DNA of 58,293 bases. Origin: an uncultured Phycisphaerales bacterium (GTDB lineage Bacteria; Planctomycetota; Phycisphaerae; Phycisphaerales; UBA1924). Of the stretch, positions 1-58,293 are shown piece after piece. Location: assembly GCA_937995595.1 (NCBI GenBank), contig CALKJW010000021.1, positions 1-58,293 on the forward strand. The letters are read 5' to 3'. Both the position numbers and the translations under genes were made by a program. The first letter of the stretch is position 1. The number at the start of each line of letters is the position of its first letter. Under the pieces are notes generated by a model. It did no database searches. It was not told the DNA's origin and worked only from the letters and a program-made list of their open reading frames with translations.

Positions 1-295
1 GGTTGTGGCCGACGTAGCGCCTCCCGCCGCCGACGAGCGTGCCCAGCATGTAGGCGGCGGTCTCGCGCGGCCCGAACACGAACGAACCGAAGCGCGCCCA
101 CCGCGGCCCGACGACGCCCCACACCGCCCGCAGCACGACCATGAGCGCGAGCGTGAGGCCGATGATCGCGTGATAGGGAAAGAGCGGGCTGTCCTCGCCG
201 AGCACAAGCGAGATCGCCGCCGCGCCGACAAACCCCGCGGCGAACAGCCAGTGGAAGAGCCGGACGGGCAGGTCCCAGACGAGCGCGCGGGCCAT
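1..295 (-). CDS. Cytochrome b561-family protein (N-terminal part, cut by the window edge)
   Basis: This is the beginning of a membrane b-type cytochrome of the b561 / hydrogenase-cytochrome-b type, which passes electrons between membrane quinol or periplasmic partners and a soluble protein. The minus strand reads in one open frame from an ATG at 295 to the edge (98 residues). It starts MARALVWDLPVRLFHWLFA, the classic opening of this family. Likely haem-ligand histidines are His15 in FHW and His43 in PYHAIIG, within the first two membrane helices (about residues 9-33 and 40-61). A third feature, GHN, lies at the cut end. The gene is divergent from the carbon-starvation gene; the 119 bases between them hold A/T-rich stretches at about 333-352 that may contain both promoters. 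The family call is firm; the electron donor and acceptor cannot be told from this fragment. Confidence 0.82.
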   Translation of the reverse strand, partial: MARALVWDLPVRLFHWLFAAGFVGAAAISLVLGEDSPLFPYHAIIGLTLALMVVLRAVWGVVGPRWARFGSFVFGPRETAAYMLGTLVGGGRRYVGHN

Positions 296-414
296 GGCGG
301 CATGTCCGGTTCGACAAGCACGGACTCAACGGACAAGTATATCCCGTATTATCCCCTGGGGTTGCACGATCCGTTCTTGACGCCGCGGCGACGATCGGTC
401 ACTCTCCACGCCCC

Positions 415-2169
415 TTGATCCCCCCGACCCTCGAACTCCCCCTCATCGCCGTCGGCGTGCTGGTCGTGCTCGCCGCGGGCTATCTGCTCTACGGCTCATT
501 CGTCGCGCGCCAGTACCGCCTCGACGATTCCCGCGCCACGCCCGCGGTCCTGAAGAACGACGGCGTCGACTTCATCCCCACGCGGCCGTTCTACCTGCTC
601 GGGCAGCACTTCTCGGCCATCGCCGCGGCGGGGCCCATCGCGGGGCCGATCTTCGCGTGCATGGCCTTCGGCTGGGGGCCGTGCCTCCTGTGGATCGTGC
701 TGGGCGTGATCCTGATCGGCGCGGTGCACGACTTCTCGGCGCTGGTCGCCTCCGTGCGCCACGGGGCGCACTCGATCGCCGAGATCGCCCGGCAGACGCT
801 CGGCCGGCGCGCGTGGCTCGCCCTGGTCTGCTTCATCTGGCTCGCGCTGCTCTACGTCATCACCGCGTTCACGCAGATCACGGCGCAGACGTTCATCGGC
901 GTGTCCGAGGAACTCGAGGGGCTGAACACGACGTTCAACAAGGGCGGCGCGGTCGCCGCGGCGAGCACGCTGTACCTCGCGCTCGCGCTGGTCATGGGCG
1001 TCGTGCAGCGGTTCCTCAAGCCGCCGATGTGGCTCACCACGCTGGTCTTCGTGCCGGCGACACTGGGCTGCATCTGGCTCGGCACCCGGCTGGACGAGGC
1101 GCTCGTGCTGGGGCCGAAGTTCTGGTACACCGCGATCCTGATCTACTGCCTGGTCGCCTCCATGCTGCCGATGTGGCTCCTGCAGCAGCCGCGCGGCTAC
1201 CTCGGCGGGTTCGTGCTCTACTTCGCGATCGCCGTCGGCACGCTGGGCGTGCTGTTCGGTGGGTTCGCGATCAGGCAGCCCGCCTGGCCGACCGACCCGG
1301 CGATGCTCGACCCGATCGCCTTCCTGCGCCCGCCCCAGACCGGCGCGCAGCAGCAGTGGCCCATCACCAACATGCTGGTTCCGTTCCTGTTCGTGACCAT
1401 CGCCTGCGGCGCGTGCTCCGGCTTCCACGGCCTGATCTGCGGCGGCACGACCAGCAAGCAGATCGCCAGGGAAAGCCACTGCAAGTCGATCGGCTTCGGC
1501 GCGATGCTGCTCGAAGGCTTCGTCGCCGTCATCGCGCTGGCGACCGTGATGATCGTCGCGCCCGAGCAGTCCAGGGGCGCGCCGCCGGCGCGCATCTACG
1601 GCGACGGTCTGGCGCTGTTCCTCACCAGGTTCCTCGGGCCCGAGGCGTTCCTCTTCTGCGCCACCTTCGGCGCGATGGCCTTCAGCACCTTCGTGTTCGA
1701 CACGCTCGACGTCTCCGCCCGTCTCGGCCGCTACCTGCTGCAGGAACTCTTCGCCGCGCCGGGGCGCGTGGCGGGCCTGCTCGCGGCGGGGGCGACCGTC
1801 GGCGTCCCGCTGCTCATGCTCCTGCTGGCCGACCCGAACGCCTATCGCACGTTCTGGACGCTCTTCGGCACCTCCAACCAACTCCTCGCCGCGCTCACCC
1901 TGCTCAGCGTCACGCTCTGGCTGCGCCGCACCGGCCGACGCTACTGGTACACGCTCGGGCCCACCGTGTTCGTCGGCTCGATCACCGTGTGGGCCCTGTG
2001 CATCCAGTTCTACATGGGCGCGCGCGACGCCGCGGCCGGCGCGTGGCGCACCCCCGCCGGCGACCTCAACCCCACCATCCCTAACGGCGCGGTCTCGATC
2101 GCGCTGCTCGGCCTCGCGGCGGTCTTCGTGGTCGAGGCGGTCCGGACCATCCGCCGGCCACCGGCCTAG
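415..2169 (+). CDS. cstA: CstA-type carbon starvation protein, membrane transporter
   Basis: A polytopic inner-membrane protein of 584 residues in the CstA family, whose studied members import pyruvate or peptides when carbon is scarce. Family signs are the N-terminal helix followed by GVDFIPTRPFYLLGQHF and AAAGPIAGPIFA (residues about 42-80), the central GACSGFHGLICGGTTSKQI segment, and roughly fourteen hydrophobic segments in all. It is somewhat shorter than the E. coli protein (about 700) but matches shorter family members. The start is uncertain: TTG at 415 gives the expected N-terminus, but I see no good ribosome-binding site before it. It stands alone between the divergent b561 gene and the amidohydrolase genes. 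The substrate, pyruvate or peptide, is not decided by the sequence. Confidence 0.88.
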   Translation: MIPPTLELPLIAVGVLVVLAAGYLLYGSFVARQYRLDDSRATPAVLKNDGVDFIPTRPFYLLGQHFSAIAAAGPIAGPIFACMAFGWGPCLLWIVLGVILIGAVHDFSALVASVRHGAHSIAEIARQTLGRRAWLALVCFIWLALLYVITAFTQITAQTFIGVSEELEGLNTTFNKGGAVAAASTLYLALALVMGVVQRFLKPPMWLTTLVFVPATLGCIWLGTRLDEALVLGPKFWYTAILIYCLVASMLPMWLLQQPRGYLGGFVLYFAIAVGTLGVLFGGFAIRQPAWPTDPAMLDPIAFLRPPQTGAQQQWPITNMLVPFLFVTIACGACSGFHGLICGGTTSKQIARESHCKSIGFGAMLLEGFVAVIALATVMIVAPEQSRGAPPARIYGDGLALFLTRFLGPEAFLFCATFGAMAFSTFVFDTLDVSARLGRYLLQELFAAPGRVAGLLAAGATVGVPLLMLLLADPNAYRTFWTLFGTSNQLLAALTLLSVTLWLRRTGRRYWYTLGPTVFVGSITVWALCIQFYMGARDAAAGAWRTPAGDLNPTIPNGAVSIALLGLAAVFVVEAVRTIRRPPA

Positions 2170-2248
2170 GCGAAAACCCGCGAGCCCGCACGCCGCGCCC
2201 GCCCGACAACCCCCGCACACGCCGGGCGTTTTCCGATACGCTGTGGCC

Positions 2249-5200
2249 ATGATCAAGGCTTGTCTTCGTCGGGCCGCGCTCGCGGCATCGGTCGTGGTCG
2301 CGGCGGTCTCGGGCGCGTGGGTCGCCGCGGCGGGCGCAACCGCCCAGCCCACCTCGGGCAGCCCGCTCCGCCCGCCGCCCAACAGCGTGCGGCACACCGA
2401 GCCGGGCGACGGCTGGTGGGCGCTGACCAACGCCACCGTTCACGTGCGCCCCGGCGAGACGATCGAGAAGGCCACCGTCGTCATCCGCGACGGACGGATC
2501 GTCAGCGTCGGCCCCGGCGCGCCGCCCGCGGGCGCGAACGTGCGCGACTGCACCGGCATGCACGTCTACGCCGGCTTCATCGACGCGTTCGTCGAGGTCG
2601 ACGCGCCCCAGCCCGACCCACTCGCCCCCGGCACGCACTGGAACCAGCACGTCACGCCCCAGCGCAGCGCGCTGGACCGCGGCGCCCGCGGCATCGACGA
2701 CCGCGAGGCCGAGACGCTCCGCTCGCTGGGCTTCTGCGCCGCAGGCATCGCGCCCCGCGGCGGGATCTTCCGCGGCCAGGGAGCCGTCGTGTCGCTGGCC
2801 AGGGCGCCCAGCGCGTCGCAGGTCCAGCCGCGCGTCTACGCCGAGCAGACCTTCCAGGTCGTCGGCCTGTCGGCGGGCGGCCGCGGCGGGCGCGCCGGGG
2901 GCTTCGGGGGCGACGCCCCCGCGCGCGACGAATCGCGCTGGCCGGGCTACCCCAACTCGCAGATGGGCGCGATCGCCCTGATCCGCCAGTGCCTGAGCGA
3001 CGCGGACTGGCTGCAGACGGTCCGCACCGCCGCGGACCGCGGCGCGGCCGACCGCGCCGCGCGCGTCGCCGCCGCGCTCGACGAAGTGCCCCCCAACTGC
3101 CTCGAGAAACTCGTCCGCGGCGAGCCGGGCGCGCGGCTGGCCTTCGACGTGAGCAACGAACTCGAAGCCCTCCGCGCCGCGAGGATCGCACGCGAGTTCG
3201 GCCGGCCCGCGGTGCTCATCGGCTCGGGCCTGGAGTTCAAGCGCCTGGGTGCGATCGCCGCGGACGGCCTGCCGATCATCCTGCCGCTGAACTTCCCCGA
3301 GCGGCCGCGCCTGGGCTCGCTGGAGCGCGCCGAGGACGTGGACCTGTCCGAGATGATGGCGTGGGAACAGGGCCCGACCAACCCGCGCCGCCTCGACCAG
3401 GCCGGGATGAAGGTCAGTCTGACGAGTTCCAACATCTCGACCCGCGGCGGCGGTCGGCGCGCGTTCGCGTCGCGCCTCTCCAGCGCGATCAAGCACGGCC
3501 TCGGGCCCGACCGCGCGCTGGCCATGCTCACGATCAACCCGGCGCAACTGCTCGACGTGGCGCACCAACTCGGCACCGTCGAGGCGGGCAAGGTCGCCAA
3601 CCTCGTCGTCGCCGACGGCGCGCTGTTCATGGACAAGCCCGACGCCGGCGCGGACGAGCAGACCGAAGAGAAGAAGGACGACGGCGCGGCGGGCGCGGGC
3701 GACGGCTCGCCCTCGCGCCGAAGGACGCCGCGCATCGTGGACGTGTGGATCGACGGCCGCCGGCACGAGATCGTGTCGACGCCGGAGGTCAACATCGCCG
3801 GCGAGTGGAAGGTCGAGTTTCCCCAGCCTCTCCCAGACGGCGGCCAGATCGCCTTCTCGGTGCGGCAGGAAGAGGGCTCGGCGACGGTGACGATCACGGT
3901 CCGCAAGCGCACGCCGCTGGCCGACGGCGGCGAGCACACCGCGACCGCGCGCGCAACCGGCGTGCGCCTCTCGGGCAACCGGCTGAGTTTCTCCTTCGAG
4001 CACACGCCCTTCGGCGAGCCGGGCGTCTACCTGAGCAGCGCGGTCATCGACAGGGGCGCCGACGGCGCGCTGACGATGGTCGGCCAGACGCTCCGCGCCT
4101 CCGGCGCGGTTCTGCCGTGGACGGCCACGCGCACCGCCGACAGGCCCGAGGCCGACGCCGCAGCCGCGGCGGGCGCGGGAGGAGCGGGGGGCGAGGGGCG
4201 TCCGAGCCGGCGCGGCGGGCCGGGCGGCGCGGGTGGAAGCGGCGGGGGGGCCGTGGGGAAGTGGGTGCTCATCCGCGATTCGGACGGCCCGATCGACCCG
4301 GCCGACCGGTCCACGCCCGTCATGTTCATCCGGCGCGACGGGGCGTACGTGCGCATCGGCGGCCTGACCGTTCCGGCGCGCCAGGTGAAGGTCGAGGGCG
4401 GCAGCGTCTCGCTGGTCATCGACGGCCGGCCGTTCGGCTCCGAGGGCGACCTGACCATCACCGCCAGGACCCAGCCCGCCCCGGCCGATGCGCCCGCCGG
4501 CCGCAAGGCCGAGCGTCTCGTGGGCGAGAGCAGGGAAGCCGGGCAGGAGCCGACGCCGTTCGAGATGATGCGCGTGCCCGAGACGCCCGAGGCCGACGAC
4601 ATCGCGTCGATCCCCGAGAGCCTGCCGCTGCCCTTCAACGCCTACGGCACGGTGTCGATGCCCGCGCAGGGCACGGTGATCGTCCGCAACGCGACGATCT
4701 GGACGTGCGGCCCGGCCGGGATCATCGAGAACGGCGAACTGGTCGCGCGCGACGGCAAGATCGCCTACGTCGGCCCGCCCTCGCCGCGCGGCGCCACCGG
4801 CGCGGGCGTCACCGTCATCGACGCCAGCGGCAAGCACGTCACGCCGGGCCTGATCGACTGCCACTCGCACACGGGCATCAGCCGCGGCGTGAACGAGGCC
4901 GGGCAGGCCGTGACCGCCGAGGTGCGCATCCAGGACGTGACCGACCCGGACTCGATCAACTGGTACCGCGCGCTGGCGGGCGGCCTCACGGCCGTCAACA
5001 GCCTGCACGGTTCGGCGAACACCATCGGCGGGCAGAGCCAGACGAACAAGATCCGCTGGGGCTGCGCCCACCCCGACGACATGCACGTCGCGGGCGCGGC
5101 GCCGGGCATCAAGTTCGCGCTCGGCGAGAACGTCAAGCAGAGCAACTCGCCGCAGGCGCGCGGGCGCTACCCGCAGACGCGCATGGGCGTCGAGGCGCTG

Positions 5201-6184
5201 ATCGTGGACCGCTTCACCGCGGCCCGCGAGTACGCCCGGGCTCGCCGCGAACTGGGCGACCTGGTCCGGCGCGACCTGGAACTCGAAGCCCTCGCCGAGG
5301 TGCTCGAGGGCAGGCGGCTGGTGCACTGCCACAGTTACCGCCAGGACGAGATCCTCATGCTCTGCCGCGTGGCGCGCGACTTCGGATTCAGGATCGGAAC
5401 CTTCCAGCACAACCTCGAGGGCTACAAGGTCGCCGACGAGGTGCGCGAGCAGTCCATCGGCGCCTCGCTCTTCAGCGACTGGTGGGCGTACAAGGTCGAG
5501 GTGCAGGACGCCATCCCGTACGCCGGGCCGATCATGCACGACGTCGGCGTGCTCGTGTCGTACAACTCCGACTCCGACGAACTGGCACGGCGCATGCACG
5601 TCGAGGCGGGCAAGGTCGTCAAGTACTCGCGCGGCGCCATCGCCGGCGAGGACGCGCTCAAGTTCCTGACCATGAACCCCGCCCGGCAACTCGGCATCGA
5701 CCGCTTCACCGGCTCGCTCGAGGTCGGCAAGGACGCGGACTTTGTCATCTGGTCCGGCTCGCCGCTGTCGAGCCTGTCGCGCTGCGAGGCGACCTGGGTC
5801 GACGGCCGATGCCTCTTCTCGCTCGAACAGGACAAGGACCGGCGCAGGCGCATCGCCGAGGAGCGGGCCCGGCTCATCCAGAAGATCCTCGCCCAGGAGG
5901 CCCGCGGCGGGGCGGGCGGCGGCGGCGGCGCGCCCGAGGGCGGGCGCGGCGGACGCGCCGCCGGCGGCGAGACCCAGCCCACCGAAACCGACGAGTGGCA
6001 CGAGGCCATCGAGACCGCCGCGGACGAGCGCTCGGGTCGGCGCTCTCTGCTGGCCCACGCGATCAACCAGTCGCGCGCCATCCGGCGCGAGTGGTACCTG
6101 GAGTTGATGCGCCGCGGCAAGGACCCGCGCTTCATGCGGGCCGGCGACTGCGGCTGCGAGGAACTCATGCTGGAAGGCTGGTGA
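2249..6184 (+). CDS. Exported tandem amidohydrolase: degenerate N-terminal copy plus intact C-terminal copy
   Basis: A 1311-residue secreted or periplasmic protein. ATG 2249 is preferred over GTG 2243 because it directly precedes a signal peptide (basic MIKACLRR, then an alanine-rich core to about residue 33). Residues about 55-430 form an amidohydrolase-like unit with the small beta domain and the GTVEAGKVANLVV strand, but without the metal-binding HxH: the first-strand region reads AGFIDAFVEVD. A beta-rich segment (about 510-640) and Gly/Arg-rich linkers follow. The second unit (about 800-1190) keeps the full metal-site pattern: GLIDCHSHTG (His872, His874), LVHCHSY, FQHNLEGY and NSDSDE. The C-terminal unit is thus probably a metal-dependent hydrolase related to imidazolonepropionase; the substrate is unknown. 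The next gene encodes another HxH-less copy. Confidence 0.83.
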   Translation: MIKACLRRAALAASVVVAAVSGAWVAAAGATAQPTSGSPLRPPPNSVRHTEPGDGWWALTNATVHVRPGETIEKATVVIRDGRIVSVGPGAPPAGANVRDCTGMHVYAGFIDAFVEVDAPQPDPLAPGTHWNQHVTPQRSALDRGARGIDDREAETLRSLGFCAAGIAPRGGIFRGQGAVVSLARAPSASQVQPRVYAEQTFQVVGLSAGGRGGRAGGFGGDAPARDESRWPGYPNSQMGAIALIRQCLSDADWLQTVRTAADRGAADRAARVAAALDEVPPNCLEKLVRGEPGARLAFDVSNELEALRAARIAREFGRPAVLIGSGLEFKRLGAIAADGLPIILPLNFPERPRLGSLERAEDVDLSEMMAWEQGPTNPRRLDQAGMKVSLTSSNISTRGGGRRAFASRLSSAIKHGLGPDRALAMLTINPAQLLDVAHQLGTVEAGKVANLVVADGALFMDKPDAGADEQTEEKKDDGAAGAGDGSPSRRRTPRIVDVWIDGRRHEIVSTPEVNIAGEWKVEFPQPLPDGGQIAFSVRQEEGSATVTITVRKRTPLADGGEHTATARATGVRLSGNRLSFSFEHTPFGEPGVYLSSAVIDRGADGALTMVGQTLRASGAVLPWTATRTADRPEADAAAAAGAGGAGGEGRPSRRGGPGGAGGSGGGAVGKWVLIRDSDGPIDPADRSTPVMFIRRDGAYVRIGGLTVPARQVKVEGGSVSLVIDGRPFGSEGDLTITARTQPAPADAPAGRKAERLVGESREAGQEPTPFEMMRVPETPEADDIASIPESLPLPFNAYGTVSMPAQGTVIVRNATIWTCGPAGIIENGELVARDGKIAYVGPPSPRGATGAGVTVIDASGKHVTPGLIDCHSHTGISRGVNEAGQAVTAEVRIQDVTDPDSINWYRALAGGLTAVNSLHGSANTIGGQSQTNKIRWGCAHPDDMHVAGAAPGIKFALGENVKQSNSPQARGRYPQTRMGVEALIVDRFTAAREYARARRELGDLVRRDLELEALAEVLEGRRLVHCHSYRQDEILMLCRVARDFGFRIGTFQHNLEGYKVADEVREQSIGASLFSDWWAYKVEVQDAIPYAGPIMHDVGVLVSYNSDSDELARRMHVEAGKVVKYSRGAIAGEDALKFLTMNPARQLGIDRFTGSLEVGKDADFVIWSGSPLSSLSRCEATWVDGRCLFSLEQDKDRRRRIAEERARLIQKILAQEARGGAGGGGGAPEGGRGGRAAGGETQPTETDEWHEAIETAADERSGRRSLLAHAINQSRAIRREWYLELMRRGKDPRFMRAGDCGCEELMLEGW

Positions 6185-6246
6185 GCGCCGCCGGATCAAG
6201 ACCGCAAACCCTGCTCGGAGTGTGACCGGTAACCCTGGAAGAACGC

Positions 6247-7674
6247 ATGCCAAGTCTGATCAAGAACACATCGTCATCGGGCGTCGCGGCCCGGCGTCGC
6301 ATCGGCCGCGCCGCGCGTGTTGTCGCCGCGTGCGCGGGCGCGCTGCTCGCCGGCGCGGCTGGCGCGCAGGACCTGGGCCTCAAGGCCCCGGCGCAGGCCG
6401 AGCCGGTCGTGATCCACGGCGCGACGGTGCACACCGTCTCCGGCCCCGTGCTCCGCGACGCGTGGGTCTACTTCGACCGGGGCGCGATCGTCGGCCTCGG
6501 CGACGGGCCGATGCCGCGATTCGCGCGCCCCCCGCGGATGATCGACGGCGCAGGCAAGCACGTGTACCCCGGCCTGGTCACGCCGTACTCGCAACTGGGC
6601 CTGACCGAGATCCAGGCCGTCCGCGCCACGCTCGACATGAGCGAGTCGGGCCAGGCGACGCCGGAGGTCCGCGCCGTCGTGGCCGTCAACCCCGATTCGA
6701 CCCTCATCCCCGTCACGCGCAGCAACGGCGTGCTGCTCGCGGGCGTATTCCCGCAGGTCAGCCTCGGCGGGCTCTCGAGTTTCTTCGAGGGACCGGGCGG
6801 GCTGATCCCCGGCCGCGCCGGCGTCATCCGTCTCGAAGGCTGGACGTACGAGGACATGGCGGTCGTCGAGGACGCCGGGCTGGTCGTGAACTGGCCGCAG
6901 TCGCGCCCCATCTCGGCCCCGTGGATGGACCGGAGCGACGAAGAGCAGACCGGCGACGCCGACCGCGCGCTCCGCACCCTCGAAGCGCTGTTCGCGGGGG
7001 CGAAGTCCTACGCCGCGGCACGCGCGGCCGACCCGTCGCTCCCCGCCGACCTGCGCTTCGCCGCGATGCAGGCGCTCTTCGCCGCCGGCCCGGCGCAGCG
7101 CCCGGTGTTCATGGTCGCCAACGACGCCGAGCAGATCCGCGCGGCGGTCTCGTTCTGCCAGAAACACGGCGTGCGCTGCGTCATCGTCGGCGGGCGCGAC
7201 GCCGAGGCCTGCGCCGACCTGCTCCGGCGGCACGACGTGCCCGTGATCATCAGCGGCGGCACAGCGCGGTTCCCAAGACGCGACGACATGCCCTACGACG
7301 AGCCCTACACGCTCCCCGCGCGCCTCGAGGCCGCCGGCGTGCGCTGGGCCCTGGCCAACGGCGACGACACCGCGCACGAGCGCAACCTCCCCTACGCCGC
7401 CGCGCTCGCCGTCGCGCACGGCCTTGCGCCCGACGCCGCGCTCCGCGGCATCACGCTCAGCGCGGCCCGGATCCTCGGCGTCGGCGACCGCTACGGCTCG
7501 CTGGAGGCCGGCAAGAGCGCGACGCTGTTCATCGCCGACGGCGATATCCTCGAGGTCGCGACCAACGTCGAGTCGGTGTTCATCGACGGGCGCGCCGTCG
7601 ACATGGACGACAAGCACAAGGCGCTGGAGCGAAAGTACCGCGAGAAGTACCGCCAGCAGCGCGGCGGGCGGTGA
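6247..7674 (+). CDS. Exported amidohydrolase-like protein lacking the metal-binding HxH
   Basis: A 475-residue amidohydrolase-superfamily protein with an N-terminal signal sequence (basic start, alanine-rich core ending near AGAQD, about residue 42). It has the N-terminal beta domain (VIHGATVHTVSG) and the C-terminal GSLEAGKSATLFIADGDI strand typical of these enzymes. The motif expected after GKHVYPGLV, the HxH of strand 1, reads TPYSQ instead. Near the end, ANGDDTAHERN may correspond to the strand-8 aspartate region. Catalysis by the usual binuclear mechanism is therefore doubtful. It lies 62 bases downstream of the tandem amidohydrolase and resembles that protein's degenerate N-terminal half, so the two probably work together, perhaps as subunits of one complex (inference). 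Confidence 0.8.
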   Translation: MPSLIKNTSSSGVAARRRIGRAARVVAACAGALLAGAAGAQDLGLKAPAQAEPVVIHGATVHTVSGPVLRDAWVYFDRGAIVGLGDGPMPRFARPPRMIDGAGKHVYPGLVTPYSQLGLTEIQAVRATLDMSESGQATPEVRAVVAVNPDSTLIPVTRSNGVLLAGVFPQVSLGGLSSFFEGPGGLIPGRAGVIRLEGWTYEDMAVVEDAGLVVNWPQSRPISAPWMDRSDEEQTGDADRALRTLEALFAGAKSYAAARAADPSLPADLRFAAMQALFAAGPAQRPVFMVANDAEQIRAAVSFCQKHGVRCVIVGGRDAEACADLLRRHDVPVIISGGTARFPRRDDMPYDEPYTLPARLEAAGVRWALANGDDTAHERNLPYAAALAVAHGLAPDAALRGITLSAARILGVGDRYGSLEAGKSATLFIADGDILEVATNVESVFIDGRAVDMDDKHKALERKYREKYRQQRGGR

Positions 7675-7708
7675 TACGATCGGGGCCGCACGCACAGGAG
7701 CCCCGCTC

Positions 7709-8929
7709 ATGCCCCCGTCCCTCCCCAAGGGCAACGCGATCATCGGACAATCCGGCGGGCCGACCGCGGTCATCAACCAGTCGCTGGTCGGCACGGTCCT
7801 CGCCCTGCGCGAACTCCGCGCCGTGAAGAAGATCATCGGCATGCGCCACGGCGTGAACGGCCTGGTCGCAGACCAACTCGTCGACCTGACTCGCACGCCC
7901 GCCAGGCACCTCGAAGCCGTCGCGCGCACGCCCTCGGCCGCGCTGGGCTCCAGCCGCGACAAGCCCGACCCCGAGTACTGCGCCCGCATCGTCGAGGCCT
8001 GCCGCAAGCACGACGTGCGCTCGTTCTTCTACATCGGCGGGAACGACTCCAGCGACACCTGCCGCATCGTCAACGAGATCGCCAACACGCGCGAGAACTA
8101 CGAACTCCGCTGCTTCCACATCCCCAAGACCATCGACAACGACCTGGTGCTCAGCGACCACACCCCCGGCTTCCCGTCCGCCGCGCGGTTCCAGGCCATG
8201 GCCTTCGCGGCCGACTCGCTCGACAACGCCTCCCTCCCCGGCGTGAAGATCAACATCGTCATGGGCCGGAACGCCGGCTTCCTCACCGCCGCGGCCGCGC
8301 TGGCCCGCGGCGAGGGACGCGACCGCGACCGCAACGGCCCGCACCTGCTCTACCTGCCCGAGGTGCCCTTCGAGCCCGCGCGGTTCCTGGCCGACGTCGA
8401 ACGCGTCTACGCGCGGCTGGGCCGTTGCCAGATCGCGGTGTCCGAGGGCATCCAGACAGCCGACGGGCGCCCGATCATCACGACGCTCATGCAGGGCCTC
8501 GACCGCGACGCCCACGGCAACGTGCAACTCTCCGGCGTGGGCGCGCTGGGCGACACGCTGGCCGACCTCGTCCGCACCAACATCAAACTCGCCGGCGGCA
8601 GGTCCCTCCGCGTGCGGGCCGACACCTTCGGATACATCCAGCGCGCCTGGCCCGACCCCTCGCCGGTCGACGCGCGCGAGGCCCGGGCCGCGGCGCGATT
8701 CGCCGTGCGCATGTTCGCCAAGGGCGACACCTCCGGCTCGGTCGCCATCGTGCGCGAGAAGGGCCGCGCCTACAGGGCCGCGTTCCGCCCGGTCGAACTC
8801 GCCGACGTCGCGGGCAAGACGCGCCACCTCCCGCCCGAGTTCATCGCCGGCCACTGCGACGTGAGCGACGCGTTCGTCAAGTGGTGCCGACCGCTGGTGG
8901 GCAACCTGCCCCCCACCGCGCGGCTGTGA
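7709..8929 (+). CDS. pfp: 6-phosphofructokinase, pyrophosphate-dependent type
   Basis: A 406-residue cytosolic enzyme phosphorylating fructose 6-phosphate to the 1,6-bisphosphate in glycolysis. The start is ATG 7709, with AGGAG at 7696-7700; the frame stays open far upstream but that part overlaps the previous gene. Seen: the N-terminal nucleotide/PPi loop IIGQSGGPTAVINQS, the acidic loop GGNDSSDT (residues 110-117), PKTIDND (139-145) and MGRNAGFLTA. ATP-dependent enzymes have PGTIDND and GGDG; a Lys in PKTIDND and an acidic residue after the Gly pair are hallmarks of the PPi-dependent (reversible) type. Asn replaces the first Asp of the usual GGDD, so the donor should be tested. It converges on the DUF1579 gene across a shared hairpin. 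Confidence 0.88.
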   Translation: MPPSLPKGNAIIGQSGGPTAVINQSLVGTVLALRELRAVKKIIGMRHGVNGLVADQLVDLTRTPARHLEAVARTPSAALGSSRDKPDPEYCARIVEACRKHDVRSFFYIGGNDSSDTCRIVNEIANTRENYELRCFHIPKTIDNDLVLSDHTPGFPSAARFQAMAFAADSLDNASLPGVKINIVMGRNAGFLTAAAALARGEGRDRDRNGPHLLYLPEVPFEPARFLADVERVYARLGRCQIAVSEGIQTADGRPIITTLMQGLDRDAHGNVQLSGVGALGDTLADLVRTNIKLAGGRSLRVRADTFGYIQRAWPDPSPVDAREARAAARFAVRMFAKGDTSGSVAIVREKGRAYRAAFRPVELADVAGKTRHLPPEFIAGHCDVSDAFVKWCRPLVGNLPPTARL

Positions 8930-8975
8930 TCGTCGGCGCGCCGAGCGGGCCAAGAGCGCTCCGGCCACAAACGCC

Positions 8976-9007
8976 GCCGCCCCGCACGGGACAACCGGCG
9001 GGGCGGC
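8976..9007. terminator. GC-rich stem-loop between convergent genes
   Basis: Perfect 10-bp arms at 8976-8985 and 8998-9007 with a 12-base loop, lying between the stop codons of the phosphofructokinase and DUF1579 genes. The minus-strand side is followed by a short T-rich stretch (TTTGT). It may terminate both transcripts, though the T tract is poor. Confidence 0.5.
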
Positions 9008-9061
9008 AGACGGCAAATCAAACTTGTCGCGCCCGGGCGGGCGCTTCGGCGCGGGTCTCGA

Positions 9062-9703
9062 TCACTTGCGGGTGTAGGTGATCTCCATGCCCTTGGTCTC
9101 CGGGTGGTCGGGCATCGCCATGTACATGGTCATCACGTGCTTGTCCCTGGACAGCACCTTGATCACCTCGCGCTGCTTGACCGTGCACTTCATCATCGGG
9201 CAGAACATCTCGCTGGTCAGCGTCCACTCGCGGTTCTGCTCGTCCCACGTCCCCGTCGAGAACATGATCCCCGTGGACATGTTGTCGACCCACGTGCACT
9301 GGAACTTGCCGCTCCCGTTGTCAAAGCCGAAGTGGCCCGACCCCGTGAACTTCTCGCCGTTGAACTCGCCCTTGAAGTCGTGCTGCAGGAACCGGCCGTC
9401 GTGGACCAGCGTGTTCACCATCGTGCCCTTGGACTCCTGCGGCGTGTCCGAGCCCGGCATCCAGTGCTTGACCGTCGCCGACCACGTGCCCTCGAGCATC
9501 TTGAGTTGCTCGTGCTGCGGGCCGGTGCGGTTGGCCTCCTTCCACGCCGACATCATCTCCTCCATCCCCATCTGCTCCGGAGGCGTCGCGGCCTTGGCGC
9601 CGGTCGCCGCGGCGGGCTTGCGGTCGGGCTGCGCGGCGATCAACACCGCCGCGCCCGCGGCGAGAGTGAGCGAGACAACGATCGTGGGTGCGAAACGGCA
9701 CAT
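9062..9703 (-). CDS. DUF1579 family exported protein
   Basis: A 213-residue protein with a signal peptide (MCRFAPTIVVSLTLAAG... to about residue 23) and a DUF1579 domain. The domain signature is visible: HEQLKMLEGTWSATVKHW, the GRFLQHDFKGEFNGEKFTG strand pair, a central FDNGSGKFQCTWVDN and the YTRK end, in keeping with a lipocalin-like beta barrel. The start at 9703 is chosen because AAGGAG lies eight bases upstream and the signal peptide begins there; an in-frame ATG 48 bases earlier lacks both. A Met-rich patch (MGMEEMMS and EMFCPMMK) is notable. Function of the family is not established. A well-formed promoter lies about 80 bases upstream. Confidence 0.8.
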   Translation of the reverse strand: MCRFAPTIVVSLTLAAGAAVLIAAQPDRKPAAATGAKAATPPEQMGMEEMMSAWKEANRTGPQHEQLKMLEGTWSATVKHWMPGSDTPQESKGTMVNTLVHDGRFLQHDFKGEFNGEKFTGSGHFGFDNGSGKFQCTWVDNMSTGIMFSTGTWDEQNREWTLTSEMFCPMMKCTVKQREVIKVLSRDKHVMTMYMAMPDHPETKGMEITYTRK

Positions 9704-9785
9704 CGGGTTGCTCCTTGCTCTTCGATGGTTCGGCAGGTCGGCGCGGCACACGCCGTGTCGGCGTTACTCAACAAAGACCGAACAA

Positions 9786-9815
9786 TTAGTAGCGTGCACC
9801 AAGCCCGTTTGTCAA
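9786..9815 (-). promoter_or_regulatory. Sigma-70-type promoter for the DUF1579 gene
   Basis: On the minus strand TTGACA (9815-9810) is followed after 18 bases by TACTAA (9791-9786). This is the best -35/-10 pair I found in the window; it lies in a locally AT-richer stretch about 80 bases before the DUF1579 start. Confidence 0.55.
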
Positions 9816-9893
9816 GGAACAAGCAGCGAATAACCGCGTCGCGTGCCGCATCGCAGCGCGCAAGATACTCGTTCGCAATACGTTACAGAGTTC

Positions 9894-10973
9894 TCAGCAG
9901 CCCGCAAAGAACCGCATCAGGAACGCGAACACGTCCTGCACGGTCAGCCCGGGAACGCCGTCGGCATCAGCCCGGGCATGTCCGGACATGAAGTCCGCGA
10001 TGTACGCAAACACGTCTTGAATGTTGACCACCCCGTCATCGTTCTGGTCCGCCGGGCAGCGGTCGCAGGGCGTCGTCGAGTACAGCCGCGGCGACAGGCC
10101 CGATTCGTGCCACGACAGCGCGCGGGGCGCGAAGTTCGGCGTCATGACCACGCCGATGACCCGCAACTGGCCGCTGCCGTCGGGGCATCGCGTCTCGGCC
10201 AGCACCGGCGCGCCCGAGTCGTGCAGGTTCGGCACCGCCCACCCCTGAAACGAATCGCCCTCGGGCCCGCCGCCCGAGCGCACGCACTGCACGCACGGCG
10301 AGAACACGCACTCGTTGATCGCCAGCATGGCCCCCTGCGGGCCGCTCGACAGCGTGCCCGCCGCCCACCGCAAACGCCACGGGTCGCCGCCGCCCAGGCA
10401 CTCGCCCGCAAAGCCCCACCCCGCGACGACGATCGGGTCGCTCGGGCTCGCCGCGCGCCGGTACTCGACGCTGATGGGCTCGACGTGGAACGGCTCCGCG
10501 GCAAGCGTGCACACGGCCAGGTCGGCGTTGCCCGCGCGCGCCCACGACGTCACCCGGATCTCCTGGTAGTTCTGCGAGCACCCGCCGCCGGGGAACGAGT
10601 TGGTCACCGCCCCGTTGGCCCCGCGCCTGAACCGCACCCAGAAGTCCCGCTCACCCGGCGGCCACTCGGTCCCGTCGGGTCGCAGCAGGCAATGCGAAGC
10701 CGTGATCACGAGGTTGTCGGCCACCAGCGTGCACGTCCCGACCACGTAGCCCGCGCACCCCGGCTGGCCGGGGAGCGACGCGACCAGCACGCCCACCGCG
10801 TCGAACCGGTGATCGTCGTGCGGCGCCTCTTCACCGTTGACAATGGCCAGCGACCGCGCAGGAGACACGCTGAAAAACGCCGCGGCCAGCAGCAGACGAA
10901 CCACCCAACACCACGCGGCACGGGCGGGACGACGCCCTCCGGAGCGGTCAATGCGTTGCGAGAGGGGGCACAT
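9894..10973 (-). CDS. Secreted trypsin-like serine protease with a C-terminal dockerin-like repeat
   Basis: A 359-residue S1-family protease. ATG 10973 places a hydrophobic export signal (about residues 21-42) before IVNGEE, which resembles the mature N-terminus of trypsins. Catalytic residues are His94 (TASHC), Asp151 (NADLAV) and Ser253 (HDSGAP, in place of GDSGGP). The last ~50 residues carry two dockerin-like calcium-loop units, DQNDDGVVNIQDVFAYI and a second ending FAFLMRFFAGC. Terminal units of this kind, ending in Gly-Cys, are common on exported proteins of Phycisphaerae and probably serve surface attachment or sorting. Numerous cysteine pairs suggest disulfides. The second loop (ADADGVPGLTVQD) keeps the pattern. 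The substrate is unknown. Confidence 0.85.
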   Translation of the reverse strand: MCPLSQRIDRSGGRRPARAAWCWVVRLLLAAAFFSVSPARSLAIVNGEEAPHDDHRFDAVGVLVASLPGQPGCAGYVVGTCTLVADNLVITASHCLLRPDGTEWPPGERDFWVRFRRGANGAVTNSFPGGGCSQNYQEIRVTSWARAGNADLAVCTLAAEPFHVEPISVEYRRAASPSDPIVVAGWGFAGECLGGGDPWRLRWAAGTLSSGPQGAMLAINECVFSPCVQCVRSGGGPEGDSFQGWAVPNLHDSGAPVLAETRCPDGSGQLRVIGVVMTPNFAPRALSWHESGLSPRLYSTTPCDRCPADQNDDGVVNIQDVFAYIADFMSGHARADADGVPGLTVQDVFAFLMRFFAGC

Positions 10974-11232
10974 GAGACGGACACACCCGGGAACGGCGCC
11001 GCTCCTGCGCCCGTGGACACCACCCGGCTCTTCCTGGGGCCGGTTGAACTCCCCCCACCCGACCTCCGACTGCGACTCGGAACGCGTGGAAACGCTGCGC
11101 CCAAGGGGCGATAGAGTGCCGCCGCGGCGAACGCCCGCGACACTTTTACCGGAAGGTCCGCGGTAATGCAAGACCCACACCGGTTATCGGGCATGACGCC
11201 TACCGCCCTTGCGCACGCCGCGACCGTGGCGA

Positions 11233-12432
<1,200 letters not shown>

Positions 12433-12512
12433 GACCGATCGTAGTATCGGGCGCGAAGAACCGCCGCGCGCCCGCGACGCTCCCCGGGCGCACGCGGCAG
12501 GACGGAGGACGC

Positions 12513-13451
12513 ATGAACGCACCGCTGCCCCTGTTGCTGGCGCTTCAGGACGGGACCGGCCCGAGCGCCGATCAGTCGCCGACCACCGACCAGGCGCCGA
12601 TCCTCGACGCGGTGTGGCTCGCCCACGTGAGCCGGCAGGTCGCGCTGGACTGGGGCCTGAAGGTGATCGGCGCGCTGCTGGTGCTGCTGATCACGTGGAT
12701 CTTCGCCGCCTGGGCCCGACGCCTGGTCTACCGCGCCATCAACCGCCCGCGATTCGACCAGACCTTCGTCCGGTTCCTCAGCAACCTGGCGCGCTGGATC
12801 GTGCTGGTCCTGGGCCTGGTCGCGTGCCTGGGCGTGTTCGGCATCAACACGACGAGCCTGGCGGCGATGGTCGGCGCCGCGGGCCTGGCCATCGGCCTGG
12901 CCGTGCAGGGCAGCCTCTCGAACCTCGCCGCGGGCATCATGCTGCTGGTCCTCCGGCCCTTCAAGGTCGGCGACGTCATCCAGGTCGGCGGGCACCTGGG
13001 CACCGTCGACGAGATCGAGTTGTTCAACGTCAAGATCGACACGCCCGACAACCGCCGGATCATCTACCCCAACAGCCAGGTCTTCGGCGCAATCATCGAG
13101 AACATCACGCACAACCCGCGCCGCCGCGCCGACGTCATGGTCGGCGTCGAGTACGCCGCCGACACCGCCCGCACGCGACAGGTGCTCGAGCGCGCCGTCG
13201 CCTCGACGCCCGGCGTGCTGACCGACCCCGCGCCCGCCGTGGTGCTGCTGGAACTCGGCGCATCGAGCGTCAACTGGCGCGTCAGCGGCTGGTGCAACAC
13301 CGCTGACTTCTGGCCCGTGCGTCAGGCCATCACCGAATCGGTGAAAAGGCACCTCGAAGAGGCCGGCCTCACCATCCCGTTCCCACAGATGGACGTCTGG
13401 ATGCGGAGCAGCGCAAGCGCGGCGAATCAGCGAACACTTACGAATGCCTAA
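12513..13451 (+). CDS. mscS: MscS-family small-conductance mechanosensitive channel
   Basis: A 312-residue inner-membrane channel that releases solutes under hypo-osmotic shock. Three membrane segments (about residues 46-66, 88-106 and 109-142) end in the pore-lining helix with AGLAIGLAVQGSLSNLAAG, the alternating Gly/Ala pattern typical of MscS. The cytoplasmic beta domain follows, beginning RPFKVGDVIQVGGHLGTVDEI and including the IIYPNSQVFGAII loop. The N-terminus (residues 1-30) is a hydrophilic extension after a short hydrophobic start. Length equals that of the simple E. coli-like members. It is divergent from the RibBA-like gene with 80 bases between starts. Confidence 0.9.
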   Translation: MNAPLPLLLALQDGTGPSADQSPTTDQAPILDAVWLAHVSRQVALDWGLKVIGALLVLLITWIFAAWARRLVYRAINRPRFDQTFVRFLSNLARWIVLVLGLVACLGVFGINTTSLAAMVGAAGLAIGLAVQGSLSNLAAGIMLLVLRPFKVGDVIQVGGHLGTVDEIELFNVKIDTPDNRRIIYPNSQVFGAIIENITHNPRRRADVMVGVEYAADTARTRQVLERAVASTPGVLTDPAPAVVLLELGASSVNWRVSGWCNTADFWPVRQAITESVKRHLEEAGLTIPFPQMDVWMRSSASAANQRTLTNA

Positions 13452-13473
13452 CGATTGTCGGACTGCTGCGCAC

Positions 13474-13502
13474 TTGCATGTTGCAATCGCCTTCTCTAAC
13501 AT
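13474..13502 (+). promoter_or_regulatory. Candidate promoter of the palindrome-controlled small gene
   Basis: TTGCAT (13474-13479), a 17-base spacer and TAACAT (13497-13502). The -35 hexamer overlaps a small inverted repeat, TTGCA-TGT-TGCAA (13474-13486). Transcription would begin near 13509, just before the two palindromes. Confidence 0.4.
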
Positions 13503-13519
13503 GCGGCCCGCAATCAGTC

Positions 13520-13553
13520 GCACAAATTTGTGCCACGTCGCACAAATTTGTGC
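13520..13553. promoter_or_regulatory. Two identical 14-bp palindromes in tandem, probable operator
   Basis: GCACAAATTTGTGC occurs at 13520-13533 and again at 13540-13553. Each copy is a perfect palindrome and the centres are 20 bases apart, about two helical turns, so bound dimers would lie on the same face of the DNA. The flanks match too: both copies are preceded by GTC and followed by a C. Placed between the candidate promoter and the start at 13597, they look like an operator. As the downstream gene encodes a DNA-binding-type protein, autoregulation is a natural guess. Confidence 0.7.
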
Positions 13554-13596
13554 CTGATACAGTCCGGCACATCACGAGAAGTCGAAAGGACAGATC

Positions 13597-14004
13597 ATGG
13601 CTCGCACCGCTTCGCTCGGAAACATGTCCGTCGCCGCGCTCCAGGCTGAGATCGAACGCCGGCAGCGCAACGTCGGAAAACTGATGCGCGAACGCAACCA
13701 ACTGCTCAAGAAACTCGGCCGCATCGACGCGGCGATCCGCAGCGCGGGCGGCACCGTCGCGGGCGGGCGCATCGCCTCGGTCTCCGGCCGTCGCCGCGCC
13801 AAGAACAAGATGAGCCTCGCCGAGGCGCTGCACGCGCTGCTCAAGGGCAAGACCATGTCCGTCACCGAGGCCGCGGTCAAGGTGCAGGAGGCCGGCTACA
13901 AGACGACCTCACCCAAGAACTTCCGCACCATGGTCAACCAGACGCTCATCAATCACAACTCCATGTTCAAGCGCGTCGGCCGCGGGCAGTACACCTCCAA
14001 GTAA
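13597..14004 (+). CDS. Small coiled-coil plus winged-helix-like protein, probable DNA-binding regulator
   Basis: A 135-residue basic protein that I cannot place in a named family. Residues about 8-48 form an amphipathic, charged helix (VAALQAEIERRQRNVGKLMR and following) that probably dimerises. A Gly/Arg/Lys-rich linker (about 50-72) follows. The C-terminal part (about 73-135) begins MSLAEALHALLKGKTMSVTE and runs as helix-helix-strand to the end GRGQYTSK, which suggests a small winged-helix fold. This is the plan of compact nucleoid-associated or repressor proteins. AAAGGA stands 11 bases before the ATG. It has its own promoter candidate, two palindromic operator-like sites and a terminator, so it is a single-gene unit. 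DNA binding is inference. Confidence 0.75.
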   Translation: MARTASLGNMSVAALQAEIERRQRNVGKLMRERNQLLKKLGRIDAAIRSAGGTVAGGRIASVSGRRRAKNKMSLAEALHALLKGKTMSVTEAAVKVQEAGYKTTSPKNFRTMVNQTLINHNSMFKRVGRGQYTSK

Positions 14005-14036
14005 TCGCCCGGCGCGTCCGGATCTGCAAAGAAACA

Positions 14037-14065
14037 AAGCCCCGGCTCGGCCGGGGCTTGTTTCA
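14037..14065 (+). terminator. Rho-independent terminator
   Basis: Ten-base arms (AAGCCCCGGC / GCCGGGGCTT, 14037-14046 and 14050-14059) with a 3-base loop, followed by GTTTCATATT. It ends the small regulator gene; the opposing lipoprotein gene stops 34 bases further on. Confidence 0.72.
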
Positions 14066-14098
14066 TATTGAACGTTTCCGACCCACCGGTCGCGCCGC

Positions 14099-14380
14099 TC
14101 ACGGACGGGGGATCGGCTCCCGCGCCAGCCGCGTCGGCCGGTCGAACAGGAACACCCGCCCCAGGTCCTGCCAGAACATCCGACCGTTCTCGTCAACGGT
14201 CACGACCATCGCGTTGTCCACGTCCTCGGGACGCTCGTGCAGCGTGTCGATGTTCGGCGTCGGGTCCGCCTTCACCTGCTCGTACCGCGAGGGCGTCGAC
14301 GAGCAGCCCGACAGGCCCGCCAAAACACTCGCGCCCGCCAAGGCTCCCAGCACTCCCGCGATCTGCTTGCTCGTCGGCAT
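14099..14380 (-). CDS. Small lipoprotein of unknown function
   Basis: A 93-residue lipoprotein. A signal sequence (MPTSKQIAGVLGALAG...) ends in the lipobox LSGC, so Cys26 should be acylated. The mature part of about 68 residues is hydrophilic, with MVVTVDENGRMFWQDL as its most structured stretch, and matches no family known to me. The ATG at 14380 has CAGGAG upstream; longer readings of this frame are not needed. It is divergent from the serine acetyltransferase gene, with 236 bases between, and converges on the small regulator. Confidence 0.75.
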   Translation of the reverse strand: MPTSKQIAGVLGALAGASVLAGLSGCSSTPSRYEQVKADPTPNIDTLHERPEDVDNAMVVTVDENGRMFWQDLGRVFLFDRPTRLAREPIPRP

Positions 14381-14616
14381 GAATGGCTCCTGAAGGGTAA
14401 AGGTTGTACCGTGTCCGACCCGGACCGTCAACCCGCTGCACTTGGTTTCTCCCCCCTTCCCCCCGCACGCCGTCCCGTCCGCGGAATCATGCCACCACTT
14501 CGGGCGGTCCGGTTCCGCCGTCTCCATCCCTTGCCCCCTTGTCGTGGCCGGTCGATACTCCTTCTCCGCCGCGAGCACCCGTTCCTTCGCCGACCCCATA
14601 CGGCCCGGACACCAGC

Positions 14617-15690
14617 ATGGATGCGGACCTTTCTTCGGCTTCCACCCGCCTGGCGCGCTCAATCCAAGCCGTCGAACTGACCCGCCTGCGCGCCCGCCCC
14701 GGCGGCGCTGGGCCCGCCGACCCCGCCGGCGGCCTCCGCGCGGCCGACTTGGCACGCGTCCGCGACCTGGTCGACCTGCTCCGCCGCCTGATGTTCCCCG
14801 GCTTCTTCGACCCCGAGCCGATCCGCGAGAGCCAGCTCGACGCCCACGTGCACCGACTCGTCGATCAGGCCGCGGCGATCCTCCGCCGGGAGGTGCTCGC
14901 GCTGCTCCGCTACCCCCGCCGCGGCGGCGCAGACGCTTCCGCCGAGCCGCCCGCCGAGTTCGCCGACCGCGTCGTGCGCACGTTCCTCAACCGCCTCGTG
15001 CACGTGCGCGAGATGCTCGCGCTGGACGTGCAGGCCGCCTACGACGGCGACCCCGCCGCCGAGCACACCGACGAGATCATCCTCTGCTACCCCGGACTGG
15101 AGGCGATCTTCTCCCACCGCGTGGCGCACGAGTTGTACACGCTCGGCGTGCCCGTGCTGCCGCGGCTGATCGCCGAACTGGCCCACTCGCGCACCGGCAT
15201 CGACATCCACCCCGGCGCGCAGATCGGCGAGTCGTTCTTCATCGACCACGGCTCGGGAACGGTCATCGGCGAGACCAGCGTCATCGGACGCCTCGTCAAG
15301 ATCTACCAGGGCGTCACGCTCGGCGCGCGCTCCTTCCCCAAGGACGAACGCGGCCGCGCCATCCGGGGCATCAAGCGGCACCCAACCATCGGTGACCGCG
15401 TGAACATCTACGCCGGCGCGGTCATCCTCGGCGGCGACACCGTCATCGGCGACGACTGCGTCATCGCCGGCGGCGTGTTCGTCACCTCCTCGGTCCCGCC
15501 GGGGCACGTGGTGCAGCAGCCGCGCGCCGACCTCACGCTCCGGCCCAACGCCGCGGCCCGGCCGTCCGCCGCGCGGGGCGCTCCGCCCTCGGCGCGGCCC
15601 TCGCCCGCTCCCGCGCCGCCGCCGCACCCGCCGGCCGACGCCGCGCACGCCCCGAGCCTGAGTTGGCTCGGCGACGGCGCGGGCATCTGA
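14617..15690 (+). CDS. cysE: Serine O-acetyltransferase
   Basis: A 357-residue cytosolic enzyme making O-acetylserine for cysteine synthesis. The helical N-terminal domain (about residues 1-175) includes YPGLEAIFSHRVAHELY, and the left-handed beta-helix of hexapeptide repeats follows: GIDIHPGAQIGESFFIDHG, GTVIGETSVIGRLVKIYQG, then VNIYAGAVILGGDTVIGDDC and VPPGHVV. The catalytic His of IDHG is present. The last ~50 residues are a disordered Ala/Pro tail (APAPPPHPP), unusual for CysE. ATG 14617 is chosen because upstream sequence in this frame is low-quality; start certainty is moderate. The sigma-like gene begins 12 bases after its stop, so the two are probably cotranscribed. ATP sulfurylase at 27 kb belongs to the same sulfur pathway. 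Confidence 0.87.
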   Translation: MDADLSSASTRLARSIQAVELTRLRARPGGAGPADPAGGLRAADLARVRDLVDLLRRLMFPGFFDPEPIRESQLDAHVHRLVDQAAAILRREVLALLRYPRRGGADASAEPPAEFADRVVRTFLNRLVHVREMLALDVQAAYDGDPAAEHTDEIILCYPGLEAIFSHRVAHELYTLGVPVLPRLIAELAHSRTGIDIHPGAQIGESFFIDHGSGTVIGETSVIGRLVKIYQGVTLGARSFPKDERGRAIRGIKRHPTIGDRVNIYAGAVILGGDTVIGDDCVIAGGVFVTSSVPPGHVVQQPRADLTLRPNAAARPSAARGAPPSARPSPAPAPPPHPPADAAHAPSLSWLGDGAGI

Positions 15691-15701
15691 CGGACGCCGC
15701 C

Positions 15702-17333
15702 ATGCCACGCGCGCCGCAGATCCGCACGCCCGCGCTGGCCGACCTCGCGGCCCAGGCGCGCTTCCAGCCGCCCGAGGCCGCGCGCCGGCAGTTGCAGCGT
15801 GCCGAGGACCTGGTGCTCCAGCTCCTGCAGGAACCCGGCGACGCCGGGCGCGTCTGGCCGGTCGAGTGGGTCATCTTCCGCGTCACCGGCTACCGCCCCG
15901 ACCGCGCCACCGACGCGACCATCGGGCGCGACGACCTGCTGCACGACTTGGGCGGCCTGATCCACGCGCTCTCGCGCGCCTCGCGCACCACCGATGCGCA
16001 CCTGCTCGAAGCCGAGCCGGGCGCGTGGCTCACCACCGGGCAACTCTGCGCCCGCTGGCGCGTCAGCCGACGCACGCTCGAGCGCTACCGCCCGCTGGGC
16101 CTGATCGCGCGGCGCGTGCTGCCCGAGGCCCGCGCCGCCGGCCGGCGCGCGCCGGCCAGGTCGCTCTACCCGCTGCGCGCGGTCGAGGCCTTCGAGCTCG
16201 CCCGCGCGCCCAAACTGGCCGAGGCCGCGGCCTTCTCGCGCATCGACGCGCGGCTCGCCGCGCACCTGCACCGACGCGCCGCGCGATACCGCGCGCGCCT
16301 CGGCTGGTCGCTGGCGCGCTGCGTCGCGCGGCTCGCCAAGAGCTTCGCCCGTTCGCCCGGCGCGGTCCGGCGCGCTGTCCTCGCGCACGACGCGACGCTC
16401 CCGCGCCCGCTGTTCGCGACGCGACGATCGCGCCCGAGCCGCGCGACCTTCTACCGTCTGGCCGCGGGCCAGCGCGCAGCGCGCCTCCGCGCGCTGCGCC
16501 TGCCCGTACGCGCCGAAGGGCCCGCCGCGACGCCCGCGGCGCAATCAAGACTGCTCGCCGCGCAGGCCGTTGCCACCGGTCTGTCGCGCCCCCTGCCGAC
16601 GACCATCGCCGAACTCCTCGAGCAGGCCGCGCCGACCGAACCGCCGGCACAGTGGGAGCGCGCCGTCGCCGGCGCCTACGCCCTGCTGCGCGCGCACGCC
16701 GCCGCGGCCATCGCCGACCTGCCGCGCAGGTCGCCGCGCGTGCTGGGCGACAAGCCCGACGGCGAAGGCGGCATCGACTGGATCGAGACGCGCCTGCGCT
16801 GGGCCGCGCGACTCAAGGCCGAACTGGTGCGCGCGGGCCTCGGCCTTGCGCTGCGGACGGTCGAGAGCCGCGCCCACCGCTCGATCGCGGCCATCCCGCC
16901 CGCCCACGCCGCGGAACTCGCCGGCGCGCTGCTGGCGGCATTGGCCGACGCGGCGGACGTGTTCGACCCGTCCAAGGGCGGGCGCTTCGCCGCCCCCGCG
17001 GGCCTGTCGCTCAACCGCGCCGTCACACGGTGGCTCGAAGCCCACGCGGGCCACGCCGCGCCCGGGCGCGCCCTGCCGCGCCCCGACCCCGCGCACGTGC
17101 GCATCGACGACCCGTGGCCGACGCTCACGCCGTGGAACGCGTGGCTGGAAGTCCCGACCGCCGCGCGCGCAAGGATCGACACACTCCGCGGCGTCGAGCG
17201 CGACGTCCTGCTCGTGCGCATGGGGTGGGACGCCAGACCGCCGCGGACGGTCCTGCAGGCCGCGGCGGAACTGGGCGTCTCAACAATGCTGGTGCTGCGC
17301 GCCGAGAAGCGCGCGCTCCGCGGACTGATGTGA
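15702..17333 (+). CDS. Sigma-70-like protein with an extra N-terminal helix-turn-helix
   Basis: A 543-residue basic, Arg/Ala-rich protein. Three parts are visible. Residues about 109-140 (TTGQLCARWRVSRRTLERYR, then PLGLIARRVL) look like a MerR-type or phage-excisionase helix-turn-helix. Residues about 370-450 resemble sigma-70 region 2: LKAELVRAGLGLALRTVESR aligns with the region 2.1 core and FDPSKGGRFAAPAGLSLNRA with the FDP-KG-RFSTYA-WWIRQA block, but with the aromatic promoter-melting residues missing. Residues about 490-543 resemble region 4.2: LRGVERDVLLVRMGW, then AAAELGVSTMLVLRAEKRAL. A classical region 3 is not evident. It may be a divergent sigma factor or a sigma-derived DNA-binding regulator. 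It lies 12 bases after cysE. Confidence 0.68.
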   Translation: MPRAPQIRTPALADLAAQARFQPPEAARRQLQRAEDLVLQLLQEPGDAGRVWPVEWVIFRVTGYRPDRATDATIGRDDLLHDLGGLIHALSRASRTTDAHLLEAEPGAWLTTGQLCARWRVSRRTLERYRPLGLIARRVLPEARAAGRRAPARSLYPLRAVEAFELARAPKLAEAAAFSRIDARLAAHLHRRAARYRARLGWSLARCVARLAKSFARSPGAVRRAVLAHDATLPRPLFATRRSRPSRATFYRLAAGQRAARLRALRLPVRAEGPAATPAAQSRLLAAQAVATGLSRPLPTTIAELLEQAAPTEPPAQWERAVAGAYALLRAHAAAAIADLPRRSPRVLGDKPDGEGGIDWIETRLRWAARLKAELVRAGLGLALRTVESRAHRSIAAIPPAHAAELAGALLAALADAADVFDPSKGGRFAAPAGLSLNRAVTRWLEAHAGHAAPGRALPRPDPAHVRIDDPWPTLTPWNAWLEVPTAARARIDTLRGVERDVLLVRMGWDARPPRTVLQAAAELGVSTMLVLRAEKRALRGLM

Positions 17334-17361
17334 ACCGCTGAAGCCCAACCTACCCTCCCCC

Positions 17362-19077
17362 ATGATCCGCTCCGTCGAACTGATCGTCGGCATGGAGGTG
17401 CACGTCGAACTGGCGACGCGCAGCAAGATGTTCAGCCGCGCGCCCAGCCCGGCCCACCCGGAGGTCTATGCCCGGCACGGCGTGCCGGGCCACCCAGGCC
17501 TCGAGCCCAACACGCTCATCGACCCCGTCGTGCTCGCCCTGCCCGGCGCGCTGCCGGTGATGAACCTCGCGGCGGTCGAACTCTCGATGATGGTCGGCCT
17601 GGCGCTGGGCTGCACCATCGCGCCCTTCAGCAAGTGGGACCGCAAGAGTTACTTCTACGCCGACCTGCCCAAGAACTACCAGATCTCCCAGTACGACCTG
17701 CCGCTGTGCTTCGACGGCTCGGTCATGCTCCCGCCCATCGGCCCCGACGGGCGCATCGACTTCGAAGCGCTGGCGCGCGGGGCCGATCTGTCGACCGGCC
17801 CGCGCGGGCCGCAGTCCGGGACCGGGCGCGGCGGGCGGGCCGTCGGCATCATCCGCGCCCACCTCGAAGAGGACGCCGGCAAACTCCTGCACGAACCGCC
17901 GGGGGGAGGACCCGGCGACGGTCTCTCCTACGCCGACTACAACCGCGCCGGAACGCCGCTGCTCGAGATCGTCACCCAGCCCGACTTCCGCTCGGCCGAC
18001 GAGTGCGTCGTCTTCAGCCAGATGCTCCGCAACATCTGCCGGTTTCTGGGCGCGAGCGAGGGCGTCATGCAGCGCGGCCACATGCGCTTCGAGCCCAACA
18101 TCAACTGCGTGCTCACGCTCGACGACGGACGCACCGTCCGCACCCCCGTCGTCGAGGTCAAGAACCTCAACTCCTTCAAGTCCCTCAGGGCCGCCATCGA
18201 GTTCGAACTGCGCGAGCAGCCGCGCCGATGGGAGCAGGACCGGGTCGAGTTCGCCCCCGGCACCAAGACCACCCGCGGCTGGGACGACGTGAAACTCGAG
18301 ACCTTCGTCCAGCGCGAAAAGGAAGAGGCGCACGACTACCGCTACTTCCCCGACCCCGACCTGCCGCCCGTGGTCGTCCGCGACGAGTGGCGCCGGCGCG
18401 TCGCCGAGCGCGTGCCCGAACTGCCGCTGGACCGCGCGCGCCGCTACATCGCCGACTTCGCGCTCTCGCCCAAGGAGGCCGCGGCGATCACCGACGAACG
18501 CGACGACTGCCTGTTCTACGAGGCCGTGATCGACGCCGCGGTGCTGCGCGGCGTCGAGCGCTCGCGCGCCGGGCGCGTCGCGGCGAACTTCGTCCTGCAC
18601 AACGGGCAGAAGCGCGCCAACGAGCGCACCCGCGCGCTCGGCGCGACCGGCGAGCCCGTGCTCGTCAGCGCGCTGGGCATCACCCCCGCGCAGGTCGCGG
18701 GCATCATCGCGCTGCGCGAGTCGGGCAAACTCTCCGCCGCGGGTGCCGACGAACTCTTCGGCCTGCTGTGCTCGGCCGAACCGGTCGCGCAGGGCTTTGC
18801 CTACCAAACGCCCGGCCGCGGCGGGTCCGAAGCCCCGAACGCCGATCCCGAACAGGTCGCGACGCGGCGCGGCCTGATCATCGTCGTCGACGAGGCCGCG
18901 CTCGACGCCTGGTGCGACGCCGCCATCGCCGCCGAGCCCGCCAGCGTCGCGGCGTTCAGGGAGGGCAATGTCGCCGCGCTGGGCCGCATCGTCGGCGCGG
19001 CGATGAAACTCGCCGCGGGCAAGGCCGACGCCAAGGCCGTCCGCGAGCGGCTGGAACGCAAACTCTCCAAGGGTTGA
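17362..19077 (+). CDS. gatB: Aspartyl/glutamyl-tRNA amidotransferase subunit B
   Basis: GatB is the kinase and tRNA-recognising subunit of the GatCAB complex that converts Glu-tRNA(Gln) and Asp-tRNA(Asn) to the amide forms. Seen: VGMEVHVEL at the N-terminus, KSYFYADLPKNYQISQYD, HLEEDAGKL, YNRAGTPLLEIVTQPDFRS, FEPNINCVLTLDDG near residue 240, VEVKNLNSFKSL, and the C-terminal helical/YqeY-like tail. At 571 residues it is longer than most (about 480-500); part of the excess is an insertion at about residues 122-155 just before HLEEDAG. The gatA and gatC genes are not in the window. It follows the sigma-like gene by 28 bases. Confidence 0.93.
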   Translation: MIRSVELIVGMEVHVELATRSKMFSRAPSPAHPEVYARHGVPGHPGLEPNTLIDPVVLALPGALPVMNLAAVELSMMVGLALGCTIAPFSKWDRKSYFYADLPKNYQISQYDLPLCFDGSVMLPPIGPDGRIDFEALARGADLSTGPRGPQSGTGRGGRAVGIIRAHLEEDAGKLLHEPPGGGPGDGLSYADYNRAGTPLLEIVTQPDFRSADECVVFSQMLRNICRFLGASEGVMQRGHMRFEPNINCVLTLDDGRTVRTPVVEVKNLNSFKSLRAAIEFELREQPRRWEQDRVEFAPGTKTTRGWDDVKLETFVQREKEEAHDYRYFPDPDLPPVVVRDEWRRRVAERVPELPLDRARRYIADFALSPKEAAAITDERDDCLFYEAVIDAAVLRGVERSRAGRVAANFVLHNGQKRANERTRALGATGEPVLVSALGITPAQVAGIIALRESGKLSAAGADELFGLLCSAEPVAQGFAYQTPGRGGSEAPNADPEQVATRRGLIIVVDEAALDAWCDAAIAAEPASVAAFREGNVAALGRIVGAAMKLAAGKADAKAVRERLERKLSKG

Positions 19078-19165
19078 CCCCCGGTCTGTTGCCCATGCCC
19101 CGTTCGTCCCTCATACTTGTGCACAGGAGGGTGCCGACGCGCCCCTCTCAGAGGAAGCAGAAAGC

Positions 19166-20890
19166 GTGCTCTCCCGACGGACGTTCCTTGGCAGCGGCCT
19201 GAGCGCGCTGGCGTGGGGGCTGTCGGGACGCGCCCGTGCCGGCGCGTTCCCGCCGCCCGCGTGCGCGCCGTCGGGCGCGCTGCCCGTCGGCCAGACGTCG
19301 CCGGTCCGCCAGTTGCCCGATGCGCCCGCGTCGGTGGTCATCGACGGCCTGCCCTTCGAGCCGTGGTTCACCGGCGACGACTGGCCCAACGACGCGATCC
19401 CCTTCCACTTCATCGACGACTACTTCCACGGCGGACCGCCGCCGCCGCCGCAGGAGGTCGTCGATGTCGCCGTCGTCGGCGGCGGGCTGTCGGGTCTGGC
19501 CGCGGCGGTGCTGCTGCGACGCCACCGCCCGGTGCTCTTCGAGATGCGCGACCGCTTCGGCGGTCAGGCCATGGGCGAGCAGTGGCACGAACTGGCGTTC
19601 CCGATCGGCAGCGCGTACTTCATCACGCCCGACCCGGGCTCGTTCCTGCACCGCTTCTACCGGCGCCTCGGGCTGCACCGCGTTCGACGCGAGTCGCTGC
19701 CGCCCGACCCGATGGAACTGCACGACACGATCCGCGTGGACTTCTGGTCCGGGGCGGGCCTGCCCCAGGCCGAGCGCGACGCGCTGGAGCGCTACGCCGA
19801 GGTCGTCCGGTACTTCGCCCGGGAGGCGTACCCCGACATCCCGCTGTCGGACGACCCCGCCGCGGCGGCGATGGTCATCGAACTGGACCGCCGCACCTTC
19901 CGCGAGGATCTGGAGCAGCGCATGGGCGGCCCGCTCACGCCACTCCTCGCCGCCGGCGTGCAGGCGTACTTCTACTCGTCGTTCGGGATCGGCATGGAGT
20001 CCATCTCCGCCGCGGCGGGCTGGAACTTCGTCGCGGCCGAGGAATACGGCCGGTGGGTGCTGCCCGGTGGCAACGCCTATCTCGCGTGGGCGATGTGGAA
20101 CGAACTGGCCGAACTCGAGCGACTGGCGCCGCCGGCCTGCCGCCCGCGCTACCTGCGCTGCGGCTGCCGCGTCGTGGACGTGCGCCCGCGCGGGTCGAAC
20201 GTGCTGGTGTCGTACCTCGACGCCGCGGGCGCGGCACGGTCGATCGAAGCGCGGCAGTGCGTCGTCGCGCTGCCCAAGCACGTGGTCAAGTGGGTGGTGC
20301 GCGGCCTGGAGGCCGCCGACCCGGCGCGGTGGGATTCGTTCCTCAACATCCACACGCAGGCGTACCTGGTCGCCAACGTGCTCCTCGAGTCCCCGGTGCG
20401 GCGCGACTTCTACGACTGCTTCCTGCTCGGCGACGGCGAGACCTTCCCCATGACCGACGAACAGGCCCGCGCCCTGCGCCCGGTGACGGACGTTCTCCGC
20501 GGCGACTTTGCGCAGTTCCAGCCCGGCGCGCCGCGCAGCGTGCTGACCCTCTACTGGCCGCTCGCGTGGCCCAACACCGCGCGGTTCTCGATCATCGAGC
20601 CCGACGCGTTCAAGAACTACGCGCTGCGGCTGGCCCCGCAGGCCCGGCACGTGCTGCGACTGCTCGACGTGCCCTTCGAGGCGGTGCGGCAGGTCCGGCT
20701 GACACGCTGGGGCCACGCCATGCCCGTCGCCCACCCGGGGTTCATCGCCGACGGGCACGCCGACCGCGTCCGCGCGCCGTTCAACGGCAACGTGCACTTT
20801 GTCAACCAGGACAACTACGTCCTGCCCGCGGTCGAGACCTGCCTGCTCGAAGCCCGGCGCGTCGCGCAGGAGGTCGACCACCTGCTCTGA
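19166..20890 (+). CDS. Exported FAD-dependent amine-oxidase-like oxidoreductase (Tat signal)
   Basis: A 574-residue flavoprotein. The N-terminus MLSRRTFLGSGLSAL carries a twin-arginine motif (SRRTFL), so the folded, cofactor-loaded protein is probably exported by Tat. From about residue 97, VDVAVVGGGLSGLAAAVLL is the dinucleotide-binding Rossmann strand-turn-helix, followed by FEMRDRFGGQAMG, the second FAD motif. A C-terminal segment (FNGNVHFVNQDNYVLPAVET) occupies the place of the last FAD motif of amine-oxidase/phytoene-desaturase-like proteins. Start GTG 19166 has GAGGAA nine bases upstream. The substrate is unknown; about 95 residues between signal and FAD domain, rich in Pro, are unassigned. 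Confidence 0.82.
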   Translation: MLSRRTFLGSGLSALAWGLSGRARAGAFPPPACAPSGALPVGQTSPVRQLPDAPASVVIDGLPFEPWFTGDDWPNDAIPFHFIDDYFHGGPPPPPQEVVDVAVVGGGLSGLAAAVLLRRHRPVLFEMRDRFGGQAMGEQWHELAFPIGSAYFITPDPGSFLHRFYRRLGLHRVRRESLPPDPMELHDTIRVDFWSGAGLPQAERDALERYAEVVRYFAREAYPDIPLSDDPAAAAMVIELDRRTFREDLEQRMGGPLTPLLAAGVQAYFYSSFGIGMESISAAAGWNFVAAEEYGRWVLPGGNAYLAWAMWNELAELERLAPPACRPRYLRCGCRVVDVRPRGSNVLVSYLDAAGAARSIEARQCVVALPKHVVKWVVRGLEAADPARWDSFLNIHTQAYLVANVLLESPVRRDFYDCFLLGDGETFPMTDEQARALRPVTDVLRGDFAQFQPGAPRSVLTLYWPLAWPNTARFSIIEPDAFKNYALRLAPQARHVLRLLDVPFEAVRQVRLTRWGHAMPVAHPGFIADGHADRVRAPFNGNVHFVNQDNYVLPAVETCLLEARRVAQEVDHLL

Positions 20891-20907
20891 CCGGCGCGCC
20901 GTCCGAT

Positions 20908-20940
20908 GAAAAACGCCGCGAGCCTTCCGGCCCGCGGCGT
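20908..20940 (-). terminator. Terminator of the DUF11 lipoprotein gene
   Basis: Arms ACGCCGCG (20913-20920) and CGCGGCGT (20933-20940) with an inner GCC/GGC pairing. In the minus direction the stem is followed by a run of five T. The plus-strand flavoprotein gene ends just beyond, so it may serve both. Confidence 0.68.
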
Positions 20941-20977
20941 CGGGTTGCTCACGATCCGCGGCGTCGCCGCGGCGACA

Positions 20978-22612
20978 TCAGCGGTCGACGAACACGGTGA
21001 TCTCGTCGTCGCGCGTCGCGTTGCGCAACTGGTCGCAGTAGGTCTCGCTCTGCACGCTCACCTCGCCGGCCTTGTTGGCCCGGACGGTGAACGTGAAGAC
21101 CTTCTTCTGGCCCGGCGTCAGCGTGCCGACGGCGAACTCGAGTTTCCGGCCGTCGATCCGCGGCTGGGGCTGGGCCGTCGAGGAGACGTAGTCCAGTTCC
21201 GCCGGCAGCGTCACCACCGTGCGGACGTTGGTCAGGTTCACCTGGCCCTGGTTGACAACCTCGTAGGTGTAGACGTGGTTGTCGCCCACGATCACCACGC
21301 CGTCGGCATCGATCAACTGCGCGCCGATGTCCGGGGTGCCCTGCACGCCGAACGTGCACGCCGCCGTGACCGCCTCGGCGCACACGCACGAGGCCGTGCC
21401 CGAGACCGACACCTGCCCCGCGCCCGAGGTGCGCAGCGTCATCGAGACCGTGCGCGACGCGCCCGGCGCGACCTCGCCGAGGTTCCACGTCACCGCCCCC
21501 TGCGCCATCGCGCCGTTGTTGTCCGCCGAGACGAACGTCACGCCCGACGGCACCGTGGCGCGGAAGGTCGTGTTCCTGCACGCCGCGTCGCCCTTGTTGG
21601 TGATGGTGAACTTCACCGTGCCGTTGCGCCCCATGAGCAGGGCGGGCGGGCACTCGGCCTTGGCCTCCAGCACGGGCTTGGTGGCCTTGAGCGCCACGGC
21701 CTGGCTCTCGGCGCTCAGGTTGCCCTCGGCCGTCGCCGTCGCCTTGTTGGAGAAGTTGCCCGTCCTGCCGACCTTCACCGGGAAGGTGAACGAGCGCGTC
21801 TGACCGCCGGCCAGCGTGCCCGCGTCAAACTCCGCGACGCTGCGACCGTCGGCCGTGGTCATGCCATCGGGCAGCGGGTCGCGCACGCGGACGTTGCGGG
21901 CCGCGCCCGAGCCGGTGTTGGTCACGTCGATCTTCACCGTCGCCGTCTCGCACACGGTGATGTCCGCCGGCGTGATGGTCTTGGCGATCCGCAGCGCGGG
22001 CTGCACGACGGTGATCGTCTGGCACAGCGCGTTGTTGTACGCCAGCTCGCAGCAGTGCGAGATCGTCCCCGCGCTGGCCGCGTTGCCCGTCACGCGAACC
22101 GTCCGGCTCTGCCGCCCCGGCAGGTTGCCCAGTTCCCAACTCAGCACGCCGTTGGCCGCCTGCTTGGCCTGCGGGTCCGCCGAAACGAACCGGAAGTTGC
22201 TCGACGGCTGGTCGGTCAGCAGCACGCTGTTGAGCGACATGTCCGTCAGGTTGCTCACGATGATGTCGTACGTGAAGTTCTGGCCGACCGACACCTCGCC
22301 GGGGCTGGTCCGCTCGATCATCACCGCGCTGGTCGCGCGCTCGCCCGTCGGCAGGTACATCACGCTCGAACCCATCCGCGGCGCGGGCGCGGGGGCCGGA
22401 CGCGGCTGCGGCGCCGGGGCCTCCGCCTTGGGCGCGGGCGCCGGCGCGGGCGTCGACTTCCGCGCGTGGTCGTCCGCCGGGTAGCCGTACCACCGGTCCT
22501 CGCCGGTGCGGTCCATCGTCGGCTTGTTGGTGCCCTCGCACCCGGCGCTCATCGCGCCCGCGGCCAGCAGCGCGCCAAGACACGCCGCGCCGATCAGTCC
22601 TTGTTTCAACAT
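20978..22612 (-). CDS. Cysteine-containing DUF11-repeat lipoprotein, OmcB-like
   Basis: A 544-residue lipoprotein. ATG 22612 has AAGGAG upstream; the signal peptide ends in the lipobox SAGC. A flexible Pro/Ala linker (about residues 50-75) is followed by four consecutive DUF11-type beta domains, each with a pattern like YEVVNQGQVNLTNVRTVVTL and LSWELGNLPGR. Such repeats extend surface proteins of many bacteria; chlamydial OmcB, the cysteine-rich envelope protein of a related phylum, contains them too. Here ten cysteines besides the lipidated one are spread through the domains, three in HCCELAYNNALC and three in ASCVCAEAVTAAC, so disulfides are likely. Probably an outer-envelope or periplasmic structural protein (inference). 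It is transcribed alone with its own terminator. Confidence 0.8.
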   Translation of the reverse strand: MLKQGLIGAACLGALLAAGAMSAGCEGTNKPTMDRTGEDRWYGYPADDHARKSTPAPAPAPKAEAPAPQPRPAPAPAPRMGSSVMYLPTGERATSAVMIERTSPGEVSVGQNFTYDIIVSNLTDMSLNSVLLTDQPSSNFRFVSADPQAKQAANGVLSWELGNLPGRQSRTVRVTGNAASAGTISHCCELAYNNALCQTITVVQPALRIAKTITPADITVCETATVKIDVTNTGSGAARNVRVRDPLPDGMTTADGRSVAEFDAGTLAGGQTRSFTFPVKVGRTGNFSNKATATAEGNLSAESQAVALKATKPVLEAKAECPPALLMGRNGTVKFTITNKGDAACRNTTFRATVPSGVTFVSADNNGAMAQGAVTWNLGEVAPGASRTVSMTLRTSGAGQVSVSGTASCVCAEAVTAACTFGVQGTPDIGAQLIDADGVVIVGDNHVYTYEVVNQGQVNLTNVRTVVTLPAELDYVSSTAQPQPRIDGRKLEFAVGTLTPGQKKVFTFTVRANKAGEVSVQSETYCDQLRNATRDDEITVFVDR

Positions 22613-23022
22613 GCTCTGTCTCCTTTGATGAGAAGTGGCGCCGTGCGCGGTCCACGGTCGGCCCGCACGCCCGCCGAAGATGGTGATGCCCGGTGCGCCG
22701 GTCGGTCCACGCCGTGCCGATCGCCGGCCGCACTCGGACGGTTCAGGAAGTTCCGACTCAGAACGCCCCGCCCCGTTGGTCTTTCTGGATGGGTTGGCCC
22801 ACGGACACAGGCCCGAAAGTAGCCGCACTCGGCGCGGCCGTCAATCCGCAAACACCAAGCGCCGTTCGCGGTTGTTCAGGGGCCCCGCGCAAACCGACCA
22901 GCGCGAGCGGATCGACCGATCGCACCATTCAGTTGGCCCCCTCATATGGGCAGTCCTCAGACGCGAGCGGTATCGACGCGCGGATATTGCGCCTACGCAC
23001 CGAACAACTCTCAATGGCCTCG
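22613..23022. other. Intergenic region of 410 bases
   Basis: This separates the DUF11 gene from the next minus-strand gene. The first few bases after 22620 hold the DUF11 ribosome-binding site. I see no conserved RNA, repeat or convincing reading frame; it presumably carries the DUF11 promoter. Base composition falls slightly at about 22940-23020. Confidence 0.5.
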
Positions 23023-23538
23023 TCAGGCCGCTTCGCGCCGCAACTCGGGGTGGCCGGGCTTGGACCGCACGCCGCTGAGCGCGTCGGGCGCTTCCCGGAA
23101 GTCCTCCGCGCCGCGGATGTTCAACTCGCTGGGCATCGTCTTGCGGTAGCCCAGCAGGCGCACCACTTCGAGCACGTCGGTCCACGTCGGGTACAGCACG
23201 TCGTTGGCCTTCTTGAACGCGTCGATCGCCATCAGGAACAGGAACTGCTCCCGGTTCATCTCGCCCTCTTCCGCCGCGCGGGTGAAGTCGGTGCGCCGGC
23301 GGCCGGGGCCGCGCCGGCGCTCCAGGCCCGTGCCCTGCTCGCCGGTCTGGACCGTGCCCCCGGGCGTGATGCGCGCCCGGATCTCGCGCCGGTCCAGCCC
23401 GAGCCGGCGGTCAAACGGCGGCGCGCCCGGCGCGGGCGCGCCGGACAGCGCGCCCTCGATGCGGTGGCTCACCGGCTCCGCGTGCGCGCCGTTCTCGGAC
23501 TCGACGGTTCTGGACTTGCGACCCTTGTGCGCGTTCAT
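23023..23538 (-). CDS. Hypothetical protein with basic linker and helical C-terminal domain
   Basis: A 171-residue protein not recognised. Residues 1-85 are hydrophilic and probably disordered, with basic clusters (FDRRLGLDRREIRARI; LERRRGPGRRRTDF). Residues about 95-150 look folded and helical: MNREQFLFLMAIDAFKKAND followed by a WTDVLEVVRLLGYRKT stretch. No signal peptide or membrane segment. The start at 23538 follows the terminator of the upstream acidic-protein gene; the frame remains open further upstream but would run through that hairpin. The C-terminal block may be a planctomycete-specific domain. Confidence 0.62.
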   Translation of the reverse strand: MNAHKGRKSRTVESENGAHAEPVSHRIEGALSGAPAPGAPPFDRRLGLDRREIRARITPGGTVQTGEQGTGLERRRGPGRRRTDFTRAAEEGEMNREQFLFLMAIDAFKKANDVLYPTWTDVLEVVRLLGYRKTMPSELNIRGAEDFREAPDALSGVRSKPGHPELRREAA

Positions 23539-23560
23539 GCGACGGCCTCCGACCGGCCGC

Positions 23561-23597
23561 GGCAAAAAGCAACGCGGGCGGCCAACGGCCGCCCGCG
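23561..23597 (-). terminator. Rho-independent terminator of the acidic-protein gene
   Basis: A perfect 11-bp stem (23573-23583 with 23587-23597) around a 3-base loop; reading on the minus strand it is followed by GCTTTTTGCC. It separates the acidic-protein gene from the next gene on the same strand. Confidence 0.75.
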
Positions 23598-23644
23598 GGG
23601 CGATCACCGATCGCGCCTGAGGCACGCGCCTTCACGCGGCGGCC

Positions 23645-23911
23645 TCAGAAGTCATCGTCCTCATCGTCGTCGAGGTCCTCTCCGAAGTCCTCGTCGCCCT
23701 CGTCTTCGTCGTCGAAGACGTCCTCGTCGTCCTCAAACTCGTCCTCGTCGTCAAACTCCTCGTCGCCGAGATCGCCCTCATCATCGTCAAAGGCGTCCTC
23801 GTCGTCGTCGTCGTCAAACTTCTTGCCGTCGTCCATCCGCGGTTGGGCGCCGAGGACCGCCCGGTCCCCGCCCGCCCGGCTCTTCAACTCTTCCAGCATC
23901 GCGCTCGACAT
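23645..23911 (-). CDS. Small protein with an Asp/Glu-rich tail
   Basis: An 88-residue protein. The first ~32 residues (MSSAMLEELKSRAGGDRAVL and following) can form a helix; the remaining ~56 are almost only Asp and Glu with a few Phe and Gly (FDDDDDEDAFDDDEGD and similar). This leaves an extremely negative tail. The DNA is a GTC/CTC-type near-repeat accordingly. Start ATG 23911 with GAGGA upstream. Acidic tails of this kind can bind cations or basic proteins; no function is assigned. It has its own terminator, so it is monocistronic. Confidence 0.7.
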   Translation of the reverse strand: MSSAMLEELKSRAGGDRAVLGAQPRMDDGKKFDDDDDEDAFDDDEGDLGDEEFDDEDEFEDDEDVFDDEDEGDEDFGEDLDDDEDDDF

Positions 23912-24176
23912 GGGTCGTCCTCGCTAGTTCCCTGGTTCGCTGCTTCGTTCCGCCGCCCGACGCTCGCTCCCGCCGACCGGCGCACCACCGGCGCCACGCG
24001 CCCGGTTCGTGCCCGCAGCCCTCCCGGCCCGCCCTTGAAAGGCGGTACACTACTCAACTCTCCGGGCGTGTCAACACCCCCGGGCCGCCTTCCACCCCTT
24101 TCAGGAATCCCCACCGTCTGTCCGGATTCTCTCTCGCCATTCAACCCCGCCCGGCACGACGATCCCGCACGCCCTC

Positions 24177-24812
24177 ATGCCCCCACCCCCGCCAACCACC
24201 ACCCCGCGGCCGGACGCCCCCGACCAGTCCGCGCCCGCCGCGGACTTCGGCCAGCGCCACGCCACGCACTTCCAGCCGGTCGCAGGCGTTCTCGCGCTGC
24301 TCCTGCCCGGTCTGGGGCATTGGTTCCTCGGGTACCGCCTGCGCGGCGCGTACATCGCCGCGGGCGTGCTGAGCATGTTCGCCACCGGTCTGCTGGTCGG
24401 CGGCATCGACGTGGTCGACCGCGAGGAGGATTTCCCGTGGTTCCTCGGCCAGGCGCTGGTGGGGCCGGTCGCCGTCGGCGTCGACTGGGTCCACCAGAAC
24501 CGCTTCAAGGTCCGCGACGCGCAGGGGCTCCGCAGCGCCTACCCCAACGAGTACCGCAACCCGCGCACCGGCGAGCCCGTCGTCACCACCATCGACCCGG
24601 CCGACGGCCTGCCGGTGGCGCGGCTGCCGTCGCCCGCCGGCGACCCGCTCACGGCCGTGGTCGTCAAGCCCGCATGGCCGCCCAACGTCAAGAGCCTCTC
24701 CCGCATGAACGAACTGGGCATGCTCTTCGGAACAATCGCCGGGATGATGAACCTGATCTGCATCATCGACGCCTCCTTCAGCCGACGGCGACGCGCGGGA
24801 GACCCCGCGTGA
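24177..24812 (+). CDS. Membrane protein of unknown function
   Basis: A 211-residue protein with a Pro/Thr-rich N-terminus, a hydrophobic hairpin-like segment PVAGVLALLLPGLGHWFLGY (about residues 34-53), then GAYIAAGVLSMFATGLLVGG, a third segment at about 89-103 and a C-terminal membrane segment (about 181-198). The PGLGHWFLG motif resembles the short membrane motif of TM2-like proteins. A soluble stretch of about 75 residues separates the third and last helices. It starts a tight group: the next gene overlaps by four bases (GTGA). Confidence 0.72.
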   Translation: MPPPPPTTTPRPDAPDQSAPAADFGQRHATHFQPVAGVLALLLPGLGHWFLGYRLRGAYIAAGVLSMFATGLLVGGIDVVDREEDFPWFLGQALVGPVAVGVDWVHQNRFKVRDAQGLRSAYPNEYRNPRTGEPVVTTIDPADGLPVARLPSPAGDPLTAVVVKPAWPPNVKSLSRMNELGMLFGTIAGMMNLICIIDASFSRRRRAGDPA

Positions 24813-25138
24813 GCACACCGACGCACACCCTCGCGCTCGCCGCCGCCGCGATCGCCGCGACCGCGCCGTGCGCGATGGGCGCGACGCACCCCAAGCCGCC
24901 GCTGCGACCCTTCATCGACCCCATCGAACTCCACCAGTGGTGGTTCCTGCTGCTGATCCCGATGGCGTTCTTCGTCGCCATGATCTACAAGGCCGTGCGC
25001 CTGCCCACCATCGAGCGCTACTGGTGGCACGTGTGCGTGATGACCCTGCAGATCATCCTCGGGATGATCGGCCTGGGCGCGGCGACGTGGTTCGTGGTCT
25101 TCGTCGTCGCGCGCGCCGTCGCCGAGCGCGCCGGCTGA
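24809..25138 (+). CDS. Small membrane protein with signal sequence
   Basis: A 109-residue protein starting with GTG that overlaps the stop of the preceding gene (GTGA), which indicates translational coupling. It has a signal-like N-terminus (ALAAAAIAATAPCAMGA) and two membrane helices (about residues 44-62 and 78-103), with an aromatic, Trp-rich patch IELHQWWFLLLIPMAFFV. It is not recognised. The tight coupling suggests a complex with the preceding membrane protein. Confidence 0.68.
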   Translation: MSTPTHTLALAAAAIAATAPCAMGATHPKPPLRPFIDPIELHQWWFLLLIPMAFFVAMIYKAVRLPTIERYWWHVCVMTLQIILGMIGLGAATWFVVFVVARAVAERAG

Positions 25139-25155
25139 AACCCCAGGGCCCGCGC

Positions 25156-25638
25156 ATGACCGACCACCCTCCCGCGCACGCCGACCCACCCGCCGACTCC
25201 GGCGCGATGCTCACCGCGTTCCTCGACGCGCACGACGCGCCGTGCCCTGTCTGCGGCTACAACCTCCGCGCCCTGCTCGGCAACCGCTGCCCCGAGTGCG
25301 GGCGGCCGCTGGTGCTCGCCGTCGGCACGACCGAGCCGCGGCTCGCGGCGTTCATCGCCGGCCTCGTCGGCCTGTCGTGCGGGCTGGGGTTCTCGGCGAT
25401 CCTGCTCGCGTGGGTCGTGACCGAGGCGCTCTTCGGCCGGCGCGGGTTCTTCCCGTCGCTGCTGGAGTTGGCCCTGCTCGTCGCGGGCGCGGTCGTCGGC
25501 GGCATCGGCGTGCTCGCGTGGGTGCGCTTGCGCAGGCGCCTCGGCCGCCTGCGCGAGGCCGCCAAGTGGGGCTGGGCCGGCGCGGCGTGGCTGACCGGCG
25601 TCACCTTCCCCGTTCTCTTCCTGCTCGCGGTCCGCTGA
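25156..25638 (+). CDS. Zinc-ribbon membrane protein
   Basis: A 160-residue protein. Residues about 30-51 hold a zinc ribbon CPVCGYNLRALLGNRCPECG (two CxxC pairs), a signature seen on many small planctomycete membrane proteins. Two hydrophobic hairpins follow, about residues 72-96, 103-120 and a last one at 142-158. The start ATG 25156 lies 17 bases after the preceding stop, so the gene belongs to the same transcription unit. Function unknown; the ribbon probably faces the cytoplasm. Confidence 0.72.
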   Translation: MTDHPPAHADPPADSGAMLTAFLDAHDAPCPVCGYNLRALLGNRCPECGRPLVLAVGTTEPRLAAFIAGLVGLSCGLGFSAILLAWVVTEALFGRRGFFPSLLELALLVAGAVVGGIGVLAWVRLRRRLGRLREAAKWGWAGAAWLTGVTFPVLFLLAVR

Positions 25639-25724
25639 CCACACCGCCGCCCACGCGCGCCCGGGCACGCAATGCCCCGCTCCAAGAGACGTTCGGCCCG
25701 CTGGACACGGCGGAGGGACCGACC

Positions 25725-26957
25725 ATGCATCCAGTTCATTCCCCGCTTGCGGCGCTCGCATGTCTCGCGGCCGCGCTGGGCGCGACGTGCGCGTCGGCGT
25801 CCGGCGAAACCCAACCCGCCCCGCCAACCCGCGACGCCGCGACCGCGCCGACCGACCAAGCGACGTGGCAGCGTCGCGGCGAGGCCGCGGCCGACTACTC
25901 GGCGCGGTTCGACGGCCGCGCCGTGCTCATCCTGCACAGGGGCCGCGTCGTGTACGAGCGCTACGACCACGGCTGGGCCGCGACGCGCCCGCACATGCTC
26001 GCCAGCGGCACCAAGTCGTTCACCGGCGTGCTGGCCATGTTCGCCGTGCAGGACGGCCTGCTGACGCTCGACGAACCCGCCTTCGACACGCTCGCCGAGT
26101 GGTGCGACGACCCGCGCAGGAGCCGCATCACGGTGCGCATGCTCCTCGACCTCTCCAGCGGCCTCGACCCGGCGGAGGACTCCATCGGCAGCGCGGGCTC
26201 GTTGCGCCTGCGCGGCGGGAGGCTGTCGCGCGGCGACGGGCCCGGAGTGGACGACAGGTTCGCCGCGGCGGTCGCGCTGGAGGCGACCAGCGAGCCGGGC
26301 CGGCGCTTCGTCTACGGCCCGAGCCACTTCTACGCCTTCGGCGCGTTGCTGCAGCGCAAACTCGAAGCGCGCAGGCGCGACGACCCCGCCTTCCCCGCGA
26401 CCGTGCGCGCGTACCTCGACGCGCGCATCTTCAACCCGCTGAAGATCAGCGTCGCGTACCTCGGGCAGGACGCCAAAGGCAACCCGAACCTCCCCGGCGG
26501 GTGTTTCCTCACCGCGCGCGAGTGGGCCAAGTTCGGCGAGTTCGTGCGCATGCGCGGGGCCGTGCCCGCGCCGACCGACACCGACCCGCACGCCGTGCGC
26601 CAACTGCTGAACCCCGACCTGCTCGCCCGGTGCTTCGAACCCAGCAGAGCCAACCCGGCCTACGGCCTGACGTGGTGGCTGCCCGGCAGGGCCGACGCGG
26701 GCGCGACCGACGAGGCCGACATGCCCCCGCGCGACCGCCTGCGGCAGCGCGCCCCGCGCGCCGAGGCGTCGGCGAAGATCAAGGACGCCGGCGGCAGGGA
26801 CGTCCGCGTGTGGATGGCCGCGGGGCTCGGCAAGCAGCGCCTCTACGTGCTGCCCGATCACGACCTGGTGATCGTGCGCTTCGCCGAGAACACCGCCGCG
26901 GGGCGGAGATTCGAGGATGCGGAGTTTTTGGGGAGGGTGCTGGGCGCAAAGGAGTGA
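25725..26957 (+). CDS. Exported serine hydrolase of the class C beta-lactamase / penicillin-binding family
   Basis: A 410-residue protein with a signal peptide (to about residue 26, ASASGE). The nucleophile motif SxxK is SGTK (Ser94, Lys97) in ASGTKSFTGVLAMFAVQDG, followed by LLDLSSGLDP. The place of the YxN motif is FVYGPSHFYAFGALLQ, and the C-terminal part WMAAGLGKQRLYVLPDHDL corresponds to the GxGGQ strand of the family. Members include esterases, D-aminopeptidases and DD-peptidases, so antibiotic hydrolysis should not be assumed. Start ATG 25725 with GGAGG upstream; 86 bases after the zinc-ribbon gene. Confidence 0.85.
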   Translation: MHPVHSPLAALACLAAALGATCASASGETQPAPPTRDAATAPTDQATWQRRGEAAADYSARFDGRAVLILHRGRVVYERYDHGWAATRPHMLASGTKSFTGVLAMFAVQDGLLTLDEPAFDTLAEWCDDPRRSRITVRMLLDLSSGLDPAEDSIGSAGSLRLRGGRLSRGDGPGVDDRFAAAVALEATSEPGRRFVYGPSHFYAFGALLQRKLEARRRDDPAFPATVRAYLDARIFNPLKISVAYLGQDAKGNPNLPGGCFLTAREWAKFGEFVRMRGAVPAPTDTDPHAVRQLLNPDLLARCFEPSRANPAYGLTWWLPGRADAGATDEADMPPRDRLRQRAPRAEASAKIKDAGGRDVRVWMAAGLGKQRLYVLPDHDLVIVRFAENTAAGRRFEDAEFLGRVLGAKE

Positions 26958-27003
26958 CCAGTCAGCCCGAGCGGACAAGCAGCCCGAGCGCCAGCGAGGG
27001 CGT

Positions 27004-27020
27004 GTCCGCCGAAGGCGGAC
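27004..27020. terminator. Short perfect hairpin between convergent genes
   Basis: GTCCGCC-GAA-GGCGGAC, seven pairs around a 3-base loop, between the serine hydrolase stop and the ATP sulfurylase stop. No T run on either side, so a terminator role is only possible. Confidence 0.35.
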
Positions 27021-27086
27021 GCACAATCCAGAGCAGTTCAGGCGGCCGCGGCTACGCCGCGACGCCCTCCCTCACGGTCGAGCTGC

Positions 27087-28262
27087 TTACGCACGAGCGC
27101 CCTGCGCCCACCGGATCAGCACGTCCGCGACCTCCGGCCGCGTGAACTCCATCGGCGGGCGCTGCCCGGCGTTGAGCATCTCGCGGACCTTGGTCCCGCT
27201 GAGCGCGACCTGGTCGCCCTCGATCTTCGGGAACGTCTTGCTGGTCACCATGCCCTGGGCCAGTCTGCTGTACGCCGCGTGCTCGAACTTCAGCGGCTCG
27301 ATCGCGAGGTTCGCCGCGTCCAGATCGTCGAAGATCGTCTGCGCGTCGTACGTGCCGTAGTAGTTGCCGACGCCGGCGTGGTCGCGCCCGACGATGAAGT
27401 GCGTGCACCCGTAGTTCTTGCGGACCAGCGCGTGCAGCACGGCCTCGCGCGGGCCGGCGTAGCGCATCGCCGCGGGCATCACGCTCAGCATCGTGCGCGA
27501 GTGCACGAAGTACTTGTCGATCAGCACGCGGTAGCACTCCATGCGCACCGCCGCGGGGATGTCGCCCTCCTTGGTCTCGCCCACCAGCGGGTGCACGAGC
27601 AGGCCGTCGCAGATCTCCTGCGCGACCTTGCACAGGTACTCGTGGGCGCGGTGGATGGGGTTGCGCGTCTGGAAGGCGCAGACCGTCTTCCACCCGCGCT
27701 TCTGGAACTCGGCGCGCGTCTGCGCCGGCGTCAGCCGGTGCTCCAGAAACGCCTCCGGCCCGTCGGGCTCGACGCACACCTGCACCACGTCGACCGGCCC
27801 GGCCAGGCAGATGTCGCCCTCGTCCATCACCTGCTTCACGCCGGGGTGCGCCGGGTCGGTGGTGCGGAAGACCGCCGGGATCTCCGTCGCCTTGTCGTGG
27901 ACGAACTCCTCCTTGACGGTCATCACCGCCTGCAGCACGCCGTTGGGCGCGTGCAGCGCGACGCGCTCGTTGATCGCCGGCACCTCGGCGCGGCTCTTGA
28001 CGCTCAGCAGCACGGGGATCGGCCAGATGTCGCCGCCGGCGAGTTTCATCTCCCCGCAGACGCGCTCGCAGTCCTCCGAGCCCATGAAGCCGGTCAGCGG
28101 GCTGAACGCGCCGATACCGATCATCTCCAGGTCGCACGACTGCTTGGCCGAGAGCGTGATCCGCTTCAGGCCCGCCGCCTCCTTCTTCAGTTCGGCCAGG
28201 CGCGAACCGGTGGCGACCCGATCGACCAGCGTACCGCCGTGGGGAGCAATCAACCCGTGCAC
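27087..28262 (-). CDS. sat: Sulfate adenylyltransferase (ATP sulfurylase)
   Basis: A 391-residue single-domain enzyme that activates sulfate with ATP to adenylyl sulfate, the first step of sulfate assimilation. Seen: TLSAKQSCDLEMIGIGAFSP in the N-terminal domain, the nucleotide-binding motif FQTRNPIHRAHE (Gln198 onward) and IVGRDHAGVGNYYGTYDAQT. Length matches the short prokaryotic Sat. The start is GTG 28262, reading MHGLIAPHGGTLVDRV, with AAGGAG six bases before; the frame stays open far upstream only as a GC artefact. No reductase or APS kinase gene is adjacent; cysE at 14.6 kb is the other sulfur-assimilation gene here. Confidence 0.93.
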   Translation of the reverse strand: MHGLIAPHGGTLVDRVATGSRLAELKKEAAGLKRITLSAKQSCDLEMIGIGAFSPLTGFMGSEDCERVCGEMKLAGGDIWPIPVLLSVKSRAEVPAINERVALHAPNGVLQAVMTVKEEFVHDKATEIPAVFRTTDPAHPGVKQVMDEGDICLAGPVDVVQVCVEPDGPEAFLEHRLTPAQTRAEFQKRGWKTVCAFQTRNPIHRAHEYLCKVAQEICDGLLVHPLVGETKEGDIPAAVRMECYRVLIDKYFVHSRTMLSVMPAAMRYAGPREAVLHALVRKNYGCTHFIVGRDHAGVGNYYGTYDAQTIFDDLDAANLAIEPLKFEHAAYSRLAQGMVTSKTFPKIEGDQVALSGTKVREMLNAGQRPPMEFTRPEVADVLIRWAQGARA

Positions 28263-28693
28263 GCAGAACTCCTTTCGCAACCTGTGTGTTGGACCGGCTC
28301 CATCACGACGCCGGGGCCGAAGGATAGCCCGCCGACCATCCGCGGCCAGAAACACCGACGCGCCCGTGCGCACGGCGTACGCGACGCGGACCCTCGCTCG
28401 ACCTCGGGCGTGACGGGTCGAAGGCGCGACCCACCGCAGAGCCGCCGAGGACGCAGAGCAAGCGGGAGGAGAAGATCGACCGCGAAGCGCGAAGCGTTCG
28501 CAATCCCTGATGGCTCGGCGCTCTCCGCGCTTCTGCGGCGAATGTCTTTCGAACCTTACATCGCGGCACGCGTTGGATCGGCAAGGCGCATGAGTCGATC
28601 GCGCATCCCCAACCATCGCCGCCGCGGTCGTCAGCGCTCCGAGAAGTTCGCGCGCCGCGCCGGCACGGACCGTCTCCCGCGCGACGGCACCGC
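28263..28693. other. Intergenic region of 431 bases containing a dispersed-type repeat
   Basis: Upstream of sat on the minus strand. The first 15 bases hold its ribosome-binding site. The middle carries an element with inverted ends (28433-28540, listed separately). A possible 93-residue frame through it (28303-28584) is read from repeat DNA and is not believed. Confidence 0.55.
28433..28540. repeat. 108-bp element with imperfect terminal inverted repeats
   Basis: The left end (28433-28458, ACCGCAGAGCCGCCGAGGAC...) and the reverse complement of the right end (28514-28540, CGCCGCAGAAGCGCGGAGAG...) share a CCGCAGA-G-CGC-GAG pattern. Between them lie two short direct repeats, CGCGAAGCG. It resembles the GCAGAG-rich intergenic repeats found dispersed in many environmental genomes (from memory). 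Confidence 0.5.
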
Positions 28694-29209
28694 TCAGGCC
28701 CCCGGCGGGGCGCCCCGCCCGCCCGTCGTCGCCGGCAGCAGGCCCCACACGATGCACAGCATCCCCGCCGCCATCAGCCACAGGCGCGAGGTGTCGCCGA
28801 TCGTGAGACGCTCCAGAAGCGACGGCGTCCGCGCCCGCTCCGGCCGGGGCGGGAGTTCCAGCGGCTTGGGCTCCATCGTCGCGAACACGCTCGCGCTGGT
28901 CAGCGAGACCTCGGGCGGCAGGTCCAGCGGGATGCGGTCCTCGGGCAGTTTGTTCAACTGCGTCGCCGCCAGCGACAGCAGCACGCTCTCGTCGCCGCGG
29001 TTCAGCGCGTCGAGGTACGCCGCGTAGTGCTCCAGCCGCACGACGCGGTGCCGCTCGATCGCCGCGGCACGGTCGCGCTCCCAACGCGCGTTCTCGAGGC
29101 TCCGTTGCGCGGGGATCAGCACCGTGCACGCCACCACCAGCACCCCGGCGATGAGGAACAGCCAGCCGGGGTCCAGGCGGATCAGGGGTTGCAGCGGGCG
29201 CGCGGTCAT
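28694..29209 (-). CDS. Hypothetical protein with membrane helices at both ends
   Basis: A 171-residue protein. A membrane helix at about residues 15-33 (WLFLIAGVLVVACTVLIPAQ) is followed by a charged helical stretch (RSLENARWERDRAAAIERHR), a Pro-rich region with DRIPLDLPPEVSLTSAS, and a second helix near the end (LWLMAAGMLCIVWGLLPA). The middle part, about 110 residues, would be on one side of the membrane, most likely outside. I recognise no family. Start ATG 29209. It is followed on the same strand by the sat gene at a distance and preceded by another small membrane gene, but 110 bases separate them. Confidence 0.65.
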   Translation of the reverse strand: MTARPLQPLIRLDPGWLFLIAGVLVVACTVLIPAQRSLENARWERDRAAAIERHRVVRLEHYAAYLDALNRGDESVLLSLAATQLNKLPEDRIPLDLPPEVSLTSASVFATMEPKPLELPPRPERARTPSLLERLTIGDTSRLWLMAAGMLCIVWGLLPATTGGRGAPPGA

Positions 29210-29319
29210 ACCGGCCAGTTCATCGGCACTTCCCGGCGCGCCGCACCAGCCGGACCGCCGCGGAGCCCGCGGCCGACCGGGGCGCAGCGTGGCTCCGAGA
29301 CCGGCCCGGGGAAGGGGGG

Positions 29320-29688
29320 TCAGAACAGCCGGAGGATGTAGATCCCCACGAACACCAGCACGATCACCAGCGCCACGCCCAGTTGCAGCCACGGGACGCT
29401 CCGCTCGCCCGCCGAGAAGTGGTGACCGCAGTGGTAGCAGACCTCGGAGTCGTCGAAGACCTCGCGCCCGCACTCCGGGCAGGTCCGCGTCGGGCTGTCC
29501 AGTCGCGCCAGGTCCTCTTCCGACGGTCCCTCGTCGATCTCCTCGCGCTGCGGCCGCTTTCGCGCGGGGACGACGTCGCCCGCGGCCGGGGCGCGACGGA
29601 TCGCACGCGACGGCCGCCGCCCCCCCTCGGACCCCGGCGGGTGCTCCCAGTCGTCGGGCGGGATGGACGGCCGCGGCGGGGAAGGCAT
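29320..29688 (-). CDS. Zinc-ribbon protein with C-terminal membrane anchor
   Basis: A 122-residue protein. Residues 1-68 are hydrophilic and Pro/Arg-rich; a zinc ribbon TCPECGREVFDDSEVCYHCG (two CxxC pairs) covers about 69-88; a single membrane helix (LGVALVIVLVFVGIYILRLF) ends the chain. The topology is a cytoplasmic ribbon tethered to the membrane. Function unknown. It is divergent from ispE, with 31 bases between starts. Confidence 0.72.
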   Translation of the reverse strand: MPSPPRPSIPPDDWEHPPGSEGGRRPSRAIRRAPAAGDVVPARKRPQREEIDEGPSEEDLARLDSPTRTCPECGREVFDDSEVCYHCGHHFSAGERSVPWLQLGVALVIVLVFVGIYILRLF

Positions 29689-29719
29689 GCCCGGATGGTA
29701 GTGCGGTTACGCTTGCCCC

Positions 29720-30628
29720 ATGCTCACGTGGCGCGCCCACGCCAAAATCAACCTCGCCCTGGCCGTCGGCCCGCCCGCCCCGCCGCGGAACTACCACCCC
29801 ATCGCGTCGTGGTTCGCGTGCGTGACGCTGCACGACGAGGTGACAATCGAGCGGGCCCGCGACGGCGCGCCGTCGTCGTGGCGCGTCGAATGGGCCGCCG
29901 ACGCGCCGCGCCCGACACCCATCGACTGGCCCGTGGAGAAGGACCTCGCGGCCCGCGCCCACCGCGCGCTCGAAGCCGCGGCGGGGCGCGAACTGCCCGT
30001 GCGCGCGGTCGTGCGCAAGCGCGTGCCCGTCGGCGCGGGCATGGGCGGCGGCTCGGCCGACTGTGCCGCGGCGATGATGGCGGTCGACGCGCTGTTCGGG
30101 CTGGGCCTCGGCGCCGCGCGCCTGCGCGAACTGAGCGCGCCGCTGGGCAGCGACGTCGCGTTCTTCATCGACGACGAGCGCGGGCCCGATCGCCCCGCAC
30201 GCCCCGCGCTGGTCACGGGCTTCGGCGAGCGCGTCGAGCGCCTGCCGCGCACCGCCGGCGCGCACGCCGCGCTGCTCTTCCCGCCCTTCGGTTGCCCCAC
30301 CGGCGCGGTGTACGCGGCGTTCGACCGCGCCGGGCCCGGCCCGCTGCGCGAGCGCGACGTGCGCGCCCTCGCCGCGACGGGGCGAGCCGACGCGCCCGAA
30401 CTCTTCAACGACCTCGAACCCGCCGCCTGCGCCGCCGAGCCGCGACTGGCCGACGCGCTGGCGCGCCTGCGCCCCGCCGCCGCCGCGCTCGGCGCGCGCG
30501 TGCACGTCACCGGCAGCGGTTCGGCCATGTTCGCGCCCGCGCACAGCGCCGCGCACGCGGCCGAGATCTGCGCCGCCGCGGCGAGCGCAGCGCCCGACAT
30601 CGTCGCCCTGCCGACGATGATCGTGTGA
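29720..30628 (+). CDS. ispE: 4-diphosphocytidyl-2-C-methyl-D-erythritol kinase
   Basis: A 302-residue GHMP-family kinase of the MEP pathway to isoprenoids, acting in the cytosol. The N-terminus AHAKINLALAVGPPAPPRNY HP is the family opening (AKINL with the xxGxR-DGYH equivalent). The ATP loop PVGAGMGGGSADCAAA lies at about residues 103-118, and HVTGSGSAMFAP is the third GHMP motif. Length is normal. ATG 29720 gives the expected N-terminus, but no clear ribosome-binding site precedes it. It converges on the anti-sigma candidate. Confidence 0.92.
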   Translation: MLTWRAHAKINLALAVGPPAPPRNYHPIASWFACVTLHDEVTIERARDGAPSSWRVEWAADAPRPTPIDWPVEKDLAARAHRALEAAAGRELPVRAVVRKRVPVGAGMGGGSADCAAAMMAVDALFGLGLGAARLRELSAPLGSDVAFFIDDERGPDRPARPALVTGFGERVERLPRTAGAHAALLFPPFGCPTGAVYAAFDRAGPGPLRERDVRALAATGRADAPELFNDLEPAACAAEPRLADALARLRPAAAALGARVHVTGSGSAMFAPAHSAAHAAEICAAAASAAPDIVALPTMIV

Positions 30629-30674
30629 CTCGAACGGGTCGCTGGGTGGGTCGCCACTCCGCGGCGACACACCG

Positions 30675-31796
30675 TCACTCTTCGATGACGACCGGCACGA
30701 CCGTGCCCCGGTCCCACCGGCCCGGCGACGAAGCCCACCACAGCACGCTGCGCGCATCCACCGGCCACTCGGGCCGCACCGGCTTGTCGAGCACCAGTAC
30801 CCGCGCCGCGCCCGGCTCGCCCCCGAGCACGCCCGTCGCCGACAGCAGTTCGCGAACCCCCGCCGCGCCCGACGGCACCCACACCCCGACCACCCGGCGC
30901 CTCGGCGCGGCCCGGACCATGTTCGACTCCCACGCGCCGCGCGCGCCGACCGCCCACCGTTCCCGCGGCAGCGCGTCCTCGCGTGCCAGCGCGGCGCCGA
31001 CGCCCGCGAACGAACCGGCCAGTTCGGCGCCGCCCACCTCGCGTGCCCGCAGGCCGCGCCCCGTCAGGCTCGCCCACGACGCACCGTCGCGCGCGTTGAG
31101 CACGATCGCCAGCCGGCCCTCCTGCGCCAGGCCCGCCAGCGCCGCTTCGTCGTACACGCGTCCATCGGCCGCGACGCCCGGCCCCTCCAGAGGCGACGTC
31201 GGCGCCAGCATCGCGACCGTGCCCGCGTCAAACGCCGGCGACACGCCCGCCGCGGCAAGGTCCGTGCCGCTGTCCGCCGGCGCGGGCCCGACCGGCGTGG
31301 CGCGGTCCCTCGGCGCGTTGCTCGCCATGCCGCCCCCGCCCGGTCCGGCGTGCGGCCAGTTGCGCACGCCCGACACGATCCCCCACACCCCAAGGCCGAT
31401 CGCCAGCAGCAAAATCGCGGCCAGCGCCAGACGCCGCACCAGCGCCCGCTCCAGCAGCGCGCGGATCGGGTTCGGCCGTTCGATCGTCACCGACGAGACG
31501 CGCAGGCTCCCCACACCCGCGGGCGCGGCCAGCGCGGCCAGCGCCTCGCGCTCCAGTTGCGCCTCGACCTGTACCAGCAGCCCGTCGGGCGCGCGAACAC
31601 CCGCGTCCAGCGCCGCCAGCGCGGCGCGATCGGCCCGCATCGAGTCCATCGTCGCGGCCAGCCGCGCGTCGCTCCGCAGCGCGGCCTCCACCATCGCGCG
31701 CCGATCGGCCAGCATCGGCGCGCCCTCCAGCGCGTCGAGCAGGTCCGCCTCGGTCAGGCCCGCCGGGAGTGTGAAGTTGTCGCCCGCGCTCGTCAT
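30675..31796 (-). CDS. Membrane protein coupled to the ECF sigma gene, probable anti-sigma factor
   Basis: A 373-residue protein whose ATG overlaps the TGA of the sigma gene by four bases (31793-31796). The N-terminal ~115 residues are helical and cytoplasmic, beginning with a LTEADLLDALEGAPMLADRR stretch. A single membrane helix follows (RRLALAAILLLAIGLGVWGI, about 122-141), and a ~230-residue part lies outside, rich in Gly/Ala with a linker. This topology and the gene coupling suit an anti-sigma factor that senses an envelope signal. I do not see the HxxxCxxC zinc motif of the ZAS class in its N-terminal domain, so it may be a different class. Confidence 0.65.
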   Translation of the reverse strand: MTSAGDNFTLPAGLTEADLLDALEGAPMLADRRAMVEAALRSDARLAATMDSMRADRAALAALDAGVRAPDGLLVQVEAQLEREALAALAAPAGVGSLRVSSVTIERPNPIRALLERALVRRLALAAILLLAIGLGVWGIVSGVRNWPHAGPGGGGMASNAPRDRATPVGPAPADSGTDLAAAGVSPAFDAGTVAMLAPTSPLEGPGVAADGRVYDEAALAGLAQEGRLAIVLNARDGASWASLTGRGLRAREVGGAELAGSFAGVGAALAREDALPRERWAVGARGAWESNMVRAAPRRRVVGVWVPSGAAGVRELLSATGVLGGEPGAARVLVLDKPVRPEWPVDARSVLWWASSPGRWDRGTVVPVVIEE

Positions 31797-32548
31797 GATC
31801 CGTCCCGTCCCGTCCCCTTCGACCGCGACTGGTTCAACCTCGCCTCGACCAGTTCCCGCAGTGCCAGCCGCGCCCGGAACAAGCGGCTCTTGACCGTCCC
31901 CACCGCCACCTCCAGGCACGCCGCGATCTGCTCGTAGTCGAGCCCTTGCACGTCCCGCAACACCACGACCGCCCGCTGGTCATCGGGCAGATCGGCCAGA
32001 GCCGCCGCGAGCGCGGCGTTCCGCTCGTCCCCTTGGACGCGGCCAACCGGCGAAAGTTCCCCCGCCCGCCCCCCGCCGCCCCCCGACGTGCCCAACCCCC
32101 TGACAGATCCCTCATCATCTCCCAACCTCTTGTGCCGCCTAAGTTTCTGGCCGCGGAGCCATGACAGGCAGGCGTTCATCGCAACCCGCACCATCCACGT
32201 CCCGACCTGCGAGCGGCCGTCGTAGCCGTCCAACCCCTGCAGGATCTTGACCATCGCGTCCTGCGTCAGGTCCGCCGCGGCGGAGGGCCCGACCATGCGC
32301 AGGCAGACCGCGTACAGCCGGTCCTGGTGCGCCGCGAGCAGTTCGTTCCACGCGGCGCGGTCGGCCAGGCCGTTCTCGCGGATGCGCGCCACCAGCGCGG
32401 CCTCGCGCTGCGGCCAGTCCGGCGCGCGGCGCGCATCGCCGAAGGGGTTGTTCGCGCGGCCGTGTTCCAACGCGCAGGAGGGTACCGCGCCACCCCGTGG
32501 CGCGCTCCCCCGCCGCCACGCGGCGCCGAGGACCCGGCGCGCCGCCAC
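31793..32548 (-). CDS. ECF RNA polymerase sigma factor
   Basis: A sigma-70-family factor of the extracytoplasmic-function type, up to 251 residues. Region 2 is clear: AAHQDRLYAVCLRMVG, AADLTQDAMVKILQGLDGYD and QVGTWMVRVAMNACLSWLR. A Gly-rich linker (GTSGGGGGRAG) follows, then region 4: ALADLPDDQRAVVVLRDVQG and YEQIAACLEVAVGTVKSRLF. The N-terminus is uncertain: the GTG at 32548, just 12 bases after leuS, would add about 50 residues before region 2; a GTG at 32485 is an alternative. The membrane protein that overlaps its end is the likely anti-sigma partner. Target promoters are not evident in the window. Confidence 0.87.
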   Translation of the reverse strand: MAARRVLGAAWRRGSAPRGGAVPSCALEHGRANNPFGDARRAPDWPQREAALVARIRENGLADRAAWNELLAAHQDRLYAVCLRMVGPSAAADLTQDAMVKILQGLDGYDGRSQVGTWMVRVAMNACLSWLRGQKLRRHKRLGDDEGSVRGLGTSGGGGGRAGELSPVGRVQGDERNAALAAALADLPDDQRAVVVLRDVQGLDYEQIAACLEVAVGTVKSRLFRARLALRELVEARLNQSRSKGTGRDGS

Positions 32549-32559
32549 GCACCGTCGGC

Positions 32560-35766
<3,207 letters not shown>

Positions 35767-35818
35767 CCGGTGTCCCTCGGCGCGCGGACCGTCGCGTCGG
35801 CGCGCACAACTGCTCGAC

Positions 35819-36370
35819 TCAGTGGTGCCCGTGATCCCCGCCGGACCTCGCCGCGGCGTCGATCGCCTGCGCCATCTTCTCCGGCGTCAGGTTCTCGTGC
35901 AGCGTCTCGTCGATCAGCGCGGCGGGCGCGGTGCCGCACGAGCCGAGGCACTCCAGTTCCACCAGCGTGAAGTTCCCGTCGTCGGTCGTCTCGCCCACCT
36001 CGATCCCGAGTTTGTCCCTGCAGGCCTGCGTGATCTCCTTCTGGCCGCAGAACTCGCACGCGATCGACCGGCAGACCTGGATCAGGTGCCTGCCCTTGGG
36101 CCTGAGCCAGTATTCCTCGTAGAAACTCGCCGTGTCCAGCACCTCCGCCGGATTGAGCCCCAGGAACGCCGCGACCTCCTCCAGCGCCTGCGCGGGGATC
36201 CACCCGTACTCGTGCTGGATCATGTGCAGGCAGGGCAGCGTCGCGGCCTGCTTGCTGGCGTAGCGCGGCAGCACGCGCTCGGTGAGGTCCCTGCGCATCG
36301 CGTCGGTCAGGTAGGGCTCGGCGCGGCGTTCGACCTTCGCGTTCGCACTGTCTTTGGTGATCCAGGCCAT
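35819..36370 (-). CDS. nuoE: NADH-quinone oxidoreductase subunit E (2Fe-2S protein)
   Basis: A 183-residue thioredoxin-like ferredoxin subunit of complex I's NADH-oxidising module. The 2Fe-2S ligands form CRSIAC and CLGSC (Cys-x4-Cys then Cys-x3-Cys), as in NuoE. The N-terminal helical part contains LPCLHMIQHEYGWIPAQALE and AAFLGLNPAEVLDTASFYE, the family signature. It ends in a His-rich GGDHGHH tail. Unusually, no other nuo gene adjoins it; nuoG lies 20 kb away at the right edge. Start ATG 36370. It lies 53 bases before leuS on the same strand. Confidence 0.93.
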   Translation of the reverse strand: MAWITKDSANAKVERRAEPYLTDAMRRDLTERVLPRYASKQAATLPCLHMIQHEYGWIPAQALEEVAAFLGLNPAEVLDTASFYEEYWLRPKGRHLIQVCRSIACEFCGQKEITQACRDKLGIEVGETTDDGNFTLVELECLGSCGTAPAALIDETLHENLTPEKMAQAIDAAARSGGDHGHH

Positions 36371-36419
36371 GGGGCGGCATGGTAGGGCGCACGGCCCCTG
36401 CGCGGACCCTGAGCCCGCG

Positions 36420-36938
36420 TCACGCCCCGGGCGTACCGCCCGCGCGAGATGGCGCGTGGGCGAACGACCGGAACCCCTGCCGGATCCGCGCCAGAGTGGA
36501 CCAGCCCCCGTCCAGCGGGTTCTCGACCCGCAGGCCCGGGAACCGCGAGAGGTCGCGGTCCGCCGACCACAGCACGCCCACGCCGTGTTCGCGGCAGATG
36601 GCCGCGATGCGGGCGTCGTGGACCGCCCCGCCCGCGGATCCTCCTCCGCGCACGGCCTCGCGCAGCAGCGGCCAGTGGCCGCCGCCCTCCCCGGTCACGC
36701 GCAACGAGGGCGACTCGAGCCAGTACTCGACCTGTCGGAGGGCCCGGTCGATCGTGGACGCCGACTTGAACAGCCGCGTGTCGGTCACCACCGCGAGAAA
36801 CTCGTGCACGCACGGCCTCGGGATGAGCCAGGGCTCGTCGCCCTCGGTGAGGGCGCGCAGCCTCCTCGACGCCGCGCCGAACTGGGGCAGGTCCCGGCGG
36901 TGCGCGTAGACGAAGATGTTCGAATTGACGCCGATCAC
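36420..36938 (-). CDS. vapC: PIN-domain toxin VapC with an altered first catalytic residue
   Basis: A 172-residue PIN-domain protein; VapC toxins are Mg-dependent RNases that cut tRNA or rRNA and are held by VapB. GTG 36938 overlaps the stop of the upstream antitoxin gene by four bases (GTGA), which fixes the start. The N-terminus reads VIGVNSNIFVYAHRR; the family has Asp at the position of Asn5. The other acidic positions remain: CVHEFLAVV, HDARIAAI and WSADRDLSRF. The single change to Asn could abolish or weaken nuclease activity. The chain is longer than usual (about 130-140) by a C-terminal tail of some 25 residues. Confidence 0.82.
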   Translation of the reverse strand: MIGVNSNIFVYAHRRDLPQFGAASRRLRALTEGDEPWLIPRPCVHEFLAVVTDTRLFKSASTIDRALRQVEYWLESPSLRVTGEGGGHWPLLREAVRGGGSAGGAVHDARIAAICREHGVGVLWSADRDLSRFPGLRVENPLDGGWSTLARIRQGFRSFAHAPSRAGGTPGA

Positions 36939-37192
36939 GGTTTGCCGCCGTGCCCGCGGTAGATCTCGTCGCGGATCTTCGCCCAGTCGGCGTTCCTGAA
37001 CTCGTCGGTCAGGCCCATGCCGCGAACGGATCCGTCCTTGAGCCTGAAGCGACGGTTGCCCGGCCCGCGGCGCCCTCCCGGGAACTGCCGCAGCGCCGCC
37101 GCGATCAAGCTCTTCATCGAGGTGCCCTCGCTCGCGGCGCGCACCCGCAACTGCCTGAGCAGCGCGTCCGGGATCTCGACCGTGGTCTTCAT
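36935..37192 (-). CDS. vapB: VapB-type antitoxin
   Basis: An 85-residue protein with an N-terminal ribbon-helix-helix: MKTTVEIPDALLRQLRVRAA followed by EGTSMKSLIAAALRQ. This domain binds the operon's own operator as a dimer. The C-terminal ~40 residues (FRNADWAKIRDEIYRGHGG) would wrap the toxin. The gene order and 4-base overlap with the PIN-domain gene are those of a type II toxin-antitoxin operon. The operator, if present, should lie in the short stretch 37193-37243 before the next gene's stop codon. Confidence 0.8.
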   Translation of the reverse strand: MKTTVEIPDALLRQLRVRAASEGTSMKSLIAAALRQFPGGRRGPGNRRFRLKDGSVRGMGLTDEFRNADWAKIRDEIYRGHGGKP

Positions 37193-37243
37193 ATGGGAAT
37201 CTGGTACAGCACACCCATGGATACGGCAAACGCGGCCGGGGGG

Positions 37244-38113
37244 CTACGGCCGCTCCCTGTCGGACTTCTGTTCGTTCTCATGCTCGCGGCCCGGAGCGAC
37301 CGCCTCGGGCTTCTTCTTCGGCTCCGGCAGCGGCTTCCACACGCCGGGGCTGAAGGGCCTGTCGCCCGACAGGTCAAAGGGCAGGTCCAGGTGCGCGCGG
37401 AACGACGCGACCCGCGCCGACCCGTCGCGCTGCACGCTGCCCTTGCCGGTCTGCGGCGCGACGTCCTCGAGCAGGGGCTCGACCCGGTCGAACGCGGCGC
37501 GGTCCTTGGGCTCGCCCCAACTCACGCGCTGCACCGCCGTGCCGTCGGGCGCGGTCAGCAGCACGTGGTCGGCCGTGTTGCTGAAGGCGACGTACTGCGA
37601 CGCCGCCTTCATCGTGAACACCCACGCCCCGCCGAAGCGGTCGTTGGGCGCGGCCGGCGCGGCCTTCTCGTCGCCCACCGGCCCGAACCACGAGCACTGG
37701 AACCCGTTGAACACCACCGCCACGCCGCCCGGCGGCAACTCGAACGCCGGGAACACGAACCGCACCTGCCCCTTGTCGGCCGGGTTCGAGTCGGTGAGCC
37801 GGTAGCCGCGCAACTGGATCGCCCTGTCGTGCGGGTTGTAGATCTCGACGAACTCGTCGCCCGAGACGTGCCGCCGCCCGTCGCCGTTGGCGTCGCCCTC
37901 GGCGCCGGTCGGCACGGCGTAGAGCACCTCGACGATCATCGGGTGGGGGTAGGGCACGGCGACCTCGGGCGCACCGCGCCGCGATAACTCCGCGCTATCG
38001 GTCGGCGCCGGCGCATCAACGGGCTTGATGGCCTGTTCGGGCGGCGGGTCGTCGCCGCGCGCGACGCGCGGCGAGCCGATCATGCAGACCAGGAGAAGCA
38101 GCGCAACGTGCAT
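37244..38113 (-). CDS. Exported lamin-tail-domain protein
   Basis: A 289-residue protein with a signal peptide (MHVALLLLVCMIGSPRVARG). From about residue 58 it has a lamin-tail (LTD, immunoglobulin-like) domain: MIVEVLYAVPTGAEGDANGD, SGDEFVEIYNPHDRAIQLRG and YRLTDSN are the typical strands, followed by FPAFELPPGGVAVVFNG. Bacterial LTD proteins are mostly exported and may help in binding surfaces or nucleic acid; no activity is proven. The C-terminal ~30 residues are charged (PLPEPKKKPEA...). Start ATG 38113. The next gene upstream is a lipoprotein. Confidence 0.78.
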   Translation of the reverse strand: MHVALLLLVCMIGSPRVARGDDPPPEQAIKPVDAPAPTDSAELSRRGAPEVAVPYPHPMIVEVLYAVPTGAEGDANGDGRRHVSGDEFVEIYNPHDRAIQLRGYRLTDSNPADKGQVRFVFPAFELPPGGVAVVFNGFQCSWFGPVGDEKAAPAAPNDRFGGAWVFTMKAASQYVAFSNTADHVLLTAPDGTAVQRVSWGEPKDRAAFDRVEPLLEDVAPQTGKGSVQRDGSARVASFRAHLDLPFDLSGDRPFSPGVWKPLPEPKKKPEAVAPGREHENEQKSDRERP

Positions 38114-38170
38114 GCGGGAGCGCCTCGTGCTGTGCGCTTCCCTGCGCGGCCACGGGCATGATAACAGGCC

Positions 38171-38578
38171 TCAGTTGCCCCAGTCGGGCTCGCCGGTGCG
38201 CTGCCAGTCGCGGCCCTTCTTGTGCTCGCGCACCACCAGCCGGCCCGCGACGTACCGCACGTCGAAGTCGCGCGTCCGGCCCTCGGGGATGTGCAGCACG
38301 ACCGAGTGCCCCAGTTCGTCAGGCGAGTCGGCCACGGCCAGCCGCACGCGCTCGGCCTGAAAGCCCTCCGGCGAGGGCGGGTGGTGCTTGAGTTGGCCGT
38401 CGGGTGCCAGCACGGCGGTCGAGTAGGCCGACGTCGAGCCGTCCTTGTGCACCTGCAGGTACTCGACCCTCAGCACGCGCCCGGTCTGGTTCATCACCTG
38501 CACGCCGTGCGGCGTGATGCACCCGGAGGCGGTCAGCGACGCCGCGCACAGCAGGAACAGTCGGACGTGGTTCTTCAT
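38171..38578 (-). CDS. Lipoprotein of unknown function
   Basis: A 135-residue lipoprotein: signal MKNHVRLFLLCAASLTASGC with lipobox TASGC, so Cys20 is the lipidation site. The mature part begins ITPHGVQVMNQTGRVLRVEY and contains mainly beta-strand-like sequence with alternating hydrophobic residues. No family recognised. Start ATG 38578 with GGAG 12 bases upstream. It lies 58 bases before the lamin-tail gene on the same strand and after the FkbM gene. Confidence 0.72.
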   Translation of the reverse strand: MKNHVRLFLLCAASLTASGCITPHGVQVMNQTGRVLRVEYLQVHKDGSTSAYSTAVLAPDGQLKHHPPSPEGFQAERVRLAVADSPDELGHSVVLHIPEGRTRDFDVRYVAGRLVVREHKKGRDWQRTGEPDWGN

Positions 38579-38630
38579 GGGCCTTTGCTCCGTGTCGCGG
38601 CGGTTGGTGTGGGTGCCGTGGGAGAACAGT

Positions 38631-39473
38631 TTAGTGCGCGTCGGGGCGGCTCAGGAACACGACCTGCAGACCCGCGCTCTGTTTGCACACCGTGAAGTCG
38701 AAGCGCTGCCCGGCGCGCTCGACGTCGGCGCGCAGGCGTTCGAGGTCGTACGGGGCGTGCAGTTCGACGACGGCCCGGCGCACACGCCCGAGCCAGTCGG
38801 CGCAGTGCTCGAACACCTCGCGCTCCGCGCCCTCGATGTCGCACTTGAGCAGGTCGATGGCGCGGGCGGGGTCGACGCCGGCCCGCCCTAGCACGTCGGG
38901 CAGCGTGAGCGCGTCCACGGCCGGGCCGGCCGGCGCGCCGGCGCCCGCGTCGTCGCGCATCGAGTAGGCCCACTCCCACTCGGCCTTGTCGAGCGTGACT
39001 CGACGGGCCCGCCCGGCCACGCACGCCTCGATCACGACCGGCGCGGGTGCGTCGGGCATCGCCGCGGCGTTGCGCCGGCACAGCGCGGCGTTGGCGGCGT
39101 CGGGCTCGACGGCGACGACGGTCGCGCCGGGCCAGGTCTCCTGCCAGCAGCGGACGCTGTACCCGGCGTTGGCGCCCAGGTCGACGATCAGCGGCGCGGG
39201 CCCGAGGTCCAGCCGCGTGCACGCCGCGTATTCGTCGCACGCGTAGATCTCGTTGAGCACCGAGAAATCGCTGGAGTACAACCGAGCAAGAAACGGTTCG
39301 CGCGACGCGGCCATCCGCACGCGGCAGACCCGGCCGCGACCGGGCAGCGGCGCGCCGGGGAACCGGAGCAGGACCCGGTTGTACAGGTCGAGCAGCCACG
39401 ATCGGACGTCGCCGTAGCGGCGGCGCTCGCTCAGGCGCTCTCCCAGCACTCGGATCAGTCTGCGGATCGGCAT
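38631..39473 (-). CDS. FkbM-family SAM-dependent methyltransferase
   Basis: A 280-residue methyltransferase. SAM-binding motif I is LIVDLGANAGYSVRCW, motif II is VVAVEPDAANAALC, and the FkbM signature LLKCDIEGAEREVFEH lies at about residues 212-227. FkbM enzymes O-methylate sugars or small molecules, often in surface polysaccharide synthesis, which fits the divergent flippase gene next to it. No signal peptide. ATG 39473 (MPIRRLIRVLG) is preferred over longer frame readings because upstream sequence is low complexity. Confidence 0.85.
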   Translation of the reverse strand: MPIRRLIRVLGERLSERRRYGDVRSWLLDLYNRVLLRFPGAPLPGRGRVCRVRMAASREPFLARLYSSDFSVLNEIYACDEYAACTRLDLGPAPLIVDLGANAGYSVRCWQETWPGATVVAVEPDAANAALCRRNAAAMPDAPAPVVIEACVAGRARRVTLDKAEWEWAYSMRDDAGAGAPAGPAVDALTLPDVLGRAGVDPARAIDLLKCDIEGAEREVFEHCADWLGRVRRAVVELHAPYDLERLRADVERAGQRFDFTVCKQSAGLQVVFLSRPDAH

Positions 39474-39696
39474 GGCGAGGGTCGGGTGGGGCGGGTCCGG
39501 CGCGGCGGGGGCCTGGTGCCGGGCCGGTCGGGCGGTCGAACACATCGGCGCGCGGGACGGTCCGCGCTTACCGCGCCGCCCAAACACCTGCCTGCCGCGC
39601 GGCTTGGCTCCCGGTGCGACCCCGGGGCGCTCGACGGCCGTACGAGCGGCGGTGCGCGGTTGTGCACGCCCGATCAGGCCGATAAACGACCCAGCC

Positions 39697-41421
39697 ATGC
39701 CCGACCCCAGCAACGACCGCCCGCCGTCCGGTCACGCCGAAGCGGGCGCGGACGCGCCCGAAGAGCCCGCGCCGGGCGTGAGCGCGGCCGCCGCGGCCGA
39801 CGAGCCGACCGAGGCGTTCATCTCCGGCGCCGAGGCGGGGATGGCGTCGCGCGTGAAGCGCGGCGTGGCGTGGTTCATGGCCAACCTGCTGCTGGGGCGC
39901 GGGCTGTCGTTCGTCGCCTTCGTGGTGCTGGGCCTGATCCTCGACAAGGAGGTGTTCGGCGTCTGGGCGACGGCGTTCGCGCTCTCGGTGTTCGCGCAGA
40001 TCTTCAAGGACGGCGGCGTGGTCTACCTGCTGCCGCAGCGCGGCGAGCGCGAGTTCGCGGCGATCGTGGGCCCGGTGTTCTGGATGGCGCTGGCGTTCAA
40101 CGTCGGCGTCGCGGCGCTGCTGGCGGCGCTGGCGTACCCCGCCGCGGCGCACTTCGGGCGGGCCGAGTTCGTGCCCATCCTGCTGGGCATCGCGCTGGCC
40201 GTGCCGCTGGGGACGCCCGCCTCGGTGTACACGGCGACGCTGCAGATGCGCCTGCGGTTCCCGGCGATCTCGCGGATCAGCATGGCCTCGTCGGTGCTGC
40301 GCAACGTCACGCTGGTGGCGGGTGCGGTCGGCGGGCTTGGGCCGATGTCGTTCGTGGTGCCGATGATCGTGGGCGCGGTGTTCGAGAGCGCGGCGGGGTA
40401 CGCCGCGACGCGCGAGAAGCCGTGGACGCGCGGCCCCGGTCTGGCGCGCTGGCCCGAACTCTTCCACGCGAGCAAGTGGCTGATCGTGACGGTGCTGGCC
40501 TACGCGGGCTTCAACCAGGGCGGGTATCTGGCGATGGGCTTGGTCGCGCCCAGCGACGAGGTCGGCGTGTTCTTCTTCGCCTATCAGTTGGTGCTGCAGG
40601 CCGACAACCTGCTGCACTACGGCGTGGGGTTCGTGCTCTTCGGGGCGTTCTCGCGCATCGCGCACGAGCACGAGCGCGCCCAGGCCGCCGCGGTGCGGTC
40701 GGCCCGCGCGCTGGCGATCGTCGCCGCCCCGGCGACGATCGGGCTGGCGGTGTGCTTTGCGCCGCTGGAGCGGGCCGTGTGGGGGGGCAAGTGGGCCGAG
40801 GCGGGATTCGCCGCGGCGGTGATCGCGCTGTTCTGCACGTGGCGGATCGTGTTCGCGGTGCCGTCGTCGGCGGCGCAGGCGCGGGGGCGCTGGCGCTTCC
40901 ACGCGGTGACGACGCTCGCCGGCGGCGCGGGCACGATGCTGGCGATCTTGGTCGGCGTTCTGGTGCGCCCGACGGCCGACGCCGCGGGCGTGGCCATGGC
41001 CGCGAGCATGGTGCTGGTCCTCGGCGGCCTGTACGTCTTCGGCATGGGCAGGCTGGGAGTCCCGGCGCGGCGGTCGGTCGGGGCGGTGCTGCCCCCGTGG
41101 CTGGTGGGCGTCGCGGCCGCGGCGTGCGTGCTGGGCGCGGCGCACCTGGCCGCCGATCTCCTGTCCGGGCTGGAGCAGACCGTCGGCCGGCTGTGCGTGC
41201 GCCTCGCGGCGTGGGCGGGCGCCGGGCCGCGGGCCGCCGCGCGCGCGGGGACGACGGGCGCGGCGTGCGTCACCCTGCTGCTGCTGGGCGTGGCCTTCGC
41301 GAAGCTGTACCTCGTGGGCCTGCGGGTGCTGGCGCCCGGCGCGGTGCGCGACGCGCTGGCGCTGGCCCCGGCGCGGCTGCGCCCGCACGCCGAGCGGTTC
41401 CTGATGATGCGCGCGGCGTGA
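39697..41421 (+). CDS. Wzx-type oligosaccharide flippase (MOP superfamily)
   Basis: A 574-residue inner-membrane protein with about 13-14 membrane segments, in the polysaccharide transporter family of lipid-linked oligosaccharide flippases. Seen: RVKRGVAWFMANLLLGRGLS at the start of helix 1, LGLILDKEVFGVWATAFA, and the mid-protein ASKWLIVTVLAYAGFNQGGY, all of family type. Residues 1-50 form an acidic, Ala/Pro-rich cytoplasmic extension. The C-terminus ends in a long helical segment. Start ATG 39697. The neighbouring FkbM methyltransferase is divergent across 223 bases; together with the GT39 enzyme downstream it suggests glycan export, though no polymerase is visible. Confidence 0.83.
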   Translation: MPDPSNDRPPSGHAEAGADAPEEPAPGVSAAAAADEPTEAFISGAEAGMASRVKRGVAWFMANLLLGRGLSFVAFVVLGLILDKEVFGVWATAFALSVFAQIFKDGGVVYLLPQRGEREFAAIVGPVFWMALAFNVGVAALLAALAYPAAAHFGRAEFVPILLGIALAVPLGTPASVYTATLQMRLRFPAISRISMASSVLRNVTLVAGAVGGLGPMSFVVPMIVGAVFESAAGYAATREKPWTRGPGLARWPELFHASKWLIVTVLAYAGFNQGGYLAMGLVAPSDEVGVFFFAYQLVLQADNLLHYGVGFVLFGAFSRIAHEHERAQAAAVRSARALAIVAAPATIGLAVCFAPLERAVWGGKWAEAGFAAAVIALFCTWRIVFAVPSSAAQARGRWRFHAVTTLAGGAGTMLAILVGVLVRPTADAAGVAMAASMVLVLGGLYVFGMGRLGVPARRSVGAVLPPWLVGVAAAACVLGAAHLAADLLSGLEQTVGRLCVRLAAWAGAGPRAAARAGTTGAACVTLLLLGVAFAKLYLVGLRVLAPGAVRDALALAPARLRPHAERFLMMRAA

Positions 41422-41433
41422 TCGACGCGGCGC

Positions 41434-41470
41434 AAAAACGGACAGGCGCCGATCGGTCGACCGGCGCCTG
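41434..41470 (-). terminator. Terminator between the flippase and a convergent small gene
   Basis: Arms CAGGCGCCG (41443-41451) and CGGCGCCTG (41462-41470) with a 10-base loop. Reading minus, the stem is followed by CCGTTTTTGC, so it mainly serves the coiled-coil gene, 100 bases downstream of its stop. A GT-rich stretch lies between. Confidence 0.65.
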
Positions 41471-41569
41471 CCCGGAAAGGGTCCGTGTGTGTCGGAGGCT
41501 CGACGCGCAGGTGTGTGCGTCTGCGCGGGTGTGTGGGTGCGTGTGCAGGGGCGGGTGGTCGGCGGGGGT

Positions 41570-41863
41570 TCAGGCCTGCTCGTCGTCGCGCGAGCGGTCG
41601 TTGCCCCCGTGCTTGTTCTCGAGCATCTTGCGGAGGTACTGGTTCTCGCGCCGCGTCGCTTCGAGGTCGAAGACAAGGTACTTCACGCTCAGGCGGAGGT
41701 AGTCCAGCGCCTCCTGCAGTTCGTTGACCGTCTTCTTCATGCGGGCGTGGCGGTCGCGGGTGTCGTGCGCCAGCGCCTGGAGTTGCTCGCGCGCCGGCGA
41801 CGGCAGGCCGTCGAGTTGCTGCATGAGGTCGGTGAGTTTGGCGGTGAAGTCCTGCTCGTTCAT
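41570..41863 (-). CDS. Small coiled-coil protein
   Basis: A 97-residue, almost wholly helical protein. Heptad-like stretches run through MNEQDFTAKLTDLMQQLDGL, the central KKTVNELQEALDYLRLSVKY and LEATRRENQYLRKMLENKHG, so a dimeric coiled coil is likely. No signal peptide or membrane part. Similar short proteins occur in planctomycetes without known function (from memory). Start ATG 41863. Lone gene with its own terminator. Confidence 0.68.
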   Translation of the reverse strand: MNEQDFTAKLTDLMQQLDGLPSPAREQLQALAHDTRDRHARMKKTVNELQEALDYLRLSVKYLVFDLEATRRENQYLRKMLENKHGGNDRSRDDEQA

Positions 41864-42113
41864 GGGCGATGCTCCGGGTCTGGTGTTGTGCGGTCGCCCG
41901 GGCAAGGCCGAGGGGCGAGCGACCGGGAGACACGCAGAACAACACCGGGACCGCGGCCCGCCGTCGAGCCGTGCCACGCCGCGCCGGCCGGGTTTCCGGG
42001 CCCGCGGCGCGGCGACAACGCCCTTCCCCGCGTTGCAGGGGCGGGTCTATGAGACGTTCCGACTGGTTTCGGGCTCTACCGGGTGTGCCGGGCGTGCGGG
42101 CTGTTGCCGCGGC

Positions 42114-42761
42114 TCAACGGAACACGTCCATGCGACGCAACGCCTGTTGCGCCGGGGCAGGGGCGGAGGCGAGCAGGCGCGCGAGTTCCGCGGCGTCCTG
42201 CTTCTTCATGTCCAGCACCAGTTTCTTGAGGTGCTGGTCGCGGTTGACCGCGAAGCGGTCGAACAACTGCTCCAGTTCGTGCCGGCTGAACAGCGAGAGC
42301 GGGTCGGCCAGACCGGTCTGGGCCGCGGCCCAGTCCAGCAGCGTCCCGCCCTGCTTGCCGAAACGGTACAGGTTGAACGTCGCCTTGATGCGCCCGGGCA
42401 GCGAGACAAACGGGTCGCGCGCCGCCTCGGGCACGCGCTGCAGCGCTTCCTTGGCCTGCTCCACCCCGCCCGCGGGTTGTGGCGCGGCGAAGGGGTCGGG
42501 GCCCCGGTCCGGCGCGTCGGCCGAGCCTGCCGCGCTGGCCGCGGCCTGCGCGATGGCCGACTCGGTCGCCGGCAGGAGCATGGCGAAGGCGGTGGAGAGC
42601 GTCTTGAGGCCGGCCCGGTCGAAGCGCACGGTCAGCATCTGGCAGGGCTGGCCCTCGTGCTGCGCGTTGGCCGCGTTGGTCACCACGCCGGTGCCCCACT
42701 CCGGGCGCTGCGCGTGCAGGACACGGTCGCCGAAACTCCACTGACGAGAGATGGTCGCCAC
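42114..42761 (-). CDS. DUF3553-containing protein
   Basis: A 215-residue protein. Residues 7-60 form a small SH3-like unit of the DUF3553 type (WSFGDRVLHAQRPEWGTGVV, then MLTVRFDRAGLKTLSTAFA), a module found on DNA-repair helicases and in short planctomycete proteins. The rest, after a Gln/Pro-rich linker, is helical (LSLFSRHELEQLFDRFAVNR; QDAAELARLLASAPAPAQQA). The start is GTG 42761 (VATISRQW), with AAGGA ten bases before; it fixes DUF3553 at the N-terminus. Function unknown. It is divergent from rpoZ across 327 bases. Confidence 0.72.
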   Translation of the reverse strand: MATISRQWSFGDRVLHAQRPEWGTGVVTNAANAQHEGQPCQMLTVRFDRAGLKTLSTAFAMLLPATESAIAQAAASAAGSADAPDRGPDPFAAPQPAGGVEQAKEALQRVPEAARDPFVSLPGRIKATFNLYRFGKQGGTLLDWAAAQTGLADPLSLFSRHELEQLFDRFAVNRDQHLKKLVLDMKKQDAAELARLLASAPAPAQQALRRMDVFR

Positions 42762-43088
42762 CTTCTGGGTTCCTTGCGGATCACGTGCCGCGCCCGCACG
42801 GTCGGGCTTGACCGTGCCGCGAACACCGCTTCCGGCCAGACTCCCCCCAAGCCCCGATCCCTGCCCCCGGATCGCCAACCCGCGCGCGACGTGCCGCGGC
42901 GGGAGGGTACTCATTGGAATGATACGTCGGCCGCGGATGGCCGGTTGAATCACAAAACCGACGCGGGAAAAGGCGGGGATTCGGGGGTGGGCCAAGCCGG
43001 CCGGGGGGGCTAGCATCAGGTCTGCGCCCGGGTGGCTCGCGGCCGTCGGCCGGGGCCTCTGCGGGCTCGCACAGGAGCGAAACGCCCC
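42762..43088. other. Intergenic region of 327 bases between divergent genes
   Basis: Holds promoters for the DUF3553 gene (minus) and rpoZ (plus). A locally less GC-rich piece lies at 42911-42975. AGGAG at 43073-43077 is the rpoZ ribosome-binding site. I see no hairpin or repeat that stands out. Confidence 0.45.
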
Positions 43089-43331
43089 ATGATCGAAGCG
43101 CTCAAGAGCGACGAGATTGTCAACAAGTTCGGCGGCCGGTTCAAACTGTGCGCGCTGATCCAGCGGCGGCTGGTGCAACTCATGGAGGGGGCGCGGCCGA
43201 TGATTGACCGGCGCGGGCGGTCGGACCTGGAGGTCGCGATCGAGGAGATCGTGCAGGGCAAGATCGCGCTGGACTTCGACACCACGCAGGCCGGCGACCT
43301 CGAGAAGATCATGCCGGGCTGGCGGGCCTAG
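43089..43331 (+). CDS. rpoZ: DNA-directed RNA polymerase omega subunit
   Basis: An 80-residue protein that helps assemble the beta-prime subunit of RNA polymerase. The core VNKFGGRFKLCALIQRRLVQ LMEGARP matches the omega signature (N-x-F-x-L-...-R-x-RQL), followed by the LEVAIEEIVQGKIAL helix. The short length is normal. ATG 43089 with AGGAG upstream. As in other bacteria, it is followed by a phosphopantothenoylcysteine-decarboxylase gene, here 80 bases downstream. Confidence 0.85.
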   Translation: MIEALKSDEIVNKFGGRFKLCALIQRRLVQLMEGARPMIDRRGRSDLEVAIEEIVQGKIALDFDTTQAGDLEKIMPGWRA

Positions 43332-43411
43332 GCGGTTTCGCGGCCGCGCGTGACGCCATCGTGATCGGAATCGGCCCCCGGCGCGGGTGCGCCGGCGCGA
43401 TAGCATTGCCC

Positions 43412-43996
43412 ATGACCGAGGTCTTCCATGGCGCGCGGGTGCTGGTGGGCGTCACGGGCGGGATCGCCGCGTACAAGACCTGCACGCTGGTGAGCCGCCT
43501 GGCGCAGGCGGGGGCGCGGGTGACGGTCGCGATGACGGACGGCGCGACGCGGTTCGTCACGCCGCTGACTTTCCAGGCGCTCTCGGCGCGCCCGGTCTAC
43601 ACCAGCCCGTGGGAGCACGTCGAATCGCACGACCCGCAGCACGTGAGTCTGGCGCGCGAGTTGGACGTGGCGGTGGTCGCGCCGTGCAGCATGGACTGCC
43701 TTGCGCGGCTGGCGACGGGCCGGTGCGACGACGCCGTGACGCTGATCCTCGCGGCGGTCGACCGCGCGCGGACGCCGGTGCTGCTCGCGCCGGCGATGAA
43801 CGCGGCGATGTGGTCGCAGGCGTCGACGCAGCGGAACGTCGCGACGCTCGCGGCCGACGGGTTCGGGTTCGTCGGGCCGGTCGAGGGCTGGCAGGCCTGC
43901 CGCACGTCGGGCGTCGGGCGCATGAGCGAGCCGGAGGAGATCCTCGAAGCGCTCGCGGCCGCGCTGCGGCGGCGTCGGGCCGAGGGCGCGGCGTGA
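43412..43996 (+). CDS. coaC: Phosphopantothenoylcysteine decarboxylase (CoaC), stand-alone
   Basis: A 194-residue FMN-dependent flavoprotein that decarboxylates phosphopantothenoylcysteine in coenzyme A synthesis. Seen: VLVGVTGGIAAYKTCTLVSR, the FMN-binding start; HVSLARELDVAVVAPCSMDC; PAMN (about residues 127-130) and WQACRTSGVGRMSEP, with the active-site Cys of the substrate clamp (ACR where ACG is usual). The CoaB synthetase half, fused in most bacteria, is absent and not found next door, so CoaB must be elsewhere. The start ATG 43412 is the first in frame that gives the family N-terminus. Confidence 0.88.
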   Translation: MTEVFHGARVLVGVTGGIAAYKTCTLVSRLAQAGARVTVAMTDGATRFVTPLTFQALSARPVYTSPWEHVESHDPQHVSLARELDVAVVAPCSMDCLARLATGRCDDAVTLILAAVDRARTPVLLAPAMNAAMWSQASTQRNVATLAADGFGFVGPVEGWQACRTSGVGRMSEPEEILEALAAALRRRRAEGAA

Positions 43997-44000
43997 GCGA

Positions 44001-45560
44001 TCAGTCGGTCCGGCCCGGGCCCACGACCAGCAGCAGCACCCACCGGTAGCGGCCGAGTTCGCCGTCGGCGACCGGGGCCAGTTGCCCCGCTTCGCGGCGC
44101 GGGGCGTAGCGCTCGGCCTCGCCGCTCTGGTCGTCGGTGCGCAGCAGCAGGTAGTCGCCGGGCGCGGGCAGGTCGGCGTTGAGCATGCGCGGCTTGGCCC
44201 AGACCGGGCGCAGCGTCCGCCCCTGCGCGGCCGCCGCGGCACGCGCGTAGAGCAGGACGTCGGGCCGGGCCTCGATCAGGTCGTCGGCCCAGACGGTCGC
44301 GCCGTCGGCGATTGCGGCGGCCAGCGCGGCGCCGGCGGTGCGGCCGGTGGCCTTCGGCGCCGGTTCGACGGCGCGGGTGTTGATGATCATGCCCGCGGCG
44401 ACGAGCACGCCGCACCACGCGCCCGGCCCGCGGAAGACGACGGCGCGCAAGAGGTCGCGCCGGCGCGGCGCAAAGCCGCCGCGGGCGAAGGGGCCCTGCC
44501 CGCCCCCGCCCCACGCGCCGCGCACCGCGTAACCGACGACCGGCGCGAGGAACACGCACGCGGGCATGACGTAGCGCGGGTTGTCGACGCCCAGCGCGAC
44601 GTAGAGCAGGCACGAGGCGAGCCACGCGAAGGCGCACGCGCGCCCGAAGAGCGCGGCACGGTTCCACTGCTCGTCGGCGCTCTCGCTCTCGCGGTGCGCG
44701 TCGCGCCCGAAGGCCCACGCCAGCGCGAGCGACGAGGGCAGGGCCGCGGCGAGGGCCAGCGGCAGCAGCAGCGCGGTGCGCCCGGGCCGCTGCCAGAGGA
44801 ACGAGCCGGTCTCGCGCACGGCGTCGGGGTCGCTGTTGTGCCGGGCGATCAGCCAGAGCAGCGCCGCCGCCGCCGCGCCGCCCAGCACGACCGCGGCCAG
44901 CGCCGCCGGGTTGGCCAGCGGGCGGAGGCTCCGGCGCGCGGCGCACGCGCCGACGAACGCGCCGAGCACGCACGGCGCGCTCGCGGCGGACTTGGTGAGC
45001 GCGAAGGCGACGACGCCCAGCGCGGCCAGCAGCGCGAGCACGGCGTCGGCCGCGCGGGGTCGGGGCGGGCCGCCCAGCAGCAGCGCGACCAGCGGCAGCG
45101 CGGCCAGTTGCGTGGCGAGGGTGTTGAGCGCCTCGATCTCCGCGCTGCGGGCCGGGCCCCACAGGAGCGGGATCACCGCCTGCGACAGGCCCGCGGCCAG
45201 GCCGCCCATCGGCCCCAGCCACGCGCGCCCCAGCGCCAGCGCGGTCAGCGCCATGAGCGTGCAGGCCAGCGCGCTGGGGAAACGTGCCGCGAACTCGGTG
45301 CGCCCGAAGACCGCGCTGCTGGCGGCGATGGCCCACGGCATGCCCGGCGGCTTGCGGACGTAGGTGAGTTCGAACATCTCTGTGCGGAGCCAGTCTCCCG
45401 AGTCGAGCATCGCCCACGCGGGCGCGACGCGGTGGCCCTCGCTCTGGCGGAAGGGCGCTCGCCCGAGCAGCAGCCAGTGCACGCACAGGCAGGCGAGCAG
45501 GACGACCGCCGCGTGACGCAGCAGGTCGCGCCGCGCGCCGCTGGCCGCGCCCCCGGGCAC
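44001..45560 (-). CDS. GT39/ArnT-like membrane glycosyltransferase
   Basis: A 519-residue multi-spanning membrane protein of the family that transfers sugars from polyprenyl-phosphate carriers to protein or lipid. The N-terminal helix and first periplasmic loop contain FRQSEGHRVAPAWAMLDSGD (the acidic pair position reads SE), then TYVRKPPGMPWAIAASSAVF, matching the R-K-PP-L-x-YW motif of the family. About eleven further hydrophobic segments follow. A C-terminal soluble part of about 150 residues closes the chain. The GTG start at 45560 is one base after the phosphatase stop, implying coupling. Donor and acceptor are unknown. Confidence 0.82.
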   Translation of the reverse strand: MPGGAASGARRDLLRHAAVVLLACLCVHWLLLGRAPFRQSEGHRVAPAWAMLDSGDWLRTEMFELTYVRKPPGMPWAIAASSAVFGRTEFAARFPSALACTLMALTALALGRAWLGPMGGLAAGLSQAVIPLLWGPARSAEIEALNTLATQLAALPLVALLLGGPPRPRAADAVLALLAALGVVAFALTKSAASAPCVLGAFVGACAARRSLRPLANPAALAAVVLGGAAAAALLWLIARHNSDPDAVRETGSFLWQRPGRTALLLPLALAAALPSSLALAWAFGRDAHRESESADEQWNRAALFGRACAFAWLASCLLYVALGVDNPRYVMPACVFLAPVVGYAVRGAWGGGGQGPFARGGFAPRRRDLLRAVVFRGPGAWCGVLVAAGMIINTRAVEPAPKATGRTAGAALAAAIADGATVWADDLIEARPDVLLYARAAAAAQGRTLRPVWAKPRMLNADLPAPGDYLLLRTDDQSGEAERYAPRREAGQLAPVADGELGRYRWVLLLVVGPGRTD

Positions 45561-45561
45561 G

Positions 45562-46227
45562 TCAGCGATTCTCCGGCGAAGCGGGCGATGCCGGGGCGTG
45601 GGGCGACACGTCGACCGGCGGCTGGTCGGGCACCTGCGAGCCGGCGCGGAAGGCGCGCCGGATCTGCTCCTGCCAGTCGTCGAGGTACTCGAACAGGCGC
45701 GGGTTGTCGCGCGGGTCGTGTCGGAAGTTCAGCGCTTCGCGCCGCGCCTCGGCGTTGTCGCGCCCCTGGACGATGTCGCGGTACAGCACGACGCACCCGC
45801 TGGTGCGCTGCGCGCCGGCGGAGCAGTGCACGAGCACGGGGTGGTTGCGCTCGTCGGCCAGCACGCGCAGCGCGGCGACGTAGGCGTTGGGGTTGCCGGT
45901 GCCGTCGCCCGAGAGGTGGAAGACGTAGCGCGTGAGGCCCAGCGAATCGGCGGTGCGCCGGGCCAGGTCCTCGCCGCGCGGGTCGGCGTCGAACCCGCCC
46001 AGGTCGATGATCGTGCGGATGCCGCGCTCTTCGTGCACCTTGCGCAGCGCCCGCGGCGTCAGCGCGGCGGCGCGGTAGACGTGCCCGGCCTCGACCACGC
46101 CGAAGTTCCGCGGCACGAGATGGTCGCGGACGCCGCCCTTGCTCCAGTAGGCCCACGCGCCCAGCGCGGCGACGGCCGCCGCGAGCAGCGCGAACCGGGC
46201 GGCGTTGGACGGGGGCGCGGAGATCAT
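45562..46227 (-). CDS. Membrane-anchored protein tyrosine/dual-specificity phosphatase
   Basis: A 221-residue phosphatase of the cysteine-based class. The P-loop HCSAGAQR (His134, nucleophile Cys135, Arg141) fits HCx5R and is preceded by NHPVLVHC. The Asp acid is probably in HLSGDGTGNPNAY (about residues 102-114). Residues 12-28 form one membrane helix (ARFALLAAAVAALGAWAYW), so the domain lies at the membrane, perhaps outside. Similar enzymes remove phosphate from tyrosine or inositides. The GT39 gene follows by one base, hence a two-gene operon. The Pro/Ala-rich C-terminus is likely disordered. Confidence 0.83.
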   Translation of the reverse strand: MISAPPSNAARFALLAAAVAALGAWAYWSKGGVRDHLVPRNFGVVEAGHVYRAAALTPRALRKVHEERGIRTIIDLGGFDADPRGEDLARRTADSLGLTRYVFHLSGDGTGNPNAYVAALRVLADERNHPVLVHCSAGAQRTSGCVVLYRDIVQGRDNAEARREALNFRHDPRDNPRLFEYLDDWQEQIRRAFRAGSQVPDQPPVDVSPHAPASPASPENR

Positions 46228-46328
46228 GCACGATGATAGGGAACGCGGAGCCGGGTATGCCGGGTGCGGTGCTCGAGCGAGAACGCCGCAGGCGCGCGGC
46301 ATTGGACGCCTGCCGCCCGGCGACCGGT

Positions 46329-48497
46329 TCACGCCCGGATCTCGGCCCCGAGTTCGGCGCGGGCCCTGTCCATCAGCGTGTTCATCTGCGGGTCGACCTC
46401 CTCGCGCCGCAGCGTGCGCGCGGGGTCGCGGAAGCGCAGGCGCAGCGTGACGGACTTGCGCCCGGCGGGGATGGGCTGGCCGCGGAAGGCGCCGACGAAC
46501 GCGCTGTGCTCCAGCAGCGGGAGTTTGAGCCCATGCACGAGCGCGTCGACTCTGGCCCACGGCGTCTGCTCGGGGACGATCAGCGACAGGTCGCGCTCGA
46601 TGGCGGGGAACTCGGGCAGGGCGTGCACCAGCGACCGAGGCGGGTAGAGCGCGACCAGTTCGGCCAGACCGATCTCGGCGATGGCGACGGGCCGCTCGAG
46701 CCCGTACTGGCGCTGCACCCCGGCGGCGAGCAGGCCCGCGACGCCGGCGCGCTGCCCGTTGACGCGGACCTCGGCGCACGCGCCGGGCTCGTAGGCGGCG
46801 ACGGGCGGCCGCTGCGCGGGCGCGAACTCGACGCGCGTCTCCGCGCCGCCGAGGGTGCGCGCGGCGTTCTCGACCGCGGCGCGGAGGAGGCGGACCGCGT
46901 TCTGCCGCTGCTCCGCGCCCCTCGCGCCCGCGGGGAACGAGGCGTCGCAGAGCAGCGCGACGTTGGTGCGCTCGGCGCTGCGGCCCGCGGCGTCCTGCGC
47001 GAAGACCGACGAGACCTCGAACAGGCGGACGCCGCCGTCGCCGTCGCCCGCGTCGTCGGCGTGCGCGCCGCCGTCCTGGTTCTTGCGGCGGCAGGCCAGC
47101 AGGCTCGGCAGCGCGCTGGGGCGCAGCACCGGGTCGGCCGGGCGGCGTTCGCGGCTGACGCTCACGGCGCGGAGGCCCTCGGGCAGGAAGGGCGCGGCGT
47201 GGTCGGGCGTGACGAACGTGAACGTGACCGTCTCGTAGAAGCCCATGCCGGTGAGCGCGGCGCACAGGTCGCGGACGGCGCGCTCCGACTGCTGCGGGGC
47301 GCTGACGCGCACCGCGACCTTCTCGTGCACCGGGAGTTTGTCCAGCCCGCGGATGCGCGCCACCTCCTCGATCAGGTCGATCTCGCGCTCCAGGTCCGGC
47401 CGGTGCGCGGGGATCGTGCACGACAGCGCGCCCTCGTCGGCGGGCGCGGCGGCGATCTCCAGCGCGCCCAGCACGCGCGCGATCTCCGGGGCGGGCACGT
47501 CGACGCCCAGCACCGCGGCGCAGCGCGCCGGGCGCAGCCGCACGACCGTCGGCGGCCGCGGCTCGACGCCCGCGCGGACGATGCCCGGCGCCAGCGTGCC
47601 CCCGGCGAGTTTGACGATCAGCGCGGCGGCGCGCTGCGCGGCCCGCTCGATGGTCCGCGGGTCGACGGTGCGCTCGAAGCGGTGCGAGGCCTCGGTCCGC
47701 ACGCCGTGCCGGCGCGAGGCGCGCCGGACGGCGACCGGCTCCCACGTCGCCGCCTCGAGCAGCACGTCGGTGGTCGAGGTCGTGACCTCGGTCTCGCGCC
47801 CGCCCATGACGCCCGCCAGGCTCACCGCGCGCCCGCCGTTGCGCAGGTCGGCGACGACCACCTCGTCGCCCGCGAGCGTGACCGTGCGGCCGTCGAGCAG
47901 CGTGAGTTTCTCGCCCCTGACGGCGGTGCGCACGACGACGCGGACGCGCCGCTGCCCGTCGGGCGCGCCGTCGCCGTGCAGCGTCGCCAGGTCGAAGACG
48001 TGCGACGGCTGGCCGTACTCGAGCGCGACGTAGTTGGTCACGTCGACGACGTTGTTGATCGACCGCTGCCCCGCGGCCTCGAGCGCCTCGACGAGCCAGC
48101 GCGGGCTCGGGCCCACGCGCACCCCGCGGATCACCTGCGCCGTGAACAGCCGGCACAGGTCCGACACGCGGTTGTCGATGGCGACGGCGGAGGCGGCGTC
48201 GGGCCCGCCGGTGCTGGGGGCCGCGGCGTTGCCCGGGGCCTGCTCGGGCGTGCGCCCGGGCGCGGGGATGCGCAGGCGCCGGCCCGTGGCCGCGGCGATC
48301 TCGCGCGCCAGGCCGATGTGGCTCAGGCAGTCGCCGCGGTTGCTGGTCACCTCCACGTCGAGCCGCACGTCGCCGTTGGGCAGTTCCTCGGCGGTCTCGA
48401 TGGGGAAGCCCACGAACGTGAGGATCTCCTCGACGCTGTCGGCGGTGAGGTTGGCCGGTTCGAGGTACTCGTTGAGCCAGCGGACGGAGATCTTCAT
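46329..48497 (-). CDS. pheT: Phenylalanyl-tRNA synthetase beta subunit lacking the N-terminal tRNA-binding domain
   Basis: A 722-residue beta subunit of PheRS. After MKISVRWLNEYLEP and GFPIETAEEL the chain goes straight to LDVEVTSNRGDCLSHIGLAR, so the EMAPII-like tRNA-binding domain present in most bacterial PheT (roughly residues 40-150) is missing, hence the length of 722 instead of about 790. The B3/B4 editing part (SLAGVMGGRETEVTTSTTDV), B5 domain, catalytic-like core and the C-terminal FDX-ACB anticodon domain (FPAIERDLSLIVPEQTPWAR) are all present. Start ATG 48497. pheS is not in the window. It is divergent from a lipoprotein gene. Confidence 0.93.
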   Translation of the reverse strand: MKISVRWLNEYLEPANLTADSVEEILTFVGFPIETAEELPNGDVRLDVEVTSNRGDCLSHIGLAREIAAATGRRLRIPAPGRTPEQAPGNAAAPSTGGPDAASAVAIDNRVSDLCRLFTAQVIRGVRVGPSPRWLVEALEAAGQRSINNVVDVTNYVALEYGQPSHVFDLATLHGDGAPDGQRRVRVVVRTAVRGEKLTLLDGRTVTLAGDEVVVADLRNGGRAVSLAGVMGGRETEVTTSTTDVLLEAATWEPVAVRRASRRHGVRTEASHRFERTVDPRTIERAAQRAAALIVKLAGGTLAPGIVRAGVEPRPPTVVRLRPARCAAVLGVDVPAPEIARVLGALEIAAAPADEGALSCTIPAHRPDLEREIDLIEEVARIRGLDKLPVHEKVAVRVSAPQQSERAVRDLCAALTGMGFYETVTFTFVTPDHAAPFLPEGLRAVSVSRERRPADPVLRPSALPSLLACRRKNQDGGAHADDAGDGDGGVRLFEVSSVFAQDAAGRSAERTNVALLCDASFPAGARGAEQRQNAVRLLRAAVENAARTLGGAETRVEFAPAQRPPVAAYEPGACAEVRVNGQRAGVAGLLAAGVQRQYGLERPVAIAEIGLAELVALYPPRSLVHALPEFPAIERDLSLIVPEQTPWARVDALVHGLKLPLLEHSAFVGAFRGQPIPAGRKSVTLRLRFRDPARTLRREEVDPQMNTLMDRARAELGAEIRA

Positions 48498-48569
48498 GGT
48501 CGGCAAGGGTAGGGAGGGGGCCCGCCGCGCCGACGCACCGCGCCGCCCAGCGCCGGTACACTCCGGCGC

Positions 48570-49133
48570 ATGCGGCGGGTGCTCGCGTCCATCGTGCTGG
48601 CGGCGGCGTGCGGCCATTGGGGCTGCGCGGGCGGGCGCGATGCGCGGTTCGAGCAAGCCGCGGCGTCGGGCGAGCCGCCGGCCGACTTTGCGCTGTCGGC
48701 GACGGTGCTGCGCCCGGTGCCGCTGGCGTGGGCCGCGGGCGTCCGCGTCGCGGGCGGCCCGGCGAAGGTGTCGGAGCGGCCGGCGCGGTACATGGTCGAG
48801 GCCGACTCGGTGCTGCGCGCCGCGCTCGGGCCGGGGGCGAGCGACGAGACCTTCCCGCCCCGCACGCGGCAGTTGACGCGCGCCCAGCGCGAGCAACTCT
48901 GGCGCGAACTGACGGCGACCCCGCTCGCCGACGCGGACCACCCGGCCCGCGCGGGCCGCGCGCCGACCATCGACGAAGCGGCGCAGGCCAGCGGCGGACG
49001 CACGACGTGGGTGATCGAGTTCTCCGGCGCGGGCAGGCGGCAGACGCTGGTGATCCACGAGGGCGGCGAGGGCGAGGCCGAGGCGCGCGGGCTGGTGGAC
49101 TCGCTGGCGCGGCTGGCGTGGGTCGGCCGCTGA
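48570..49133 (+). CDS. Putative lipoprotein of unknown function
   Basis: A 187-residue exported protein. The N-terminus MRRVLASIVLAAACGHWGCA offers two cysteines as lipidation sites, Cys14 (LAAAC) being better than Cys19; neither is a perfect lipobox. The mature part is hydrophilic and includes LSATVLRPVPLAWAAGVRVA and RTTWVIEFSGAGRRQTLVIH, which suggests a beta-sandwich. No family recognised. It precedes the DUF4430 gene by 66 bases on the same strand. Confidence 0.66.
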   Translation: MRRVLASIVLAAACGHWGCAGGRDARFEQAAASGEPPADFALSATVLRPVPLAWAAGVRVAGGPAKVSERPARYMVEADSVLRAALGPGASDETFPPRTRQLTRAQREQLWRELTATPLADADHPARAGRAPTIDEAAQASGGRTTWVIEFSGAGRRQTLVIHEGGEGEAEARGLVDSLARLAWVGR

Positions 49134-49199
49134 GGTGACCGGCCCGCCCGCGCCGGGTACACTCGGCCCCGGGTCCTTGCCCGCACAGGAGACGACCGC

Positions 49200-49724
49200 A
49201 TGAGCCAAGCCGTCCGCCACACGCTCGCCACGCTGGCCACGCTGGTGGCCGTTGTGGCGCTCGGGTTGGTGGCGGTGGCGTTCGGGACCTCGGCGCTGGA
49301 CGGCTCGGGGTCAATCGAGGGCGTGGCGCTCGCCGCGACCAGCGAGCCGCCCGCGCCCGACGCCCGGGCCGAGAAGCCCGGCGCGGCCGCGCACGTGAAA
49401 CTGGTGATCGACTACGGCGACGGCGTGCAGAAGCACTTTGTCGCCATCGAGCACACGGCGGGCATGACGGTGCTGGACGCGCTGCAGGCGGCGAAGGCGC
49501 ACCCCCGGGGCGTGCAGGTCGAGCATTCCGGAAGCGGCGCGACCGCGCTGGTGCGTCGCATCGACGACCTGAAGAACCAGGGCGGCCCGGCCGGCGGGGG
49601 GGGAGCGCGCAACTGGCAGTTCTACGTGAACGACCGGTACGCGACCGCGGGCGCGGGCGCGACGAAACTCGAACCCGGCGACGTGGTGCGCTGGGTCTTT
49701 GCGCCCTACACCGGCGGCAGGTAG
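49200..49724 (+). CDS. DUF4430-domain exported or membrane-anchored protein
   Basis: A 174-residue protein with an N-terminal hydrophobic signal or anchor (residues 8-29, TLATLATLVAVVALGLVAVA). The C-terminal ~110 residues form a ubiquitin-like DUF4430 domain: HVKLVIDYGDGVQKHFVAIE, GMTVLDALQAAK, and the typical NWQFYVNDRYATAGAGATKL EPGDVVRWVF end. This domain also forms the C-terminal part of cobalamin-binding transcobalamins; here no cobalamin-specific partner is visible. AGGAGA before ATG 49200. It converges on nadA with just one base between stops. Confidence 0.82.
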   Translation: MSQAVRHTLATLATLVAVVALGLVAVAFGTSALDGSGSIEGVALAATSEPPAPDARAEKPGAAAHVKLVIDYGDGVQKHFVAIEHTAGMTVLDALQAAKAHPRGVQVEHSGSGATALVRRIDDLKNQGGPAGGGGARNWQFYVNDRYATAGAGATKLEPGDVVRWVFAPYTGGR

Positions 49725-49725
49725 G

Positions 49726-51027
49726 TCAGTCGGTCAGCGCGGGGTCGCCGTGCGCGGCGCGCGCGGCGCGGGCCCGCCCCTTGGGCGCGGCCTTCACGGG
49801 CGCGGGCGGCGCGCCCATCGGCGCGGCGAGGTTCAGCATCCGGTCGATCGCGACCAGCGCCCACTTGCGCGCCTCGGGGTGCACGCTCACGCGGTTGACG
49901 ACCTTGCCCGCGGCGAGGTTGTCCAGCGCCCACGCCAGGTGTTCCTGGTCGATGCGGAACATCGTGGTGCACAGGCACTGGCAGTCGGAGAGGATGCGCA
50001 CGTGCACGCCGCGGAGCGCGGACTCGCGCGCCAGGCGGTTGACCAGGTGCACCTCGGTGCCGACGGCCCACGACGAGCCGGCGGGCGCGGCGCGCAGGGT
50101 CTTGATGATGTACTCGGTCGATCCGGAGAGGTCGGACCTGTCGACCACCTCCTTGCAGCACTCGGGGTGCACGAGGATGGTCGTGCGTTCGGCGCGGGGC
50201 TTGCCCTTGTCGGCCTCGCGGATCTGGTCGCAGTGCTCGGGGCGGAAGAGTTTGTGCACCGAGCAGTGCCCGGCCCAGAGGATGACCCTGGCCCGGCGGA
50301 CCTGCTCGGGCGTTGCGCCGCCGAGTTCCTCGCCGCGGGCCAGCCGGCGCGGGTCGTAGACGCAGGTCTGCGTTTTCACATCGAGGCCGTACGCCGCGGC
50401 GGTGTTGCGGCCCAGGTGCTGGTCGGGGAGGAAGAGGATCTTGATCTGCTCGCCCTTGCGCGCCGGTCGCGTGCCGCCCCGCATGGCCCACTCGAAGACG
50501 CGCGCGGCGTTGGACGACGTGCAGACGGCGCCGCCGTTCCTGCCGACAAAGGCCTTGATCGCCGCGGAGGAGTTGATGTAGGTGATGGGGATGATGCGGC
50601 CGTTCCACGGCGCGCCCCGGCGGCCGCGCGTGCCCGGCGCGCGGAGCGCGTCGTGCAGCAGGTCCCACGCGGCCAGCGCGTCGTCGTAGTCGGCCATGTC
50701 GGCCATCGAGCACCCGGCCGAGAGGTCGGGCAGGATGACGGCGACGTCGTCGGGAGTGACCAGGTCGGCGGTCTCGGCCATGAAGTGCACGCCGCAGAAG
50801 ACGACGTAGCGCGCGCCCTGCTCCTTCACGCGGCCCGCGGCGAGTTGGCTGAGTTTGAGCGAGTCGCCGGTGAAGTCGGCGTGCCGGATGACCTCGTCGG
50901 TCTGGTAGTGGTGGCCGAGGATGACCAGTTTCGGCCCGAGTTCGGCGCGGCGCGCGGCGATGGACGCGGCGAGTTGCTCGTGCGAGGCGCCGGTGTACTT
51001 CTCCGGGAGTGGGGGCTGCCAGAGCAT
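49726..51027 (-). CDS. nadA: Quinolinate synthase
   Basis: A 433-residue [4Fe-4S] enzyme that condenses iminoaspartate with dihydroxyacetone phosphate to quinolinate for NAD synthesis. Seen: LGHHYQTDEVIRHADFTGDS, the first cluster Cys in VVFCGVHFMAETADL, SAGCSMADMADYDD, the second in LWAGHCSVHKLFRPEHC and the last in SDCQCLCTTMFRID. Residues about 150-180 and the C-terminal Lys/Ala-rich tail make it longer than the compact ~300-residue form. Start ATG 51027. nadB and nadC are not adjacent. Confidence 0.93.
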   Translation of the reverse strand: MLWQPPLPEKYTGASHEQLAASIAARRAELGPKLVILGHHYQTDEVIRHADFTGDSLKLSQLAAGRVKEQGARYVVFCGVHFMAETADLVTPDDVAVILPDLSAGCSMADMADYDDALAAWDLLHDALRAPGTRGRRGAPWNGRIIPITYINSSAAIKAFVGRNGGAVCTSSNAARVFEWAMRGGTRPARKGEQIKILFLPDQHLGRNTAAAYGLDVKTQTCVYDPRRLARGEELGGATPEQVRRARVILWAGHCSVHKLFRPEHCDQIREADKGKPRAERTTILVHPECCKEVVDRSDLSGSTEYIIKTLRAAPAGSSWAVGTEVHLVNRLARESALRGVHVRILSDCQCLCTTMFRIDQEHLAWALDNLAAGKVVNRVSVHPEARKWALVAIDRMLNLAAPMGAPPAPVKAAPKGRARAARAAHGDPALTD

Positions 51028-51048
51028 GAGCGATCGTAGAGCGCGGGC

Positions 51049-51411
51049 TCAGGCGGCGCGGGCCGCGGCCCGCGCGCCGGTGTAGCGCACCGCGACGGCC
51101 TGACGCCGGGCCCCGAGCGACTCGGCGCGGACGACGACGGCGTGGACCAGCGCGTCGTCGCGGACCAGCGGCGAATCGGTCGAGGCGACCGCCACCTGCA
51201 CGGCGTCGCCGGGGGCCAGCGGCCGGTCGCTCTCGACCTCCAGCAGCGCGCCGCCGACGGAGAGGTCGCGCGTCTGCGCGGCGAGGTACTGGCGCCGGCC
51301 GGGCAGGAAGACCTTGCCGTCGCGCGCGATGCGGAAGCGCTTGTTGCGGCGGCGCTCTTCGTGGGGCGGGCGCGTGGCGGACGTCGGGGCGTGCTGCGTG
51401 CAGGTGTTCAT
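51049..51411 (-). CDS. PilZ-domain protein
   Basis: A 120-residue single PilZ domain, the usual c-di-GMP receptor. The N-terminal RRRNKRFRI matches RxxxR, and TRDLSVGGALLEVES matches (D/N)xSxxG, separated by the customary ~25 residues. A disordered N-terminus of ~18 residues precedes it. PilZ proteins of this size often sit in motility or surface-glycan control. Start ATG 51411 has GGAGG upstream. It lies 21 bases upstream of nadA on the same strand, probably by chance. Confidence 0.85.
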   Translation of the reverse strand: MNTCTQHAPTSATRPPHEERRRNKRFRIARDGKVFLPGRRQYLAAQTRDLSVGGALLEVESDRPLAPGDAVQVAVASTDSPLVRDDALVHAVVVRAESLGARRQAVAVRYTGARAAARAA

Positions 51412-51535
51412 GGTGCCTCCGGGCGCGTGGCGTGCGTGCGCCCGGCAGGTTCATCGGCGCGCGCGGCCCGCGGCGGCCGGGCGGGACCGCGCGCCCGCAC
51501 GCCGCGCAAGGCCCGCGCCGAGGGTCCGCCGGCGG

Positions 51536-52228
51536 TTATCGCCGCCTGCGGGCCGCGGCGAGGGCGACGCCCAGCAGCGCGAGCGCCCCCGCGCCCGGCG
51601 CGGGGATCAGCCCGCGCGAGATGAACAGGAAGTCGCCGATGGGCCGGTGCAGCGCGGGGTTGGCGCCGTGGTTGAGCCAGCCCCAGCCGGACATGCCGGA
51701 GAAGCCCAGGTGCCCGTCGTCGTGGTCCTCGTCGCCGAGCCGGAACGAGAAGCCGAAGTTGCCGCGCTCGTCGTAGAGCGGGATCGTGTCGCCCAGCGGC
51801 GTGGTGATCCAGCCGGTGTTGACGTTGTTGGGCCCGTTGACCCACAGGTCGTCGTCGCCGGGGACCTGCTGCACGCCGATGGTGTACGACATGTTGAACG
51901 AGTACACGCCGCGGTACTGGTCGTTCCAGAAGATGTTGAAGTTCCACCGACCGCCCCACACGTCGCCGTAGACGCGCAGGATGCCCGGCGAGACCTCGAG
52001 GATCACCTGCGACTGCGGGTGGTCGAAGTCGAAGAGGAAGCGGTCGTGACCGGTTGTCACGTTGTACAACTCGTCGAGTTGCAGGCCCGCCGGGCCGGCC
52101 TGGAAGGCCGGGTGGTTGCCGAGGGCGTAGAAGCCCGGGTGGATGACTGCTCCGAGCGCGGGACCGGTCGCGCCCAACAACGCCACGGCCGCCGCTGGCG
52201 CGGCGACACAGATGCTTGGTTTGTTCAT
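51536..52228 (-). CDS. Secreted protein with PEP-CTERM-like sorting end, family copy 1
   Basis: A 230-residue exported protein with an N-terminal signal (VAAPAAAVALLGATGPALGA). The C-terminus LIPAPGAGALALLGVALAAARRRR-like end (PAPGA, hydrophobic stretch, RRRR) is the form of PEP-CTERM sorting signal seen in Phycisphaerae, which implies exosortase-dependent processing. The mature ~170-residue domain includes LQLDELYNVTTGHDRFLFDF, GDDDLWVNGPNNVNTGW, TTPLGDTIPLYDERGNFGF and SGWGWLNHG. A paralogue lies at 53201-53896 with a DoxX-like gene between them. I know no function; aromatic beta-rich makeup suggests a surface or matrix protein. Confidence 0.78.
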   Translation of the reverse strand: MNKPSICVAAPAAAVALLGATGPALGAVIHPGFYALGNHPAFQAGPAGLQLDELYNVTTGHDRFLFDFDHPQSQVILEVSPGILRVYGDVWGGRWNFNIFWNDQYRGVYSFNMSYTIGVQQVPGDDDLWVNGPNNVNTGWITTPLGDTIPLYDERGNFGFSFRLGDEDHDDGHLGFSGMSGWGWLNHGANPALHRPIGDFLFISRGLIPAPGAGALALLGVALAAARRRR

Positions 52229-52487
52229 GGGACACCCCGAGAGAGGGAAGGGTGTGGTTCAAAGCAACACTACAAACGCCGCGAGGTTCCTTGTGTAAGA
52301 GAGCCTATGAGAGAGAGTTGGTATTATGCCCGATAATGGCGGGGCTTGCCAGCGGGAAACGCCGAAATTCCGGCACAAACTGCGCAAGTACAAGCCTTTG
52401 CACGTCTTGCGCCGGGTGCGGGCCAGGCCTCGGTCGTTTGGTTGATGGTTGGTCTTGATTCGCGCTTGAAGTGCCGGAGGGTCACCG

Positions 52488-52976
52488 ATGCCGACTCAAT
52501 CACCCGGGACCGGCCCGACGCAAGGCCTGTGGCAGGGTGTGCGGGCGCGCTGGGACCGCGTCGATGCGCGCCTCGCGGCGTGGATGGACCGGGTCGGTCA
52601 TCCGCTGCACCGCGTCACGCTCGCGCTGGTCTTTCTGTGGTTCGGGTCGCTCAAGTGGTACGGGCACCCGACGGCGACGACCATCCTCGCGCACACGGTG
52701 TTCGTCGGACCGCCGGAGGTCACGGTGCGCATCCTCGGGGCGTGGGAGGCGCTGATCGGCCTGTGCCTGCTGTTCCCGGCGCTGGTGCGCGTCGCGCTGC
52801 CGCTGCTGGGGCTTCGGCTGCTCGGCACCGCCGCGGCGCTGGCCATCCGCAACGACGTGTGCTTCGCGGGGTCGGTGCTGGTGCCGACGCCGGAGGGTCA
52901 GTACCTGGTGAAGGACCTGATGCTGTTCGGCGCGGCGGTGGTGATCGGGGGATCGGTGCGGCACGCGCGGGGGTGA
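52488..52976 (+). CDS. DoxX/DUF417-like membrane protein
   Basis: A 162-residue protein with four membrane helices (about residues 44-62, 81-102, 104-120 and 138-157). The first contains LALVFLWFGSLKWYG, and WEALIGLCLLFPALVRVALP follows, a plan shared with YkgB/DUF417 and DoxX-type proteins. Some such proteins carry quinone-linked redox roles; none can be assigned here. It lies on the opposite strand to the two flanking secreted paralogues. A strong hairpin stands 30 bases after its stop. Confidence 0.7.
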   Translation: MPTQSPGTGPTQGLWQGVRARWDRVDARLAAWMDRVGHPLHRVTLALVFLWFGSLKWYGHPTATTILAHTVFVGPPEVTVRILGAWEALIGLCLLFPALVRVALPLLGLRLLGTAAALAIRNDVCFAGSVLVPTPEGQYLVKDLMLFGAAVVIGGSVRHARG

Positions 52977-53006
52977 TCCGGAACCCCCGCGCGGCCCTGT
53001 GCGTCC

Positions 53007-53039
53007 GGTGTGCCCCGCCGCCGAGGGGCGGGGCACACC
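53007..53039. terminator. Perfect 13-bp stem-loop after the DoxX-like gene
   Basis: Arms GGTGTGCCCCGCC (53007-53019) and GGCGGGGCACACC (53027-53039) with a 7-base loop. It is the longest perfect hairpin I found here. No T run follows in either direction, so it may end transcripts by a T-poor route or protect RNA ends. Confidence 0.5.
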
Positions 53040-53200
53040 AGAAGATGTGGCACAACTCGTGAACCTGTACGGGCGACTCACGGCGATTGGAGGGGGCGTG
53101 CCGACGCGCTGGCCTGCGCGCGACGGTCAATCCCGCTTCGACGCCGCCGCGCGGCCGCCCGGGTGGAATCCGGACCTGGCCGGGTGCAACGCGCCTTGAC

Positions 53201-53896
53201 TCAGCGACGGCGACGGCCGGTCAGGATGAACGCACCGGCGGCCAGCAGGCCCGCCGCGCCCGGCGCGGGAACGGGCGCGCCGACCGTGAACAGAAAGTCG
53301 CTGGCGGCGACGTGGTGGTCGGGCGAACCGTGGTTGAGCCAGCCCCAGCCGGAGACGCCCTCGAACCCGCGGTGCCCGGCGTCGTCGTTTTCGTCGCCGA
53401 TGCGCAGCGAGTAGCCGAAACTGCCGCGCTCGTCCCACAGCGGGATCGTGTCGCCCAGCGGCGTGAGGATGAAGCCGGTGTTGGCGTTGTTCGGACCGTT
53501 GACCCACACGTCGTCGTCGCCGGGCACGTCCATGACGCCGACGTTGTAGAGCATGTCCACGGTGTAGAGGCCCTGGTAGGCGTCGGCGGCGTAGCCGGTG
53601 CCGGTGTCGCGGCCGCCCCACGTCACGCCGTGGATGCGGATGGTGGTCGCCGTGAAGTCCATGATCATCACCGACGAAGGGTGCTCGAAGTCGAACGTGA
53701 AGATGTCGTGCCCGCCGGTGGCGTTGTACAACTCGTCGAGGCGCAGGCCGTAGAGCGGCGGGCGCGCGTTGCCGTCGGGGTGGTTGGCCAGGTAGTAACT
53801 GCCCGTCGCCAGCACCGCGCCCGACGCGGCGCCCGGGGCGCACAGGGCCACAACACCCGCCGCGCACGCGGCGGGAACACAGGAACGGAGCAGCAT
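53201..53896 (-). CDS. Secreted protein with PEP-CTERM-like sorting end, family copy 2
   Basis: A 231-residue paralogue of the protein at 51536. Signal peptide MLLRSCVPAACAAGVVALCA; C-terminal sorting signal VPAPGAAGLLAAGAFILTG then RRRR. Shared blocks with copy 1: LRLDELYNATGGHDIFTFDF, PGDDDVWVNGPNNANTG, LTPLGDTIPLWDERGSFGYS, GDENDDAGHRGF and SGWGWLNHGS. The pair is roughly half identical over the mature domain by eye. Start ATG 53896, with an AGAGAG stretch upstream as a weak ribosome-binding site. The genes are not direct neighbours: the DoxX-like gene sits between on the other strand. Function unknown. Confidence 0.78.
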   Translation of the reverse strand: MLLRSCVPAACAAGVVALCAPGAASGAVLATGSYYLANHPDGNARPPLYGLRLDELYNATGGHDIFTFDFEHPSSVMIMDFTATTIRIHGVTWGGRDTGTGYAADAYQGLYTVDMLYNVGVMDVPGDDDVWVNGPNNANTGFILTPLGDTIPLWDERGSFGYSLRIGDENDDAGHRGFEGVSGWGWLNHGSPDHHVAASDFLFTVGAPVPAPGAAGLLAAGAFILTGRRRR

Positions 53897-54080
53897 GGGG
53901 TCTCTCTCCTCGCTGCGGATGTGTGCCGATGGGGAACTCCGTCCCCCGCGAGCGGCGCTGACCGGTACGCCGCCCTCCGGGCAGCGAAACGTGTGGCTGA
54001 CCATGCCACACACGCCGCGGAGTGCAAGGTCAACGCGGTCTTACATCGGTTGGTTGTTGGTTCTCAGACCTTCGGCGCTC

Positions 54081-54620
54081 TCAGGCCGCTTGCGCGTCGC
54101 GGCGCGCGGCCACGATCTCCCGCGGCAGGACCGCCGCGAGGCCGAACAACGCGCCCGAATAGAGCAGGTCACCGGCGAGTTGCCACTTGAAGAACGGGAC
54201 CGCGGCGAGATAGCAGGCCAGCAGACCGCCCGTGTCGCGCGGGTACATCGAGCCCAACGCCCACACCGCGCCGTTGGAGATGACAAAGAACGCCAGCGAC
54301 GAGAGGGCCGCGGCCGAGCCGATGCGCCACGCGTTGCGCCCGTCGCCCAGCAGCGGGCGCATCGCCAGCGGCACGAGCAGGCCCGCGTACACGGCGATCA
54401 TGATGCCCAGGGAGTAGCCGCCGATCACGGCGTCGCTCAGCAGCATCGCGGCCATCGGCACGCACGCCGCGAGCAGCCGGCTCGGGAACACCCACCCGGC
54501 CAGCAGCGACACGGCGACGAGCGCGGTGAAGTTGGGGGGGTGGGGGATGAGGCGCGTGGCGGCCGCGAGGCCGACCAGCAGGGCGAACAGCACACCGTCG
54601 CGCGTCGAAATCCGCGTCAT
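54081..54620 (-). CDS. DUF6580-like membrane protein, putative transporter component
   Basis: A 179-residue membrane protein with about five helices. The N-terminal DGVLFALLVGLAAATRLIPHP followed by PNFTALVAVSLLAGWVFPS is the pattern of the family named DUF6580 (putative transport proteins, reminiscent of ECF-transporter substrate-binding components), with the RLxPHPPNFT motif intact. LSDAVIGGYSLGIMIAVYAG and YLAAVPFFKWQLAGDLLYSG are further typical helices. Substrate unknown. Start ATG 54620 at the family N-terminus. Confidence 0.75.
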   Translation of the reverse strand: MTRISTRDGVLFALLVGLAAATRLIPHPPNFTALVAVSLLAGWVFPSRLLAACVPMAAMLLSDAVIGGYSLGIMIAVYAGLLVPLAMRPLLGDGRNAWRIGSAAALSSLAFFVISNGAVWALGSMYPRDTGGLLACYLAAVPFFKWQLAGDLLYSGALFGLAAVLPREIVAARRDAQAA

Positions 54621-54685
54621 GCTCCGATCTCCGCTTGCAGGCAGTCCGGCGGAGAGTCTAGCCGGGTCTTGGAGCAGGGGATATC

Positions 54686-55072
54686 TCACGCCGCGGTCGG
54701 CCGGCCGGGGTCGTCGTCGGTCGAGCGCGGGAAGCGCATGGGCGACTCGGCCTGCCTGCGCAGCCGATCCAGCCGTGCCTGCATCGCGTCGAGCGTCTGC
54801 TCGACCTGCCGGACCAGGTCGGGCGTGGTCACGGTGCCGTCCTCGCGCAGCAGGCGGAGCGAGCGCGGGCGCAGCGCCTCAGCGTGCGCGTCCGGCGCGC
54901 CGGCGGACTCCGGGTCCACGCGGCCGGCGACCAGCGTCGTGCGCCGCGCCTGTTCCCGACCGCCGCGGCCCGCGGGAATCACGGGGAAACGGAACGTCGC
55001 CGGGATCTCCTCGGCGGCGCGGGCCGAGTCGGTCTCCACGTCGCGGTGCAGGCGGAGTCGGGTCGTGGCCAT
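54686..55072 (-). CDS. Hypothetical protein with a C-terminal helix
   Basis: A 128-residue hydrophilic protein without signal or membrane segments. The first ~85 residues are likely disordered and Arg/Ala/Glu-rich. LVRQVEQTLDAMQARLDRLR (about 90-115) is an amphipathic helix that could form a coiled coil. Not recognised; the reading frame is intact with an ATG at 55072 but no strong ribosome-binding site. It is divergent from the aminotransferase across 231 bases. Confidence 0.55.
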   Translation of the reverse strand: MATTRLRLHRDVETDSARAAEEIPATFRFPVIPAGRGGREQARRTTLVAGRVDPESAGAPDAHAEALRPRSLRLLREDGTVTTPDLVRQVEQTLDAMQARLDRLRRQAESPMRFPRSTDDDPGRPTAA

Positions 55073-55303
55073 GGGTCGGTCCTCGCGCGGCCGCGGGCGC
55101 GCGGGGGCGCGCCTCGGGGTCGCACCCGGCGCATCGACCCCCGGCGCGGCGGGGTGAACCGCGGCGGGGCGTGCGGGCGTCCGTCGCGGCCGGGCCGCCC
55201 GCGCGAACCTTGCAGTTTGCGCAGTCCGCGTCCGAGAACGCACGGCCCATACCGTTGCTGCCGGTTGTCCGCCTCTCCCGCGTGTCCCTTCACGGGAACG
55301 ACC

Positions 55304-56347
55304 ATGCCCGCCACCGCGTTTCTCAACGGCAGGTTCTTCGAACTCGGCGACGGCGCCGACGGCGCGCCCGTGCTGTCCGCGCTGGACGCGGGCCTGCAGC
55401 ACGGCGTCGGCCTGTTCGAGACGATGCTCGGCGGCGTGGGCGACGCGGGCAACGTCTGGTGCGTGCGCATCGACGAGCACATGGCCCGGCTGGCGGCGTC
55501 GGCGCGCGAACTGGGCCTCTCCGACGCGCTGCGCACCGTCGCGCTGGCCGAGGCCGTCGCCGAGACGGTCCGCCGCTCGGGCCTGCACCGCGCCCGCGTG
55601 CGCCTCACGATCACCGCGGGCGACCTGAACATGCTGCGGCCCGGCGCGGGCAAGGCGCCGCAGCCGACGGTGCTCATCGTCGCGCAGCGCGCGACCGAGT
55701 ACCCCGAGCCGATGTACGCGCGCGGCGTGCTGGCCACCATCGCCGACGCCCGCGCCAACCCCTTCAACCCCTGCGAGAGCCACAAGACGCTCAACTACTG
55801 GTGGCGGTTGCGTGAACTGCAGGCCGCGGCGGCCAGGGGCGCGGCGGAGGCCGTCGTGCTCTCGGCCACCAACCACCTCGCCGGCGGTTGCGTGAGCAAC
55901 CTGTTTGTCGTCAAGGACGGCGCGCTGCTGACGCCCATCGCCCGCGGCGAGGAGGGCGCCAGCGAGGACGAACTGCTGGCCCGCGACCGCGCCGAGACGC
56001 TCGCGTCGATCGACGACGCGCCTCCCGGCCCGCCCCCCGGCGCAGCGAAGGCCGGTGGGGGGCGCGGCGCGGCCCTGCCCAGCCCGGTGCTGCCGGGCAT
56101 CGTGCGGCGGTGGGTCATCGACTGGGCGCGCGACGCCGGGATCCCGCTGCGCCGGCAGATGCTCGGCGTGGCCGACCTGCTCGACGCCGACGAGGCGTTG
56201 CTGACCAACTCGTCGTGGGGCGTGCTGCCGGTGACGCGCGTCGAGGCCAACGCCATCGGCGCCGGCTCGCCGGGCCCGGTGGCGTCGAGGCTTGTCGACG
56301 CCTGGAACGCGCTGGTGGCCGAGCACGCCTCGGGCGCGGCTGGGTGA
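55304..56347 (+). CDS. Class IV PLP-dependent aminotransferase
   Basis: A 347-residue enzyme of the fold-type IV aminotransferases (branched-chain and D-amino-acid aminotransferases, aminodeoxychorismate lyase). Seen: LSALDAGLQHGVGLFETML, RIDEHMARLAASARELGL, the Schiff-base Lys in CESHKTLNYWWRLRELQAAA, and AEAVVLSATNHLAGGCVSNL FVVKDG, which follows the E-x-x-x-xNxF pattern. A disordered insertion of ~40 residues (about 225-265, including PPGPPPGAAKAGGG) precedes PVLPGIVRRWVIDWARDAG. Whether it uses branched-chain, D-amino acid or chorismate-derived substrates cannot be decided. Start ATG 55304. Confidence 0.84.
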   Translation: MPATAFLNGRFFELGDGADGAPVLSALDAGLQHGVGLFETMLGGVGDAGNVWCVRIDEHMARLAASARELGLSDALRTVALAEAVAETVRRSGLHRARVRLTITAGDLNMLRPGAGKAPQPTVLIVAQRATEYPEPMYARGVLATIADARANPFNPCESHKTLNYWWRLRELQAAAARGAAEAVVLSATNHLAGGCVSNLFVVKDGALLTPIARGEEGASEDELLARDRAETLASIDDAPPGPPPGAAKAGGGRGAALPSPVLPGIVRRWVIDWARDAGIPLRRQMLGVADLLDADEALLTNSSWGVLPVTRVEANAIGAGSPGPVASRLVDAWNALVAEHASGAAG

Positions 56348-56414
56348 GCGGGCGCGCCGCCGTTCGCGCCGACCGCCCTGCGGTTGGTTTCTGTGCCCCC
56401 TACCATCCGGCCCT

Positions 56415-58172
56415 ATGCCCAAGGTGACGATCAACGGCCGCGAGTGCGAGTTCACGCCCGGACAGATGATCATCCAGGTGGCGAACGCCAACGGGATCGA
56501 GATCCCGCAGTACTGCTACCACGACGGCCTGTCGATCGTGGCCTCGTGCCGCATCTGCCTGGCCGAGGTCTGGCAGCCCAACCCGCGCAACAACAACGCG
56601 CTGGAGCCGATCCCCAAACTCGTCCCCACGTGCCAGACGGCGTGCGCCGAGGGCATGGTCGTCTACACCGATTCGCCCAAGGCCATCGCCAACCAGAAGG
56701 CGGTGATGGAGTACCTCCTGATCAACCACCCGCTGGACTGCCCGGTGTGCGACCAGTCGGGCGAGTGCTTCCTGCAGGACTACTCCTACGAGTACGGGCG
56801 CGGCGTGTCGCGATTTGAAGAAGCGAAGGTCAAGCAGCCCAAGAAGGACCTCGGCCCGCACGTGCTGCTCTACGCCGACCGCTGCATCATGTGCACGCGC
56901 TGCGTGCGCTTCACGCGCGAGGTGACGGGCACGGGCGAACTGCTCGTCGAGGGGCGCGGCAACCAGGAGCAGATCGACGTCTTCCCCGGCAGGGCGCTGG
57001 CCAACGAACTGTCGGGCAACGTCGTCGACCTCTGCCCCGTCGGCGCGCTGCTCGACAAGGACTTCCTCTTCGCGCAGCGCGTGTGGTTCCTGAAGCAGAC
57101 GCCGAGCATCGACGGCATCACCGCCAGCGGCGACAACATCCGCATCGACCACAACGACGGGAGGGTGTACCGCGTCAAGCCGCGGACCAACATGGCCGCG
57201 AACAAGTGGTGGATCAGCGACGAGGTGCGCTACGGCTGGAAGTTCGTGCACTCGGACGAACGGATCCTGACGCCGCGGCGGAAGCAGTTCGGCGTGCAGG
57301 TCGAGAGCGACTGGAACCGCGCGTACAACGACGCCGCGGCGGGCGTCCGGGCCGCCCTCACGGGCGGCGGGCGGCTGGGCGTGGTGGTCAGCCCGATGCT
57401 CTCGTGCGAGGACGCGTTCGCGCTGGCGCGGCTGGCGCTGACCATCGACCCGCGCGCCACGCTGGCGGTCGGGCCGGTGCCCGTGCACGGGCAGGACAAG
57501 ACCTTCCCGCCCGACAGGCCCGACGGGTTCAAGGTCTTCGCCGAGAAGGCGCCCAACGCGCGGGGCGTGCGGCGCGTGCTGGAGGCCCTGACCAGGGGCG
57601 CCGGCGCGTCGCTCGTGAAGTTCGACGAGTTCGTGTCGCAGCTCCGCAACGGCGGCGTCGGCGCGGCGGTCATCACCGGCAACTACCCCAGCGACTGGAC
57701 CACCGACGGCCTGCTCGCGGCGATGAGCGGGGGCGCGAAGAAGCCCTTCACCGTTCTGATCGACACGCTCAACAGCCGGCTCGCCGAAGCGGCGGACGTC
57801 GTGCTGCCGTCGTGCACGTGGGTGGAGAAGTCCGGGTCGTTCGTCTCGGCGCGCGAGATGACGCAGGCCTTCGCGCAGGCGATCCCGCCGGTGGGGCTCT
57901 CCAAGTGCGAGGGGCAGATCGCGCTCGACCTCGCCGCGGTGTTCGCCGGGCACGTCGCGCCGGTCGGCACGCGGACCGTCGCGATCGACGCCGACATGGC
58001 CGGGCAGGTGCCCGACGCGGTCGAGGTCGCCGCGCCGCTCGCCGCGCCCTTCGACGCCGCGGCGGTGCGGGCCGAGATGGCGAGGGTCTCCGGGCTGGAG
58101 CCGTTCGCGGCGGTGGCCGAGCCCGAGACGCGCGTGGAGCGCCAGCCCGACATGCAGGTCGTCGAGGTCTGA
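56415..58172 (+). CDS. nuoG: NADH-quinone oxidoreductase subunit G (iron-sulfur protein)
   Basis: A 585-residue subunit of the NADH-oxidising arm of complex I. N-terminal 2Fe-2S ferredoxin domain: YCYHDGLSIVASCRICLAEV and CQTAC; the His-Cys motif of the N5-type cluster, NHPLDCPVCDQSGECFLQDY; and a 4Fe-4S domain RCIMCTRCVRF with the later VVDLCPVGALLDKDF. The molybdopterin-oxidoreductase-like part (from about residue 240) is shorter than in E. coli NuoG (908 residues), as in compact NQO3/NuoG. Start ATG 56415. nuoE lies 20 kb to the left on the other strand. Confidence 0.93.
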   Translation: MPKVTINGRECEFTPGQMIIQVANANGIEIPQYCYHDGLSIVASCRICLAEVWQPNPRNNNALEPIPKLVPTCQTACAEGMVVYTDSPKAIANQKAVMEYLLINHPLDCPVCDQSGECFLQDYSYEYGRGVSRFEEAKVKQPKKDLGPHVLLYADRCIMCTRCVRFTREVTGTGELLVEGRGNQEQIDVFPGRALANELSGNVVDLCPVGALLDKDFLFAQRVWFLKQTPSIDGITASGDNIRIDHNDGRVYRVKPRTNMAANKWWISDEVRYGWKFVHSDERILTPRRKQFGVQVESDWNRAYNDAAAGVRAALTGGGRLGVVVSPMLSCEDAFALARLALTIDPRATLAVGPVPVHGQDKTFPPDRPDGFKVFAEKAPNARGVRRVLEALTRGAGASLVKFDEFVSQLRNGGVGAAVITGNYPSDWTTDGLLAAMSGGAKKPFTVLIDTLNSRLAEAADVVLPSCTWVEKSGSFVSAREMTQAFAQAIPPVGLSKCEGQIALDLAAVFAGHVAPVGTRTVAIDADMAGQVPDAVEVAAPLAAPFDAAAVRAEMARVSGLEPFAAVAEPETRVERQPDMQVVEV

Positions 58173-58293
58173 CCCGGCCGCGCAGGCGCGGGCCGATGAA
58201 CGCCGTCGCCACCAGCGCGTCCACCCGGCGCCACGGATCCATGGGCCGAGCACACCCGCACAATGACAAGCCGCGGCGTGTTGTGCCGCGGCC
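58173..58293. other. Right edge: leader or start of a further gene
   Basis: After the nuoG stop, 121 bases remain. A frame from ATG 58194 stays open to the edge (MNAVATSASTRRHG...) but lacks membrane character, so I do not call a gene. A palindromic pair GCCGCGGC at 58270-58277 and 58285-58292 with a 7-base loop could be a terminator for nuoG; its 3' flank is outside the window. Confidence 0.4.

Follow-up and report, generated by a model that had tools for sequence, protein, structure and literature searches.

In the genome of an uncultured Phycisphaerales bacterium, two identical 14-bp palindromes separate a conserved −10-like hexamer from the start codon (ATG) of a gene for a 135-residue protein, within the 58,293-bp stretch of DNA that we analyzed (the window; Table 1). 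The palindromes are instances of a wider motif, CACA-N4-TGTG with lineage-dependent flanks, which recurs in the family of this bacterium (f1) in pairs that are mostly spaced by about two, three or four helical turns. These data suggest an autoregulated winged-helix regulator or nucleoid protein, whose binding to the dyads is proposed here. We assign a probability of about 0.5 to autoregulation by a basic coiled-coil/winged-helix DNA-binding protein, probably a dimer, that keeps its own synthesis in check.

Palindromes, hexamers and gene at the locus

The two identical palindromes with centers 20 bases apart that the original prediction described are found in the window, and the exact 14-mer is not common: this locus holds the only two copies of GCACAAATTTGTGC in the 3.1-Mb genome (G000). 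When up to three mismatches are allowed, the window contains two matches (the shuffle mean is 0.76, and 17 of 100 shuffles reach two). The palindrome count in the window is unremarkable; the distinctive point is the exactness of both copies. Further sites, also predicted, are present elsewhere in the genome, with eight at up to two mismatches (three for the reversed control) and nine of the form GCACA-N4-TGTGC. The sister species G001, from the same genus (g1), has 14 sites of this form, and the reversed control gives two in each genome.

In G001, two slightly changed dyads are located 19 bp apart at the equivalent place before the gene. Aligning the two genomes shows conservation at the dyads, at CTCTAACATGC and in the part of the leader close to the ribosome-binding site, with divergence in the stretches between. 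The proposed TTGCAT-N17-TAACAT promoter is supported by the positions of its hexamers and by the conservation of CTCTAACATGC, but TTGCAT (−35) is kept only in part in G001, and a strict sigma-70 consensus scan of 13400–14120 called no promoter. We infer promoters here and in genus g51 (see below) from conserved hexamers alone. The expected good terminator corresponds to a hairpin at 14037–14059, which has the form of a terminator on either strand and a weak T tail; the convergent gene may use it as well.

Table 1. Features of the locus (positions in the window)
Feature	Position	Strand	Basis or remark
Palindrome 1, GCACAAATTTGTGC, core CACA-N4-TGTG	13520–13533		GCACACTTTTGTGC at the equivalent place in G001
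Palindrome 2, GCACAAATTTGTGC, 20 bp from palindrome 1	13540–13553		GCACAGATTTGTGC at the equivalent place in G001, where the two dyads are 19 bp apart
Probable promoter: TTGCAT (13474–13479), 17 bp, TAACAT (13497–13502)	13474–13502	+	Sequence
Likely ribosome-binding site AAAGGA	13585–13590	+	Sequence; GAAAGGA conserved in G001
Gene of the 135-residue protein (long helix, basic linker, winged helix)	13597–14004	+	ATG at 13597, stop codon ends at 14004
Codons of the long N-terminal helix (residues 12–49), putative coiled coil	13630–13743	+	AlphaFold model
Codons of the winged helix (residues 74–134)	13816–13998	+	AlphaFold model; weak HARE-HTH match at residues 72–132
Terminator-like hairpin between convergent genes	14037–14059		Sequence
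Convergent small lipoprotein-like gene ('lipoprotein' by eye), a conserved neighbor	14099–14380	−	Sequence and homologue loci

Two other frames of the window were noted. On the minus strand, 9894–11180 encodes a secreted-looking protein with a C-terminal QDVFAFLMRFFAGC, and a beta-propeller gene beside one of the arrays described below ends similarly (by eye); a long open reading frame at 15663–17333 is sigma-factor-like by eye.

Phased arrays of CACA-N4-TGTG

The original prediction took the exact 14-mer as the motif, which has to be corrected to the wider CACA-N4-TGTG. The extended form TGCACA-N4-TGTGCA was considered as a family motif, but it is strong in G001 only (11 sites, with 0–3 in the other 129 genomes), and the looser core was therefore adopted. 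Pairs of this core 19–42 bp apart occur in 22 of the 130 f1 genomes, representing 15 of 74 genera, and the reversed control gives none. The spacing is 19–21, 30–32 or 41–42 bp in 37 of 42 pairs, where 14 would be expected from an even distribution, although the pairs are not independent, since those of one array overlap and sister species have loci in common. This spacing agrees with the predicted arrangement of sites side by side on one face of the DNA. Phased pairs, with about two, three or four turns between sites, are found in 17 of the 130 genomes and in 12 genera; five genomes (G036, G063, G071, G090 and G091) have pairs only at other, non-phased spacings.

In families f2 and f6, pairs are present in 4 of 182 genomes, compared with 22/130 in f1 (Fisher P = 4e-6), and phased pairs in 3/182 compared with 17/130 (P = 7e-5), with genomes that are not independent in either comparison. 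The pairs outside f1 comprise one among 51 genomes (spacing of 24 bp) and three among 131 genomes, all from one genus and with a spacing of 30 bp.

Many of the GCACA-N4-TGTGC sites of G000 and G001 are clustered, and two arrays of each genome illustrate the arrangement (gene names by eye). In G000, an mfd-like gene and a beta-propeller gene converge on a pair of sites 20 bp apart, and four core sites exactly 31 bp apart lie between a lipB-like and a membrane-protein gene. G001 has three sites with 31-bp spacing at the matching lipB-like place and, near a transposase-like gene, four sites (one with a core mismatch) at intervals of 20, 21 and 20 bp. Array dyads also occur in convergent intergenic DNA, and among the example loci 5 of 22 pairs are inside a called frame. 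At least four single sites (L112, L113, L114 and L117), which are inside called frames, are probably due to chance. Pfam searches with ten chosen proteins identified FGE-sulfatase proteins by a G085 array and by a G001 single site, secretins by a G048 array and by a G060 single site, and ArsR regulators near pairs in G026 and G001.

Beside the 31-bp array, L118 (3172–4413) encodes a protein of membrane type that carries a prokaryotic YEATS domain; the lipoprotein-like gene after it has no Pfam match. Loci L119, L120 and L121 contain an apparent dispersed repeat of G001, with one TGCACAAAACTGTGCA dyad and GC-rich inverted repeats, which holds three of the single sites of that genome. The genome-wide excess of CACA-N4-TGTG was dropped as a test of co-occurrence because it is confounded by coding sequence; all five sites fetched from G036 (of 66) and four of five from G018 (of 48) are inside called frames, some of them short.

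The protein, its homologues and their upstream regions

The predicted coiled-coil/winged-helix protein is recovered in part in the AlphaFold model (built with 66 sequences; mean pLDDT 84.5, pTM 0.50): a helix spans residues 12–49, the basic linker after it has low confidence, and residues 74–134 make up a winged helix (pLDDT of 90–97 for the block of residues 71–135), and the long helix may form the coiled coil. The calculated pI is 11.7. The third-helix residues R110, V113 and N114 are invariant among the 66 aligned proteins; T111 and R129 are at least 90% conserved, and N108 is common. T111, R129 and N108 are only candidate counterparts of N154, T156 and R174 of Rok. Of the 34 proteins of alignment A1, the two from g1 alone have a one-residue insertion, K107 (codon 13915–13917), which gives SPKNFRT instead of SPNFRT immediately ahead of the third-helix residues.

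Foldseek returned no match at E 0.001. Its leaders, at E 0.06–0.07, are a forkhead domain followed in second and third place by the Rok DNA-binding domain (5zuz, 0.059; 5zux, 0.072). VIA-align gave Z scores of 8.0 at most, with many winged-helix proteins scoring alike, and its matches are not specific because forkhead, linker-histone and Z-alpha domains are all prominent. The best Pfam match of the window protein is HARE-HTH (PF05066; residues 72–132), with 19.8 bits, below the cut-off of 25.9, and 6 of the 66 aligned proteins match this domain at E 0.01. The extra helix of HARE-HTH is absent from the model, in which helices occupy residues 74–82, 89–98 and 106–119 and there is none at 99–105. 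WH_Rok is matched by 3 of the 66 proteins, the window protein not among them. PDB sequence searches gave no convincing relative, and the window protein had no NCBIfam match; among the 66 proteins, the commonest weak NCBIfam match is an archaeal SMC-related model (17 proteins).

The original prediction described a single-gene unit; the gene is in fact found across the family, often downstream of parB. Homologues are present in 108 of 120 family genomes and in 14 of 80 other genomes of the order. A profile search also recovered a weak partial match in G009 and, in nine of ten additional family genomes, a match that in one case is a fragment. At 56 of the 80 homologue loci kept (L174–L253, of 166), parB is located upstream on the same strand, with a gap of 59–1918 bp (median about 240 bp, up to 602 bp at 55 of the 56); ParB was confirmed by Pfam at one locus. 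Downstream, an opposite-strand gene for a small lipoprotein-like product is present at 32 of the 80 loci, and clpB at 22. In the window genome, the gene just upstream is a different one (MscS-like by eye), and the convergent small gene is kept.

Upstream of homologues, a perfect core occurs within 300 bp for 17 of 159 distinct proteins (19 sites, control 1), and the other 142 have none in this interval. A home-made gene caller gave only a rough intergenic rate, about 118 per Mb, with three of its nine intergenic sites upstream of homologues, and assigned only one site to the gene's own upstream stretch, which was shortened by spurious frames; fixed distances were therefore used instead. Around 122 distinct loci, 12 sites lie in the 150 bp upstream of the gene, three at 150–300 bp upstream and four in the 150 bp downstream, with none inside the gene, at 300–600 bp upstream or at 150–600 bp downstream, and four in the 325 kb beyond 600 bp. 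The corresponding densities are 656 per Mb in the upstream 150 bp, 220 per Mb in the downstream 150 bp and 12 per Mb beyond 600 bp. Without g1, the upstream excess has P = 0.049 against the downstream rate and P = 0.0016 against the rough intergenic rate. With two mismatches allowed in the pair, a phased pair is found in 7 of 89 upstream regions (control 0).

A conserved operator-like dyad precedes the gene in the two g1 species and in four species of genus g51. In all four g51 genomes sampled, CCACA-N4-TGTGGATT is located upstream of the gene, exactly 20 bp (from its TGTGG end) before TATGTT. The g51 dyad stands upstream of this promoter-like hexamer, whereas the g1 dyads stand downstream of theirs, a difference that would be compatible with a repressor site. 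The dyads before the gene share the flank of most other array dyads in those genomes, GC..GC in g1 and CC..GG in g51 (7 of 9 sites seen).

The distribution of pairs within f1 does not follow that of the homologue: they are present in 21 of 118 genomes with it and in 1 of 12 without it (P = 0.69), and phased pairs in 16 of 118 and 1 of 12 (P = 1.0). In genus g158 (family f2), a 30-bp pair is present, and the homologue was not found in its three genomes. At two of the three loci (L270 and L271, near 1501–1542), the genes flanking this pair were inspected: one encodes a response regulator that is NtrC-like by eye, the other is a second receiver-like gene.

Candidate binders and comparison with known systems

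The autoregulation that was originally predicted is partly supported by sites before the homologue's gene in other genera, and the protein itself would be the binder. The N-terminal helix would hold the dimer together, so that each CACA half of a dyad would receive one winged helix. Two such dimers, adjacent on the same face of the DNA and immediately beyond the −10 element, would block transcription. Elsewhere, the 135-residue protein may also act at phased arrays, which in some relatives are near secretion and exported-protein genes. We infer dimerization, dyad binding, repression and the identity of the binder. Autoregulation is favored because the own-gene dyads are conserved in two genera, their flank is common to most other array sites of those genomes, and the arrays are nearly restricted to the family. 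We rate it no higher than about even, and regard a different binder as its main competitor, because the pairs do not track the gene, the g158 array occurs without a found homologue, and, once g1 is left out, the upstream excess over the downstream flank falls to P = 0.049.

That the dyads are bound by another family-specific regulator (ArsR-type, Fis-type/enhancer-binding or unknown), with the winged-helix gene merely one of its targets, is a real possibility, though short of an even chance. In addition to the lack of tracking within f1, it can draw on ArsR-family genes near two pairs (L163 in G026, about 160 bp downstream; L160 in G001, about 400 bp), on the g158 pair just downstream of the NtrC-like response-regulator gene and on five Fis-type HTH_8 matches in G000. 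However, the flanks of the G001 pair near the ArsR gene differ from the TGCACA..TGTGCA of the other arrays of that genome, and none of the HTH_8 matches, five each in G000 and G001, is within 20 kb of an array. Sites acting as sigma-54 enhancers are unsupported, as sigma-54-like promoters near array and site loci show no excess (one match in 23,180 bp, 3.0 expected).

A related alternative, which overlaps the previous one and which we consider unlikely, is that the protein is of the Rok/H-NS-like nucleoid type and binds with little sequence specificity, while some other repressor owns the dyads. The order of long helix, basic linker and winged helix, the high pI, the places of Rok in Foldseek, the three WH_Rok matches and the frequent parB neighbor all fit such a protein. 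Against it, the Foldseek E values are only 0.06–0.07 and led by a forkhead domain, VIA-align scores many winged-helix proteins alike, and the window protein itself has no WH_Rok match.

RNA hairpins in the 5′ leader are a very improbable explanation: GCACA-N4-TGTGC could fold there into a short stem with a four-base loop, but the helical spacing of the sites argues against this, as do their occurrence between convergent genes and the place of the g51 dyad ahead of its promoter-like hexamer, and no Rfam family was found in 13300–14200. Chance or dispersed repeats, least probable of all, would account for the three G001 single sites in the apparent repeat, but not for an array control of 0 in 130 genomes or for dyads conserved while the intervening stretches diverged.

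A bolder version of the autoregulated winged-helix protein, which we regard as doubtful and offer tentatively, is a new nucleoid-type protein of Phycisphaerales, linked to parB, which would differ from H-NS and Rok in being directed to a specific dyad. Its dimers would nucleate on CACA-N4-TGTG at two, three or four turns, and it would control secretion and exported-protein genes and its own level, with the flanking base drifting between genera. If the protein owns the motif, its regulon could be read from sequence, and a frequent parB neighbor would be tied to gene control. Even if another regulator binds, a family-wide operator motif in whole-turn spacing provides a concrete and testable handle. 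Among the matches listed in literature searches (HARE-HTH, planctomycete nucleoid proteins, Rok, and parB with winged helix), titles and the starts of abstracts contained no such regulator for the order, and neither the protein nor the motif.

Autoregulated dimeric winged-helix repressors are typically encoded by a single gene, with palindromic sites near the promoter at whole-turn spacing. The locus resembles them in its single gene and in palindromic sites at whole-turn spacing near a putative promoter, but differs in its C-terminal winged helix on a long helix, the disordered linker and the frequent parB neighbor. NtrC-type enhancer arrays have TGCAC-type half-sites, which are similar to those of G001, as is the spacing of about three turns; however, the dyad spacing differs, and sigma-54-like promoters are not in excess. 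The NrdR, LexA and DnaA boxes were also compared with the dyad. In the available text on HARE-HTH, the domain is described with an extra helix inserted in the HTH motif (PMC11037411), which the model of the window protein lacks, and the score is below the Pfam cut-off. For Rok, the xenogeneic silencer of Bacillus subtilis, the available parts of two reports describe minor-groove contact through an N-T-R set (N154, T156 and R174) and a preference for AACTA/TACTA (PMC6212790, PMC6936261). Here, the dyad associated with the gene is CACA-N4-TGTG, and the sequence similarity of its protein to Rok is weak. The window protein is only a candidate member of the Rok family, and the resemblance is one of plan, in that both proteins are basic, with a possible match between their winged-helix folds, and combine an N-terminal helix (where Rok has its self-association region), a linker and a C-terminal winged helix.
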